Shown here: positions 1-64,000 of the stretch, one piece after another | How the letters are laid out: each line of letters begins with the position of its first letter | Numbering within the stretch: the first letter of the stretch is position 1 | Source: Thiogranum sp. | Lineage (GTDB): Bacteria; Pseudomonadota; Gammaproteobacteria; DSM-19610 | Direction of reading: 5' to 3' | NCBI GenBank assembly: GCA_030148915.1 | Contig: JASBSN010000090.1 | Location: 38,163 to 102,162 of the forward strand | Length of the DNA: 64,000 nt | Notes under the pieces: model-generated | The model's input: only the letters and a program-made list of their open reading frames with translations | What the model was told of the DNA's origin: nothing | Database searches by the model: none | Program-made: the position numbers and the translations under genes

Positions 1-767
1 TTTTTCGGAATCCGGCCGGCGAGCCAGGACTCGCGCCCGGCCTCGATGGCTTTTTTCATTGCCGAGGCCATCAGCAGCGGATTGCTGGCGCCGGCGATGG
101 CCGTGTTCATCAGTACCCCGTCACACCCCAGCTCCATGGCAATGGCGGCATCCGAGGCGCAGCCGACCCCGGCGTCGACCAGAATCGGCACCGTGGCGTT
201 TTCGATAATAGTCTGAATATTATGCGGATTGCGGATACCCAGGCCGGAACCGATAGGGGCGGCCAGCGGCATGACGGCCACGCAGCCCATGTCTTCCAGG
301 CGTTTGGCGATGATCGGATCGTCGTTGGTATAGACCATGACCCGGAAGCCCTCGGCGATCAGCGTGGCGGCCGCCTCCAGGGTCTGCACTATGTCCGGAA
401 ACAGCGTTTTTTCGTCGCCCAGGACTTCCAGTTTTACCAGCGTATGGCCGTCCAGCAGCTCGCGCGCCAGGCGACAGGTGCGTACCGCCTCAGCGGCGCT
501 GTAGCAGCCGGCGGTGTTGGGCAAATAGGTGTAGCGATCCGCCGGCAGCACCTCCAACAGATTGGGCTCGTCGCTGCTCTGACCGATGTTGGTGCGGCGA
601 ATGGCAACGGTGATGATTTGCGCGCCGCTGGCCTCGATCGCCTGCCGGGTTTGGTCCAGGTCGCGGTATTTGCCGGTGCCCACCAGCAGGCGGGACTGAT
701 AGGCGAGACCGTCGATTATCAGTGGATCGGTGCTGGCCGGACTTGCGGTTTGCATCACTGTGGACAT
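1..767 (-). CDS. thiG: Thiazole synthase ThiG (3' end truncated by window edge)
   Basis: Reverse-strand reading frame from ATG at 767 gives [40 protein letters not shown]...; ThiG hallmarks ([42 protein letters not shown]). Adjacent to thiS. Confidence 0.93.
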
Positions 768-780
768 GTCTTGCTCCTGT

Positions 781-987
781 TCAGCGGCCACCGCCGCCGA
801 TGGCGCGTACGATCTCGACGCAGTCGCCGGGATTAAAATAGTGGCTGTCAAAGCGGCTGCGCGGCACGATTTCGCGGTTGACCTCCAGCGCCAGCCGTTG
901 CGCCTGCAGGCCCAGGTGCGCGATCAGACCGGTGGCGTTGAGCCCTTCCGGCAGCTGCTCTGATTGGCCGTTGATCATCAGTTCCAT
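781..987 (-). CDS. thiS: Sulfur carrier protein ThiS
   Basis: 68 aa [44 protein letters not shown]...[11 protein letters not shown]; ubiquitin-like sulfur carrier with C-terminal glycines; immediately upstream of thiG. The longer ORF start at 1137 is unlikely. Confidence 0.9.
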
Positions 988-1047
988 GCCGCCATATTCT
1001 ACCCGAAAAGTTGCAATAACGTAGATTACATGCACAAATAACGGGTT

Positions 1048-2883
1048 ATGCAAGACTTGCAGGAAGACCTGATCAACGTCGAAACGGCGCTCACCCTCGA
1101 CGGCCTGTTCCATGAACGCCACAGGCGCAGCCCGCAAGCGACCGCCTACCGTTACTACGATGCTGCCGTGCCGGGCTGGGTCGACCTGAGCTGGCAGGAT
1201 ATGGCGGCGCGGGTGGCGCGCTGGCGTGCGGCGCTCGCCGCCGAGGGCCTGGAAGCCGGCGAGCGGGCCGCTATCCGCCTGCGTAACAGCGTCGGCTGGG
1301 TGTGTTTTGATCAGGCGGTGCTCGGTGAGGGTCTGGTGTCGGTGCCGCTTTATACCGAAGACCGTCCGGATAATATTGCCTATATCCTCAAGGACGCCGC
1401 GGTGCGCTTATTGCTGCTGCAGAACCTGGCCCAGTGGCGCAAACTGGCGCCGGCGCTCGCCGACAACGAGATGCTGCACCGTATTATTATCCGCGACACG
1501 CCCGAGCCGCCGGAGATGGCCGCCGCGCTGGCCGAGGACGCGCGCCTGCGATTTATCGTCGACTGGCTGCCCGAGCGTGCGCTGCCACGACCGCGCCGCG
1601 CCGGCCAGACGCACGCGTTGGCGTCCATCGTCTATACCTCAGGCACCACCGGTCGTCCCAAGGGCGTGATGCTCAGCCACTATAATATACTCTCGGTGGC
1701 GCACGCCGTCCTGGCCTCGATTGATGTCTACCCTCAGGATCTGTTTCTGTCCTTCCTGCCGCTCTCCCACACCCTGGAGCGGACCGCCGGCTATTACCTG
1801 CCCATGATGGCAGGGGCGGCGGTGGCGCACGCGCGCTCGGTCGCCCTACTGGCCGACGATCTGGTGCAGATAAAGCCGACGGTGCTGATCGCCGTGCCGC
1901 GAATTTTCGAGCGCCTCTACAGCCGCGTTTTGGATCGTCTGGAAGCGCAGCCGCGCTTGGTGCGCGGCCTGTTCCGGGCTGCGGTGGCCACCGGTTGGCG
2001 GGACTTTTTGTACCGTCAGGGACGGGCCATGTGGGGCCCGGACCTGTTGTTCAATCCCCTCCTGCGCCGGCGGGTCGGCGAGCAAGTGACCGCCAGGCTC
2101 GGTGGTAATCTGCGCTACGCGGTCAGCGGCGGTGCGCCCCTGTCTTGTCGCGTGGCGCGCACGTTCATCGGGCTGGGTCTGGAAATCCTCCAGGGCTATG
2201 GCCTGACCGAAACCGCCCCTGTTATCAGCGTCAATCTGCCCGGCAACAACGATCCGGCCAGCGTCGGCGCGCCGTTGCGCGGGATCGAAGTGCGTATCGG
2301 CGATCATCAGGAATTGCTGGTCAAAACGCCGGGGGCGATGCTCGGCTACTGGAACAACCATGCCGCCACCGCCGACCTGATCGACCCGGAGGGCTGGTTG
2401 CACACCGGTGATCAGGCGCGTATCGAAGCGGGCCGGCTCTATATCACCGGACGTCTCAAAGATATCCTGGTGATGTCCAATGGCGAGAAAATCCCCCCCG
2501 CCGACATGGAGGAGGCCATTTGCTACGATCAGCTGTTCGATCAAGCGCTGGTGGTGGGTGAAGGACAGCCCTGTCTCGGCGCCGTGCTGGTGGTGAATCC
2601 GGAGCGCTGGTTCGGGTTCGCCAAAGAGCTGGGCCTGGACCCGTACGTCCCCGAGCATCTGCACCATCAGCGCCTGCAGAAAAAAGTGCTGGCGCGCGTG
2701 CAGGCTCAGTTAGGCGCGTTCCCGGGGTTTGCCCGCGTGCGCCGGGTCATTTTGACCCTGGAGCCCTGGACGGTGGACAATGATCTGCTGACGCCGACGC
2801 TGAAACTGAGGCGTAACCGCCTGCTGGAGCGCTTTGATGCGCAGATCGCGCACATGTTCGCAGCCTCAGCGGTGCAAGGGTAG
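1048..2883 (+). CDS. AMP-dependent long-chain fatty-acid--CoA ligase
   Basis: 611 aa; AMP-binding motif YTSGTTGRPKGVMLSH, GYGLTE, GWLHTGD, GRLKDILVMSNGEKI. Confidence 0.92.
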   Translation: MQDLQEDLINVETALTLDGLFHERHRRSPQATAYRYYDAAVPGWVDLSWQDMAARVARWRAALAAEGLEAGERAAIRLRNSVGWVCFDQAVLGEGLVSVPLYTEDRPDNIAYILKDAAVRLLLLQNLAQWRKLAPALADNEMLHRIIIRDTPEPPEMAAALAEDARLRFIVDWLPERALPRPRRAGQTHALASIVYTSGTTGRPKGVMLSHYNILSVAHAVLASIDVYPQDLFLSFLPLSHTLERTAGYYLPMMAGAAVAHARSVALLADDLVQIKPTVLIAVPRIFERLYSRVLDRLEAQPRLVRGLFRAAVATGWRDFLYRQGRAMWGPDLLFNPLLRRRVGEQVTARLGGNLRYAVSGGAPLSCRVARTFIGLGLEILQGYGLTETAPVISVNLPGNNDPASVGAPLRGIEVRIGDHQELLVKTPGAMLGYWNNHAATADLIDPEGWLHTGDQARIEAGRLYITGRLKDILVMSNGEKIPPADMEEAICYDQLFDQALVVGEGQPCLGAVLVVNPERWFGFAKELGLDPYVPEHLHHQRLQKKVLARVQAQLGAFPGFARVRRVILTLEPWTVDNDLLTPTLKLRRNRLLERFDAQIAHMFAASAVQG

Positions 2884-3018
2884 CAAATCCAGCGGTTCAC
2901 TATCGGTCACCCGGCGTGGGGCGGACTGCCTAAGCGGTCCGGCCTCATCCATCACGCTGTCAATCATGAGGCGCCGCGGAGCGGCGCCCCGCGGGGCTTT
3001 GTTATCCTGGTGAGGCGC

Positions 3019-3699
3019 TCAGGTCAGCGGTGTCAGGTGGATTTCCACCCGCCGATTCAAGGCGCGGCCTTCGGCCGTAGCATTGGTGGCGACCGGTGAG
3101 CTTTCGCCCAGGCCCTGGGTGATGATGCGCTGGGGGAGCACCTGCTGGCTCTCCAGATAGCGCGCTACGCTGCTGGCACGGGCCTCGGAAAGGCGTTGAT
3201 TATAGGCCTCAGCGCCGGTGCTGTCGGTGTGGCCGATGACATCGACATAGGTTTTTTCATACTCATTGATCACCAGCGCGACGGAATTCAGCACCGGATA
3301 AAAGCCCGACACCACGCTGCTGGCATTGGTGGCGAAGGTGATGTTGCTGGGCATGTTAAGGATGATTGAATCGCCGCTGCGGGTCACGCTCACCCCGGTG
3401 CCCTGCAGGCGGGTGCGCAGTTTGGCCTCTTCTTTGTCCATATAGTCGCCGACCGCCGCACCGGTCAGCGCGCCCACGCCGGCCCCGATCAGCACGCCCT
3501 TGCGCTTGCCGCCGCTGAGTATCGCCCCCGCGACCGCACCGCCCAGCGCGCCAATACCGGCGCCGATGGTGGTATTGCCGGTTTTCTGCTGTCCGGTGTA
3601 GGGGTCGGTGGTCTGGCAGCCGGCCAGGGTCAGGGCGGTGACGGTGGTCAGCGCCAACAGCCTCGAGGCCGGGCGGCGAGCGGTCTTGGTGGTGAACAT
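3019..3699 (-). CDS. OmpA family lipoprotein (YiaD-like)
   Basis: Lipobox LTLAGC; glycine-zipper segment (GAGIGALGGAVAGAIL...); C-terminal OmpA domain (DVIGHTDSTGAEAYNQRLSEARASSVARYL). Confidence 0.9.
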   Translation of the reverse strand: MFTTKTARRPASRLLALTTVTALTLAGCQTTDPYTGQQKTGNTTIGAGIGALGGAVAGAILSGGKRKGVLIGAGVGALTGAAVGDYMDKEEAKLRTRLQGTGVSVTRSGDSIILNMPSNITFATNASSVVSGFYPVLNSVALVINEYEKTYVDVIGHTDSTGAEAYNQRLSEARASSVARYLESQQVLPQRIITQGLGESSPVATNATAEGRALNRRVEIHLTPLT

Positions 3700-3867
3700 T
3701 TTACCTATCCTCTATATAAGCTATGGGGCATTCGATGCCTGTCAGCATACACGAACAGGCCATACCTGTGTGGCCGATCCGAAGCTGAAAGCGACCCTGT
3801 GCGGTGGCGCGCGACGCTGCGGAGGATGACTCCTTGGAGCACAATTGCGCCGTTGAGTTCCGGCCGT

Positions 3868-4668
3868 TCATTGCGCCTGCTCCGGGTCGCTGCCCGCCGC
3901 CTTGGCCAGATCTTCCGGCGTGCCGATATCCAGGTACGCCTGCTTCGAGGCTTCGACGCCCTGGACGTTCAGACCCGCCCCGATGCCGGCGCGGATGACA
4001 TCCCCCAAAAACAGTTCGGGGGCCCGTTCGGCGTGGAGGCGGTGCGAGAGCAGAAAGGTGTGCAAGAATTCGGTGAAGGCGGGTGTCCATACGGCCAGCC
4101 CCCAGGTGTGCCGCAAACGGGTCGCTCCCGGCTTGATAAGTATTTCTTTAACATGATGATTTTTATCAATCTCGACCATGTCGACTTTGTCCGGGCGAGC
4201 GGCGGGAAAAATGCCCAGGACGACGTCGGCGCCGGAGGCTTCCTGATGCGCCAGCGTACGCCTGAAAACGTCGTGATCAGCAAAACACATGTCCGGAAAA
4301 CCCAGCGCCACACGCCGGTCGCGCGCAAAGGCATAGGCCTGATCGACGCTGTAGGGCGCCCCCCACGGCAGACCCATCATCAGATAGGCCAGCTGCAGCC
4401 CCAGTTGCGAGCCATCACCGAGATGCGCCGGGATATCCCATTTGCCGTCGCGTATGACCAGGTACACCTCGCGGATACCGCAGCGCTGCATGCTGGTCAG
4501 TACGTGTTCGCACACCGCCTGTGGCTGCGGGGCTGCTGTAACCGAGGCGGCGCTGAAAGCCACCGGGAGGATTTCCTTGCTGCACGACAGGCCAGGCAGG
4601 CGAGTGGCGCGCCCGGCCATGGGGACTATGCCGATTACTGCTGCGGCTGGACGATCTACACGATTCAC
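3868..4668 (-). CDS. Nucleotidyltransferase family protein (glucose-1-phosphate thymidylyl/uridylyltransferase-like)
   Basis: N-terminal GIVPMAGRATRLPGLSCSKEILPV resembles the NTP-transferase G-G-x-G-T-R-L-x-P-x-T-x-x-x-P-K-x-x-L-P-V motif; C-terminal YLDIGTPEDLAKA. Confidence 0.8.
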   Translation of the reverse strand: MNRVDRPAAAVIGIVPMAGRATRLPGLSCSKEILPVAFSAASVTAAPQPQAVCEHVLTSMQRCGIREVYLVIRDGKWDIPAHLGDGSQLGLQLAYLMMGLPWGAPYSVDQAYAFARDRRVALGFPDMCFADHDVFRRTLAHQEASGADVVLGIFPAARPDKVDMVEIDKNHHVKEILIKPGATRLRHTWGLAVWTPAFTEFLHTFLLSHRLHAERAPELFLGDVIRAGIGAGLNVQGVEASKQAYLDIGTPEDLAKAAGSDPEQAQ

Positions 4669-4916
4669 GGCCTTCGACGCTTTGCCAGTACTTTCTAGAT
4701 TAAAATGCTTGCTCGTTAATATTTCGTTAGGGTTGTGACGAAAAAGTTTACACCTCCCCCTCAGCCCTAGAGTCTAGCTTAACTCATTGTAGTAGATATG
4801 GTTATAAGTCTTTATCCGGGTAATACAAGCGCGGATCGCGTCGAATTTCTTGTCATAATTTCTCGTATGAAAAAATTTCGTGCTGTAGCGCGTTGAATTC
4901 GTAGAACTTAAAAGAG

Positions 4917-4932
4917 GGGTACGCATCTTGCT
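4917..4932 (+). promoter_or_regulatory. Candidate sigma-54 (RpoN) -24/-12 promoter
   Basis: GGGTACGCATCTTGCT versus consensus TGGCACGNNNNTTGCW: GG and GC doublets at correct spacing, about 87 bp upstream of the PEP-CTERM ORF start. Confidence 0.6.
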
Positions 4933-5018
4933 AGAAGTTCCAAAAATGGGCATAACTTAGCTTGGTCTAGTAAGCGTAGTGCAGACCTAGAAAATCATAT
5001 CCTCATGGGAGAGAGGTC

Positions 5019-5714
5019 ATGGGTTTTACCGCGACTGGCAAATGTTGTTTAGGGCTTGCGGCGCTGATCAGCGCCTCCGTTATCCTGCCTGCCCAAGCCA
5101 ATACATTGAGTTTGAACTATGGTCAGGTGTTCAGTACCGGGTCTGTTGCGCCCGACGGCGGCGCGCCCTACCTTACAGCCACTTTTGACGATGGCAATAC
5201 TCCCGGCTCCGTTACCCTGACGATGAGCGTGTCCCCCACTGTGGGCGGCGCTGATGTCGATGAGCTGTATTTCAATTTCGATCCTACCCTGGATCTCACT
5301 CAGCTGGCATTCGCATACAATTCCGCCAGTTCAACCGGTCCTGCAGCCGCGGGTGGCGGCAATAACGGTATATTTGTCGGTGTTGATGCTTTTCAAGCGG
5401 ACGGCGACGGTAAATTTGATATCAATCTCAATTTTCCACCCCCGCCAGGGACTGGCGCCTCTAGGTGGAATGGCGGTGAAACCGTGATTTATAATATTAC
5501 CTCGACCGAGTCTATTACGGCGGACTCGTTCCGTTTTCTGAGTGCGCCAGGTGGCGGTGCAGGCGGTCCCTTCTTGTCCGCTGCCCACTTCCTCAGTACC
5601 GGGCTGAACGGGAATGACAGCGCCTGGGTTGGAGCGGTTCCAATCCCCGCGGCGGTGTGGTTATTTATCTCCGGTCTCCTTGGGTTGGTCGGACTAGCGA
5701 GGAACCGAAACTGA
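5019..5714 (+). CDS. PEP-CTERM-like (VPxPAAVWLF variant) exported protein
   Basis: Signal peptide (MGFTATGKCCLGLAALISASVILPAQA) and C-terminal sorting signal VPIPAAVWLFISGLLGLVGLARNRN. Confidence 0.85.
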   Translation: MGFTATGKCCLGLAALISASVILPAQANTLSLNYGQVFSTGSVAPDGGAPYLTATFDDGNTPGSVTLTMSVSPTVGGADVDELYFNFDPTLDLTQLAFAYNSASSTGPAAAGGGNNGIFVGVDAFQADGDGKFDINLNFPPPPGTGASRWNGGETVIYNITSTESITADSFRFLSAPGGGAGGPFLSAAHFLSTGLNGNDSAWVGAVPIPAAVWLFISGLLGLVGLARNRN

Positions 5715-5744
5715 AAATCTGTAGATTCAGCAGAAACGAGAAAG

Positions 5745-5773
5745 CGGCCGCCGGTAAGGTGGCCGTTTTTTTT
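5745..5773 (+). terminator. Rho-independent terminator after PEP-CTERM gene
   Basis: CGGCCGCC-GGTAA-GGTGGCCG stem followed by T8. Confidence 0.85.
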
Positions 5774-5907
5774 GTCGGGGGGCACACGTAAAACCGCTGA
5801 GAAAGCCGCTACCGGCGGCGGGTCCGATTCCTGATGCTTCCATTCTCCTTCAGGAATGTGGTTATACTTCCAGGTGTTATTTTGTAGACTCTTGAGAATT
5901 ATTCTTT

Positions 5908-5981
5908 GCGGGTGTAGTTCAATGGTAGAACTGGAGCTTCCCAAGCTTCAAACGTGGGTTCGATTCCCATCACCCGCTCCA
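5908..5981 (+). tRNA. tRNA-Gly (anticodon CCC)
   Basis: GCGGGTGTAGTTCAATGGTAGAACTGGAGCTTCCCAAGCTTCAAACGTGGGTTCGATTCCCATCACCCGCTCCA; cloverleaf with 7-bp acceptor, loop TTCCCAA, encoded CCA. Confidence 0.95.
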
Positions 5982-6001
5982 ATTCGCAGCAGGGATCCCC
6001 T

Positions 6002-8092
6002 ATGAATAAGGTGTTTCGCGCGCTTGCCTGGCTGATCGGCATACTGGTGGTGCTCGTCGTACTGGCGGTGCTGATTGTGCCGCTGGTGGTGGATCCCAAC
6101 GACTATAAAAGCGATATCGCCGCGGCGGTCGAAGCCCGCACCGGGCGCAAACTGACCATGGAGGGCGATCTGAGCCTGTCGGTGTTTCCCTGGTTGGCCG
6201 TTGAGGTCGGGCCGACGCGCCTGGCCAATGCACCGGGTTTTTCCGAGCGACCGTTTGCCGCCGTTGATCGCGTCAGCATTCGCATCAAGTTGCTGCCGCT
6301 GCTCGCCCGTAAGGTGGAAATGGATACGGTGATCCTCGATGGTTTGCGGCTGTCGCTGGAAACACGCGCCGATGGCAAGACGAATTGGGCCGACCTGAGC
6401 GCGGCCGGTGCCGAGGCGCCGCCGGAGAGCGCAGGCTCGGACGGGCGTATGGCCCTGGCCGGCCTGGCGATCGGCGGCGTGGATATCAGTGATGCGTCGC
6501 TGCGCTATGACGACGCACAGCAGGGCAAGCATTATCGCGTCGCCGGTTTGAATCTGCGCGTCGGCGCCATCGCGCCCGGGGCGACGGTGCCGGTGGATAT
6601 GTCGCTGCAGTTGGATGTCGCCGAGCCGCCGGTTAAGGGGCCGGTCACATTTGCCGGACGGGCGACATTGTCCGAAGACAGGCAGAAGCTCACCCTGGCG
6701 GGAGCTGAACTCACCACCGATCTTAAAGGCGGCGGCCTGCCCGGCGGCGCGCTGGCCTCGCAGGCGGATTTCAACGCCGAACTCGACCTGCAGAGCGGTG
6801 CTTTGCAGGTGCCGGACCTGGTGGCGCAGTTACTGGGGATGAAGCTGCGCGCGGCGATCAGCGGCGAGCAGCTATTTACGCAGCCGGCCGTCAAGGCGGC
6901 TATCCACGTCGATCCGTTTGTGCCGCGCAAACTGATCGCCGCGTTAGGCGCCGCGCCGCCCGAGCCAGCCGACAAGGCGGTGCTCGGCAAGGCCGAGGCC
7001 AGCCTCAAGCTGGCGGCGAGCGCCGAGGCGGCGCAGCTTTCCGAGTTGCGCGTGCAGTTGGATGATTCCACGCTCACCGGCAATGCCACCGTCAGTCACT
7101 TCGCTCAACCGGCGATTGGCTTCAAGCTGCATCTTGACGGCATCGACGCCGATCGTTATCTGCCGCCCGCCGGCGATCAACCGACGCCGCCGGTCACGCC
7201 CACCGCCGCTGCGGTGGCCGGGGCCGAACTGTTTCCGGTGGACACCCTGCGCAACCTGAATCTCGACGGCGCCCTGAGCATCGGCCAGCTCAAGGTGTCC
7301 CGCCTGACCAGCCGCGATATCCTCATGAAGTTGACCGCCAAGGGTGGACAGCTGCGTTTGCAGCCGGCGCAGGCGAAACTCTATGGCGGTCGCTATGAGG
7401 GCAACCTGGGGCTGGATGTACGCGGCGCGCAACCGAAAATTTCTTTGAACGAGAAGCTGGTCGATGTCAAGATCGGGCCGTTGCTGAAAGACCTTCAGGG
7501 CGCGGACAGGCTCACCGGCATCACGCGCGCCCATGTTACGTTGAACGCTGTCGGGCAGACGCCCGAAGCGCTGAAGAAAAGCCTCAACGGCAAGCTGGAT
7601 CTGGCCTTTACCGACGGCGCCGTCAAGGGTTTCAATCTGGCTGCCCTGATCCGGCGTGCCGCGGCACAGCTCAAGGGCCAGCCGGCGCCCCAGGAGCAAG
7701 GCCCCAACCAGACCGACTTCTCGGAGATGACCGCAACCGCCACGGTCACCGGTGGTGTGATCGACAACCGCGACCTGTTGGCCAAAAGCCCGCTGTTGCG
7801 GGTGCAGGGCGAGGGTACGGTTGATCTAAACACGCAAAGCCTCGACTATCTGTTGACCACTAAGGTGGTCGACACCCTGAAAGGCCAGGGCGGTAAGGGG
7901 CTCGAGGATGTTAAAGGTATCGCCATTCCGGTTGGTATCACCGGGACCTTTGCCAAACCCAAATATCAGGTGCGTCTCGATAAGATGATGCAGGAGTCGG
8001 CCGGCAAGGAGATCAAGCAGAAGGTGGAGAAAAAGCTGGAGAAAAAACTAGAGAAAAAATTCGGAGACCAGTTCAAGGGGTTGTTCCAGTAG
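6002..8092 (+). CDS. AsmA family protein
   Basis: N-terminal TM then VDPNDYKSDIAAAVEARTGRKLTMEGDLSLSVFPWLAVEVGPTRLANAPGF, typical AsmA N-terminus. ORF 5954 start overlaps the tRNA, so the MNKVFRALAW start at 6002 is preferred. Confidence 0.92.
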   Translation: MNKVFRALAWLIGILVVLVVLAVLIVPLVVDPNDYKSDIAAAVEARTGRKLTMEGDLSLSVFPWLAVEVGPTRLANAPGFSERPFAAVDRVSIRIKLLPLLARKVEMDTVILDGLRLSLETRADGKTNWADLSAAGAEAPPESAGSDGRMALAGLAIGGVDISDASLRYDDAQQGKHYRVAGLNLRVGAIAPGATVPVDMSLQLDVAEPPVKGPVTFAGRATLSEDRQKLTLAGAELTTDLKGGGLPGGALASQADFNAELDLQSGALQVPDLVAQLLGMKLRAAISGEQLFTQPAVKAAIHVDPFVPRKLIAALGAAPPEPADKAVLGKAEASLKLAASAEAAQLSELRVQLDDSTLTGNATVSHFAQPAIGFKLHLDGIDADRYLPPAGDQPTPPVTPTAAAVAGAELFPVDTLRNLNLDGALSIGQLKVSRLTSRDILMKLTAKGGQLRLQPAQAKLYGGRYEGNLGLDVRGAQPKISLNEKLVDVKIGPLLKDLQGADRLTGITRAHVTLNAVGQTPEALKKSLNGKLDLAFTDGAVKGFNLAALIRRAAAQLKGQPAPQEQGPNQTDFSEMTATATVTGGVIDNRDLLAKSPLLRVQGEGTVDLNTQSLDYLLTTKVVDTLKGQGGKGLEDVKGIAIPVGITGTFAKPKYQVRLDKMMQESAGKEIKQKVEKKLEKKLEKKFGDQFKGLFQ

Positions 8093-8237
8093 CCTCGCCG
8101 CCGCCGCAGGTGCGCCGAGCGCGCGTCAATTACATATACCCGGCGAGACCTTCGCGGCGGACAACCAGGGTGCTGCGGCGGTGGCTGCCGCGTGATTGCG
8201 GGCGCAGCGCTGTGCGCTTCACTATCCAGGAAAATCT

Positions 8238-9515
8238 GTGCTGAACGTGGAAGATGCGAAGATCGGCGTCATTGGTCTGGGCTATGTCGGTCTACCGCTG
8301 GCGGTGGCCTTCGCACGCCAGTGGCCGACGGTCGGCTTCGATGTCGATAGCACGCGAGTCGAGCAGCTGCTTGCTGGGCATGACAGTACACTGGAGGTTG
8401 GAGCGGACGAACTGGCTGCCGCCGCACAGTTGCAACTCACGGCGACAGCAGCGGCACTGGCAGAGTGCAACGTGTTCATTATCACCGTGCCGACGCCCGT
8501 GGACCGCCACAAACGACCGGATCTTGGCGCGCTGCGGGCCGCCAGCCGATTGGTGGGTGCTCACCTTCTGCGCGGCGGTGTGGTGATTGTTGAATCCACG
8601 GTTTACCCGGGTGCGACCGAAGAGGTCTGTGTGCCGCTGATCGAACAGGCTTCCGGCCTGGTGTTCAACCGCGATTTTTTTGCCGGCTACAGCCCGGAAA
8701 GAATCAATCCGGGTGATCGCCAGCACCGACTGGATGGCATCGTCAAAGTGACCTCCGGTTCCACAGCCGCGGCCGCGGATTTTGTCGATGCGCTGTATTG
8801 TCGCATTGTTCCGGCCGGTACCCATAAGGCCGCCAGCATCCGTGTGGCCGAAGCGGCCAAAGTCATTGAGAACACCCAGCGCGATCTGAACATCGCCCTG
8901 GTTAACGAGCTGGCGGTGATCTGCAACCGCCTGGGTATCGATACCCAGGAAGTACTGGAGGCCGCCGCCACCAAGTGGAACTTTTTGCCCTTTCGACCCG
9001 GGCTGGTGGGCGGGCATTGCGTGGGGGTGGACCCCTATTACTTGACGCATAAAGCCGAGGAGCTTGGCCACCACGCCGAGGTGATACTCGCCGGCAGGCG
9101 CATCAATGATACGATGGGCAGCTATATTGCCGGGCAGGTGTGCCGGCTGATGAGTCGCGCGCATCTGCCGGTGTGCGATGCGCGCATCCTGGTGCTGGGG
9201 CTGGCCTTTAAAGAGAACTGCCCCGATCTGCGCAACAGCGGTGTGGTCGACTTGATACGCGCCTTGCAGGAATGGGGCGCGGCGGTGGACGTGCACGACC
9301 CATGGGTCGACCCCGCCGATGCGCAACGTGAATACGCCATAGCGCCTGTCGCCGAGCCCCGGCATGGCTGCTACGAAGCCGTAGTGGTGGCAGTGGCGCA
9401 TCGGGAATTCATTCAACTGGGCGAAGCCGGTATTCGTATTTTTGGCAAGCCGGGCGGCGTCATTTATGACGTCAAACACGTGCTGCCGCGCAGCGCGGTG
9501 GACGGGCGGCTTTAA
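8238..9515 (+). CDS. Nucleotide sugar dehydrogenase (TviB/WbpA/VipA-like UDP-GlcNAc/GalNAc dehydrogenase)
   Basis: [19 protein letters not shown] Rossmann motif; [53 protein letters not shown] start 8238 chosen. Confidence 0.9.
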
Positions 9516-9541
9516 CGCTTTCAATAACTTCGGGAAACACT

Positions 9542-10549
9542 ATGAAAGTTCTGATTACAGGTGCGGCGGGGTTTATCGGTAGTGCGCTGGCGCTGCGACT
9601 GCTGGAGCGCGGCGATACCGTGATCGGCATCGACAACCTCAACGATTATTACGATCCGTCGCTGAAAGAAGCGCGACTGGCGCGCACGCTCAAATACCCG
9701 GCGTTTACCGATATCCGTATCGATCTGGAAGACCGTGAGGGCATTGCGGCGCTATTCGCCAGCCAGCGTCCCGACCGCGTGGTCAACCTGGCCGCCCAGG
9801 CGGGGGTGCGCTACTCACTGGAAAACCCCAACGCTTACGTCGACACCAATCTGATGGGCTTCATGCACATCCTCGAAGGTTGTCGGCACAATGGGGTCGA
9901 GCACCTGGTCTACGCTTCCAGCAGCTCGGTGTACGGCTCGAACACCAAAATGCCGTTTTCCGTGCACGACAACGTCGACCACCCGGTGAGCATTTACGCC
10001 GCCACCAAAAAAGCCAACGAGCTGATGGCGCACACTTACAGCCATCTGTATCGCCTGCCGACTACCGGCCTGCGGTTCTTTACGGTATACGGCCCGTGGG
10101 GCCGACCGGACATGGCGCTGTTCAAGTTCACCCACCAGATTCTCGCCGGCCTTCCTATCGATGTGTTCAACTACGGCAAGCACCGCCGCGATTTCACCTA
10201 TATCGATGACATCGTCGAAGGCGTGGTTCGGACCCTGGATCACATCCCTCAGCCCAATCCCGAATGGTCGGGAGACCGGCCCGACTCGGCCACCAGTACG
10301 GCGCCCTACGCGCTGTACAATATCGGCAATAACGAGCCGGTGGAACTGATGCGTTATATCGAGGTGCTGGAAGACTGTCTGGGCAAAAAAGCCGAGAAGA
10401 ACCTGTTGCCGCTGCAACCCGGCGACGTGCCCGATACCTACGCCGATGTGCAGGACCTGGTGCGCGACGTCGGTTACAAACCGGACATGCCGGTCGAGCA
10501 GGGCATTGCCAACTTCGTCTCCTGGTATCGGGAGTATTTCGGCGCATAG
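9542..10549 (+). CDS. NAD-dependent epimerase, probably UDP-glucuronate 4-epimerase
   Basis: [78 protein letters not shown]. Confidence 0.9.
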
Positions 10550-10562
10550 TGCAATTGGCGAC

Positions 10563-11675
10563 GTGACGCAGAAAAGTTTTTCGCAGCGTGTATTGCGCTG
10601 GTTCGACCGCCACGGCCGCAAGCACCTGCCGTGGCAACAACAGGCCACGCCGTACCGCGTGTGGGTCTCGGAAATCATGCTGCAACAGACTCAGGTGCAG
10701 ACCGTGATCCCGTACTACGAGCGCTTCATGCAGCGCTTTCCCGACCTGCCTGCCTTGGCCGATGCGCCCCTGGATGACGTGTTGCATCATTGGTCGGGGC
10801 TCGGCTACTACGCCCGCGCGCGCAACCTGCACCTGGCCGCCAGACAGATTTGCAATCAACACCAGGGCGTGTTTCCCACGGACTTCGAGACGATCAATCG
10901 CCTGCCCGGGATAGGCCGCTCGACCGCCGGCGCTATCCTGTCGCTGGCCGGCGGCCAGCGCTTTGCGATTCTGGACGGTAACGTCAAGCGCGTACTGGCG
11001 CGTTTCTACGCCATCGAGGGCTGGCCCGGCAACAGTGCTGTGCTGAAAGAGCTGTGGCGGTTGTCCGAGGCGCTCACCCCTGAGCACCGCGTGGCGGCGT
11101 TCAATCAGGCCATGATGGATCTGGGCGCCACGCTGTGCACACGCGGCGCGCCGGCCTGTGAGCGCTGTCCGCTCGCCGACGAGTGTCGTGCCCGCGCGCT
11201 GGGTTCCCAGCGCGCATTTCCCAGCCCCAAGCCGCGCCGCACCAGCCCGCTGCGCGAGACCCACATGCTGATGCTGGTCACGGCGAACGAAGCTTATTTG
11301 CAACAGCGCCCGGCACAGGGCATCTGGGGCGGGCTGTGGAGTTTTCCCCAGTTCGATACCCATGAGGCGATGATCGCCTGGTGTGATACGCGTGCGCTGG
11401 ACAGCAGCGCGCTCGAGGCGCAGGCGGTGGTGCGCCATACCTTCAGTCACTTCCGCCTGGATATCACCCCATACCGGTTGGAGCTAAAAAACCCCGTGTT
11501 TTCAGTGATGGAAGCAGGGGGGCTCTGGTATAAACTGCGCAGTGCCGAGGCCGTGGGCCTGGCGGCTCCGGTGCAGCGCCTGCTGGAGCGCCTGCAACCA
11601 CCGACAGAAGAGGACATAAGGCATGGCACGAATGGTGAACTGCGTAAAACTGGGCCACGAAGCCGAAGGGCTTGA
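10563..11675 (+). CDS. mutY: A/G-specific adenine glycosylase MutY
   Basis: [35 protein letters not shown]; Hh[17 protein letters not shown]; Fe-S Cys cluster ([17 protein letters not shown]). GTG start at 10563. Confidence 0.95.
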
Positions 11676-11895
11676 CCGGCCGACGTATCCCGGAGAGCTC
11701 GGCAAGCGCATCTACGCCTCGGTGTCCAAGGAAGGCTGGCAGCAGTGGATGAAACACCAAACCATACTGATCAACGAATACCGCCTGTCACCGATGGAGC
11801 CGAAAGCCCGTCAGTTTCTCGAAGAGCAGATGGAAAAGTTCTTTTTCGGCGAGGGCGCGGAAACTCCGCCGGATTTTGTGGCCCCGTCGAAATAG
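11623..11895 (+). CDS. yggX: Oxidative damage protection protein / Fe(2+)-trafficking protein YggX
   Basis: 90 aa [55 protein letters not shown]; overlaps the mutY 3' end, conserved gene pair. Confidence 0.95.
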
Positions 11896-12002
11896 CCGTC
11901 GAGCGCGTAGCGGAGGACCTAAGCGCCCGTTTTCCCGCTAAAAACCGCTGGCGCGCTTGACTGTCCCGGTGACTCCCGGTTTAATACGCGCTGCCCTCCA
12001 AA

Positions 12003-12078
12003 GGCCAGGTAGCTCAGTTGGTAGAGCAGGGGACTGAAAATCCCCGTGTCGGCAGTTCGATTCTGTCCCTGGCCACCA
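12003..12078 (+). tRNA. tRNA-Phe (anticodon GAA)
   Basis: GGCCAGGTAGCTCAGTTGGTAGAGCAGGGGACTGAAAATCCCCGTGTCGGCAGTTCGATTCTGTCCCTGGCCACCA; complete cloverleaf and CCA. Confidence 0.96.
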
Positions 12079-12141
12079 TTTAATCAATAGGTTAATAGTT
12101 TTTCCTGTGACCTGTCAGGTTGATCCCTGAGCACTTCACGC

Positions 12142-12190
12142 CTTCTCATAATCCGTTGGTTCCATCCCAGGTTCGAGTCTGGGGGCGGTT
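12142..12190 (+). other. tRNA-like 3' half fragment (Met/CAT-type anticodon loop, T-arm)
   Basis: CTTCTCATAATCCGTTGGTTCCATCCCAGGTTCGAGTCTGGGGGCGG contains an anticodon-loop-like CTCATAA, variable loop and a T-arm (CCCAGGTTCGAGTCTGGG), but no matching 5' half or CCA. Confidence 0.55.
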
Positions 12191-12411
12191 AGCAAAACAA
12201 GCGGAAAATTCTACTTCGAAAGCCGATAAGCCAGGGCGCTACTCACACCGTTTACTCGCGCGATCCACCTCTATTACATCTGCTTCATTCGTTCGTAGGC
12301 CCGGGCAACGCTCTCGATGGGCGAGTCCTGAAAACCACTTTAAGATCTATGGAATTGCGCCGCTACTACCACTAACGTCACAATAAATTATTTTTCCAGA
12401 GGGGCAAATCA

Positions 12412-13113
12412 ATGTTAGATGTATTCAGCTCGAGAATCGCTCGAGCGGGATGGCTGGCGATTGTCGCCATGACGACTGCTGTTATTGCCGGTTGTGCGAC
12501 TGAAGCACATCGGACGCTCGAAACACAAACTGTAGCCAGTCATGGCACCGTTTATAACGGGCCCCGGTACGTGCTCATGGTCGGAAAGTTCCAGAATCGT
12601 TCCAGTTATATGCAAGGGATATTTTCGGACGGACTCGACCAGCTTGGTAACCAGGCCAAGACCATCTTGAAAACACACCTCCAGATGACCAACCGTTTCA
12701 CAGTGGTTGATCGCCAGAACATGGATGAAATCGCACGCGAGGCAGGATTGCGTGGTGAGACCATGGCTGTGAAGGGCGCACAGGTGGCGATCACCGGCGA
12801 TGTCACCGAATTTGGCCGGCGCACGACGGGAGATCACCAGTTATTCGGTATTCTCGGTTCAAGTAAGAAACAAACCGCTTACGCCAAGGTCATGCTCAAC
12901 GTTGTCGATGTTAGAACTTCCGAAATTATTTATTCGGTGCAGGGTGCCGGTGAGTACGAACTCAGCAATCGTGAGATCGTCGGTTTCGGTGGCACCGCCG
13001 GCTATGATGCCACTCTTAACGGGAAGGTTCTGAATCTGGCGATTACCGAGGTTGTCGATAAGCTGGTGGCAGGTTTGCAGGCCGGCGAGTGGTCACTTTC
13101 GGGGGCGCGATAA
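12412..13113 (+). CDS. CsgG/HfaB family lipoprotein
   Basis: Lipobox VIAGC; YVLMVGKFQNRSSYMQGIFSDGLDQLGNQAKTILKTHLQMTNRFTVVDRQNMDEIAREAGL typical of the CsgG family. Confidence 0.85.
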   Translation: MLDVFSSRIARAGWLAIVAMTTAVIAGCATEAHRTLETQTVASHGTVYNGPRYVLMVGKFQNRSSYMQGIFSDGLDQLGNQAKTILKTHLQMTNRFTVVDRQNMDEIAREAGLRGETMAVKGAQVAITGDVTEFGRRTTGDHQLFGILGSSKKQTAYAKVMLNVVDVRTSEIIYSVQGAGEYELSNREIVGFGGTAGYDATLNGKVLNLAITEVVDKLVAGLQAGEWSLSGAR

Positions 13114-13484
13114 TGACAAGGGTGTCTCAGGTAACGATCTTGACGGCGATTACGGCAGCGTTGCTGATTTCCGGCTGCGCGACGCAGAAACCGCCGATCT
13201 ACCGTTGGGGGCAATACGAACAACTGGTCTACGAAATGTACGCCGAACCCGGTAAGGCTGAGCCTGGCACCCAAGTCCAGATTCTTTCTGAAGACCTCGA
13301 GCGTACCCTTGCCGAAGGCAAGCGCGTGCCGCCGGGTGTGCATGCCCACCTTGGGTATATGTATTTTATACAGGGTAATGAACGCGCAGCGATGAATGAG
13401 TTTGCCACCGAAAGACAACTGTTTCCGGAGTCGACCATGTTGATTGACGGAATGCTCGAACGTATGCAGCGGGATGCACAATGA
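13113..13484 (+). CDS. DUF4810 domain-containing lipoprotein
   Basis: Lipobox LLISGC; YRWGQYEQLVYEMYAEPGKAEPGTQVQILSEDLERT...VPPGVHAHLGYMYFIQGN; TAATG overlap with the upstream gene. Confidence 0.82.
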   Translation: MTRVSQVTILTAITAALLISGCATQKPPIYRWGQYEQLVYEMYAEPGKAEPGTQVQILSEDLERTLAEGKRVPPGVHAHLGYMYFIQGNERAAMNEFATERQLFPESTMLIDGMLERMQRDAQ

Positions 13485-14152
13485 TGCGCAGACAACAATC
13501 TATTTCTGTCACCTGGATGATGTTGCTGGCGCTGGGCGTCAGCGGTTGCGCCACTACGCAACAACCCCACGACTACAGCAGCTATCGCGCCCATATGCCG
13601 CGTTCCGTGCTGGTCATGCCGCCCATCAACGACTCCGTCGAAGCCGACGCGTCCTATGTTTATCTGTCGACGATAACCCGCCCACTGGCCGAAGCCGGTT
13701 ACTATGTATTTCCGGTGGCGGTCGTCGATAATTTCATGAAGGAAAACGGCCTGCCGACCCCGGCTGAAATGAACGCTGTACCACTGGAGAAAATTGGCAA
13801 TATCATTGGTGCAGATACCGTGCTGTATATCCACATCGAGGACTGGGGGCAGAAGTACAGAATTCTCGCCTCAACCACCGTGGTGAAAGCGCGTGCTAAG
13901 CTGGTTGATGTGAAGACGGGCGCAACGCTCTGGGAAGGCGCTGCACAAGCTGCGGAGGGATCGGGAGACGGAGGCGGTGGTCTCCTCGGTATGGTGGTTG
14001 CTGCGGCCATCGACCAGATCGTTGATTCCTCCACCGGTCGTGTGCACAAGCTATCCAGCATGGCGAACCACAGCATGATTTTGAATTCCCAGAATGGTCT
14101 GTTGCTGGGCCCCTATAACCCAGACTATGCAGCGGATGCTCGCGGGCGCTGA
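13481..14152 (+). CDS. DUF799 / GNA1162 family lipoprotein
   Basis: Lipobox GVSGC; MPRSVLVMPPINDSVEADASYVYLSTITRPLAEAGYYVFPVAVVDNFMKENGL; 4-bp overlap with the upstream gene. Confidence 0.85.
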   Translation: MMRRQQSISVTWMMLLALGVSGCATTQQPHDYSSYRAHMPRSVLVMPPINDSVEADASYVYLSTITRPLAEAGYYVFPVAVVDNFMKENGLPTPAEMNAVPLEKIGNIIGADTVLYIHIEDWGQKYRILASTTVVKARAKLVDVKTGATLWEGAAQAAEGSGDGGGGLLGMVVAAAIDQIVDSSTGRVHKLSSMANHSMILNSQNGLLLGPYNPDYAADARGR

Positions 14153-14330
14153 CCGGCTGCAAAGTAATCAATGGCTTATTGATTGTTTGACCCCTGAAAG
14201 TCGCCCTGTCGGCAGTTTAGTGTCCTGCCCGCCCGCTATTTCCCGACGCCGTCCATAGGCGGAAGCCAGAACGCGGCCGATCTGTTACGCTATTTCCGGA
14301 TGATCTGGATATTGTTTCATGGAGGAAGCA

Positions 14331-14756
14331 ATGCCTGCCTTTACCGACCTCGCGGTAACCACCGCGTTTATTGCCGTGTTCTTTCCGTTTTCCCCGGTGT
14401 CAGCCGATGTGTATCGTTGCGAACTGGCCGATGGGCGGCTGAGTTTTCAGCAGATTCCCTGTCATAGCGACAGCAAACCGATGGTGCTCGATGACCGGCA
14501 AAGCGGCTGGTCCGCCTTGCGCCCCGGTGAACAGGCCTTGCTGAACAGCTATCGCAAACAAGACGCGGGGCGTCATCGTAAGCCCTCTGGCGCGAAGAAA
14601 AAAGTGGTCGGAGAAAGCAAGGCTTGCTGGAACAAGCGCAAACAGCTGGAAGCGGTTCGCGCAAAGAGACATCGCGGCTATAAACTGAAAGAAAGTGGTG
14701 AGCTGCGCCGTAAGCGTAATAATTACGAGGACTATCTGCGCCAATTTTGCCCTTGA
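14331..14756 (+). CDS. Small exported DUF4124-like protein
   Basis: Signal peptide, then ADVYRCELADGRLSFQQIPC resembling DUF4124; basic C-terminus. Confidence 0.6.
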   Translation: MPAFTDLAVTTAFIAVFFPFSPVSADVYRCELADGRLSFQQIPCHSDSKPMVLDDRQSGWSALRPGEQALLNSYRKQDAGRHRKPSGAKKKVVGESKACWNKRKQLEAVRAKRHRGYKLKESGELRRKRNNYEDYLRQFCP

Positions 14757-14845
14757 GCGTATCGGCGCGCAGCGATACCTGGGGCAAGCCATAGTGCACT
14801 GCGATGTCCATAGAATCGCGATATATATCGAGGTTGCTGTCACCG

Positions 14846-15097
14846 ATGAGCGGGGGAAACACCACGAAAGCGACTGGCTACAGAAAATCCCTGCGGAGCA
14901 ACGATCCTGAGTTTTTAACCGATATCGAGCTGCCGCGGCCGATTGCCGCCGGACGGGACTTGCTCGTGAAGATCAAGGCGGTTGCGGTTAATCCGGTGGA
15001 TTATAAAATTCGCCAGAAGATCGCGCCTAAGGGCAGCGCACGCGGCATTGTGCATGCTGTCGAAATAACCTTAGCCGATCAGGCCGCTATCGTTTGA
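14846..15097 (+). pseudogene. Truncated zinc-type alcohol dehydrogenase/quinone oxidoreductase N-terminus
   Basis: ATGYRKSLRSNDPEFLTDIELPRPIAAGRDLLVKIKAVAVNPVDYKIRQKIAP matches the MDR-superfamily N-terminus, but the frame ends after about 60 family-like residues; no catalytic or Rossmann domain follows. Confidence 0.7.
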
Positions 15098-16067
15098 GCT
15101 GTGACGAATCGTCGCTGGAATCAGTGACCGTCGTTTTGCCAAACCAGAAGCTGATGTCCTTGGAAAGAAACTCTTCATAGTTGATGTACAGCGATCCGTC
15201 ACAGGAAAACGTAAGGCCGACCATGCCGTTGATCAGATTAAAAGACGCCGAGCGCAGATAAATATTTTCATCCGCGTCACGCAGCACTTTAAGCTGATTG
15301 AGTACCGGGGCGACACTTTCCTGAGGAACCTGCGCGCGATCGGTGTAAGGCCGTTTTGCATAGACGAGCATACGATCCGCGTCGATGAGTTCGTCCAGTG
15401 GATGAATCTGGTAGCAATAAGGGTCTTCCACGGTCCACACAGATATCCGTGAGCTTGAGAAGTGTATCTTGGCGTGAAATATACCCCGCTCCTGCATCAT
15501 GTCTGCGATGATCGCCAATACCTCATCGAGGCGCTGGTCCATGGCGCTGTGTGAGCGGGTCTGCATGAACAGCGTACTGCGGATGGCCGGGTCTCCGCGG
15601 TATTGAGTCCAGGCCGGGGCCGAGGGCTGCGTGTCCTGTTCGGGCAGGTGGTCGACCTGGAAGTCCGCGGCAATGAAGCCGAGCACGCGCTCATCGGGCC
15701 TGACGACACACATGGCGGTGATACAGGGCTGCAGGTTGAACTGGCTGATATAGACCTGCGACAAAGTCAGGCCCTGAAAGGGCAGCGTGTTGTTCATGAA
15801 CGGACGCCCGGACAAGGAGCGATGGCGCAAGGAGGGATCGACCTGGCGCGATTGCACATTGGAGGAAATGAGCATGCCGTTGACATCCACCGCATACATG
15901 AGATGGCAGTAGGGCAGCGTCTGTAACCCCTCCTGCAGCACGTGGTCGAGTGCGTTCGGATCCGGCCATTTCTGCGTGCACTTTCGTGCCAGCGCTTCCA
16001 TCGGGCCGATGGCCATCTGGGCTAGAACAGCTTTTTTGCGGGAAGTGACTTGCTTAAACCAGGACAT
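15087..16067 (-). CDS. PDC/dCache-like sensor domain protein without obvious output domain
   Basis: 326 aa; LQEGLQTLPYCHLMYAVDVNGMLISSNV...DPSLRHRSLSGRPFMNNTLPFQGLTLSQVYIS pattern typical of PDC sensors; no HAMP/kinase/GGDEF detected. Confidence 0.65.
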   Translation of the reverse strand: MSWFKQVTSRKKAVLAQMAIGPMEALARKCTQKWPDPNALDHVLQEGLQTLPYCHLMYAVDVNGMLISSNVQSRQVDPSLRHRSLSGRPFMNNTLPFQGLTLSQVYISQFNLQPCITAMCVVRPDERVLGFIAADFQVDHLPEQDTQPSAPAWTQYRGDPAIRSTLFMQTRSHSAMDQRLDEVLAIIADMMQERGIFHAKIHFSSSRISVWTVEDPYCYQIHPLDELIDADRMLVYAKRPYTDRAQVPQESVAPVLNQLKVLRDADENIYLRSASFNLINGMVGLTFSCDGSLYINYEEFLSKDISFWFGKTTVTDSSDDSSQLKR

Positions 16068-16313
16068 AATCCGTTACAGTTACCGTTGATCGTCAGTGGG
16101 GGAGACTACAGGTTTCATATTACGATTGTTGTTTTCTTTTGCTGGAACTGCCAAGTCAGGAACTGATTTACAAAGCAAAAGTCTTGCCAAAATACCTGGA
16201 GTACAGGCGGCGAGTGCTCAAATTGCGCAGTCACTCAAGATTTTCCGCGGAGGTCCGATACAGCCACAGTGAGTCTCGCCACGCTCCGGGTAAGGTGAGT
16301 GCGCGCGAGAGGT

Positions 16314-16406
16314 TCTGTATAAGGGCAACCCCGACCGAAAGGACGGGGGCGCAAAGTTACCGGTCTAAGAGGTGTAAGCTTTATGATAGCGGGACTGCCG
16401 GAATTA
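16314..16406 (+). promoter_or_regulatory. Cyclic di-GMP-I (GEMM) riboswitch
   Basis: GGGCAA-CCCCGaCC-GAAA-GGaCGGGG-GCGCAAAG-TTACCGG-TCTAAG...TATGA-TAGCGGGACTGCCGG: conserved GGGCAA, GNRA-capped P1b-type hairpin, GCAAAG, tetraloop receptor (UCUAAG/UAUGA, a U-A replacement of CCUAAG/UAUGG) and 3' GCGGG...CCGG, in canonical order. Confidence 0.9.
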
Positions 16407-16538
16407 AGGTCCGACACGGGAGTTGTGTCGTGCTGTGCTTGCACTATCGCCAACCTGTTCCCAGTAAACCTCTATATATACGGCCGCCCAGCTGATGCCC
16501 GGACGCTGACCGACTAACCAATAACGAAGAGGAATGTC

Positions 16539-18191
16539 ATGTTGCACTGGTTCATGGCTCTGAGTATCCGCTGGAAACTTCAGTTCGGTTTTTTTATGGT
16601 GACCATGATCACCACTATTTTCAATCGCCTGCTCGCTTCCAACGAACTCGGCAAGATGGTTCATATCGCCGAGAAAAACGGGGTCGCCCCTGAGGTGATT
16701 GCCCAACTCGAGGCCAACCATAGCACTTATATCTTTAATTCGTTTTGGGAGTCGGGGTTGGAGTTCGCGATTCAGTTCATGGTCATTGGCGTGGTGGCCG
16801 GGTTCTTCGTTCGCCCGATCCGCGCCTTGTGCGTGGCTCTGCAATCCGTGCAGCAGGGGGATCTGACGCGTGGCGTGCCCAATACCTCGCAAGATGAAAT
16901 CGGCGTACTGGAGCGCAGTTTCAACGAGGTGCTGAAAAAGCTCAACCATATCATGGGCAACATCAACGACAGCGGCAAAGAAATGGAGCAATCGGCGTAT
17001 CAGATAGCCACCATTTCCCATGAAATCGCCGAAGTGGGAAAAAACGAGCAGCAGCGCTCTGAAGAGGTCACCGACGCTACCGCACGATTACAAGAGATTT
17101 CCGAGTCCGTCCAGCAGTTGGCGCACGACGCTACCGAGCGCGCCAAGCAGACCGAGCACCACGCTCAGCACGGCATCGAAACCCTGCAGTCCAATATCCG
17201 GCAAATGGATCAGACTGCGCAAGAGATCAACCGCGCCGCCGGTGAGATCGGGGAACTGTCGGATTCCGCGGAAAAGATCCACGATATCGTCAACGCCATA
17301 AAAAGTATCGCCGAACAAACCAACTTGCTGTCATTGAACGCCGCAATTGAGGCGGCGCGCGCCGGTGAAGCCGGGCGCGGCTTTGCCGTGGTCGCCGATG
17401 AGGTGCGCAATCTCTCGCAAAGCACCTCGACGTCGGTGGGGGAGATTTCGACCATCATAGAAGCCGTTACCAGTAAAATCGAACGGGTTTCGCACACCAT
17501 GGGTGAGGTGGTCGAACAGGTGCATATCAATCAGACGCTCGCCGCCGAAACCAGTAGCTCGATCGAAAAAATGGGTGGCGAAGTCAGCGAATCAGCCGCT
17601 GGCAGTCACAAGATCGTCGCTGCCAGCGATCATCAGCTGGACCAGCTCGGGCGCTTACAGCAAACGCTGGACAAGCTGTTCGAGACCCTGGGCGACAGTT
17701 CCTCCAAAGTCGAGAATACCGCCGCCATCGGCGACGATTTGTTTGCAGTGACGCAGCGGCTCAATGCGCTTATGGCGGGGTTTACGTTTAATTTCGACGA
17801 ACCGATCGCACCGGCCAGTCACGAAAAGAGATCTTTCCCGAGGGCGCATAGCAGTCTGTTGGTCAAAGTGGATAATGATGGCCATCTGTTGGAGGGCGTG
17901 AGCAGTGACATCAGTCTTTCCGGGATGCAACTGCGGATGCCAAGCGCTATCCGGGCCAGCGAAAACCTTAGCATTCAGGTCTACCTGCCCTATCACAACA
18001 TGGATGAGTATGAAAAACAGACGCCGTTGACCCTCACTGGTAACATCATCTGGAACAGGATGGATAATTCCCGTTACGTCTACGGCATAGAATTTAAAGC
18101 GCTAAACGGCGGGCAGGAACAAGGTCTGCGTCAGTGCTTCGAGTTTTATCGGAAGAACCCGGAGTTCGGTGTCAACGCCCGCGCGGCCTGA
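16539..18191 (+). CDS. Methyl-accepting chemotaxis protein with C-terminal PilZ domain
   Basis: Two hydrophobic segments, HAMP ([13 protein letters not shown]), MCP hairpin ([36 protein letters not shown]), then PilZ motifs RxxxR (KRSFPRAH) and DxSxxG ([10 protein letters not shown]). Confidence 0.93.
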
Positions 18192-18210
18192 GCCATATTC
18201 CCGACACCTG

Positions 18211-19002
18211 TTACTGTATATCCACGCTCTCGCTCCAGTTGGTATCCGGTAAAAACTCCGCTTCTTCTTTAGCCTCGGCGGCTTCTTTATCCCGGCCCAG
18301 CGCGCTAAGAATGTGGCTCTTGAGCATCATCGCGTCTTTGTGTCTCGGGTTGAGATCCAGCGCCTGATTGACGCGTTTCAGCGCCTGCTCATCCTGTTCG
18401 AGCAGGTATAAGGTGAGGGCCAGGTTGTGATAGCCCTTCTCATAGCTCGGGTCAAGCTGAATGGTGGCTGAAAAATGCTCCATGGCGCGGCCGTAATCCT
18501 GCTTTTTAGCGTAAACCACGCCCAGATCGTCGTGCGCTTCGGCGTTTTCCGGGTCCAGCTCGATCGCCTTGGTGAGATCCTTTTCGGCGTTGGCAAAGTC
18601 CTGCTTCCACATATAGCGTACGCCGCGCTTGGTGTAGGCCCGCGAGTGGTTGGGGTGGCGCTCTATGTATACCGATATATCGGCGATACCCTCGGTGATA
18701 AAGCCCTGGCGGGCCTGCGCCATGCCGCGGCCGAAGTATGCCTCGTCGGCCCGGGGATCGAGCTCAATCGCCGTGCTGTAGTCTTCCACCGCGTCAAACA
18801 GCTCGTTGATATCAAAATACGCATCACCGCGTTTAACGTACAGCTGCGCATTCTTGGGGTCTTTTTCTATTGCCGCCGTCAGCGCCTCTATGGGGCTTTC
18901 GGCCAGCGCGCGCACTGACAACAAGCAAGAGAAACAGCCGAAGAGAACGGTGCTGACGAGCAAAGCGGAAAATCTTCTGCGAATGCTGCCTGATTGTGTC
19001 AT
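18211..19002 (-). CDS. Tetratricopeptide repeat protein (exported)
   Basis: Multiple TPR units (AQLYVKRGDAYFDINELFDAVEDYSTAIELDPRADEAYFGRGMAQ...; AEAHDDLGVVYAKKQDYGRAMEHFSATIQLDP) after a signal-like N-terminus. Confidence 0.9.
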   Translation of the reverse strand: MTQSGSIRRRFSALLVSTVLFGCFSCLLSVRALAESPIEALTAAIEKDPKNAQLYVKRGDAYFDINELFDAVEDYSTAIELDPRADEAYFGRGMAQARQGFITEGIADISVYIERHPNHSRAYTKRGVRYMWKQDFANAEKDLTKAIELDPENAEAHDDLGVVYAKKQDYGRAMEHFSATIQLDPSYEKGYHNLALTLYLLEQDEQALKRVNQALDLNPRHKDAMMLKSHILSALGRDKEAAEAKEEAEFLPDTNWSESVDIQ

Positions 19003-19210
19003 CGTGCCTTATCCTCCTGCCGTCGGGTCCATACCCGCATCGTTAAGACTATCTCAATACGCGTGCTGCATGTCTATGCAGATTATAGGCGCTTAGCGGC
19101 GGTTCAGCGAACCGATGGCTCGCGGCGTCCGGCGAGCGGGAAAAGGTTGTCCGTGGGGGGGGATTAGTTGGTATTCTCTTGCGTACCTGCTTTAACGGAG
19201 GTGTCTGCAG

Positions 19211-20314
19211 TTGTCCGGAGTCCGTGTGAAACCACGCTTACTGGTTACGCTGGTGCTGCTGTGTCCGGTGTGGATGGCGCAGGCTGGCGCGCCCCCACCG
19301 AGCGCCCAGGCGCAGGCCGGGACTTGGCGGCCCACCGCTCAAGCGTTTGCCCGCGTCAGTGTCGGGCGTGAGGCGGTGTTGAGTCTGCCGTTTGCGGCAC
19401 AGGTGATCGCGCTGCATGTACAGCCCGGCGCGCAGGTGGCGGCCGGCGACGAACTGGCGCGCGTCGACGCGCCGTTGCTCCGCCAGCACCTGGCCACCTG
19501 GGAGCAAAGTCTCCGCGAGCTTGCGCTGGCGCGTAAACGTCTGAGCGCGCTCAACCAGGCCGAACGCGATCAGGCGGTGACCCGCCGCGAGCGCCTGACC
19601 GGAGAGCAGCAGTTGTCGCGCAGTGAAGGCCAGTCGCGGCTGGCCTGGGACGCGCTGGCCGCCGATCTGGATTACCTGCACACCCAGGCGGATGCCGCGT
19701 CGCTGGCGCGGCGAATCGATAAGCAGGGTTTGCAGGTTGTGGCGCAGAGCCTGGGCGATTTGCGCGCCCCCTTTGCCGGCGTGGTGGCCGGACGACCGGC
19801 TGTTTTGGGTCAACAATTGGCCGCCGGCGAACCGCTGCTCGAAATCGAAAGCCTGGATCAGGCCTATCTGGATGTGGGCGTGGCGCAAGCCGAGCTTCCC
19901 CGTTGGCGGGGTGGCGAGACGCGCTGGCGCTCACCGGCCGGCAGTGTTGCCCTTACGGCGCTGCAGAGCGCGCCGCGTTATGACGCTGCCAGTGGTCTGT
20001 GGTTGCTGCGCTTCCAGGCCAGTGCCGCTGCGTTGGCATCGCGTGACGGGGCCTGGGTACGGGTGGAGCATCTGGGCGCCCCGGAAGCGGTGCTCTGGGT
20101 GCCGGCCTCCGCGGTGGTTGCACGTAACGGTAAGACCTGGTGCGTGCGCCAGCGCGGCGAGCGCTTCGAGCCTGTCGAGGTCGGCGTCGGCACGCGGCAG
20201 CACGGGCGCATCCCGGTTATCTCCGGGCTGAGGGCGGGCGACCGGGTGGTGACCGAAGGCGCCTACGAGCTGCTCTATCGCGATATTAAAGACCTTATCC
20301 GTTTCGAGGACTGA
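19211..20314 (+). CDS. RND efflux periplasmic adaptor (HlyD/MFP family)
   Basis: Signal peptide; ALHVQPGAQVAAGDELARVD; coiled coil; LRAPFAGVVAGRPAVLGQQLAAGEPLLEIESLDQAYLDVGV. Adjacent to RND permease. Confidence 0.87.
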   Translation: MSGVRVKPRLLVTLVLLCPVWMAQAGAPPPSAQAQAGTWRPTAQAFARVSVGREAVLSLPFAAQVIALHVQPGAQVAAGDELARVDAPLLRQHLATWEQSLRELALARKRLSALNQAERDQAVTRRERLTGEQQLSRSEGQSRLAWDALAADLDYLHTQADAASLARRIDKQGLQVVAQSLGDLRAPFAGVVAGRPAVLGQQLAAGEPLLEIESLDQAYLDVGVAQAELPRWRGGETRWRSPAGSVALTALQSAPRYDAASGLWLLRFQASAAALASRDGAWVRVEHLGAPEAVLWVPASAVVARNGKTWCVRQRGERFEPVEVGVGTRQHGRIPVISGLRAGDRVVTEGAYELLYRDIKDLIRFED

Positions 20315-20319
20315 GCCCG

Positions 20320-23300
20320 GTGCTTGAAGGCATTTTGCGCAATCCCGTCGCCGTGCTGCTCGGTATGCTGCTCATCGCACTGGGCGGTCTGGCCAGCCTG
20401 CCGGGCCTGCCGGTCGATCTGTTTCCGGCGCTCGATTATCCGCTGATTAATGTCGTTAGCCACTACCCGGCAGGTACCGCCGAGGATGTGGAGCAGTTGC
20501 TCACGCGCCCCATCGAGAGCGCCATGCTGGGCCTGACCCACCTGCGTCGGGTGCGTTCGACCTCGGCACCCGGTTTTTCGCAAGTGACGGTGGAGTTCAC
20601 CGCGGGCGTGGACGTATTGCAGGCGCGCCAGTTGGTCGACGGCGCCCTGGCGGCGGTGACGCTGCCCGGCGCTACCCGGGCGCAGCTGGAGAATATCGGC
20701 TCCTCGCTGGCCATGTTGTCCACTTACACCCTGAGCGGTGGTGATCCGGTGGCGCTGCGCGGTTGGGCCGAGTACCGACTGGCGCCGCGTCTGGCGGCGC
20801 TGCCAGGCGTGGCACGGGTGCAGGTGATGGGCGGCGGCGAGGCGGCCTGGCGCATCGACGTCGACCCCCTGAGTCTCAAGCGCCACCACCTGTCACTACA
20901 GGCGCTGGCCGCTGCGGTGCGCGGCGCCAACGTGCTGGATACCGGCGGCTATCTCGAACAGCATGGGCGCGACCTGCTGGTGCGCACCGACGGGCGTCTG
21001 TTGAACCTGGACGATCTCCGGCAGGTTACAGTGGGTCATGCCAAGGACGGTCGCCCGCTGCAGTTGGCCGAGGTGGCGCACGTGTACGCCGGCGCCAAGC
21101 CACAGCGCTACGTGGTCAGCCGCGACCGCCTGCCCGCGGTGGCTTTCACTGTGCAGAAGCAACCCGGGGCCAGCACGCTGGCGGTTTCGGCCGCGGTCGA
21201 TGCGGCGCTTGCCGACACCCGGCTACCGCCTGCCGCGCGGTTGCATAAGTTCTATGATCAGGCCGAGATCATTGGCCTGGCCTATCGCAACATGCGCAAT
21301 AATCTGTTCCTGGGGGCGCTGCTGGCGGTGGCGGCCGTATTTTTCATCCTCGGGCGTAACCGCGCCAGTCTGGTGATCGCCATCAGTTTGCCGCTGACGG
21401 TGCTGGGGACGTTCTGGGTCATGGTCAGCCTGAACCTGGGCCTTAATCTAATGACCTTGGGGGCACTGACCGTGGCCATCGGCATGCTCGCCGATGACGC
21501 CATCGTGGTGCTGGAGAATATCGACCGTCACCGCGCCCCGGGAAAGCCCGATTGGCGCGCCGCCATCGACGGGACCCGGGAAATTCTCGGCGCCGATGTC
21601 GCGGGCACGTTAACGGTGCTGGCAGCGTTTGCGCCGCTGGTTATCGTCGGCGGCCTGGCTGGTCGTTTGACGCACGCCTTTGGTATGACCTTCAGTGTGC
21701 TGCTACTGTTTTCGCTACTGCTCTCTCTTACCCTGATCCCATTGGCGGCGGCTCACTGGATGCGTCCGCTGAGTGGGACAGCGGCGCTGGGCAACACCGC
21801 CGGCGCCCGATTGGTGTCCGCCTTCGAGCGGCTAAATTTGCGCGTACTCGATGCGCTGCTGCACCATCGGATCAAAACCGTGGCGCTGACATTACTGATG
21901 CTGGTGCTCAGCCTGCTGCTGTTGGTCTTTAATCCGGCGCGTCTGCTGCCGCTGCTGGACGAGGACAGCCTACTGCTGAGTTACCAACTGGCGCCCGGTA
22001 CGTCGCTGGCCGAGAGTGATCGTGTGGGCAGCGACCTGGAGCGGCGGCTGCTGGCGCTACCCGAGGTGGCCTCGGTGTATCGACGCACCGGTTCGCCGGC
22101 GGCATCTTTCTATATTGAGCGACCCGAGGAAGGGGAGCTGGTGCTACGTCTGGATAGACGCCACGCGCCCGATGCCCTGGTTGCGCGCGCCAGAGTCGAA
22201 CGCCTGCTGGCGCGGACACCCGGCGTGGTAGGCCGGGTCAACGAGCCGACCAGCGAAAAGCTGGACGAATCGCTTTCCGGTCTGCCGGCGCTGTTCGGTA
22301 TTACGCTCTACGGCAAGGATCTGCGCCAACTCTATGCGGCCGCTGCGCGGGTCGAGGCGGCGGCGCGCCAGGTGCCCGGCCTGAGCGGCGTGGTCAACAA
22401 CACCAAAATCCAGGTCGATCAGCTGCGCGTACGCGTCGACCCGAGCGCGTTGGCACGCTTTGACGTCAGCAGCGCACAGGTTGCGCAGACGGTGCGTATC
22501 GCCATGCAGGGCGAGACGCTCACCCAGGCGCTCATCGACCAGCAGCCGATGGATATCTTCCTGCGCTACAGCCTGGCCTGGCGCGACAGTATCGACGAAC
22601 TGCGCCGGATTCAGGTCAGCGACCGTCAGGGCGAGTTGGTGCCGTTAGAGCGACTGGCGCACATCGAGGCGTTATCGAGCTACCCGAGCATCGAGCACCA
22701 GCGCGGTCAGCGCACGCTGACGTTGACCGCGGCCATTGACGGCAATCCACTAGGCGTGATCCGTCGCCTCGATCGCGCCCTCGCCGAGCTTAAGCTGCCC
22801 GCGGATATTCAGTGGAGTTACACCGGTGAATACGGCGAACTGCTACACACCGGGGCGCAGATGTTGTGGGTAGTGCTGGCCGCGGCGCTGCTGGTCTATG
22901 GCATTATCGCCGTCCAACTGGGCAACTGGCTGGATCCGGCCGTAGTACTTGTCAAGCTGCCGCTGGATTTCACCGGCGCCGCTGTGGCGTTGTTCGTTAC
23001 CCGCCAGCACCTGGATCTTACCGTGGCCATCGGCTTTATCACACTGATCGGCGTGGCGACCAACAACGGTGTCATGCTGCTGAGTTTTATTCGCCATTTC
23101 AGAGAGCAGGGTCTGGATGCCTTCGCCGCGGTGCGTGAAGCGGTGCGCGTGCGCTCGCGGCCCATGCTGTTGACGCATCTCACCACCCTGCTGGCGTTGG
23201 TTCCGGCGGCGCTCGGCCTCGGCTCAGGCCCGCAGCTGCTGCAGCCACTGGGTATTATGCTCTTCGGCGGCTTGACCGTGGGCACCGTGCTGACGCTCAA

Positions 23301-23361
23301 TCTGTTGCCGGTCATCTATCTGCTCACCGAGCGCTGGCGCCGCGCTGCGGTGTCTCGCTGA
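20320..23361 (+). CDS. RND efflux transporter permease (AcrB/MdtB family)
   Basis: 1013 aa; LPGLPVDLFPALDYPLINVVSHYPAGTAEDVEQLLTRPIE; NLMTLGALTVAIGMLADDAIVVLENIDRHRA; second TM block near the C-terminus. Confidence 0.93.
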   Translation: MLEGILRNPVAVLLGMLLIALGGLASLPGLPVDLFPALDYPLINVVSHYPAGTAEDVEQLLTRPIESAMLGLTHLRRVRSTSAPGFSQVTVEFTAGVDVLQARQLVDGALAAVTLPGATRAQLENIGSSLAMLSTYTLSGGDPVALRGWAEYRLAPRLAALPGVARVQVMGGGEAAWRIDVDPLSLKRHHLSLQALAAAVRGANVLDTGGYLEQHGRDLLVRTDGRLLNLDDLRQVTVGHAKDGRPLQLAEVAHVYAGAKPQRYVVSRDRLPAVAFTVQKQPGASTLAVSAAVDAALADTRLPPAARLHKFYDQAEIIGLAYRNMRNNLFLGALLAVAAVFFILGRNRASLVIAISLPLTVLGTFWVMVSLNLGLNLMTLGALTVAIGMLADDAIVVLENIDRHRAPGKPDWRAAIDGTREILGADVAGTLTVLAAFAPLVIVGGLAGRLTHAFGMTFSVLLLFSLLLSLTLIPLAAAHWMRPLSGTAALGNTAGARLVSAFERLNLRVLDALLHHRIKTVALTLLMLVLSLLLLVFNPARLLPLLDEDSLLLSYQLAPGTSLAESDRVGSDLERRLLALPEVASVYRRTGSPAASFYIERPEEGELVLRLDRRHAPDALVARARVERLLARTPGVVGRVNEPTSEKLDESLSGLPALFGITLYGKDLRQLYAAAARVEAAARQVPGLSGVVNNTKIQVDQLRVRVDPSALARFDVSSAQVAQTVRIAMQGETLTQALIDQQPMDIFLRYSLAWRDSIDELRRIQVSDRQGELVPLERLAHIEALSSYPSIEHQRGQRTLTLTAAIDGNPLGVIRRLDRALAELKLPADIQWSYTGEYGELLHTGAQMLWVVLAAALLVYGIIAVQLGNWLDPAVVLVKLPLDFTGAAVALFVTRQHLDLTVAIGFITLIGVATNNGVMLLSFIRHFREQGLDAFAAVREAVRVRSRPMLLTHLTTLLALVPAALGLGSGPQLLQPLGIMLFGGLTVGTVLTLNLLPVIYLLTERWRRAAVSR

Positions 23362-23514
23362 GCCTCGGGGTACGCGGCCCGCCGGCCATTCATCCTCTCG
23401 TAACCTGCCAGACCTATAATGCGCTTACGGCCGGTAGGGAACCGTAGTTTGAGAGCCGGCCGCCGGTCCTTGGGCGGTTGTTTAAAGTCCGGGTGGAACA
23501 AGCGGCGCCATAAC

Positions 23515-25272
23515 ATGCAGTGGGACCAAAGCTCTGAGATCGACCGCGCCGGCGGTCTGCTGAAATATGTCCAGCCGGTACACCCGTCCACGCCGATGCT
23601 CGAGGTTTTCGAGCGCTTCATCAGCCACACCTCTCTTTACTCTGTGCCGGTGGTGGAGCTCAAGTCGCCGGTAGGGCTGGTCAATCGCAACAAGCTTATA
23701 GAGCTGTTCAGCAAGCCCTTCACGCGTGAGCTGTACGGCAGGAAGCCGATCTGTGATCTCATGGACCGCAAGCCCATCGTCGTTGATGTCGGCGAAAGCA
23801 CCGACGATCTGGCGCGCATTATTGTCGACGCCGGCATGCAATATATGTACGACGGTTTTATCCTGACCGAGGGTGAAGCCTACGTCGGTATGGGAACCGG
23901 GCATGATTTGTTGAATGCCATAACCGAACGTAAACAGGCGCACCTTTATCATCTCGCTCACTACGACCAGCTCACCGGACTGCCGAACCGATTATTGTTG
24001 ATGGATCGGCTGACCCATGCCTGTTCGCAGGCATACCGGCGTGAGCGGTTGGTCGCTCTGCTGTTTATTGATCTCGATCGTTTTAAACTGGTCAACGACA
24101 CCCACGGCCACGTTATCGGGGATCGTCTGCTGCAGGAAATTGCTTCTCGTCTGAAGTTATGCCTTCGCAGCAATGATACGGTTGCCCGTCTTGGCGGTGA
24201 TGAATTTACTGTGATTCTGGAAGATATTCAGCACGTGGAAACCGTCGCGGGAGTCGCGAGAAAACTCCTGGCGGCTTTGTCGGCGCCGGTCGAAATCGAG
24301 CGCCACGAGCTATTCATCAGCGCCAGCATTGGCGTCGTGTTCTATCCGTTTTCCAATGACACCAGTGAGAGTCTGATAAAAAAGGCCGACGCCGCCATGT
24401 ATTCCGCCAAGCAGCACGGCCGCAACGGTTTCCAGTTCTTCACCTGGGAAATGAGTGCTGCGGTGTTCGAGCGCTTGAGGATAGAAAACAGTCTGCGCTA
24501 TGCATTGGAGCGAAATGAGCTCGTACTGCATTACCAGCCCCAGGTGGAATTGAGCACCGGCCGGCTGGTCGGAGTTGAAGCTCTGCTGCGCTGGAGTCAC
24601 CCCGAGATGGGCCTGATCTCACCGGATGTATTTATTCCCATAGCGGAGGAATGTGGTCTGATTCATGAAATCGGCGAGCACGTCCTGCGCACCGCCTGCA
24701 GTCAGAACCACGCTTGGCAGAAGGCCGGGCTGCCGCCGGTCAAAGTCGCGGTTAATCTTTCTGCCTGTCAGATGAATCAGGCCTTGCCGAAGCTGGTGCA
24801 GTTGATACTGGGTGAAACCGGTCTGGGGCCCTCCTATCTCGAACTGGAATTGACTGAAAATATTCTGCTGGAAAATGTCGACGAGTCAATCGAGATTTTG
24901 CGCGAGCTGAGCGGCATGGGCGTTAAGGCCTCGATCGATGATTTCGGTACCGGCTATTCGTCGCTGAGTTACTTGCAGCGCCTGCCAATTAGCACGTTGA
25001 AGATAGATCGCTCTTTCCTGTTTGGCGTCCAGTCCGAAGCTGACGACACGACGCTTATCACGACAATTATCGCCATGGCTCATAACATGAAGCTAAATGT
25101 CATCGCCGAAGGCGTGGAAACATTTTGTCAGCTGCAAATGCTGCAGACAAACAATTGTGACTACGCGCAGGGTTATTACTTCAGCCGTCCGTGTCCGGCG
25201 AATGAAGTGGCTGAATTGTTGGACAGCCGGTATGCGCTTGTCTCGCCGGCTCCTCGGCGTGAGAAATGCTAG
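23515..25272 (+). CDS. CBS-GGDEF-EAL domain protein (diguanylate cyclase/phosphodiesterase)
   Basis: N-terminal CBS-like pair; YDQLTGLPNRLLLMDRL...ARLGGDEFTVIL (GGDEF); YALERNELVLHYQPQVELSTGRLVGVEALLRW...FGTGYSSLSYLQRLPISTLKIDRSF (EAL). Confidence 0.93.
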   Translation: MQWDQSSEIDRAGGLLKYVQPVHPSTPMLEVFERFISHTSLYSVPVVELKSPVGLVNRNKLIELFSKPFTRELYGRKPICDLMDRKPIVVDVGESTDDLARIIVDAGMQYMYDGFILTEGEAYVGMGTGHDLLNAITERKQAHLYHLAHYDQLTGLPNRLLLMDRLTHACSQAYRRERLVALLFIDLDRFKLVNDTHGHVIGDRLLQEIASRLKLCLRSNDTVARLGGDEFTVILEDIQHVETVAGVARKLLAALSAPVEIERHELFISASIGVVFYPFSNDTSESLIKKADAAMYSAKQHGRNGFQFFTWEMSAAVFERLRIENSLRYALERNELVLHYQPQVELSTGRLVGVEALLRWSHPEMGLISPDVFIPIAEECGLIHEIGEHVLRTACSQNHAWQKAGLPPVKVAVNLSACQMNQALPKLVQLILGETGLGPSYLELELTENILLENVDESIEILRELSGMGVKASIDDFGTGYSSLSYLQRLPISTLKIDRSFLFGVQSEADDTTLITTIIAMAHNMKLNVIAEGVETFCQLQMLQTNNCDYAQGYYFSRPCPANEVAELLDSRYALVSPAPRREKC

Positions 25273-25293
25273 GGAAGCTGATTAATTCCTTTT

Positions 25294-25408
25294 CCGTCAT
25301 TCTGGCGTGTGCCTGAATCCAGCAAGATCAACGCATTGGATTCCGGCATGCGCCGGAATGACGAATTGAGGCGTATGTTCCGTCATTCTGGCGTATGCCA
25401 GAATCCAG
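25294..25408. repeat. REP-like palindromic repeats (about 3 units, alternating orientation)
   Basis: CCGTCATTCTGGCGTGTGCCTGAATCCAG / TTCCGGCATGCGCCGGAATGACG / CCGTCATTCTGGCGTATGCCAGAATCCAG within 115 bp; related unit near 58850. Confidence 0.8.
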
Positions 25409-25757
25409 TTAAATCAGTGCATTGGATGATTGGCTTCGCTCGCCCTTCGGGCTGGAGCTTTGCAGCCCGTACAGTTTGTCATGGGCGGCGTCACCCTGCT
25501 CAGAATCGATAGCGCCACTCGCCGATGATCGGCTGGCGCGGCGTACCGGCTCACCGCAGCGGGTCAGAGGGTAACGGGATGCGCAGCTGTCGTCGGGCAA
25601 CAGGTCACATCCATCCGCCCCGGGCGTGGGACTGTAGGAAGGCCCTGTAGGGGGACGCCGATATTGCGTCGCGGCCCTCGCGGTCTATTATCTTACCTGG
25701 CCTGCCCAGGTGTTCGACCTGGCAGGGGCCGGATCAAACGCCAGGGAGTTTTTTTAT

Positions 25758-26447
25758 ATGGCCACACTGGATTCCACCGCACCGCGTGCCGGCGCGCCTT
25801 TTGCGATCAAGGACTGTGCCCTGGTCGCCTTGGCAACCGGCAGAAAAGCGCGTCTGCTGCAGGAGTTGCGCAGCGAGTTGACGGCAATCGACGCGGCCTG
25901 CATTTATCACCATTTCTGGGGCGGCTTGCTGCAACCGCGTTTCGTCGAGCGCGAATACAACAATGATTTTGCCGCGTGGGTCCGGCACGGCATCCACGAC
26001 GCCGTCCTGGCGGAACGGCTGGCCGCCTTGGCCCCCGTGCATTTCCCCGACCTCGAAGCGCTGCGGCGGGAAATTATCGAACTGATCGATGCGCGCCTGG
26101 ACGAGGTGGAGCACCTGCTGTGGATTCGCGCAAGCCAGCAATTTGAGTTCATCCGTTCGCAAATCGTCGTGTTCGACACGCAGCGACAGCTGCGCCAGCC
26201 GGCAGAGCTGGCCGGGGCGCTATCGGCGCTGTCGACCAGCAGCATTTTTTACCACTTTGTCGATGCGCGCCGCCGTACCCCTGACGGGGGTGACGATTTC
26301 AGCGATTGGCTGGGGGCCTTCGGCGACGAGTTCTCATTGTTGCGCCAACAGCTTGCCAGTATCGATCCGTTTTTTGGCAGTCTCGCCGAATTGCGCGCCG
26401 AGTTGGCCGGCGTGTTCGGAGCGTATTTTCAGGGAGCAGGGCAATGA
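25758..26447 (+). CDS. DUF5752 family protein
   Basis: FAIKDCALVALATGRKARLLQELRSELTAIDAACIYHHFWGGLLQPRFVEREYNNDFAAWVRHGIHD; ATGA overlap with treT-like gene. Confidence 0.75.
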   Translation: MATLDSTAPRAGAPFAIKDCALVALATGRKARLLQELRSELTAIDAACIYHHFWGGLLQPRFVEREYNNDFAAWVRHGIHDAVLAERLAALAPVHFPDLEALRREIIELIDARLDEVEHLLWIRASQQFEFIRSQIVVFDTQRQLRQPAELAGALSALSTSSIFYHFVDARRRTPDGGDDFSDWLGAFGDEFSLLRQQLASIDPFFGSLAELRAELAGVFGAYFQGAGQ

Positions 26448-27682
26448 GTCTGTTGGAAGAGTACGCCAAGGTCTCCGGGGAGGATGTTATCGCCCAATTG
26501 CGGCAACTGGCCGCGCCCCTGAACGGGGCAAAGGTCGTGCATGTGAACTCCACCCGTAGCGGTGGTGGGGTCGCGGAAATTCTGACCAAGCTGGTGCCGT
26601 TGATGCAGGAGCTGGGTATCGAAACCCAGTGGGAGGTCATTAATGGTGAAGGTGATTTTTTCGAGTGCACCAAGGGGATGCACAACACCTTGCAAGGCAA
26701 CCGTACGCCTCTGGCAGACCATCTGCTCAGAGCCTACGAGACGACCAACGCACAAAACGCCGAGATTCTGAGGCCGACGCTGGAAGATGCCGACTTTGTC
26801 TTCATTCACGATCCGCAACCGGCGCCGTTGCTGACACTCTGCCCGGCGCGCAAAGGCAAATGGGTATGGCGGTGCCATATCGATGCCAGTCACCCTTATC
26901 GCCCGGTGTGGAAATACCTGCAACAATATGTGGTGCCCTATGATGCCAGCATTTTTTCGCTGGCCGCTTTCGCCCAGGAATTACCTCATCCACAGTACCT
27001 GATCCCGCCGAGCATCGACCCGCTGAGTGACAAAAACAAGGCGTTGCAGGATTCCGTAGTGGCTGACATCTATCGTAAATATCAGCTCGACCCGGAGCGG
27101 CCCCTGATCGCGCAGATCTCCCGCTTCGATCGGTTCAAAGATCCTATTGGCGTCATCCAGGCCTATCAGTTGGCCAAGCAATTCGTTCCGGCGCTGCAGC
27201 TGGTGCTCGCCGGCGGGGGCGCGGCCGATGACCCGGAAGGCGAAGCGGTGCTGGCCGAGGTCGAGGCGGTGGCCAAGGGCGATGCGGATATTCATGTGTT
27301 GCTGTTGCCTTCCGATGCACACGTCGAAATCAATGCGCTGCAGCGCGCTGCTGACATTGTGCTGCAGAAATCGGTGCGTGAAGGCTTCGGGCTAACCGTC
27401 ACCGAGGCGATGTGGAAATCCAAGCCGGTTATCGGCGGCGACGTGGGTGGTATCCGCCTGCAGGTCATCGATCACCATACCGGCTTTCTGGTCAATACTC
27501 CCGAAGGCGCGGCGCTGCGTATCCGCTACCTATTGCATCAGCCCGAGACGGTGAAAACGATGGGCGCCCAGGCGCAGGCCTTCGTGCGCGAGAATTTTCT
27601 TATCACCCGCCATCTGCGCGAATACCTGACGCTGATTGTCGCTCTGTTGCACGGTGCTCAGGAGCGTATTGAACTCGGTTAG
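26444..27682 (+). CDS. treT: Trehalose-synthase-type GT4 glycosyltransferase (TreT-like)
   Basis: VVHVNSTRSGGGVAEILTKLVPLMQELGIETQWEVINGEGDFFECTKGMHNTLQG; C-terminal KSVREGFGLTVTEAMWKSKPVIGGDVGGI. Confidence 0.85.
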   Translation: MSLLEEYAKVSGEDVIAQLRQLAAPLNGAKVVHVNSTRSGGGVAEILTKLVPLMQELGIETQWEVINGEGDFFECTKGMHNTLQGNRTPLADHLLRAYETTNAQNAEILRPTLEDADFVFIHDPQPAPLLTLCPARKGKWVWRCHIDASHPYRPVWKYLQQYVVPYDASIFSLAAFAQELPHPQYLIPPSIDPLSDKNKALQDSVVADIYRKYQLDPERPLIAQISRFDRFKDPIGVIQAYQLAKQFVPALQLVLAGGGAADDPEGEAVLAEVEAVAKGDADIHVLLLPSDAHVEINALQRAADIVLQKSVREGFGLTVTEAMWKSKPVIGGDVGGIRLQVIDHHTGFLVNTPEGAALRIRYLLHQPETVKTMGAQAQAFVRENFLITRHLREYLTLIVALLHGAQERIELG

Positions 27683-27691
27683 GGCGCGCAC

Positions 27692-29554
27692 ATGGCGAGG
27701 TTGAAGCGACGGCACGCTATGCCCTTTGGGGCGCAGTTGCTGCCCGACGGTGGTGTGCGTTTCCGGCTTTGGGCGCCTGGCGCCGCGCAGGTGGACGTCT
27801 GTCTGCTCGGCGACAGAGAAGAAGTCGAATATCTGCCCATGAACGCCGAAGAGCAGGGTTGGTTCACGCTCAGCACCGCTCGGGCCGGGGCCGGCAGCCT
27901 TTATCGCTTGCGCATCGACGGCCAGATGCAGGTGCCGGACCCCGCCTCGCGTTTTCAGCCGCAGGATGTGCACGGGCCGAGCGAAGTGATCGATGCTGAG
28001 GTCTGGGAGTGGCAAGACAGCGACTGGCAGGGGCGCCCTTGGGAAGAGGTGGTGATCTACGAGTTGCACGTGGGCAGCTTTTCGCCCGGGGGCGACTACG
28101 AGGGGGTGGCGCATCGGCTCGACTATCTGGTGGCTTTGGGGGTGACAGCCATTGAGCTCATGCCGCTCGCCCATTTCCCCGGTGCCCGTAACTGGGGCTA
28201 CGACGGTACCTATCTGTATGCGCCGGAAAGCCGTTATGGTCGACCCGAAGATCTCAAAGCCTTAATCGATGCGGCGCATGCGCGGGGATTAATGGTTTTT
28301 CTGGACGTGGTCTACAACCATTTCGGACCGGAGGGGAACTACCTGGCGGTGTATGCCCCGCAGTTTTTTAATCCCGATCACCATACCCCGTGGGGAGCGG
28401 CGATCAATTTCGACGGCGATCGAAAACACTGGGTCAGGCAGTTTTTTATTCACAATGCGCTCTACTGGCTGGAAGAATATCACTTCGACGGTCTGCGTTT
28501 CGACGCCGCTCACGCTATCCCGGACGATTCCACCCCCCACATTCTCAATGAGCTGGCGGAAGCGGTTAAAAAAAACTTTGGCGCATCCCGTCATATCCAC
28601 CTGGTGTTGGAAAATGACGCCAATAACGCCGCCTATTTGCTTAGAGACGGGCAGGGCCGGCCGCGACGCTATGTGGCGCAATGGAACGACGATATCCACC
28701 ACGCGCTGCACGTAATATTGACCGGCGAGGCGGACGGCTATTACGCCGATTATGCCGACACGCCCATTCATTACCTGGGCCGTTGCCTGACCGAGGGCTT
28801 CGCCTATCAGGGAGAGTGTTCGGCCTATCGCAACGGCGAACCCCGGGGGGAGCCCAGCGCACAACTGCCGGCGACCGCGTTCGTGTCGTTTTTGCAGAAT
28901 CACGATCAAGTCGGCAATCGCGCCTTGGGCGAACGCATTTCGGTGCTTACAAGCGATGTGGCGCTGCACGCCGCGCTGGCGCTGTTGCTGCTGGCCCCCT
29001 CGCCGCCCTTACTGTTTATGGGCCAGGAGTGGGGCAGCGAGCAACCGTTTCCCTTTTTCTGTGACTTCGGTGCGGATCTGGCGGACCAGGTGGTCGAGGG
29101 CCGCCGCCGGGAGTTTGCCCGTTTTGCGCAATTCCGCGACCCCGCGCAGCGCGAGCGTATTCCCAACCCGATGGCCGTACAGAGTTTCACGCAGGCGGTG
29201 CTTGACTGGGAGTCCAAAGACCGAGCGCCGCACGCCCAATGGCTGGACCTGCATCGTCGGCTGCTGGCAGTGCGCCGGCGCGAACTGGTTCCCCGGCTAT
29301 CCGGGTTGAAGGGCAGCCAGAGTGATTACCAAGCCCTCGGCGAGCGCGCTCTGCGCGCCCAGTGGCGACTCGGCGACGGCACACAGCTCGGCGTTCTGGC
29401 CAACCTCGGCACAGAGGTGCTGCGCAACGTCGATATGCCGCCAGAGCGCCGCTTGTACGCCACCCACGCCGATCTTTTAAGCGGCGATAATACCCGCGGT
29501 TTGCCGGCTTGGTCAGTGCTCTGGTATCTGCGCGACAAGGCGTCGAGCGCGTGA
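27692..29554 (+). CDS. treZ: Malto-oligosyltrehalose trehalohydrolase
   Basis: HAMPFGAQLLPDGGVRFRLWAPGAAQVDV; YELHVGSFSPGGDYEGVAHRLDYLVALGVTAIELMPLAHFPGARNWGYDG; GLRFDAAHAI. Confidence 0.93.
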   Translation: MARLKRRHAMPFGAQLLPDGGVRFRLWAPGAAQVDVCLLGDREEVEYLPMNAEEQGWFTLSTARAGAGSLYRLRIDGQMQVPDPASRFQPQDVHGPSEVIDAEVWEWQDSDWQGRPWEEVVIYELHVGSFSPGGDYEGVAHRLDYLVALGVTAIELMPLAHFPGARNWGYDGTYLYAPESRYGRPEDLKALIDAAHARGLMVFLDVVYNHFGPEGNYLAVYAPQFFNPDHHTPWGAAINFDGDRKHWVRQFFIHNALYWLEEYHFDGLRFDAAHAIPDDSTPHILNELAEAVKKNFGASRHIHLVLENDANNAAYLLRDGQGRPRRYVAQWNDDIHHALHVILTGEADGYYADYADTPIHYLGRCLTEGFAYQGECSAYRNGEPRGEPSAQLPATAFVSFLQNHDQVGNRALGERISVLTSDVALHAALALLLLAPSPPLLFMGQEWGSEQPFPFFCDFGADLADQVVEGRRREFARFAQFRDPAQRERIPNPMAVQSFTQAVLDWESKDRAPHAQWLDLHRRLLAVRRRELVPRLSGLKGSQSDYQALGERALRAQWRLGDGTQLGVLANLGTEVLRNVDMPPERRLYATHADLLSGDNTRGLPAWSVLWYLRDKASSA

Positions 29555-32451
29555 AGTCGCTGAGGCTCCCGACGGCAACCTACCGTCTGCAGTTCAACCG
29601 CGACTTCACCTTTGCCGACGCCACTCGCATTGTCCCCTACCTGAGCGCCCTGGGTGTCAGTCATGTCTATGCCTCGCCGTTTCTCAAGGCCAGGGCCGGC
29701 AGCCCGCATGGTTACGACATCGTCGATCACAACGCCCTGAACCCTGAAATCGGCGACCAGGCCAGCTTTGACGCCTATATTGAAAGCCTGGAACAGCACG
29801 GCATGGGCCAGATTATCGATATCGTCCCCAACCACATGGGCGTCGGCGGCGACGACAATGCCTGGTGGCTTGACGTCCTGGAACATGGGCAGGCCTCTCG
29901 GTATGCGCCGTATTTTGATATCGACTGGCACCCGGCCAATCAGGCCTTGCACAACAAGGTTCTGCTCCCGGTGTTGGGCGACCATTATGGCAGTGTCTTG
30001 GAGAGCGGTGAGCTCAGGCTTGAATTTGACTCGCGCGAGGGCGCTTTCACCATCCGCTATTTTGAGCACCTCCTGCCCGTCGACCCGCGAACCTACCCGC
30101 AGATCCTGGCTTTTCGCCTCGATGAGCTGGCGCAGAAAGTAGGCGCTCAATCTGAGGCGTATCGCGAAGTGGTCAAGCTGATCGCCGCCTGCCGCGCCTT
30201 GGCGCGTCGCAGCGAGGTTTCGACGACACGCCGCCAGCAGCGTCATGAGCGAGCATCCTCCTGCAAGCACAGTCTCGCCGAACTGGTTCGCCGTCATGGT
30301 GAGATCGCGGTATTCATCGAGAGGAATGTGGCGCTGTTAAACGGTGTTACCGATCAACCCAAAAGCTTCGACCGGCTGCATCGGCTGCTGGAGAAGCAGG
30401 TCTATAGGCTGGCCTACTGGCAAGTGGCCTCGGATGAGATCAACTACCGCCGCTTTTTCGACATCAACGACCTGGCCGGCCTGCGCATGGAAAATACCGA
30501 AGTCTTCAGCGCGACGCATCGCCTGGTCGGCCAACTGATCGGCACCGGTCGAGTGCACGGTCTGCGTGTCGACCATCCGGATGGACTGAGTGATCCCTAT
30601 GCCTACTTTTGTGACCTTGGTCGCATGGCCCGCGAGGCGGCGGCACCGTCGCGCGAATCTGACAGTGACGCTTTTTATGTGGTGGTGGAAAAAATTCTCG
30701 CCAGCCACGAGCGTCTGCCGGTTGACTGGCCGGTCGCCGGGACCACCGGCTACGAGGTGGCGCACCTGATTAACGGCTGGCTGGTGTTCGCGCCGGCCGA
30801 GCCGGCGATGAGTCGTATCTATAGGGGCGTGATCGGTCGCGAGACGGTGTTCGACGAACTGCTCTACGAGCGCAAGCAACTGGTTATCCGCAGCGCCCTG
30901 GCCAGCGAACTGACCGTGCTCGCCAACCTGCTCAGCGGTATCGCCCAGGCCGATCGCAAGACGCGCGATTTTACCTTTCACGCGCTGCGCGAGGCGCTCA
31001 GTGAGGTGGTTGCCTGCTTCCCCGTTTACCGCACCTATGTGAGCGCGCGGCGTATCAGCGAGGAAGATCGTCGCTATGCGCAATGGGCGTTGGTACAGGC
31101 GAAAAAACGCAGTACTGCCGTCGATATTCTCATTTTTGACTTTATCGGCGAGGTGCTGCTGCTCACCCGGCTTAAAACCTACCGCGCGGCGATTCGGCGC
31201 AGAGCGGTCAAGTTTGCGCTGCGCTTTCAGCAATACACCGCGCCGGTGATGGCCAAAGGCATGGAAGACACTGCCTTTTACACCTATAACCGCCTTGTGT
31301 CGCTGAACGACGTGGGTTTCGATCCGCGTGTCTTCGGCGTTTCCAGCGGTGCTTTTCACCAACACAATACGCGCCGGCAGGCAGACTGGCCCCATAGCAT
31401 GGTCACCACCTCGACGCACGACAGCAAGCGGGGTGAGGATGTACGGGCCCGTATTGACGTGCTCTCGGAAGTGGCCGATGACTGGCGCGTCCACCTCAAG
31501 CGCTGGATGCGACTCAATCGCCACAAAAAGCGCCTGGTCAACGATCAGCCAGCGCCCTCCAACAACGACGAGTACCTGCTCTATCAGACGCTCCTCGGCA
31601 CGTGGCCGGTCGCCACGCTTGGCCCCTCGGAGTTCAGCGCCTATCGGCAGCGCATCGAGGAATATATGCTGAAAGCCCTAAAAGAGGCCAAGGTACATAC
31701 CTCGTGGATCAACCCTAACGAAGAATACGAAGCGGCGACGCGCCACTTCATCCACGTCCTGTTGGCTGACGCGCAACACACGCCCTTTCTGGCCGACTTC
31801 CTGCCCTTTCAAGCGCGCCTGTGTCGTTTTGGACTTTACAACAGTCTGTCTCAGACGCTGCTTAAACTGACCGTTCCCGGCGTGCCCGATATTTACCAGG
31901 GTAACGAGCTCCTGGCGTTCACTCTCGTCGACCCAGATAATCGTCGCGGCGTCGACTACGACCAGCGCCGCCTGATGCTACATGCGCTCGCCGAAGGCAT
32001 TGCGGACGCTGAGCAGATCCCCACTTTTGTTCGCACCTTGGTCGAACACATCGACGACGGCCGCGCCAAGCTGTATCTGACCTGGAGAGCGCTGGAATTG
32101 CGGCGCCGGTGCCCGCAGCTGTTTAGCGAGGGTGCTTACACCGGTCTGGCCACTAACGGCGACCGGGCGGAGCACCTCTGTGCGTTTTCCAGGCACTACC
32201 AGGAGCAGGAAGTCATTGTGGTGGCGCCGCGCTGGTTTGCGCGCTTGCCCGAGGCCGGCCGGGCTCCGCCCTTGGGTATGCGGGTCTGGGGTGATACTAC
32301 TATTGCGTCGGCTGCCGACGCATCGAGGGGCGTTTATCGCGACATCTTTACCGGCGCGGAGGTGACGGTGACGGTGCTTGATGGCAGGCCTTGGTTGAGG
32401 GCAGCCGAGCTGTTTGCGCACTTTCCAGTCGCCTTGCTGCTAAAACAATAG
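29551..32451 (+). CDS. treY: (1->4)-alpha-D-glucan 1-alpha-D-glucosylmutase (malto-oligosyltrehalose synthase)
   Basis: LPTATYRLQFNRDFTFADATRIVPYLSALGVSHVYASPFLKARAGSPHGYDIVDHNALNPEIG; PVMAKGMEDTAFYTYNRLVSLNDVG. GTG start overlaps treZ stop. Confidence 0.94.
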   Translation: MKSLRLPTATYRLQFNRDFTFADATRIVPYLSALGVSHVYASPFLKARAGSPHGYDIVDHNALNPEIGDQASFDAYIESLEQHGMGQIIDIVPNHMGVGGDDNAWWLDVLEHGQASRYAPYFDIDWHPANQALHNKVLLPVLGDHYGSVLESGELRLEFDSREGAFTIRYFEHLLPVDPRTYPQILAFRLDELAQKVGAQSEAYREVVKLIAACRALARRSEVSTTRRQQRHERASSCKHSLAELVRRHGEIAVFIERNVALLNGVTDQPKSFDRLHRLLEKQVYRLAYWQVASDEINYRRFFDINDLAGLRMENTEVFSATHRLVGQLIGTGRVHGLRVDHPDGLSDPYAYFCDLGRMAREAAAPSRESDSDAFYVVVEKILASHERLPVDWPVAGTTGYEVAHLINGWLVFAPAEPAMSRIYRGVIGRETVFDELLYERKQLVIRSALASELTVLANLLSGIAQADRKTRDFTFHALREALSEVVACFPVYRTYVSARRISEEDRRYAQWALVQAKKRSTAVDILIFDFIGEVLLLTRLKTYRAAIRRRAVKFALRFQQYTAPVMAKGMEDTAFYTYNRLVSLNDVGFDPRVFGVSSGAFHQHNTRRQADWPHSMVTTSTHDSKRGEDVRARIDVLSEVADDWRVHLKRWMRLNRHKKRLVNDQPAPSNNDEYLLYQTLLGTWPVATLGPSEFSAYRQRIEEYMLKALKEAKVHTSWINPNEEYEAATRHFIHVLLADAQHTPFLADFLPFQARLCRFGLYNSLSQTLLKLTVPGVPDIYQGNELLAFTLVDPDNRRGVDYDQRRLMLHALAEGIADAEQIPTFVRTLVEHIDDGRAKLYLTWRALELRRRCPQLFSEGAYTGLATNGDRAEHLCAFSRHYQEQEVIVVAPRWFARLPEAGRAPPLGMRVWGDTTIASAADASRGVYRDIFTGAEVTVTVLDGRPWLRAAELFAHFPVALLLKQ

Positions 32452-32512
32452 GCGGGTGTTCGGCGCGACTGTCAGCGCACCGCTGGCCTGCGGCGCTGCC
32501 AATGCGGTTGCT

Positions 32513-34675
32513 TTACGTTTCGTGCGGATACCTGATCAGCACCAGACTGCGCGGCGCCACCTGATAGGGGCTCGCCACCGGCTGTGGTGCATTTTCCGCT
32601 TTAGCTTCATCATCGCGCGAGGTGTCAATCAGCACGGCATCCTGAGTAAGCGCGGCGTCTTGCGCCAGGACGAATTCGACACTTTCATGGCTGGCGTTCA
32701 GAATCAGCATGAAGGTATCGTCAGGTTCTTTTTCACCTTGTTCCGTCAGATGGTAGACGCCGGCTTCGCCGCTCAGCAGCAGGCCGATGCAGCGGGCGCC
32801 GACCCGATGCCAGTCCGTCTCGCCCATTTCGTGGCCATCGGACTTTAGCCACATGATATCTTTGGTGGTGGTGCCGGGAATTTCGGCACCGTGAAAGAAG
32901 CGATGGCGGTGAAAGACAATGTGCTCACGGCGCATTTTTATCAGTCCCCGGGTGAAGGCGCCAAGCGCCTGGCCGGCATCGTCGATGCCTTCCCAGTCGA
33001 GCCAGGTGATTTCATTGTCCTGGCAATAGGCGTTGTTGTTGCCTTGCTGACTATGGCCGAACTCGTCGCCGGCAAGCAGCATGGGAAGCCCCTGCGAGAG
33101 GAATAAAGTGGCGAGCAGGTTGCGCTTTTGCCGCTGGCGTAGCGCGAGTATATCGGCATCGTCGGTCGGACCTTCGGCGCCGCAGTTCCAACTGTGGTTG
33201 CTGTCGTTGCCGTCGCGGCCGTCTTCCTGGTTGGCTTCGTTGTGCTTGTCGTTGTAGCTCACCAGGTCGGTGAGGGTGAAGCCGTCGTGGGCGGTGATGA
33301 AGTTGACGCTCGCCCAGGGGCGCCGGCCGCGCCGATCGTAGATATCGCTGGAGCCCGACATGCGTGACGCCAACTCCGCCAGCTGTGCCTCATCGCCTTT
33401 CCAGAAGCGGCGCACGGTGTCGCGATACCGGTCGTTCCATTCCGCCCAGCCGGGGGGGAATCCGCCCACCTGGTAGCCCGCGTAGCCGATGTCCCAGGGC
33501 TCGGCGATCAGCTTGACGGTAGAGAGCAGCGGGTCCTGGGCAACCGCGTCGAGAAAGCTCGAATGCTCGTCAAAGCTGCCGTTAACGCGGGCCAGCGTCG
33601 TGGCCAGATCGAAGCGAAACCCGTCGACGCCCATCTCTTCAACCCAGTAGCGCAACGAATCGGTCACCATCCGCAACACCGAAGGGTGTCGCAGCTCCAG
33701 GGCGTTGCCGGTGCCGGTAAAATCGTTGTAGTAGCGCTGGTCGTCTTCCATCAGATAATAGTAGGATTTGTTGTCGATGCCGCGCATCGACAGCGTCGGG
33801 CCGAGCTGATTGCCCTCGGCGGTGTGGTTATACACCACATCAAGAATCACTTCGATGCCGGCATCGTGCATCAACTGCACGAAGGTCTTGAACTCGGTGA
33901 TGCTGCCCCCGGCGAGGTAGTCCGGATTCGGCGCAAAGAAACCGATCGAGTTATAGCCCCAGTAATTGCGCAGCCCCTGCTCGATCAGATGACGGTCCTG
34001 TATAAAGGTGTGTATCGGCAGCAGTTCCACCGCCGTGATGCCCAGCTCCTTGATATAATGTACGGGCGCCGGAGAGGATAGGCCGTCAAAGGTGCCGCGC
34101 ACGGCCTCCGGTACCTCGGGGTGGCGCATGGTGAAGCCGCGCACATGCATCTCATAAACAATCGTCTCGTGCCACGCGCGCTTGGGCGCTCCCTGCTGTC
34201 CCCAGGTAAACGCCGGATCGATAACCTGGCAACGCGGCATGAACGGCGCGCTATCGCGGGTGTCGAAAGACAGGTCCGCATCCGCGTGGCCTACCGTGTA
34301 CCCGAAAAGCGCGTCATCCCATTGCAAAGAGCCCTGCAGCGTTTTGGCGTAAGGGTCCAGCAGCAGCTTGTGATGGTTGAAACGGTGGCCCTGTTCGGGC
34401 TGGTACGGCCCGTATACGCGGTATCCATACAGCTGGCCAGCGCGCACATCGGGCAGATAGCCGTGCCAGATTTCGTGGGTGAACTCGGGTAACGGAATGC
34501 GTTCCAGTTCGTGCTCGCCTGTCGCGTCGAATAAACACAACTCGACTTTTTCGGCGTGGGCGGAAAAAAGCGCGAAATTGGTACCGGACCCATCCCAGGT
34601 CGCCCCCAGGGGGTAGGGTAGGCCGGGCCAGACACGTTGCTTGGGCTGCGCCATGGATTTATCTTCCTGATTCAT
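32513..34675 (-). CDS. glgX: Glycogen debranching enzyme / isoamylase (GlgX/TreX)
   Basis: VWPGLPYPLGATWDGSGTNFALFSAHAEKVELCLFD; LLDPYAKTLQGSLQWDDALFGY; NYWGYNSIGFFAPNPDYL; DGFRFDLATTLARVNGSFDEHSSFLDAVAQDPLLSTVKLIAEPWDIG. Confidence 0.95.
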   Translation of the reverse strand: MNQEDKSMAQPKQRVWPGLPYPLGATWDGSGTNFALFSAHAEKVELCLFDATGEHELERIPLPEFTHEIWHGYLPDVRAGQLYGYRVYGPYQPEQGHRFNHHKLLLDPYAKTLQGSLQWDDALFGYTVGHADADLSFDTRDSAPFMPRCQVIDPAFTWGQQGAPKRAWHETIVYEMHVRGFTMRHPEVPEAVRGTFDGLSSPAPVHYIKELGITAVELLPIHTFIQDRHLIEQGLRNYWGYNSIGFFAPNPDYLAGGSITEFKTFVQLMHDAGIEVILDVVYNHTAEGNQLGPTLSMRGIDNKSYYYLMEDDQRYYNDFTGTGNALELRHPSVLRMVTDSLRYWVEEMGVDGFRFDLATTLARVNGSFDEHSSFLDAVAQDPLLSTVKLIAEPWDIGYAGYQVGGFPPGWAEWNDRYRDTVRRFWKGDEAQLAELASRMSGSSDIYDRRGRRPWASVNFITAHDGFTLTDLVSYNDKHNEANQEDGRDGNDSNHSWNCGAEGPTDDADILALRQRQKRNLLATLFLSQGLPMLLAGDEFGHSQQGNNNAYCQDNEITWLDWEGIDDAGQALGAFTRGLIKMRREHIVFHRHRFFHGAEIPGTTTKDIMWLKSDGHEMGETDWHRVGARCIGLLLSGEAGVYHLTEQGEKEPDDTFMLILNASHESVEFVLAQDAALTQDAVLIDTSRDDEAKAENAPQPVASPYQVAPRSLVLIRYPHET

Positions 34676-34866
34676 TATCGCGCGACGCCGGGGTGTGCAG
34701 GCAGGGTTTCACACCCACACCCGTACCTTGGCCTGGCGCGGTGTTGCGTAAAACCGCGGAAGCGGTTCGCGTCGCCGAGCGGTTTGTTCACTATAGCGGA
34801 GGAAACTAAGGCAAATCGGCTAACGCGGCAAGCTAATAATGCTGTCAGTCGATGCCTACCCGGGGC

Positions 34867-35643
34867 TCAGGTCTGATCCCGTCTCAGGCTGCGGTAGGCG
34901 GTGGGGGTGATGCCCATGTGGCGGCGGAAAAGGCGCGAGAATTGCGACGGGTCATTGACGCCCACCGAGCAGGCGATATCCAGCACGGAATGACTCGTGG
35001 TGTGCAGAATGCTTGCCGCCGCGTCCACCCGCAGGCGCACCAGATAATCACGAAACGTCATGCCTTGTTCGCGGCGGAAGGTTCGGCTGAACTCGCAAAC
35101 ACTCATACAGCAAAGTCGCGCAACATCTGACAGGGTGATCTTCTCATGCAGGTGTTCGCGCAGGTAGGGAATGATTTTATGGGTACGGTCTTTCAGCGGG
35201 GTATCTATGCAGATGGCATGTTCCGCGACGCTTCGGTCGGGCATCAGCATTTTGCGCGGTCGCTGGCCGTTGTTTTGGTTAAGCACCGGGAGCATCACGT
35301 TGAGCCGACGAATAATCGCCGTATCGCTGGCGGGTTTAAGGAAATAATCCCACACCCTGGTGCGCAGCGCCCAGATGGCCAGTTCTGTGGACGGGTTATC
35401 GGTCAGCATCAGAATGGGCACGGAAGGGTGTGAGAGTTTTGTTTTCTGTAACAGCGCCAGTTGGGTGGGATCGGGATAATCGAAGTCGAAACACAGGATG
35501 TCGGGGTCCAACTCTTGGATAATCGCCGGCAGCGCCTCCAAATTCTGGCAACGCTGCACCTGGTACCGATCGCAAATATCCCGTGGGATGTCGCGCCCGG
35601 CCTCGGTCAAACAGTCCAGCCAGAGAATCAATGGAGGCGGCAT
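34867..35643 (-). CDS. Receiver-domain/AraC-type DNA-binding response regulator
   Basis: Receiver-like N-terminus with CFDFDYPDP, MLTDNPS and YFLKPAS; C-terminal AraC HTH (ITLSDVARLCCMSVCEFSRTFRREQGMTFRDYLVRLRVDAAASIL...DPSQFSRLFRRHMGITPTAYR). Confidence 0.87.
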   Translation of the reverse strand: MPPPLILWLDCLTEAGRDIPRDICDRYQVQRCQNLEALPAIIQELDPDILCFDFDYPDPTQLALLQKTKLSHPSVPILMLTDNPSTELAIWALRTRVWDYFLKPASDTAIIRRLNVMLPVLNQNNGQRPRKMLMPDRSVAEHAICIDTPLKDRTHKIIPYLREHLHEKITLSDVARLCCMSVCEFSRTFRREQGMTFRDYLVRLRVDAAASILHTTSHSVLDIACSVGVNDPSQFSRLFRRHMGITPTAYRSLRRDQT

Positions 35644-35981
35644 GTAGCGGTTCCTGATCGGGTTCTACAGCGGAATGTTTCCAGTAAAACAGCCCATTCA
35701 CACGGGCAAAGGATCTCATCGCGTACCCCTAGCAGATGAGCCATAGCCGACGAATATTCCCGCAATTTCACGCGCCCGCAAAAAAACCTCAGCTCCGCAA
35801 ATAACACCTAGACCGGCGACGCATTGTCCCGTATCAATCGGGTGGCGCCGCAACGCAGACAGGGCGTGACCCCGTCGTTCAGTGTCCGGCAGCTCCCGGT
35901 ACACCGACAGGCGGATATGACTATAAATAATGCTGGCGATCAGAAACCACCAAACCAGTCGGCAGGAACGGAGAAATAATC

Positions 35982-38123
35982 ATGAGAAGAAATCGTTGTT
36001 TGTTAATCACTTTGCTGGCCAGTAGCATGGCGGCATTGTCGCTCGCCAGTCCAGTTGTTCTGGCCGGCGGGAAATCCAAGCCACCGAAATCCGGCACCAT
36101 TACCCTGATGCAGCTCCAGGATGTGCACGGCCATATCGCCCCGCACTCGTCGATTTTGAAAAACGGCGTCAAGGACCCCAATGCCGGCGGTGTCGCCAAA
36201 CTGGCCACGCTGATCAAGCAGGTGCGCGCGGATAATCCCAACAATTTGCTCTTGGGGGTGGGGGATACCACACACGGCAGCGCGGAGATGCTGTTCACGC
36301 TGGGCGATGCCATTATGCCGGTGCTGAATGCTCTGGACATCGACGCCTTTCTACCGGGTAACTGGGACTTCGGCTGGGGGCCGCGGGTCTATCGACAGCG
36401 CTTTACCCCGAACACCAGCATCCAGCTGGCGCCAAACAACCGCACCACCGTGGCCTGGAAATATCCGGCCGGTACCGGGTGTAACGTGCCGGGCGGGCTG
36501 AACGCGACGACCTATGCAAGCTGTCACGTCACCAAGGCCAACTTCCCGACTGTGGCGATCAACCTGTATAACTACAATGAAGTGGCCGGCGCCACCACAC
36601 CCGGCACACCCCTGGGCTCACGCGTGCATCCACCCTACGTCATCAAAGAGGTCGGTGGACAGAAGGTGGCTGTCATCGGTATCACCACCGACGTGGTGCC
36701 GCAACAGGCGCAGGCTTTCAACACCGGTTTTCGCTTCACCATGGGTTATAAGGAGCTGCCCATGGATATCGCGGCGGCCAAGGCCGAAGGCGCTGAGCTG
36801 ATCGTGGTGCTGTCGGAACTCGGACTGGCGAAGAACGTGCAGCTGGTCAAGGAGTTTCCCTCGATCAATGTCATGTTCAGCGGCCATACGCATGAACGCA
36901 CCCCGCAAGCCATCGTAATTCAACGGGACGATGACAATATCGGTATTGTCACCGAGGCCGGTGAAGACGATTTTCTCGGTCGGCTGGATGTGAAAGTGTC
37001 GGGCGGCAAGATCACCTCCTGGAATTGGGATCTGATCGAGGCCAACAGCGCTGTGGTTGAAGATCCCGCGATCAAGGCCATTGTCGATGAGGAGCGCAAG
37101 ACGTTCGTTTCAGGGCCGGACTTTGAATGCCATACCTTTGGCGTCAACGCCTTCCCGTTCGGCAAGGGACATACCTTGTGCGAACCGCTGGACGCCATCG
37201 CTGGCTATACCGATCCGACCATCGAGCGCTTCGATGTTCTGGAGGAAACGGCCAACAACGTGATGGTCGATGCGTTTGTGGATCTGGCCAGATCCATCGA
37301 TCCGAACCTCAACGCAGACAATTCGCTGTCCACCACCAACGGTTTCCGGTTCGACGTCACCGTGCTGGGCCGCGACGATGGCTTCTCCGGGGCGATCACC
37401 GTCGGCGATCTCTACGACTATTACCCGATAGGCGCGGCTATCGCCTTGGCGGAGTTTACCGGCGGACGCTTGCTGGATCACTGGGAGGCTATACTCAATA
37501 ATGTTTTCGACCCGAACCCCTATCGTCAGCGCGGCGGCTGGTTTTTGGGCTTTAGCAAAAACATGCACTTCGATATCGAGCTCAACGACGACTTCCCGCG
37601 CACCATCAGCGAGGGCAGACGTATCGATCTGGCTACCATCAACGGCAAACGCTTTGACCGTAGCAAGACCTACACAATGGCTTCGTGCTACCCGCACGGA
37701 AATCCCATTGACGAGGTGTGCAGGACCTCGGGCGCCACTAACGTGCGCTTCCTTGACGGCACCCGTGAAACCACGGGTCCCACCGATGTGTTCGGCAACC
37801 GTCAGATTGACGTCAACGGCACCTACGCCATTGTGGCGCCGGCCAACTCAGCGAACATCTTCGATCCGGTGCGCTTCAACAACGGCGTTAACCCCACCGG
37901 TCCGCTGTTCCTGAAGGTGGCGCCGGATAACTTTGTCCACCCGGTGGATGCGTTGCGTCGTTACCTTGCCAACAATGACGTCACCTTACTCCAGCATGGT
38001 CGGGGGCGTGTGAATGCGGTCACCGGCGTGCCGGTTTCCGAATTCGGTGGCGCAGGTATCGTGCAGCCGACGCAGGGTGCGGGGCCGGCCTGGATGAAGC
38101 GTGAGATTGTCCATCACGACTAA
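35982..38123 (+). CDS. Exported metallophosphoesterase, 5'-nucleotidase/SoxB-like
   Basis: Signal peptide; LMQLQDVHGHI, LLGVGDTTHGSAEM, GNWDFGWG, FSGHTHERTP, C-terminal 5'-nucleotidase domain (TNGFRFDV...ITVGDLYDYYPIGAAIALAEFTGGRLLDHWE). Confidence 0.82.
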   Translation: MRRNRCLLITLLASSMAALSLASPVVLAGGKSKPPKSGTITLMQLQDVHGHIAPHSSILKNGVKDPNAGGVAKLATLIKQVRADNPNNLLLGVGDTTHGSAEMLFTLGDAIMPVLNALDIDAFLPGNWDFGWGPRVYRQRFTPNTSIQLAPNNRTTVAWKYPAGTGCNVPGGLNATTYASCHVTKANFPTVAINLYNYNEVAGATTPGTPLGSRVHPPYVIKEVGGQKVAVIGITTDVVPQQAQAFNTGFRFTMGYKELPMDIAAAKAEGAELIVVLSELGLAKNVQLVKEFPSINVMFSGHTHERTPQAIVIQRDDDNIGIVTEAGEDDFLGRLDVKVSGGKITSWNWDLIEANSAVVEDPAIKAIVDEERKTFVSGPDFECHTFGVNAFPFGKGHTLCEPLDAIAGYTDPTIERFDVLEETANNVMVDAFVDLARSIDPNLNADNSLSTTNGFRFDVTVLGRDDGFSGAITVGDLYDYYPIGAAIALAEFTGGRLLDHWEAILNNVFDPNPYRQRGGWFLGFSKNMHFDIELNDDFPRTISEGRRIDLATINGKRFDRSKTYTMASCYPHGNPIDEVCRTSGATNVRFLDGTRETTGPTDVFGNRQIDVNGTYAIVAPANSANIFDPVRFNNGVNPTGPLFLKVAPDNFVHPVDALRRYLANNDVTLLQHGRGRVNAVTGVPVSEFGGAGIVQPTQGAGPAWMKREIVHHD

Positions 38124-38180
38124 CAGGTAGTTGCAGCAGCAATCCGAATCGGTCCGCAAGGGCTGAGGGAGGTTGGTTGA

Positions 38181-38218
38181 ATGCCCGGCGGAGCGGACTC
38201 CGTCGGGCATTTTTTTTT
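38181..38218 (+). terminator. Rho-independent terminator
   Basis: ATGCCCGGCGGAG-CGG-ACTCCGTCGGGCAT followed by T8. Confidence 0.9.
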
Positions 38219-38242
38219 GTGTTGGCGATGACCCGCGCGATG

Positions 38243-39622
38243 TCAGGAGCCGGGGCGGGCCTGATTGGAACGGCGCGATGAACGACCCTGGTGGGGCCGC
38301 TGGCGCTGACCGGTGCCGGGCTGTTGGGCGCCGCCGGCGGCTGATTTGCGCCGTCCGTGCTTGGCCTTTGGCGAGGGGTTGTTGCGTTTGTCATTCCCGC
38401 CGCTATTGCCGTTGTGATTCGACCGGCCGCCGCGGGCCTGGCGCTGTTTGAATACCGGTTCCGCGCGGATGGAAGGATCCGGTGCAAAGCCCTCGATCAC
38501 CTGTTGGGGGATTTCGGTCTTGATCAGACGCTCGATATCGCGCAGAAAGCTGCGTTCATCGATACACACCAGAGATATCGCTTCGCCGGCATTTCCGGCC
38601 CGCCCGGTGCGCCCAATACGGTGCACGTAGTCCTCCGGCACGTTCGGCAGTTCGAAGTTCACCACATGCGGCAACTGATCAATGTCCAGCCCGCGCGCGG
38701 CAATGTCGGTCGCCACCAGCACGCGTACTGCTCCGCGCTTGAAATCGGCCAAGGCACGGGTGCGGGCGCCCTGGCTCTTGTTGCCGTGAATCGCCGCGGC
38801 GCTGATGCCGTCTTTTTCCAGATGCCCGGCGAGCTTGTTGGCGCCGTGCTTGGTGCGGGTGAAGACCAGCACCTGCTGCCAGTTCTGGGAGCCGATCAAG
38901 TAAGACAGCAACTCAGCTTTGCGCACACGGTCTACCGGATGTACTAGCTGCGTGACGGTTTCCACCGTCGTGTTGCGGCGCGCCACTTCGATATACACTG
39001 GGTCGTGCAGCAGCCCGCCGGCGAGCTGACGGATTTCCTCGGAAAAAGTGGCCGAAAAGAGCAGATTCTGTCGTCCGTCGCGGCCGATCGGCGGCAGCAG
39101 CGCGATGATCTTGCGGATATCGCGAATGAAACCCATGTCGAGCATGCGATCGGCTTCATCGAGCACCAGGATTTCCAGCTGCGACAAGTCGACAGTCTTC
39201 TGGCCGATGTGATCGAGCAGCCGACCGGGTGTAGCGATCAGAATGTCGACGCCGCGGCGCAGTTGCGAGATCTGCGGGTTAATGCTCACGCCGCCGAAGA
39301 TAATCGCCGAGCGCACCGGCAGATGCTTACCGTAAGTGGCGACGCTTTCGCCGACCTGGGCGGCCAGTTCGCGTGTCGGCGTGAGGATCAGCGCGCGTAC
39401 CGCGCGCTGCTTGCCGGGGCGCGGTTTCGTGTGCAGTCGGTGCAATAGCGGTAACGTGAAGCCCGCGGTCTTGCCGGTGCCGGTCTGGGCGCCGGCCAGC
39501 ACATCGCGGCCTTCGAGAATCACCGGAATGGCCTGACGCTGCACGGGGGTCGGCTCGCTGTAACCTTCTTCGGACACAGCGCGGACCAGTTCGGCGCTCA
39601 GGCCGAGTTCTGAAAATGACAT
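38243..39622 (-). CDS. rhlE: DEAD-box ATP-dependent RNA helicase (RhlE-like)
   Basis: [83 protein letters not shown]; basic low-complexity C-terminus. Confidence 0.93.
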
Positions 39623-39827
39623 CTTGGATAAAGCTCCTGGAATGGCCTGCGCGGAACGCCCGCGCTCGGTCTAGGCGGAATTCACTTGGGATAAAAGAGA
39701 TCGAGGCAGGCCGGTGAGACGACTGCCAAGTTACGACGCAGACCGAAGTGCGCCGGAATGGGCCGCAGTGTAGCAGGATGCGCGCGCGACTGCGCGGTTT
39801 TTTTTATGCTTTTGGTAACACCGCGCT

Positions 39828-41306
39828 TCAGTAGGCGCCCGCGCGGGCATGGTCGAGCCGCCGGACAAAGTCACCCATGATAATGCGATAGAGCTCGTCA
39901 TCCAGGTAGGCGTCCTCGACGCCGCTGTCGATCGACGGGTTGTCGTTGATCTCGATCACCACCGCCCGTTGGCCGCTGATTTTCATGTCCACGCCGAACA
40001 GGCCGTCGCCGATCAGGCGTGCCGCGCGCGTGGCGATTTTACAGACTTCGCGCGGCACGTGCTGGATGCCGAGCGTCTCGGCGTTGCCGCTGCGGTATTT
40101 GCTCGCCGCGTGGTTATAAATTTGCCAGTGGCCGCGCGCCATATGGTATTTGCAGGCGTAGATGGGGCGGTGATTGAGGATGCCGATACGCCAGTCATAG
40201 TCGGTGGGCATGAACTCCTGCAGCAAAATGATGGCAGAGCGCTCAAACATGGCCGCCACGCCCAATTTGAGCTCTGCGGCGTTGCTGGCCTTCTCGACAC
40301 CGATGGAAAAGGAACCGTCGGGTATTTTCATAATCACCGGGAAGCCCATTTCCTCCTCGACCCGCGCATAGTCCACCGGCTCATCGCGAAGCAGTAAAAG
40401 GGTGATCGGTTGCGGAATATTGTGGGTATCCAGCAGCTCGTTGAGGAACACTTTGTTCGAGCAGCGCAAGATGGCCTCCGGCGCGTCGATGACCGTCAGG
40501 CCCTCATGCTCGGCGTGTTTGGCAAAGCGGTAGGTGTGATGATTGACGGCGGTGGTTTCGCGGATAAACAGTGCGTCGTACTCCGCCAGGCGGCCGAAAT
40601 CGTCCGGGGTGATCAGCTCGACGTCCAGCCCCAGCTTATTGCCGGCGCGGATGAACTTGTTCAGGGCGCTGCGGTTGCTCGGCGGCAGGGCTTCTGCGGG
40701 GTTGTGCAAAATGGCCAAGTCGTAGCGGTTGCGCCGACGCAGCCGCGGCCGTCGCCAGACGCGCTTGCAGAAGCCGTCCAGGCTGTCGCCGAACAGCGAC
40801 TGCTCGGCATTGTCGAGCGTCTGCAGGACGCCGAAGCGGACCGTCACCACTTTCCATTCCTGGCTGCCGGAAAGTTTCACCCGCAGAATCGGCGCACTAT
40901 AGCGCTCGAACAGCGTCCGGGCGAACGCCGCAAGTTCGGGTACGGCGCATTTGCCGAACACAATCAACAGATCCATGGTGTCACGATCGGTCATGCCCAG
41001 CTTGCGCAGATAGGATTCCACCGCCCGCTCCAGCTCGGTGTCAAACAGACGATAGTGGTCAATGTTGTGCAAGTCGTTGATGGTGCTGACCGAGGGAATG
41101 ACCTTTTCGCCCCGTGCCTCGCCGAGCAGCGAGCAATAGTAACCGGTGCCCAGGTATTCCAGGCCGCTGCACAGATTGATTATGTAGCCGGGTTTTTGCT
41201 CGGTTTGGCTCTGTTGCAGGTAGTCCTGAGCCGTGATGACATTTTCGCTGGGGTAGTACGGCGACCATGCCTCGGCATCATCGACGATGATGCGGAATTG
41301 TTTCAT
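39828..41306 (-). CDS. RimK-family ATP-grasp protein with RLAN-type N-terminal domain
   Basis: N-terminus MKQFRIIVDDAEAWSPYYPSENVITAQDYL...INLCSGLEYLGTGYYCSLLGEARGEKVIPSVSTINDL; ATP-grasp MGFPVIMKIPDGSFSIGVEKA, DGLFGVDMKISGQRAVVIEINDNPSIDSGVEDA. Confidence 0.88.
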   Translation of the reverse strand: MKQFRIIVDDAEAWSPYYPSENVITAQDYLQQSQTEQKPGYIINLCSGLEYLGTGYYCSLLGEARGEKVIPSVSTINDLHNIDHYRLFDTELERAVESYLRKLGMTDRDTMDLLIVFGKCAVPELAAFARTLFERYSAPILRVKLSGSQEWKVVTVRFGVLQTLDNAEQSLFGDSLDGFCKRVWRRPRLRRRNRYDLAILHNPAEALPPSNRSALNKFIRAGNKLGLDVELITPDDFGRLAEYDALFIRETTAVNHHTYRFAKHAEHEGLTVIDAPEAILRCSNKVFLNELLDTHNIPQPITLLLLRDEPVDYARVEEEMGFPVIMKIPDGSFSIGVEKASNAAELKLGVAAMFERSAIILLQEFMPTDYDWRIGILNHRPIYACKYHMARGHWQIYNHAASKYRSGNAETLGIQHVPREVCKIATRAARLIGDGLFGVDMKISGQRAVVIEINDNPSIDSGVEDAYLDDELYRIIMGDFVRRLDHARAGAY

Positions 41307-41534
41307 CGATTTCAGTGCGCCTCATGGGGATGCCGTCACTGCCTGTGACGGCGGCCAATGTCGCACCAAATATGACCTCAGGCAAGCAGTTTTGCCGGCA
41401 TGCGTAGCGGGGCGGGCACTATGTGCCAGAGATCCCTGGGGGCGGCGGCGAGCACCGATCCGACTTAAAATAACGCTTCCATATGGCCCGCCTCTAACGG
41501 CATTATGCAAAACCTCGACAGCCGCTTTTAAGCC

Positions 41535-42692
41535 ATGATCCGTACCGCCACCCTGGAAGACATTGATGCCCTGCTGGTTCTCGAGGCGCAGAGCTTCGAT
41601 GAAGATCGCATCAGCCGGCGACAGTTCCGTCATCTGCTCACCCGCGCCAACGCCGCCGTGCTGGTCGAAGAGCGCGCTGCGCAAGTGGTCGGTGACGTCG
41701 TGGTGTTGTTTTCGCGCGCCACGTCGGTGGCGCGCCTGTATTCACTTGCCGTCGCCCCGCAGATGCGCGGCCGGGGTGTGGCCAAGGACCTGATCCACGC
41801 CGCCGAACAGGTCGCCTGGAGCAATCATCGCGCCTACCTCCGTCTCGAGGTGCGCAAGGATAACGCTCGCGCGATCGCGCTGTATGAGCGCCTCGGCTTC
41901 CGCCGCTTTGGCGAGTGGACCGATTACTATGACGATCACGCCGACGCCTGGCGCTACGAAAAATCCCTGTCACCGGAACTGCGTCCCTCGCTGCGCAAGG
42001 TGGCGTGGTACGAGCAGAGTCTGGATTTCACCTGCGGTCCGGCCGCGCTGATGATGGCCATGGCTACGCTCGACCCGGGGCACAAGCCCAATCGCAAGCT
42101 CGAACTGCGCCTGTGGCGGGAAGCGACCACCGTCTTTATGACTGCCGGTCACGGCGGCTGCGGGCCTTACGGCCTGGCGCTGGCAGCGGCGCGCCGCGGT
42201 TTCGCCGTGCGCGTATACGTCAGCGGCAAGGGCGTCCATCTGGTGGACTCCGTGCGCAGCGAGGATAAAAAAGAGGTCATGCGCCTGGTGCAGGAGGATA
42301 TGCGCGACCAGTTGCGCGTGCTCGGCGTGCCGGTAGTTCACGCCGCCCTGTCCTTGGAGGCGATGGAGGCGCAATTCGCCGCCGGCGCGATCCCTCTGGT
42401 GCTGATTTCCTCCTGGCAGATCTATGCCGAGCGCTTTCCCCACTGGGTGGTGGTCAGCGGTTTCGACGCCAGTTTCGTTTATGTGAATGATCCTTACGTG
42501 GATTACGAAGAGGGCGAAACCAAGTTGGATTCCATTCACATGCCCATTGCCCGCGAACGCTTCGCGGCGATGACGCGCTACGGCAGGGTCAAACTACAAG
42601 CGGTGGTGATACTGTCGGCGGGCGCGGACGATGGTGGTGCCGCGGGCGCGACAGGGCGGGCCTCAATCGCCCGGGACCCGGAGAAACGATAA
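41535..42692 (+). CDS. GNAT acetyltransferase fused to C39-like peptidase domain
   Basis: GNAT RIATLEDIDALLVLE...LYSLAVAPQMRGRGVAKDLIHAAEQVAW...RLEVRKDNARAIALYERLGFRRFGEW; C39-like YEQSLDFTCGPAALMMAMATLDP and FPHWVVVSGFDASFVYVNDP. Confidence 0.88.
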   Translation: MIRTATLEDIDALLVLEAQSFDEDRISRRQFRHLLTRANAAVLVEERAAQVVGDVVVLFSRATSVARLYSLAVAPQMRGRGVAKDLIHAAEQVAWSNHRAYLRLEVRKDNARAIALYERLGFRRFGEWTDYYDDHADAWRYEKSLSPELRPSLRKVAWYEQSLDFTCGPAALMMAMATLDPGHKPNRKLELRLWREATTVFMTAGHGGCGPYGLALAAARRGFAVRVYVSGKGVHLVDSVRSEDKKEVMRLVQEDMRDQLRVLGVPVVHAALSLEAMEAQFAAGAIPLVLISSWQIYAERFPHWVVVSGFDASFVYVNDPYVDYEEGETKLDSIHMPIARERFAAMTRYGRVKLQAVVILSAGADDGGAAGATGRASIARDPEKR

Positions 42693-42810
42693 CAGGGCCT
42701 GCGATTTTAACGCGGCAGCGGCCAGCGACCCAGAGGATCTTCGGCACAGGCATGCCGTCGAGGCGCAAGCTGGGGCGCTGCGCAACGGTGTAAGCCTGCA
42801 GCGAGTGCGC

Positions 42811-43107
42811 CTATGACTCCTCGAGCTGCGTGATCGGCGCCTCGGTGAACAGATACTCCTTGAGCTCTTTGTCGAAGCGCGCGTCGCGCCGGCGAATCCA
42901 CTCCAGCACCATCGCCGCGTGCTCTTTTTCCTCATCCCGGTTGTGTTCCAGGATGGCCTTCAGCTCGGCGTCCTTGCAGGCGTCGACGCGCTGATTGTAC
43001 CAGTCGACCGCTTCCAGTTCTTCCATGAGCGAGACAACGGCGCGGTGAAAATCACGGGTTTCGTCGCTCAGTTCGTTTATGGGTTCGTGGTAGCCTTCAT
43101 TGCTCAT
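42811..43107 (-). CDS. Ferritin-like protein, encapsulated-ferritin (EncFtn) type
   Basis: 98 aa MSNEGYHEPINELSDETRDFHRAVVSLMEELEAVDWYNQRVDACKDAELKAILEHNRDEEKEHAAMVLEWIRRRDARFDKELKEYLFTEAPITQLEES; EELEAVDWYxQRVDA and HNRDEEKEHAAM are EncFtn hallmark segments. Confidence 0.85.
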   Translation of the reverse strand: MSNEGYHEPINELSDETRDFHRAVVSLMEELEAVDWYNQRVDACKDAELKAILEHNRDEEKEHAAMVLEWIRRRDARFDKELKEYLFTEAPITQLEES

Positions 43108-43431
43108 TGTGGTATGCCTTCTCCAAAAAATTTCCATCATGCAGGAGACGCCGATTATACAGACATTGAGGTGATTGCAGAAAGCCGCCGGCCGTTTGGC
43201 GGCGATGACTTTCGGCGCCGTGCCGGTAGCGGTGGTTTTCGAGCTCGGCATCCGGCATAGTCCTGCCAGTGCGGTTCGGGCTGCACGGCCGGCGAGTCCC
43301 CGGGGTTGGAGAACCTTTGGCCGGCTCGGTGCTCTAACAGCCATTACCGGGATAGCGATACACTCTGCCGGCCAGCTTTGCCGGGGCCGAGTTCGGCGCC
43401 TCTGCGTCATCGCCAAAGTCATGGGTACAAA

Positions 43432-44964
43432 ATGAACGGAGCATCAGCGCTAAGCACACCCGAGTACGCGCAGTTCATCCTTTTCGGTGCCATGGGCGAT
43501 CTGGCCTGGCGGCTGATCGGCCCGGCGCTGTTTAACCTGTATCTGGATAAGCAGCTGCCGCCGCGGTTCTCGTTAATTGGCGTGGATCGTGAAATCAGCG
43601 CCGAGACGCTGCGCGAACGCTGGCGCGATGGTGTCATGCAGTTCTCGCGCCAGGGCACCCCCGGGGACGATGACTGGCGCGACTTCGCCAGCCGGCTGGA
43701 TGCTCACAGCATGGATCTGGGCGACGCCCCCCAATACAGTGCGCTGAAGACACGCCTGGACAGCGCTCGGGATAAAGCCGATGCACGGGTGTTCTACCTG
43801 GCGATTCCGCCGGGTCTGTTCGGCGCGGTGGCCGACGGTCTGGCCGGCGCCGGACTGCACCGCGGCCGGGAGCGTACGCGTATCGTGGTGGAGAAGCCGC
43901 TCGGTGACAGTCTGGCGGCCTTTCGTGCCATTGATCGCAGTCTGCGCGCGCACTTTGAAGAAACGCAAATCTACCGCATGGATCATTTCCTGGGCAAGGA
44001 GACGGTGCAGAACATACTGGCGATGCGCTTCGCCAACCCGATCTTCGAACCGGTCTGGAACCGGCGCTATATCGATCATGTCGCAATCACTGTGGCGGAG
44101 AGCATCGGTGTCGGTCATCGCGCCGGGTACTATGAACATGCGGGGGCGCTGCGCGATATGGTGCAGAATCACCTGCTGCAGATCATGTGCCTGGTGGCGA
44201 TGGAGCCGCCGGTGCTCTACGACGCCGATGATATCCGCAACAAAAAACTCGATGTGCTGCGCGCCTGTCGACGCATCCCCGCCGATAATATCCGCGCCTA
44301 CGCGGTGCGGGGGCAATATGCCGATGGCTGGATCGAAGGCGTGGCGGTGCCCGGTTATCGTCGGGAGCCGGGCATCGACCCGCAGTCCAACGTCGAAACC
44401 TACGCCGCGGTCAAGCTACTGGTGGACAACTGGCGCTGGCAGGACGTGCCGTTTTATCTGCGGACCGGCAAGCGCATGGCGGCGGCCGTCTCGGAGATAT
44501 CCATTCGCTTTCGCGACATCCCGCATAACGCCTTCCCGGCCAACACCGGGCTGAACTCACAGCCGGTGCGACTGGTGATCCAAATCCAGCCGCAAGAGGG
44601 CATCATTTTAAAATTCATGGCCAAGGAACCCGGCAGCCCCCTGCGTCTGCGACCGGTGGACATGCGTTTCAGCTATTGCGAGGCATTCAAAAAAGCCAGC
44701 CCAGGGGCGTATGAAACGTTACTGCGCGACCTGCTGGCGGGGGATGCTACCTTGTTCATGCGCAGCGATCAGGTTGAGGCCGCCTGGTCGCTGCTGATGC
44801 CGGTATTGGACGCCTGGGCGGCCAATCCGGCGCCCGACTTCGCCAATTATCCGGCCGGTACCTGGGGGCCCGAAGCGGCCGAGCGCCTGGTGGCGCGCGA
44901 CGGGCGCGCCTGGCTGACACCGAGCCCCACGCGTCGCGATGACAGGGATGAGGGGTGTGACTGA
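43432..44964 (+). CDS. zwf: Glucose-6-phosphate dehydrogenase
   Basis: LFGAMGDLAWRLIGPALFNLYLDKQLPPRFSLIGVDR; RMDHFLGKETVQNILAMRFANPIFEPVWNRRYIDHVAITVAESIGVGHRAGYYE. Confidence 0.93.
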   Translation: MNGASALSTPEYAQFILFGAMGDLAWRLIGPALFNLYLDKQLPPRFSLIGVDREISAETLRERWRDGVMQFSRQGTPGDDDWRDFASRLDAHSMDLGDAPQYSALKTRLDSARDKADARVFYLAIPPGLFGAVADGLAGAGLHRGRERTRIVVEKPLGDSLAAFRAIDRSLRAHFEETQIYRMDHFLGKETVQNILAMRFANPIFEPVWNRRYIDHVAITVAESIGVGHRAGYYEHAGALRDMVQNHLLQIMCLVAMEPPVLYDADDIRNKKLDVLRACRRIPADNIRAYAVRGQYADGWIEGVAVPGYRREPGIDPQSNVETYAAVKLLVDNWRWQDVPFYLRTGKRMAAAVSEISIRFRDIPHNAFPANTGLNSQPVRLVIQIQPQEGIILKFMAKEPGSPLRLRPVDMRFSYCEAFKKASPGAYETLLRDLLAGDATLFMRSDQVEAAWSLLMPVLDAWAANPAPDFANYPAGTWGPEAAERLVARDGRAWLTPSPTRRDDRDEGCD

Positions 44965-47323
44965 CAGCGACGGCTTTAGCGCCGACCAGGCTCCCGGCTC
45001 GCCCGGTATGGCGCCGAACTGGTGTAACGGCGCCAAGCAGATGGTCGGCACCACCCTCGGTCCGGCCCGTGTCTGGTTCACCGTCGGGCAAGGCATTCTC
45101 AACGAAATTTACTACCCGCGCGTGGATATACCTCAGGTGCGCGATCTCGGTATTATTGTCGCCGACGGCCGGGGGTTCTGGCAGGAAGTCAAACGCCTTG
45201 GCGACTGTCGCGTGACCTGTGCCGGTGCCGGCATTCCCGCCGTGACGGTGGTGCATCGTCATCCGCGTTTCACCCTCACCCAGCGTCTGGTTCCGGAACC
45301 GAACCGCGATGTGATGCTGATGGAAATCACGCTGGAAGGCGACGATGCGTTGCGCCCCTATGTGCTGCTGGCACCGCACCTTGGTGGCACCGGCCGCCAG
45401 AATCAGGCCGAAGCCGGGCGCTACCGCACGCGGCGCGTGCTGTGGGCCGAGCAGGGGCCGTTCGGTTTGGCGCTGGCGGCCGTTGATACCCAGCAGCAGG
45501 ATGTCCTGGGGCCCTGTAGCGCCGGCTATTCGGGGGCCTCTGACGGTTGGCAGGATTTCAACCGCAACGGCTGTATGCAGGAACGTTACCGCTGCGCGGG
45601 CCCCGGCAATGTGGCGCTGACCGGCGCTCTGCCACGTCGTGCGGTCGTTGCCCTGGGTTTCGGCAACAGCCGCGAGGCCGCGGCGACGCTGGCGGTATCG
45701 GCGTTGCTGCACCCCTTTGAGCTGATCTGGCAACAGCAAATCGAGCACTGGCAGGCTTGGCATGAACGCTGTCGACTGCCAGGGCCGAACCCGGTGAGCC
45801 TTGCCGGGCCGCTTGACGACCTGGTCAAAACCAGCGCCATGGTGTTGCGCGTGCACCATGACCAGACTTTTCGTGGCGCGCTGATCGCCAGTCTCAGCGT
45901 GCCCTGGGGGGAAACCTCCGAGGAGCGTCCCGGCTACCACCTGGTCTGGCCCCGCGATCTGGTCGAATGCGCGCAGGCCCTGCTGGCGCTGGGCTCAGAG
46001 ATCGAGGCCCGCGAGATCCTGCGCTATCTGCTGGCCACACAGCTGGAGGATGGCAGCTGGTACCAGAACCAATGGCTGGGTGGTAAACCCTACTGGACCG
46101 GTGTGCAGCTCGACCAGGTGGCTTTCCCCGTGCTGCTGGCGGGCATCCTGGCCGAGCGCGGCGCGCTGGACGGCATCGAGGTGGGGCGCATGGTGCAGCG
46201 GGCGTTGGGCTTTATCGCCGCCAATGGTCCGGTCAGTCCGCAGGACCGCTGGGAGGAGAACAGCGGGGTGAGCACCTTTACCATGGCGGTGTGTATCGCC
46301 GCGCTGGTATCGGGGGCGCCGTTTCTCGGCGCCGCCGAGGAGGCTTTTGCCCTGGAACTGGCCGATTACTGGAACGCGCGCCTGGACGCCTGGACCGCGG
46401 TCTGCGATACCGCTTTCGCCGAGGCCGGGGGTGTCCACAGCTATTACCTGCGCATCATGCCCAGCGCGGCGTTGCTCGATCCCTCGGTACTGACCAGCGT
46501 CATGCCGATCAAAAATCGTCAGCTCGACCCCGGTCTGCTCCCGAGCGAACAGGTCGGCGTGGATTTTCTGCAACTGGTGCGTTACGGCCTGCGTGAGCCC
46601 GACGACCCTTTGGTGCGCGATACGTTGAAGCTGGTGGACCGCCAATTGCGGGTCGAGCTGGCGCAGGGGTCGGCCTGGTACCGTTACACCGGCGACGGCT
46701 ACGGTGAGCACGCCGATGGCCGTCCCTACGACGGCACCGGTCGCGGTCGTCTCTGGCCGTTACTGACCGGCGAGCGCGGCCATTATGAATTGGTGCGCGG
46801 CGCAGACGCCCTCCCTTACCTGCAAGCGATGGCCGCCATGGCGGGGCAAACTGGCATGCTCCCGGAACAGGTGTGGGACACCGATGATATTGCCGCGCGC
46901 GGCCTGCGGCGCGGACGCGCCACCGGTTCGGCCATGCCGCTGGCCTGGGCGCACGCCGAGTACATCAAGCTGGCCTGTTCCATTGCCGAAGGGCGCCCTG
47001 TCGATCGGCCGCAAGCGCTCTGGGTTCGCTACCGCGGCCAGCGCCCCCAGGCGCACCTCTGGTACTGGTCTCCCGCGGCCCCGCTGCGGGCCTTGGCGCG
47101 CGGCGCGCGCCTGGGCGTGTGCCTGCCCGCGCCGGCCACCGTGCTGTGGCGCTGTGACGGCGGTCCCGAGCGCTCGCTCGCCACCCACCCGCTGGCGCTC
47201 GGTGTGCACATCGCCCGCCTGCCCGCCGCCGAGGCGCACGCCCGGCGTATCGAATTCAGGCTCCAGGGTTACGCTCGCGCCGATACCCTGTATGCTGTGC
47301 AGATTGCTGCCGACTCCGGGTGA
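44951..47323 (+). CDS. Glycoside hydrolase family 15 glucoamylase-type enzyme
   Basis: APNWCNGAKQMVGTTLGPARVWFTVGQGILNEIYYPRVDIPQVRDLGIIVADG; GYHLVWPRDLVECAQALLALG; DRWEENSGVSTFTMAVCIAALV. The exact start is uncertain. Confidence 0.9.
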   Translation, partial: RGVTDSDGFSADQAPGSPGMAPNWCNGAKQMVGTTLGPARVWFTVGQGILNEIYYPRVDIPQVRDLGIIVADGRGFWQEVKRLGDCRVTCAGAGIPAVTVVHRHPRFTLTQRLVPEPNRDVMLMEITLEGDDALRPYVLLAPHLGGTGRQNQAEAGRYRTRRVLWAEQGPFGLALAAVDTQQQDVLGPCSAGYSGASDGWQDFNRNGCMQERYRCAGPGNVALTGALPRRAVVALGFGNSREAAATLAVSALLHPFELIWQQQIEHWQAWHERCRLPGPNPVSLAGPLDDLVKTSAMVLRVHHDQTFRGALIASLSVPWGETSEERPGYHLVWPRDLVECAQALLALGSEIEAREILRYLLATQLEDGSWYQNQWLGGKPYWTGVQLDQVAFPVLLAGILAERGALDGIEVGRMVQRALGFIAANGPVSPQDRWEENSGVSTFTMAVCIAALVSGAPFLGAAEEAFALELADYWNARLDAWTAVCDTAFAEAGGVHSYYLRIMPSAALLDPSVLTSVMPIKNRQLDPGLLPSEQVGVDFLQLVRYGLREPDDPLVRDTLKLVDRQLRVELAQGSAWYRYTGDGYGEHADGRPYDGTGRGRLWPLLTGERGHYELVRGADALPYLQAMAAMAGQTGMLPEQVWDTDDIAARGLRRGRATGSAMPLAWAHAEYIKLACSIAEGRPVDRPQALWVRYRGQRPQAHLWYWSPAAPLRALARGARLGVCLPAPATVLWRCDGGPERSLATHPLALGVHIARLPAAEAHARRIEFRLQGYARADTLYAVQIAADSG

Positions 47324-47435
47324 GGACGCTGTTGAACAATCTGCCCGTCAAGACTATTGAACGCATGAAAACTCCGCAATATCAGTGCCAGCGCGCCAGG
47401 CCTGACGATCCGATCAACACCCCCTTGCAGGCCTC

Positions 47436-47900
47436 ATGAAGCGGCGTGAACCGCCCCGCGATAGCGACGCGCTGCCGGTCGTCGGCTGGCGCGAGTGGGT
47501 GAGTCTGCCCGGCCTGGGTATCGAACGTATCAAAGCGAAAACCGATACCGGTGCCAGAACCTCCGCGCTACATGCGTTTTATGTCGAGCCCTTTCAGCGC
47601 CAGGGGGTCGACTGGATACGCTTCCGTATCCATCCGGTGCAGCGGCACAACGACACAGTGGTGGAATGCGAGGCGCCGGTACACGATCGCCGCGTGGTGA
47701 CCGATTCCGGGGGGCACAGCGAAGAGCGCTATGTCATCTCCACACCGGTGCGGTTGGCCGAGCGCGAGTGGCCGATCGAACTGACGCTCACCAACCGCGA
47801 CACCATGCGCTTTCGCATGCTGATGGGCCGCGTCGCGCTGCGCGGCCGCTTTCTGGTCGATCCCTCCGCGTCTTATCTCATCGGCAAAGGCCAGCGCTAG
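47436..47900 (+). CDS. RimK-associated retropepsin-like protease (annotated 'ATP-dependent zinc protease', RimB-like)
   Basis: [38 protein letters not shown] (DTGA active-site motif); [27 protein letters not shown]. Confidence 0.88.
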
Positions 47901-48174
47901 AGCGGGATTCGGCGCCTTGCCGGCTCTTGCACGCGTTGGCTGAGCGGGAACTTTAGCGCCCCACGCACCTCTATGTTTGTGTTCTCACCCGTGCGACTGT
48001 AGACAAAGCGCTGTGCCCCAGGTGTATGAGAATAGTGGCTGTCAGGACGCCGTAAACGGCCCCGCCGCACGCCCTTTTCGCTAGCGGTTTTGCCTGAGCC
48101 GCATTCATGCACACAGCGCTTTACGACGTTTTAACATTTATCAGGAAAACTTTTCTGCGGCCCTAGGATTCATC

Positions 48175-49176
48175 ATGACATCATCGTTAAGCTCCCCTGA
48201 CGCCGCTCCCCCGGCATCGGCCCACGCCGCCATGCAGCGCTTGCGCGACTACCTCGAAGCAGAAATCATCGGTCAGCAGGCGTTGGTCGGACGGCTGTTG
48301 ATGGCCTTGCTGGCCGGAGGGCATGTGTTGGTCGAAGGTGCGCCCGGCCTGGCCAAGACACGTGCCGTCAAGACTCTGGCCGCGGGGTTGGACGCCGAGT
48401 TTCACCGCATCCAATTCACCCCCGACCTGCTGCCGGCGGATCTTACCGGCGGCGACGTGTTTCACCCTGAAGACGCCAGCTTCCGATTTCAGCCGGGTCC
48501 GATTTTTCACAACCTGCTGCTGGCCGACGAAATCAACCGCGCGCCGGCCAAAGTCCAGTCGGCGCTGCTGGAGGCGATGGGCGAGGGCCAGGTTACCGTG
48601 GGCGCTCACAGCTACGCCCTGCCCGAGTTGTTTCTGGTCATGGCGACCCAGAATCCCATCGAACAGGAGGGCACTTATCCGTTGCCGGAGGCGCAGCTGG
48701 ATCGCTTCCTGTTCCATGTGCGCGTGGACTACCCCTCGCGCGAGGCCAGCCGTCGGATACTTCGGCTGGTGCGCAGCGAGAGCCTGAGCGGGGTGGCGGA
48801 CAATCGCGTGGAACAACTCTCGCAGGCGGATGTATTCACCGCTCGCCGGGAAACTCTGCGCCTGCACCTGGCCGAGACGGTGGAGGACTATCTGGTCGAG
48901 TTGGTCGAGGCCAGCCGCGCGCCGGGTGCTTATTCGGCGGAGCTTGCCGACTGGGTGCGCTGGGGCGCCAGCCCACGCGGCGCCATCGGTCTGGAGCGCG
49001 GTGCCCGCGCGCACGCCTGGCTATCCGGGCGTGATTTTGTCACCCCCGAGGACGTCCAGGCGATTGCCGCCGATGTTCTGCGTCACCGCATTCTACTCAA
49101 CTATGAAGCCGAGGCGGAGGGTATCAGCACCCAGCGCTTCATCGAGGAGCTGCTGGCTCGTGTCCCGGCGCCATGA
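48175..49176 (+). CDS. MoxR family AAA+ ATPase
   Basis: LLAGGHVLVEGAPGLAKTRAVKTLA; RIQFTPDLLPADLTGGDVF; LLADEINRAPAKVQSALLEAMGEGQVTV; MATQNPIEQEGTYPLPEAQLDRFLF. Confidence 0.95.
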   Translation: MTSSLSSPDAAPPASAHAAMQRLRDYLEAEIIGQQALVGRLLMALLAGGHVLVEGAPGLAKTRAVKTLAAGLDAEFHRIQFTPDLLPADLTGGDVFHPEDASFRFQPGPIFHNLLLADEINRAPAKVQSALLEAMGEGQVTVGAHSYALPELFLVMATQNPIEQEGTYPLPEAQLDRFLFHVRVDYPSREASRRILRLVRSESLSGVADNRVEQLSQADVFTARRETLRLHLAETVEDYLVELVEASRAPGAYSAELADWVRWGASPRGAIGLERGARAHAWLSGRDFVTPEDVQAIAADVLRHRILLNYEAEAEGISTQRFIEELLARVPAP

Positions 49177-50083
49177 TCCCGAAGACGTATTCCCGTCACT
49201 GGCGCAACTGATAGCTCTGCGCGGCGCGGCGCGCGGTTTGCAGCTGGATGCGCATCAGCTGGCTTTGTCGGTGCACTCGGGCGGCTATCGCTCGGTGTAC
49301 CGCGGCCGGGGTCTGGAGTTCGACGAGGTTCGCGTCTACCAACCGGGCGATGAAGTGCGCGATATCGACTGGCGGGTGACCGCCAGGCGCGGCACGGTGC
49401 ACACCAAGCTCTACCGCGAAGAGCGCGAGCGTCCGGTCCAGTTGCTCGTCGACTTGAACCCCGGCATGTTGTTCGGCAGCCGGCGCTTGAAATCGGCGCA
49501 GGCGCTGCATGCGGCAGCGCTGCTTGCCTGGGCCGCGGAGCAGGCCGGCGACCGCTTGGGTGGCGTCGTGGTCGCCGCCGACGGGCACGTCGCCCGACGC
49601 GCGCGACCCCGGCGCACGGCCGTCCTCGCCTTGCTGAAGGCGTTGGTCGAATTGCAGCCGCGCGTGGTACGGCCACCGGCCTCAGGCGTGCTGACCGAGG
49701 GGCTCAAACGGCTGGTGTATACCGCGCATCCGGGCAGCCTGATCCCGGTGATCAGTGACTTCCAGCATCTGGACGCCGAGAGTGAACGCCACCTGCGGCG
49801 ATTGCGCGAGCACGCCGATCTTCTCCTGGTGTGGGTTTTCGATCCGCTGGAAGCCGAACCACCCCCGCCCGGGCGCTACCGGCTGGGGGTGCCGGGACAA
49901 CTGCTCGACCTTGACAGCCGCGCCACGGCCACGCTCTGGCGCCAGCGTTTCAGCGCACAGCGCACTGCGCTTGAACAGCTCGCTGCGCGGCTCGGTTGCC
50001 CGCTGTTGCAGCTCGCCACCGATGCACAGGCGGCGCGGGTTCTCGGCGCCGGACTGGTCCGTCGGCGACGGACGGCGGCATGA
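49160..50083 (+). CDS. DUF58 domain-containing protein
   Basis: RSVYRGRGLEFDEVRVYQPGDEVRDIDWRVTARRGTVHTKLYREERERPVQLLVDLNPGMLFG; GTG start overlapping the moxR 3' end. Confidence 0.93.
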   Translation: MSRRHDPEDVFPSLAQLIALRGAARGLQLDAHQLALSVHSGGYRSVYRGRGLEFDEVRVYQPGDEVRDIDWRVTARRGTVHTKLYREERERPVQLLVDLNPGMLFGSRRLKSAQALHAAALLAWAAEQAGDRLGGVVVAADGHVARRARPRRTAVLALLKALVELQPRVVRPPASGVLTEGLKRLVYTAHPGSLIPVISDFQHLDAESERHLRRLREHADLLLVWVFDPLEAEPPPPGRYRLGVPGQLLDLDSRATATLWRQRFSAQRTALEQLAARLGCPLLQLATDAQAARVLGAGLVRRRRTAA

Positions 50084-50553
50084 GCGGCACGCCATCCGCC
50101 GCTGCGCTTGCCGCACTGCGTCCCCTGCATCCGCCGGCGCCGGTGGGCTGGTGGCCACCGGCACCCGGGTGGTGGCTGTTGCTGGCGATCGCAGTGCTGC
50201 TGCTGTTGTCGTTCTGGTGGTATCGCCGTCGCAGCCTGCTGAGGCGCGCCGCGCTCGGCGAGTTGCGGAACCTCGAGCGCAATGTAACCGATAACGCGCA
50301 GCTGGCGGGTGCTGTCAACCAGCTGTTACGGCGTTTCGCGCTGACCCGTTTTCCGCAGCGTCAGGTTGCGTCGTTGAGCGGCGAGGCGTGGCTGGCGTTT
50401 CTCGATGCCCATTCGTCTGCTGGCGGGTTTGTCACCGGGCCGGGTCGCGTGCTGGTGAGCGCGCCGTATGCCACGCACTGCACGCTCGATCGCGCCGCAT
50501 TGCTCGCGCTCGCGCGGCGGTGGATCTGTCGGCAGCGGGGGGGGCGCGCATGA
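50080..50553 (+). CDS. DUF4381 domain-containing protein
   Basis: LRPLHPPAPVGWWPPAPGWWLLLAIAVLLLLSFWWYRRR; between DUF58 and BatA genes, ATGA overlap. Confidence 0.9.
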   Translation: MSGTPSAAALAALRPLHPPAPVGWWPPAPGWWLLLAIAVLLLLSFWWYRRRSLLRRAALGELRNLERNVTDNAQLAGAVNQLLRRFALTRFPQRQVASLSGEAWLAFLDAHSSAGGFVTGPGRVLVSAPYATHCTLDRAALLALARRWICRQRGGRA

Positions 50554-51542
50554 TCCACCTCGCCTGGCCCTGGTTGCTGTTGGCGCTGCCCCTACCCTGG
50601 CTGGTGCGGCGCTGGGGGTCACCGGCACCGACCGGTAGCTCGGGCGCGCTGTTCGCGCCGTTCGTTGTTGGCTTGACCACCGCTGCAGCGGCCGCGACGG
50701 CGCGGCGTGCGCAGCGCGGGCTGTGGCTGGCGGCACTGATATGGGTCTGTCTGCTGGCCGCCGCCAGTCGCCCGCAATGGCTCGGCGAGCCGGTCAGTGT
50801 GCCGCAGAGCGGGCGCAACCTGATCCTCGCCATCGACGTTTCCGGCAGTATGGAAACCCCCGATCTGGATCTCAACGGTAGCCGGGCGACCCGTCTCGAT
50901 GTGGTCAAGCAGGTGGCCGGTGAATTCGTTTCCCGCCGCGGCGGGGACCGGGTCGGACTGATTCTGTTCGGCACCCGGCCTTACCTTCAGGCGCCGTTGA
51001 CGTTCGATCATACGACCGTGCGCCAGTTTCTCAATGAAGCGGTAATCGGCGTGGCCGGGCGTGAAACCGCCATCGGCGATGCCATCGGTCTGGCGGTGAA
51101 GCGCTTGCGCCGGGCGCCGGGCCAAGAGGCGGTCCTGGTGTTGTTGACCGATGGGCGCAATACCGCGGGCGTGCTCTCGCCGCGGCAGGCGGCGAAGCTG
51201 GCCGCGCAGAGTGGTCTGCGCATTTATACCATCGGCGTCGGCGCCGGGCAGATGCGCGTGCGCGGGCTGTTGGGTACGCAATTGGTCAACCCGTCGGCGG
51301 ATCTCGATGAGGGCACGCTCAAGGCGGTCGCCGAAGCGACCGGCGGCCAGTACTTTCGTGCGCGCGACCGGCAGGACCTCGAAGCGGTGTACGCACGGCT
51401 CGATGAGTTGGAGCCGGTGGCGGGCAAAGGTCAGCTGGTACGCCCGGTGACCGCGCTCTATCCTTGGCCGCTGGGCGCGGCACTGTTGCTCAGCCTCATC
51501 CTGAGTGCGCTCGGTCTGCGCCGTCGGCAGGTAGCGGCGTGA
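50550..51542 (+). CDS. VWA domain-containing BatA-like membrane protein
   Basis: LAWPWLLLALPLPWLVRRW; AIDVSGSMETPDLDLNG (MIDAS); RVGLILFGTRPYLQAPLTFDHTTV; C-terminal TM. Confidence 0.93.
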   Translation: MIHLAWPWLLLALPLPWLVRRWGSPAPTGSSGALFAPFVVGLTTAAAAATARRAQRGLWLAALIWVCLLAAASRPQWLGEPVSVPQSGRNLILAIDVSGSMETPDLDLNGSRATRLDVVKQVAGEFVSRRGGDRVGLILFGTRPYLQAPLTFDHTTVRQFLNEAVIGVAGRETAIGDAIGLAVKRLRRAPGQEAVLVLLTDGRNTAGVLSPRQAAKLAAQSGLRIYTIGVGAGQMRVRGLLGTQLVNPSADLDEGTLKAVAEATGGQYFRARDRQDLEAVYARLDELEPVAGKGQLVRPVTALYPWPLGAALLLSLILSALGLRRRQVAA

Positions 51543-53398
51543 GCGCCTTTCACTTCCTGCGACCGGCTTGGTTACTGGCCGCCTTGCCATTGCTGGTGCT
51601 GTTGATCGTGTTGTGGCGGCAACGGGCGGGCAATAGCCGTTGGCATGGCGTTGTGGCGCCCGCGCTGTTGCCGCATCTGCTGCTCGACACGGCCCGCGCG
51701 GCGGGGCGACTGCCTTGGTTACTGTTGGGTGCCGGCTGGTTGCTGGCGATTGTCGCCTTGGCAGGGCCGACCTGGGAGCGTCAGCCGCAAGCGGTGTTCC
51801 GCGCACCGGCGGATGTCGTCGTGGTGCTCGATCTGTCGCCGTCGATGGCCGCGACCGATCTGCAGCCCGACCGCCTGACGCGTGCACGCCTGGCGATTAG
51901 GCGCCTATTGTCCGCCACGCAGGAGGGGCGCACCGCTTTGGTGGTGTTCGCCGGCGAACCCCACGTGGTCGCGCCGCTGACCGACGATACCGCCACCATC
52001 GAGGCACTGCTACCGGCGCTCTCGGTGGATATTATGCCGGTGCCGGGCGATCGCGCGGCTGCGGCCCTGCGTAAAGCCGGCGAGTTGTTGCAGCGTGTGG
52101 ACAGCACGCACGGCGAAGTCCTGTTGTTGAGCGACGGTGTCGCCGATCCCGCCGACAGCCTGAATGCGATTCACTCGCTGCGCCGCCAGGGCGTGGTGAC
52201 TTCGGTAATCGGTGTGGGTACCTTGAGCGGTGCGCCCGTTGCCGCCGCCGGTGGCGGTTTCGAGACCAGCGCGCAGGGCAAGCCCCGGCTGGCCCGCCTT
52301 GACGAGGCCGGTCTGAGCGCACTGGCCGCCGCCGGCGGCGGCCATTACCAGCGTCTGGGCAGCGGCCAAACGCTGGTGCCGTTTGGGCGCCGGGTGGATC
52401 GGGATCCCGGTCATGCCCGTAGTGATCGGCGCGCAGCAGTGCGCTGGGTGGAGGAAGGTCCGTGGCTGCTGTTGCCGCTGCTGCTGCTGGCCGCCGCCGG
52501 GTTTCGCCGCGGCTGGCTGGGTGTGTTGCTGATGTGTGTGCTGCTGCCGCCGCAACCGGCGCAGGCGTTCAGCTGGAAGGATCTATGGCTGCGGCCCGAT
52601 CAGCAGGCCAGCCGCCTGTTGCAACGCGGCGACGCAGCGGGCGCGGCCGGGCGCTTTGACAATCCCCGCTGGCGGGCGACTGCGCAGTACCGCGCTGGCG
52701 ACTATGCCTCGGCGGCTAAGAGCTTTAATCAGGACGATCCCGACAGCCTCTATAACCGGGGTAATGCGCTGGCGCGGGCGGGTCAGTTGCAAGCGGCCAA
52801 AGCCGCTTACGAGGCGGCATTGGCCAGGGATAGCGAAAATCCGGACGCGCGCTTCAATCGCGACCTGATCGATAAACTGTTGCGCAGCCAGCAAGGCCAG
52901 CAAGGCCAGCAAGGTCAGCAAGGTCAGCAAGGTCAGCAAGGTCAGCAAGGTCAGCAAGGTCAGCAAGGTCAGCAGCCGGGCGCTTCGGGACAAGGCCGGC
53001 AGCCTGCTGACAGGCAAGCGGCTAAGCGCGGTGCCGCCGAGGGGAGCGAGGCCTCATCGGCGCGGCCGTCCGCGCCGCCGGGTGCGTCGACCGACCATCC
53101 TTCGGCCGGGCCAGGCGAGTCAGCCGAACCGGCCGTTAGCACACACGACAGCGCGGCAGACGCGCGCGCCGATCTGACCGGAGCGGCGCAGCGGCCAGCC
53201 GGCGCGCCGGCGCAAGCGGGTGGAACGTCCGCGCCGTCGGTGGCGCAAGCAGGTGCCGGCGAGCAGCCGGCGAAAAGTGAAAAGGATCTCGCCCTCGAGC
53301 AATGGCTGCGCCAGGTGCCCGATGATCCGGCCGGCCTGCTGCGACGCAAATTCATGCTCGATCACTTGTTACGCCAGAAGGAAGGACAAGCACCATGA
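51539..53398 (+). CDS. BatB/BatC-like VWA-TPR fusion protein
   Basis: VWA: VVVLDLSPSMAATDLQPDRLTRARLAIRRLL; TPR: YNRGNALARAGQLQAAKAAYEAALARDSENPDARFNRDLIDKLL; QQG repeat low-complexity linker. Confidence 0.92.
   Translation: MSAFHFLRPAWLLAALPLLVLLIVLWRQRAGNSRWHGVVAPALLPHLLLDTARAAGRLPWLLLGAGWLLAIVALAGPTWERQPQAVFRAPADVVVVLDLSPSMAATDLQPDRLTRARLAIRRLLSATQEGRTALVVFAGEPHVVAPLTDDTATIEALLPALSVDIMPVPGDRAAAALRKAGELLQRVDSTHGEVLLLSDGVADPADSLNAIHSLRRQGVVTSVIGVGTLSGAPVAAAGGGFETSAQGKPRLARLDEAGLSALAAAGGGHYQRLGSGQTLVPFGRRVDRDPGHARSDRRAAVRWVEEGPWLLLPLLLLAAAGFRRGWLGVLLMCVLLPPQPAQAFSWKDLWLRPDQQASRLLQRGDAAGAAGRFDNPRWRATAQYRAGDYASAAKSFNQDDPDSLYNRGNALARAGQLQAAKAAYEAALARDSENPDARFNRDLIDKLLRSQQGQQGQQGQQGQQGQQGQQGQQGQQGQQPGASGQGRQPADRQAAKRGAAEGSEASSARPSAPPGASTDHPSAGPGESAEPAVSTHDSAADARADLTGAAQRPAGAPAQAGGTSAPSVAQAGAGEQPAKSEKDLALEQWLRQVPDDPAGLLRRKFMLDHLLRQKEGQAP
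52889..52975 (+). repeat. 9-bp tandem repeat (CAGCAAGGT/C)n, about 9.7 copies, encoding (QQG)n
   Basis: CAGCAAGGC x2 then CAGCAAGGT repeats ending CAGCAG; in-frame in the BatB/C-like gene. Confidence 0.97.
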
Positions 53399-55197
53399 AA
53401 ACGCCTGGGTTCCTGCTGCTGATTTTTCTGCTTCTGCTGGGGGCGCTAAGAGTGTCGCAGGCCGCGGATGTCGAAGCCTGGCTGGACCGCAATCGTATCG
53501 CTGAGGGAGACACGGTGCACCTGACGCTAGAAGCGCAGGGTCAGGTCAGCGCGCGGCCCGACACCGCGCCGCTGGAGCACGATTTTGACATTCTCGGCAT
53601 GTCCACGGGCAGCCGCATCAGTATTGTCAACGGTAAGAGCGAGGCGCGCAGCAGCTGGACTCTGGCGCTGAGCCCGAAACGCAGCGGTAAGCTGCGTATC
53701 CCCGCGCTGTCTGTTGCCGGCGCTACCAGCCCGGCGTTGAGTCTGGAGGTGAGCAACGCTCCGGCACCCAGTGCGGCCGACGGCGCGGATGTGTTCCTCG
53801 AAACCACGCTCGACCCGTCCGAGCCTTATGTTCAGCAACAGTTGATTTATACTTTGCGCCTGTTTCACGCAGTGCCGATTAACAGCGGCCAGCTCAGCGA
53901 GCCCAAACCCGCCAACACCCTGGTGCAACGTCTCGGTGACGACCGGGAGTATGCCGTCACTCGCAAGGGGCGCCGTTACCGGGTGTTGGAGCGTCGCTAC
54001 GCACTTTTCCCGCAGGCCAGCGGCCGACTGGAACTGGCCGCTCCGGTGTTTGTCGGCGAAGTACCCGATGCCGGCCGTGGCGGAGGTAGTCCGCTGCAAG
54101 ATCTTTTCGGCAACGACACGTTTTTTGGTCGCGCGCCGTTCGCTGGCCTGATGGCGCCGAGCCGGCGCCTACGAGTGCGCGGTCAAGCGACTGGCGTGGA
54201 CGTCCGCGCGCGTCCGGGCACGGTGTCGGGCGGGCACTGGTTGCCGGCGCAAAATCTGAGTTTGCGCGGTAATTGGCAGCCGGACGGCAGCAAGAGTACG
54301 GTGGGCGAGCCGATTACGTTGCTGCTTGAGGTTGATGCCGTGGGCCTGACCGGCGGGCAACTTCCGGACCTGGCGCCCCAGTCGGTCGACGGCTTCAGCG
54401 TCTATCCGGATCAGGCGCAGCGCAAGACAGACACCACCGAGACGGGGGTAACGGGGCATTTGCAACAGAAAATCGCCTTTATCGCCCAGCGTGCCGGAGA
54501 CCTCCGCCTGCCCGCAATCGACGTAAGCTGGTGGGATACACAGGCGGACAAAGCGCGTGTCGCCCACTTGCCGGGACGCATTGTGCAGGTGTCGCCGTCC
54601 TCGGCGCAAGCGACGCCGGTGGGCCCCGCGGCTGCGGGTCGCGCGGGAGCGCCGCTGCCCGGTCCGATAACAGCCCAGTCAGACCAGCCGAAACCGTCGG
54701 CGCTGCCACCGAGCGCTTCGCCGTGGAGCGGGCGCTGGCCTTGGATCAGTGCGCTGCTGGCCGGCGGCTGGTTGTTGACCCTGGCGTTTGTTGCCTGGCG
54801 AGCGCTACGTCACCGCAGGCCGCGCTCGCAGGCAGTCGCGGCGGCCGATAAACCCCGCGCGGGCGGCGCGGCGCGCAAAGCATTTTTCAGCGCCTGCCGC
54901 GAGGGGGATGCCGCCGGCGCGCGCAGCGCGCTGCTCGACTGGGCGGCAGTCCATTGGCCACAGGATCCGCCGCGCGGCTTGCAGGCGCTGGCGCGGCGAT
55001 TGCCCGATCCGCGCGCTCAAGCGGCGGTCGCCGACCTTGACCGTGCCCTGTACAAGGGGGTTGGCGGCTGGGATGGGACGCATCTGGCGGCGTGTCTGCA
55101 ACGATTACCGGCACCGGAGCGCTCCGCGAATGCACGCCGTGCCACACTGGCGCCTCTGTACCCGGAAGCGCCCCGCGGTTCACTCGACGGCACCTAG
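53395..55197 (+). CDS. BatD family protein
   Basis: Signal peptide; VEAWLDRNRIAEGDTVHLTLEAQG; DFDILGMSTGSRISIVNGKSEARSSWTLALSPKRSGKLRIPALSV; C-terminal TM and cytoplasmic domain. Confidence 0.93.
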   Translation: MKTPGFLLLIFLLLLGALRVSQAADVEAWLDRNRIAEGDTVHLTLEAQGQVSARPDTAPLEHDFDILGMSTGSRISIVNGKSEARSSWTLALSPKRSGKLRIPALSVAGATSPALSLEVSNAPAPSAADGADVFLETTLDPSEPYVQQQLIYTLRLFHAVPINSGQLSEPKPANTLVQRLGDDREYAVTRKGRRYRVLERRYALFPQASGRLELAAPVFVGEVPDAGRGGGSPLQDLFGNDTFFGRAPFAGLMAPSRRLRVRGQATGVDVRARPGTVSGGHWLPAQNLSLRGNWQPDGSKSTVGEPITLLLEVDAVGLTGGQLPDLAPQSVDGFSVYPDQAQRKTDTTETGVTGHLQQKIAFIAQRAGDLRLPAIDVSWWDTQADKARVAHLPGRIVQVSPSSAQATPVGPAAAGRAGAPLPGPITAQSDQPKPSALPPSASPWSGRWPWISALLAGGWLLTLAFVAWRALRHRRPRSQAVAAADKPRAGGAARKAFFSACREGDAAGARSALLDWAAVHWPQDPPRGLQALARRLPDPRAQAAVADLDRALYKGVGGWDGTHLAACLQRLPAPERSANARRATLAPLYPEAPRGSLDGT

Positions 55198-55337
55198 CCC
55201 GCGTTTTCCCCTGCCGCCTCTACTGCGACGGCGCCGCGCTTTTTTGCTATCGTGTTTGCCCCCCGTTCGCCGTTTAGTGGTTGACCCCGGCGCTGCCGGC
55301 CCGACCGGGCGAGGAAAACCTATTGTGAGGAGACACT

Positions 55338-56786
<1,449 letters not shown>

Positions 56787-56831
56787 GGGTTCGCGTGCGG
56801 CAGTTCGGCTGTGGCAGGCATGGCGCGCGGA

Positions 56832-57377
56832 TCAGTTCTCCAGGCCGGGAAAACGCTCGGCGATGTCATCGCCGGTAAACTGTGCCACCCAGCCCTGCGG
56901 ATTGTTGAATAAGCGGATAGCGGTAAACAGCGGATTGGGCCCCATGTCGAACCAGTGCCGGGTCTCGGCCGGTACCGAAATCAGGTCGTCTTTCTCGCAC
57001 AGCAGCGCGTAGACTTTGTCATTCAGGTGCAGCACGAATAGGCCGCTGCCGCGCACGAAAAAACGCACTTCGTCTTCGCTGTGACGGTGTTCGGCGAGAA
57101 ACTTTTGCCGTAACTCGTTTTTCTGCGGGTGGTCAGGGTTCATGCTTACTATGTCGAACGCCTGGTAGCCGTACTCATTGATCAGTCGGTCTATTTCCGT
57201 CCGATAGGCGGCGATAATGCTGTCGCTGTGGGCGTCAGCGGGCAGTTCGCGCTTGGCGCTCCAGCGTTGCAGGCGGATACCCTCGGCGTCCAGTTGCTCC
57301 TGGATGGTGGCGAAGTCGTCGGTGTGCAACTCCGGTTGGTCGGGCCGGTTTTGCGGGTAGACGGTCAATTGGCTCAT
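56832..57377 (-). CDS. mtnD: Acireductone dioxygenase
   Basis: EHRHSEDEVRFFVRGSGLFVLHLNDKVYALLCEKDDLISVPAETRHWFDMGPNPLFTAIRLF cupin; next to mtnC and mtnB. Confidence 0.95.
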   Translation of the reverse strand: MSQLTVYPQNRPDQPELHTDDFATIQEQLDAEGIRLQRWSAKRELPADAHSDSIIAAYRTEIDRLINEYGYQAFDIVSMNPDHPQKNELRQKFLAEHRHSEDEVRFFVRGSGLFVLHLNDKVYALLCEKDDLISVPAETRHWFDMGPNPLFTAIRLFNNPQGWVAQFTGDDIAERFPGLEN

Positions 57378-57390
57378 GGGTTCACCTGTT

Positions 57391-58068
57391 TTATAAAGGT
57401 ATCTGATCGAAATCGCGGACCACGGTATGTGCGCCGGTGGCCGTGCTCTCTTCGCGCCGCAGTTGGACAGTCTGCATGCCGGCGGCGCGGGCGGCATCGA
57501 GCTCCCCGACAGTGTCGGAGAGAAAGAGAATTTCTGCGGCGGCTAAACCAAGCTGCCGAACAATGGCGCGATATGATGCGGCGTCGCGTTTGGGGCCGAT
57601 GCGGGTATCGAAGTAACCGCTGAATATCGCCCGCAGGTCGCCCGCGTCACTGTGACCGAACAGTAACTGTTGAGCCTCCACCGAACCGCTGGAATACACA
57701 TACAGCGCGATGCCGGCCTGCCGCCAGCGGAGCAGATTGCGCGCGGCGTCGGGGTAGATATGGCCGGTAAAGTCGCCGCGCTCGTAGCCGTGGCGCCAAA
57801 CACGCCCCTGGAGTGCTTTGAGCGCTGTCGCTTTGCGGTCTTGGGCTATCCAGCTCTGTAGTATATCGATCACCCCTTCGGTAGCGGCGCTTTGCTGACC
57901 GGCTTCGCGGCGCACCTCATCGAGTAACGCGCTTACCGTCTCGTCGCCCGCGTGGCTGCGTACGTAATCGGGCAGCGCGGCGGCGGCGTAGGGAAACAGC
58001 ACCTGGTGGACGAACGCAATCGAGCTGGTGGTGCCCTCGATGTCGGTGACGACTGCCTTGACGTTCAT
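57391..58068 (-). CDS. mtnC: Enolase-phosphatase E1
   Basis: VKAVVTDIEGTTSSIAFVHQVLFPYA; ALYVYSSGSVEAQQLLFGHSDAGDL; FLSDTVGELDAARAAGMQTVQL. Confidence 0.96.
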   Translation of the reverse strand: MNVKAVVTDIEGTTSSIAFVHQVLFPYAAAALPDYVRSHAGDETVSALLDEVRREAGQQSAATEGVIDILQSWIAQDRKATALKALQGRVWRHGYERGDFTGHIYPDAARNLLRWRQAGIALYVYSSGSVEAQQLLFGHSDAGDLRAIFSGYFDTRIGPKRDAASYRAIVRQLGLAAAEILFLSDTVGELDAARAAGMQTVQLRREESTATGAHTVVRDFDQIPL

Positions 58069-58670
58069 GGTAGCCCCAGCAGGCGTTCCTGCAACAGGCA
58101 GGCGAACAGGAACTCGAAGCCTTCGACGTGACGGCGAGCTTCGTCAACATCGCGCCCCCAGGCGTACAGGCCGTGGCCGCGCACCAGAAAACCCGGCTGA
58201 CGGACGCCCGGTTGCGGCCATTGCTCGGCCAGGCGTGCCGCCAGCGCGTCCATATCCTGGTCGTTGTCGAACACCGGTAGCTCGATGCGTTGCTCGTGAC
58301 TACGGTTGCCGAGTGCTTTTTGCATTTCAAAGCCGTGCCACCCCAGGGTGTCGCCGGCCTGGCGGGAGAGCACCGTGGCGTTCATCGAGTGGGTGTGCAG
58401 CACCGCGCCGATGTCTGCATCGAGGCGATACAGGCCTGTGTGCAGCGCGGTTTCCGCCGATGGTCGGTGGGCGGTGTCGAGGGCGGCGCCCTCCAGCGTG
58501 CAGGTGATGAGGTCCTCGACCTGCAGGCGTGCTTTGTCGCAGCCCGAACGGGTGATCAAACAGTGGGCGGTGTCCACTCGGGCGGAAAAATTGCCGCCCG
58601 TGGCGGCGCACCACTGGCGCTCGCCGAACAGCCGCGCGGTGTCCACAAGGGCCTGGGCAAGGTCGTTCAT
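58065..58670 (-). CDS. mtnB: Methylthioribulose-1-phosphate dehydratase
   Basis: GERQWCAATGGNFSARVD; IGAVLHTHSMNATVLSR; PGFLVRGHGLYAWGRDVDEARRHVEGFEFLF; class II aldolase-like. Confidence 0.95.
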   Translation of the reverse strand: MNDLAQALVDTARLFGERQWCAATGGNFSARVDTAHCLITRSGCDKARLQVEDLITCTLEGAALDTAHRPSAETALHTGLYRLDADIGAVLHTHSMNATVLSRQAGDTLGWHGFEMQKALGNRSHEQRIELPVFDNDQDMDALAARLAEQWPQPGVRQPGFLVRGHGLYAWGRDVDEARRHVEGFEFLFACLLQERLLGLP

Positions 58671-58849
58671 GCAGGCATTGTCCGTATGAAATTAAAGCGC
58701 CCAACTTTACACGCAAAGCGGGTGGTCCAGAAAGCGGTGATTGACGGGTAACGTCGATAACCACCAAACTTGTAATTAATTCATAACCGCTGTGCTGATT
58801 TTACTGGATTACTCGTGTCGCTCGCCCTGCGGGCGTTCAAGGCGCAAGC

Positions 58850-58876
58850 GCTTTTGTCTGGCCTACGCCAGAATGA
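58850..58876 (-). repeat. REP-like palindromic repeat (single unit, related to 25294-25408)
   Basis: Plus-strand TTTTGTCTGGCCTACGCCAGAATGACGG; reverse complement CCGTCATTCTGGCGTAGGCCAGA matches the 25380 unit except one base. Confidence 0.7.
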
Positions 58877-58989
58877 CGGTTGATGGATTAATCGGAGCTT
58901 GCTCGATGATAGCCGCGGCGATTGATACCAGAATAGGCGCAGAGAGGTTCCCCGGGTACTGCGCCCGGCATGACCTCGGGGCGCGGTTG

Positions 58990-61900
58990 TCACGGTCGGC
59001 TGATGGTGTATTCGAGATCGATCGATTGCACGGCGCCGGATTGGCCGGTGAGACTCAGGTGTTCGGTGAGTTCGTAGATGAAACGGATGGCGGCGCTTTG
59101 GTTGAACATGCCGTAGACATAATCCACGGATAGTCGCGAGGACAGCCGCTTGCTGACCACCAGTGAGGTATCGCTGTCGGTGGCGCCGGATTGGACGCCG
59201 ATTTCGATGCCGAGCAGTTGGCTCAGCTCCTGCCCCACCGGGCTGTTGGCGCCCAGCGAGGCGGCGGCAGCGGCCAGCGCCTGTGAGTCACTGCTGCTGC
59301 GCGAGGCACCGAGCGGCTTGCCGGTAACCAGGTAGGACATGATTTGCGCATCGGACATGGCCGGCTCGGAAAACAATCGGGTCTGCGGCGCATCAGCGTT
59401 GCCGTACAATTGGATTCCGGCGACCACACCATTGACCGTGCGCGTGGCGCGCACGTCCAGTGCCGGGTTGTTGAGCGGCCCGGCGAACAACAGCCGACCC
59501 TGCTCGATGGCCAGTTTCTGGCCATAGCCCTCGTAGCGGCCCTGGTGCAGCTCCAGCACGCCGTTGCCGATCAAGGTGTCGGTCTGCAGACTGCGTACGT
59601 TCAGCGATCCGCCCAACTCAGTGCTCAGGCCCAGCCCTTCGAAGCGTACATCGTCGCCCAGGGTGACGACCACGTTAAGGCTTACTGGATAGGTTGTTCC
59701 GGGCGCGGCGCCGATATCCGTCTCGGTTCCGATCAGCACCTGATCGGGAGACACTTTGACCACATCGGGCGGCAGTTCCTTGAGCGTAATGTGGGCGTGG
59801 GGGATGAGAATGCTGCCACTGACCGCGGCGCGACGCGCAGAGCCTTTCACCTGTAAGTCGGGATTGGCGGTAATCTCCATATCCGGCAATTGGCTGATGG
59901 CAAAGCGTTCACCTTGCACCTGCACATCGAATGGCCACTGCTGCTGCGGATCCAGCGTCAGTGCGCCGCTGAGCGCCACTTTGCCCTCGCCCGAGTGTGC
60001 GGATCCGGTGAGCTTCAGGCGGGTGCCGTCGCCACTTGCCTGCAATTCGATGGCCGACAGGGTCAGGCCGAGCTCGGCGATGCCAAGTTCGCCCCCCGCC
60101 AGCCGCGCTTCGCCGCTGATCTTTGGTGCATCCAGGTAGCCGCCGAGGCGCAGCTCGGCGTTGACGCGCCCGGCGTTGACGCGCGCCTTTGGCACCAGAG
60201 GGTCGAGAAAGCGGATGTCCGGGATATCGGCGTCGATCTGTCCTTCCAGTCGGGGACGCGCACCCAGCAGGCCACTGAATTCAACCGCGCCGCGCGCGTG
60301 ACCTTGAGACGATTTGCCATCGAGGTGCAGCTGCGCCTGATCGCCACTCCATTCGCCGCGCAGGCAGACGTCGCGATCCGCAGAGCTCCAGCAGGCTGCG
60401 AAGGGATCGGCGCGGTGCGCGGTGAGGCGCAGCGCCACCGGTTGGCGCAGTCGCCAGGTGCCGAGCTCAGGTAATTCCAGCGTGGCGCTCGCCAGGTTGC
60501 CGCTCCAGAGGGCATTGGCGTAGCCGCCTGCGGCGCTTAGCCGGGCGCCGCCTGTCGGTCCTTGCAGCTGCAGGCGTACCTGGTGTCGGTCCAGCGTGCC
60601 ATCGCCCCGCAGGGTGAGGCGATCAAACGCGCGCGAGCCCAGCAGCAGCCGTTCTGCGCTCATCTCCAGCTGCAGACTTTGCGGCCGTGCGGCGGCCAGC
60701 CGCGCGCTGAGCTGCAGGGTGCCGGCGCGATTGCCGGCGTAGCTCAGCGCGTTGGCGGTCAGCTCGACTTGCCCGCCAAGCCGTTGCAGCGGACCGGTCA
60801 GGGTACCGTGCGCCCGCACACGGCCACCCAGGCCGGGTAGCAATGTCGCCAGTTCCGGCGCGTCCAGGTCAAACTGCACGCCGGAGGCGTTGAAGGCGCC
60901 GGACAGATTGACCCGGTTGGCGCCGGCATGAACGTTCAGCCCCGGCGTGGACACCACGCCGTCTTGCAGACGTAGGCTGCCTTTGGCTGTGACGGGCTGG
61001 TCGCGCAGCGTGCCGCGCAGATCAAGTTGGCGCAGCGCCACTCGGGTGCTCGGCGGCCTGCTGTCGATTTTCAGAAAGGTGCTCAGGTCGAGTTTTCCCG
61101 CCCCTACCGGCCACTGCTTACCCGGCTCGATTTGCGTTGCCCGAATCGACAGTCCGAGGCTGAAGTGCGGCGCCCAGGCCAGATCGCCGCCGGCCGATAT
61201 GCCACCGCCCAGCGTGTCCAGCGTCAGGGACTCCAGGTGCAGGCCCTCGAGGTTGCCGTGGGCGCTGGCTTGCAATTGCGCGGCGGGAATCTCGGCGCCG
61301 CGGAGTTGGCCGTTCAGCGACAGGCGGTACGCCGCCAAGGTGCCCTCGAGGCGGTACTCACCCCGCGCGCTGCGGTAGGCGGGCGCACCCGCCAGCGGCC
61401 AGTGCAGATCCCGCCACTGGCCGTGCAATGACATAACCGGCTCGCTGCCCTCGAGTTGCACACGGCCGAGCGTGGTGAAATGAAAGGGCGCGCGCAGGGT
61501 GTGCGCCACCCCGATAGCCTTTATGTCGCCTTCAAGACGGGCGTGCCCGCTCGCCGCCACGGCATCGGGCAACTGGGCCTGCCAGTCCACTTGCGCGTTG
61601 AAGGTGTAGGGTTGCTGCAGTGCGGCGTGCCCGCTGAGCTCGGCGTGGTTATGCTGCTGGCTGATGCTCGCCTTGGTAATCAACAGTCCCTGCAGCGGGC
61701 CGGCGCGCGCGGCCAGGCTCAGCGAGTCGATCTGCGTCGGCGCGCCGCCGCCGGTCACGCCTAAGCCGTCAATTTGCAGTTCGTCGAGGGCAATTGTCAG
61801 CGGCAGCGGGATACGCTCGGGCGCGCTGAACGGCTGACTGTTCTCGGTTGCCGCCGGGCCGGTGTCGACGTTCAGGTTCTGCAGTTGTAGCTGCAGGATG

Positions 61901-62184
61901 TGGACACGCCCGTGCAGCAGCGCGATAGGTCGCCAGCGCAGCGCCAGCCGGTCGGCGTGCAGGTGCAGTTGCTCCCGGCGGTAATCGACGTTTTGCAGTT
62001 GCAGGTGGCCGCTGAGGCGCCCGTGGATGGCCTCGACCCGCAGCTCCCCCGGGGCGTGCTGCAACGCCTGGCGCAACAGCCAGCGGCTACCCGGTTCGCT
62101 GGCTGTCAGCGTCACCGCCAGACCGATGACCAGCGCCAGCAGGATCAGCAGTGTCAGCAGGAGACGGCGCACCACTCGCAGCAT
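58990..62184 (-). CDS. tamB: Translocation and assembly module inner membrane component TamB
   Basis: Large AsmA/TamB-like protein with N-terminal TM and C-terminal DUF490 (GLSTELGGSLNVRSLQTDTLIGNGVLELHQGRYEGYGQKLAIEQGRLLFAGPLNNPALDVRATR...SYLVTGKPL). Start 62184 (MLRVVRRLLL) preferred. Confidence 0.94.
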   Translation of the reverse strand: MLRVVRRLLLTLLILLALVIGLAVTLTASEPGSRWLLRQALQHAPGELRVEAIHGRLSGHLQLQNVDYRREQLHLHADRLALRWRPIALLHGRVHILQLQLQNLNVDTGPAATENSQPFSAPERIPLPLTIALDELQIDGLGVTGGGAPTQIDSLSLAARAGPLQGLLITKASISQQHNHAELSGHAALQQPYTFNAQVDWQAQLPDAVAASGHARLEGDIKAIGVAHTLRAPFHFTTLGRVQLEGSEPVMSLHGQWRDLHWPLAGAPAYRSARGEYRLEGTLAAYRLSLNGQLRGAEIPAAQLQASAHGNLEGLHLESLTLDTLGGGISAGGDLAWAPHFSLGLSIRATQIEPGKQWPVGAGKLDLSTFLKIDSRPPSTRVALRQLDLRGTLRDQPVTAKGSLRLQDGVVSTPGLNVHAGANRVNLSGAFNASGVQFDLDAPELATLLPGLGGRVRAHGTLTGPLQRLGGQVELTANALSYAGNRAGTLQLSARLAAARPQSLQLEMSAERLLLGSRAFDRLTLRGDGTLDRHQVRLQLQGPTGGARLSAAGGYANALWSGNLASATLELPELGTWRLRQPVALRLTAHRADPFAACWSSADRDVCLRGEWSGDQAQLHLDGKSSQGHARGAVEFSGLLGARPRLEGQIDADIPDIRFLDPLVPKARVNAGRVNAELRLGGYLDAPKISGEARLAGGELGIAELGLTLSAIELQASGDGTRLKLTGSAHSGEGKVALSGALTLDPQQQWPFDVQVQGERFAISQLPDMEITANPDLQVKGSARRAAVSGSILIPHAHITLKELPPDVVKVSPDQVLIGTETDIGAAPGTTYPVSLNVVVTLGDDVRFEGLGLSTELGGSLNVRSLQTDTLIGNGVLELHQGRYEGYGQKLAIEQGRLLFAGPLNNPALDVRATRTVNGVVAGIQLYGNADAPQTRLFSEPAMSDAQIMSYLVTGKPLGASRSSSDSQALAAAAASLGANSPVGQELSQLLGIEIGVQSGATDSDTSLVVSKRLSSRLSVDYVYGMFNQSAAIRFIYELTEHLSLTGQSGAVQSIDLEYTISRP

Positions 62185-62194
62185 GATCGCCCGC

Positions 62195-63943
62195 CTAGAG
62201 GTCGGGGCCCATGACAAAATGCAGGCGTATCAGATCGCCGTTTTTGTCGAGCGGATGGGCGATATCGACACGGATGGGGCCGACCGGCGAGCGCCACCGA
62301 ACGCCGAAACCGATACCGGTGCTGGGATTAAAATCGGTGTCGTTAAAGGCGTTGCCCGAGTCGACAAACACGGCCAACCCCCATTTGGCGGTCAGCAGGT
62401 GTTCGACTTCCAGGCTGCCGGTGAGCAGGTTGCGCCCGCCCTCGACTTCGCCGTCGGCATTCTTCGGGCCCAGACTTTTGTAGCCGTAACCGCGCACGCT
62501 GTTGTCGCCGCCGGCGAAAAAACGTACCGACACGGGCAATTGGTCAAACTGGTCCATCACCGTGGCACCGGCATTGAGGCGACCGATCAGGCGCGAGCGC
62601 CAGGGCAGGCCCAGCACCCCTTTGGCATCGGCCATCAGTTGCAGAAAGCTGACATCGGAGAGCACCTGTTTAAGGCTGCCGTGGGTGTTGAAATTCACCC
62701 GCAGGCCGCGGCGTGGATACAGGCGGTGGTCGGCGAAGGTGCGCGACCAACCGATGCCGGGCATCAGCAAGAACGAGGTGGTGCTGGTTTCGCTGCCGAC
62801 TTTGTAGTCCTCGCGGCTGAGTTGCAATGAGCGCTCCTCCAGCCACTGGTTGGCGCGCAGCCGGGTCCAGGTGGTGGACAGCGCACTGGTATCGGCGCGA
62901 TAACTGTCCGTCACCTCGTGTTTGTAGCCGGCTTCAAATTTCAGCTGATCGGTGAGCGGTTTTTGCAGCGGAATGCTATAGCCCAGCGTCAGTTTGGAAA
63001 TCACATTGGACAGCGACAGTTCGCTTGAGAACTGATGCCCACTGCGATTGATGCGCTGGTTGCGGTAGCCCAGGCCGGTGCGCGGGCCGGTGTCGGTGGT
63101 AAAGCCGATCGAGGCCGAATAGCGATGGCGCCTGGAAGGTGTGGCGCGGATGCGGATCGGTACCCGTGCGTCGGTGGCGGCGTCTATCAGCGGTTCCACC
63201 AGCACCATGGCAAAGTAGCCGCTGCCACTCAGGGCGCTGGAGGTGTCGGTGAGTGCTTTGCGGCTGTAGAGCTCGCCGCTGTGAAATTCCAGGTAGCGCT
63301 GCAGCAGATCAGCGCTGACGGCGTCCTGCTCGATCTGTATGTCGCCGAAGCGATAGCGCGGGCCGGTGTCGAAGTGCAGATAAACGTCGGCTGCCGCTGC
63401 GCCCGGGTCGACACGCAATTCGCGTTGCGTGAAGCGGCCGCGGAAATAGCCACGCTCAGCGGCCAGGCGACTGATGCTGTTTCTGAAGGCGTCATAGTGA
63501 TCGTGGCGCAATGGATCGCCGGACTTCAAGGGCGTTTTACGCAGCAGTTTGGCGAACGCCTCATCGTCGCGTCCCTCACCCTCCAGCGCGATGTCGATGT
63601 TGCGTAAATGCACCTGGGGGCCGAGCTTAATGGTGAACGCGGCGCTCCAGCACCCGCCTTTGCCGCCAGGATCGAGGGTTGAGGAAATTTTTGGGTCGTA
63701 ATAGCCGAACGCCTGCAGCGCCTTAGCGATTTCCTCGGTAGCCTGGTCGAGTCGGCTCTGCAGCCGCCAGCCGGGCGCCGCGCAGGGCTCGTCGTCCAAC
63801 GACAGCCAGGCCTCGACGCTATTGCGCATTTCGCCTTTGACACCCTCGAGGCTGACCTTGCCGGTCGCGGCCATCGGCACGGAGGGGCTACTCCAGAGGG
63901 CGGTTGCCAGCAGCAGGCGGGAGACAAAGGGCAGGTGTTTCAT
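62195..63943 (-). CDS. tamA: Outer membrane assembly factor TamA (Omp85 family)
   Basis: POTRA-like N-terminus, Omp85 barrel (GLGYRNQRINRSGHQFSSEL; RFFAGGDNSVRGYGYKSLGP; NPSTGIGFGVRWRSPVGPIRVDIAHPL); adjacent to tamB. Confidence 0.95.
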   Translation of the reverse strand: MKHLPFVSRLLLATALWSSPSVPMAATGKVSLEGVKGEMRNSVEAWLSLDDEPCAAPGWRLQSRLDQATEEIAKALQAFGYYDPKISSTLDPGGKGGCWSAAFTIKLGPQVHLRNIDIALEGEGRDDEAFAKLLRKTPLKSGDPLRHDHYDAFRNSISRLAAERGYFRGRFTQRELRVDPGAAAADVYLHFDTGPRYRFGDIQIEQDAVSADLLQRYLEFHSGELYSRKALTDTSSALSGSGYFAMVLVEPLIDAATDARVPIRIRATPSRRHRYSASIGFTTDTGPRTGLGYRNQRINRSGHQFSSELSLSNVISKLTLGYSIPLQKPLTDQLKFEAGYKHEVTDSYRADTSALSTTWTRLRANQWLEERSLQLSREDYKVGSETSTTSFLLMPGIGWSRTFADHRLYPRRGLRVNFNTHGSLKQVLSDVSFLQLMADAKGVLGLPWRSRLIGRLNAGATVMDQFDQLPVSVRFFAGGDNSVRGYGYKSLGPKNADGEVEGGRNLLTGSLEVEHLLTAKWGLAVFVDSGNAFNDTDFNPSTGIGFGVRWRSPVGPIRVDIAHPLDKNGDLIRLHFVMGPDL

Positions 63944-64000
63944 CGCTCGGGTTCAAGGTCGGCTGGACATGGTACACGCTGTCCGCTTGAGCGAAAACCG

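Follow-up and report, generated by a model that had tools for sequence, protein, structure and literature searches.

Does a cell that senses c-di-GMP through a chemoreceptor also use c-di-GMP to set how much of that receptor is made? This question is raised by a locus in a 64,000-nucleotide stretch of the Thiogranum sp. genome (contig JASBSN010000090.1, hereafter the window), in which a c-di-GMP-I (GEMM-I) riboswitch aptamer precedes a gene for a methyl-accepting chemotaxis protein (MCP) ending in a PilZ domain. Overall, the explanation that we favour, and regard as reasonably probable as a whole, is that FliA transcribes a leader in which the c-di-GMP aptamer sets translation of the receptor, and that the PilZ domain of the receptor binds c-di-GMP in turn. 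The receptor, the aptamer, the promoter and the evolutionary history of the leader are discussed in turn below.

The chemoreceptor

The gene at 16539..18191 (+) encodes a 550-aa MCP with a C-terminal PilZ domain, as assigned from Pfam matches, five full-length orthologues and hydropathy. Specifically, a HAMP domain (16794..16946, +; PF00672, 39.3 bits, aa 86-136), an MCP signalling domain (17136..17660, +; PF00015, MCPsignal, 132.9 bits, aa 200-374) and a PilZ domain (17823..18140, +; PF07238, 52.1 bits, aa 429-534) were each found above the Pfam cut-offs. The PilZ motifs read RSFPR (431-435) and DISLSG (457-462), and residues R431, R435, D457, S459 and G462 were invariant in all six aligned proteins (the window protein and its five orthologues). 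Pfam and the orthologue alignment thus bore out the initial annotation, made from the sequence alone, which had described a HAMP-MCP protein ending in PilZ with intact RxxxR and DxSxxG motifs. With PF00015 and PF07238 above cut-off and RxxxR and D/NxSxxG intact, the protein is by sequence a PilZ-domain chemoreceptor of the Tlp1/Cbp1 type. A Shine-Dalgarno sequence, AGAGGAA (16528..16534, +), is seen in the sequence 4 nt before the ATG.

In the hydropathy profile one transmembrane helix stands out clearly (aa 73-91). A less strongly hydrophobic segment close to the N terminus (about aa 14-33) is probably the first transmembrane helix, and the two are about 40 aa apart. Pfam returned no match to a ligand-binding domain in the protein. 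We propose that next to nothing of the receptor lies in the periplasm and that, with no ligand-binding domain recognised, the sensor that can be recognised is the C-terminal PilZ domain; this domain would bind c-di-GMP and modulate CheA signalling in the manner demonstrated or suggested for Tlp1 and Cbp1. According to passages of PMC6454048, Tlp1 of Azospirillum brasilense and Cbp1 of Azorhizobium caulinodans bind c-di-GMP through PilZ, and the window protein resembles both in its MCP signalling domain, C-terminal PilZ domain, RxxxR and D/NxSxxG motifs. Cbp1 is soluble, whereas the window protein has a transmembrane helix and a HAMP domain; the same passages mention no riboswitch upstream of Tlp1 or Cbp1, whereas the window gene has an aptamer upstream.

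The c-di-GMP-I aptamer

A cmscan search matched RF01051 over its full model (1-87) at 16314-16402 (+), scoring 70.1 bits where the gathering score is 35, with an E-value of 1e-11 and no non-standard pairs in the alignment. The near-canonical GEMM-I aptamer of the initial annotation, for which an Infernal search with RF01051 had been suggested as a check, was therefore confirmed by a significant match. This is the sole RF01051 match within the 3.2-Mb host genome. The aptamer ends 136 nt before the chemoreceptor ATG, and the distance of 133 bp given originally is to be corrected to this value.

The c-di-GMP contacts named for the Vc2 aptamer are G20, A47 and C92 (PMC4744006). Both the GAAA loop and the UCUAAG/UAUGA receptor are present in the RF01051 alignment of the window aptamer. 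From a hand alignment to Vc2, we take G16325, A16354 and C16398 to be the equivalents of the three contact positions, and all three are intact. The identity of the first of these bears on whether the aptamer might sense another cyclic dinucleotide, for example cGAMP, in which case the RNA and the PilZ domain would answer different ligands. Some GEMM-I RNAs are indeed known to prefer cGAMP; those of Geobacter that do so carry A at position 20, where G in place of A favours c-di-GMP. As the position-20 equivalent in the hand alignment is G16325, we consider a ligand other than c-di-GMP highly improbable.

A sigma28-like promoter upstream of the aptamer

FliA (sigma28) promoters were sought as TAAAGTTT-N11-GCCGATAA-like sites scored out of 16. 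Such a site, TCAAGATT-N11-TCCGATAC, was found on the + strand with its -35 element at 16235-16242 and its -10 element at 16254-16261, matching at 12/16 with ideal spacing. Tested against dinucleotide shuffles of the 246-bp region, the match has p = 0.01. From its end to the aptamer there are 52 nt, the same distance as for the corresponding site TAAAGATA-N11-CCCGATAC in the leader of a genus-mate, G001 (p = 0.003). The host genome encodes FliA, over the TIGR02479 cut-off, and a flagellin-family gene is also present. The scan itself is supported by the flagellin genes of the genus, upstream of which it yields TAAAG(T/A)TT-N11-AACGCTAA. Imperfect at 12/16, the window promoter is supported statistically and probably makes the MCP-PilZ gene part of the late-flagellar regulon. 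This layer, absent from the initial annotation, alters how the locus is to be read. We propose that the chemoreceptor mRNA would start around 16268 at this promoter, so that the receptor would be made together with the late flagellar and chemotaxis genes.

The position of the promoter also bears on whether the aptamer could be a relic or bystander, either because transcription starts downstream of it or because the leader no longer switches, with PilZ alone responding to c-di-GMP. An AT-rich stretch, TATATATA, lies between aptamer and gene around 16473-16481 and would suit a downstream start, but a scan of the + strand from 16068 to 16540 gave no sigma70-like promoter, and the sigma28 site precedes the aptamer.

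Sites of the FliA type (TCAAGTTT-N11-GTCG...) were also found in four of the five leaders of the MCP orthologues, where they score 11-12 of 16 and end 46-53 nt ahead of the ATG. In the fifth leader a weaker sigma28-like candidate was seen. All six leaders in which GEMM-I precedes a PilZ gene (see below) have a site scoring 11/16 or more, placed 46-59 nt upstream of the aptamer; in the antisense control such scores occur anywhere at 8%. These six leaders are partly homologous and may be counted as perhaps three independent lineages, which gives p of about 5e-4. In the class sample of 102 GEMM-I loci (L087-L188 and the window), a site of at least 12/16 was found within 150 nt before 14 aptamers. 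Shuffles predict 0.9 such cases; the antisense strand gave 0/102 (Fisher p = 8e-5) and all controls together 3/593. The genes behind these aptamers include an HD-domain gene (L162) and a PCO_ADO gene (L145). Among 56 aptamers from the new genomes of the phylum draw there was no excess (1/56 vs 1/56 antisense), and a link between sigma28 and GEMM-I as a general rule was rejected. Enrichment in the class sample and none in the second therefore indicate that sigma28 control is limited to a subset of GEMM-I RNAs. This suggests a testable regulatory layer, of which we found no earlier description.

Two further observations concern the promoter region. On the opposite strand, within the aptamer (16357-16383, -), a 13/16 sigma28-like match, TAAAGCTT-N11-ACCGGTAA, faces the divergent gene at 15087-16067 (-); as G001 does not retain its -35 half, the match is probably due to chance. 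Next to the chemoreceptor gene, this divergent ORF codes for 326 aa and has no match in Pfam, not even at E 1. In L088 (2807-3208, -), L208 (2872-3182, -) and L150 (3472-3783, -), the sigma28 -10 element is followed closely by the palindrome GTGA-N6-TCAC, which could be CRP-like or an RNA hairpin; in the window it appears decayed, as GTGAGTCTCGCCAC (about 16269-16282).

Conservation of the aptamer and receptor pairing

A search of GTDB genome contigs yielded five full-length orthologues of the window protein (L082-L086), with 54-57% identity and, in all four that were scanned, the same domains. No RF01051 match was found within about 3 kb on either side of any of the five genes. Among 55 related genomes no full-length MCP-PilZ orthologue was obtained. 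RF01051-positive genomes numbered 67/369 in the class, 7/56 among the relatives and 36/399 in the phylum draw, with one further order also surveyed, and 162 GEMM-I loci besides that of the window were fetched and examined. No MCP-PilZ gene was found behind any of these 162 aptamers, and the only same-strand MCP behind an aptamer, at L107 (G190), lacks a PilZ domain. MCPs behind GEMM-I were not significantly enriched (2/97 in the class sample, p = 0.06). A survey of relatives, which the initial annotation had proposed, thus located the riboswitch and MCP-PilZ pairing in the window genome only (0/5 orthologues, 0/162 other loci). Conservation of the pairing was rejected on the evidence of the five orthologues without an aptamer; the pairing is evolutionarily not maintained.

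The L107 gene (694-1917, +) encodes a 408-aa MCP and is followed by ORFs resembling chemotaxis-cluster genes. Among the other GEMM-I loci, tandem aptamers about 220 nt apart were seen at G073:C36:975-1279 and G292:C7:719338-719649, and one genome (G185) holds 11 GEMM-I aptamers.

A sister leader and other PilZ genes behind GEMM-I

The leader of G001 is 79% identical to that of the window over 164 bp, which take in the aptamer and some 75 nt on its 3' side. Behind the G001 leader lies a gene for a 171-aa PilZ protein (32.4 bits), not an MCP, followed by a gene for a receiver-TPR protein and then by an ORF that resembles a sensor kinase by eye. The PilZ domain of the 171-aa protein is degenerate: RxxxR is missing at its usual place, and DISTTA replaces DxSxxG with loss of the glycine. 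The two-tier ligand logic is therefore not required for retention of the leader. The G001 protein is homologous (E 3e-20 to 1e-8) to four proteins that are likewise encoded behind GEMM-I aptamers and keep RxxxR and NxSxxG. Three of these (L146, L150 and L208) combine a receiver with PilZ and come from three genomes of one family, and the fourth (L165) comes from one genome of another family. With the window and G001, six GEMM-I/PilZ genes were found. In the class sample, PilZ is encoded by 5/97 first genes behind GEMM-I, the window included (p about 1e-4), relative to a rough background of 0.4-0.5% of genes that is based on 10-15 PilZ matches per genome and an assumed 3000 genes.

Genus-mate orthologues of the window MCP and of the G001 PilZ gene were sought and none were found: the G001 PilZ gene is absent from the window genome (G000), and MCP-PilZ was not found at full length in G001. 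Based on these sequence comparisons, the best reading, and an economical one, is that a leader of the receiver-PilZ type has come to stand before the MCP-PilZ gene, presumably in this direction. A leader of a kind otherwise found before receiver-PilZ genes would now precede an MCP-PilZ gene whose orthologues all lack the aptamer and mostly have a sigma28-like promoter. We tentatively extend this to a broader proposal, which we think possible though short of probable: sigma28 promoter, GEMM-I aptamer and structured 3' domain may form a module, the characteristic leader of a PilZ signalling family in several gammaproteobacterial lineages, and this module may have passed from one PilZ gene to another without the genes being related (receiver-PilZ, degenerate PilZ and MCP-PilZ). 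If so, one product would be subject to the flagellar sigma factor and to c-di-GMP sensed both by RNA and by protein.

That sister leaders precede different genes in two genus-mates would also be expected if the leader were a separate small RNA, acting as a c-di-GMP reservoir or trans regulator with the MCP incidental. The structured domain after the aptamer is in keeping with this, and the abundant GEMM-containing merRNA of Bdellovibrio offers a precedent (PMC3627812). No terminator follows the leader, however, and PilZ is encoded behind it in both genus-mates and in four more genomes, which would be unexpected of an incidental neighbour. We judge the separate small RNA improbable.

The domain 3' of the aptamer

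Directly 3' of the aptamer, a conserved domain at 16400..16461 (+) is a candidate expression platform, alignable with G001 and with pairing predicted in both. Its layout comprises GGAA..AGGU, a GACAC/GUGUC hairpin, a second hairpin and ACCU.GUUCC. No Rfam match to a second RNA element was found 3' of the aptamer. We propose that the FliA transcript would have a leader of about 270 nt, with a functional c-di-GMP-I aptamer followed by this structured domain, which would set the amount of receptor translated according to c-di-GMP.

An intrinsic terminator as the expression platform was rejected, none having been found in the window leader; control is therefore probably translational. According to passages of PMC6366702, termination is likewise not how the two class I switches of V. 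cholerae work. Sequestration of the Shine-Dalgarno sequence was modelled in the window leader and not seen, its accessibility remaining unchanged when the 3' end of the aptamer was blocked, and the leader was no more stable than shuffles (z = 0.98). A possible anti-Shine-Dalgarno sequence, CCTCT (16469-16473, +), was noted by eye from its complementarity with AGAGG; folding gives no support to this hand-found pairing, which is within chance. In the leader of the receiver-PilZ gene L208, where ACCTGTTCC (16453-16461 in the window) recurs, the folding model lets this element pair with either the 3' end of the aptamer or the Shine-Dalgarno region. Blocking its pairing with the aptamer lowered the modelled Shine-Dalgarno accessibility from 0.54 to 0.23, a change that would correspond to an OFF switch. 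By analogy with L208, we lean weakly towards the window leader being OFF at high c-di-GMP.

The case for an aptamer that is a relic or bystander draws on the lack of a modelled switch in the window leader, and on the orthologues that manage without an aptamer. An aptamer of 70 bits with every contact position preserved speaks against it, as does the conservation with G001, which continues beyond the aptamer, and we consider such a relic unlikely. The claim of the initial annotation that one ligand controls both production and activity of the receptor stands in so far as aptamer and PilZ are both intact by sequence, which makes one ligand acting at two tiers a fair inference; it is weakened by a pairing that is unmaintained and by folding in which no switch was modelled. 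The feedback between c-di-GMP and taxis that the annotation derived from it is conjectural.

Relation to known systems

A GEMM-I aptamer upstream of an MCP gene has been described, as have MCPs with PilZ, each on its own; their combination appears new. Our search of the open literature, judged on titles and abstracts with some passages, found no description of GEMM-I with an MCP-PilZ or of a sigma28 promoter before a gammaproteobacterial GEMM-I, which is weak evidence of absence. Passages of PMC6366702 report that in Bacillus anthracis a putative MCP gene has a GEMM-I RNA upstream, so that this aptamer family is already on record before a chemoreceptor gene; these passages mention no PilZ, whereas the window MCP bears one and a sigma28-like promoter precedes its aptamer. 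The same source, as far as its passages go, describes Cd1, a riboswitch of the flgB operon in Clostridioides difficile, through which GEMM-I is coupled to the flagellar regulon as proposed for the window. Cd1 is located upstream of the operon, which contains sigD for the flagellar sigma factor, and works by terminating transcription; in the window no terminator is present, and it is the flagellar sigma factor that would transcribe the riboswitch. The Bdellovibrio merRNA is, like the window RNA, a GEMM-containing RNA in a FliA-dominated motility programme (the attack-phase regulon); unlike the window transcript it is non-coding, and no FliA promoter is marked for it in the table of PMC3627812.

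If our reading is correct, a single gene would read c-di-GMP twice, as RNA and as protein, with its transcription following the flagellar sigma factor. GEMM-I aptamers have an affinity of about 1 nM, as cited in PMC3627812, and that of PilZ chemoreceptors for c-di-GMP is 7-15 uM according to passages of PMC6454048. The locus would offer a compact case for asking why a cell should monitor one and the same messenger through two kinds of receptor whose affinities differ by orders of magnitude. A gene for a CBS-GGDEF-EAL protein, of a type associated with c-di-GMP turnover, lies about 5 kb downstream of the chemoreceptor gene (23419-25272, +).
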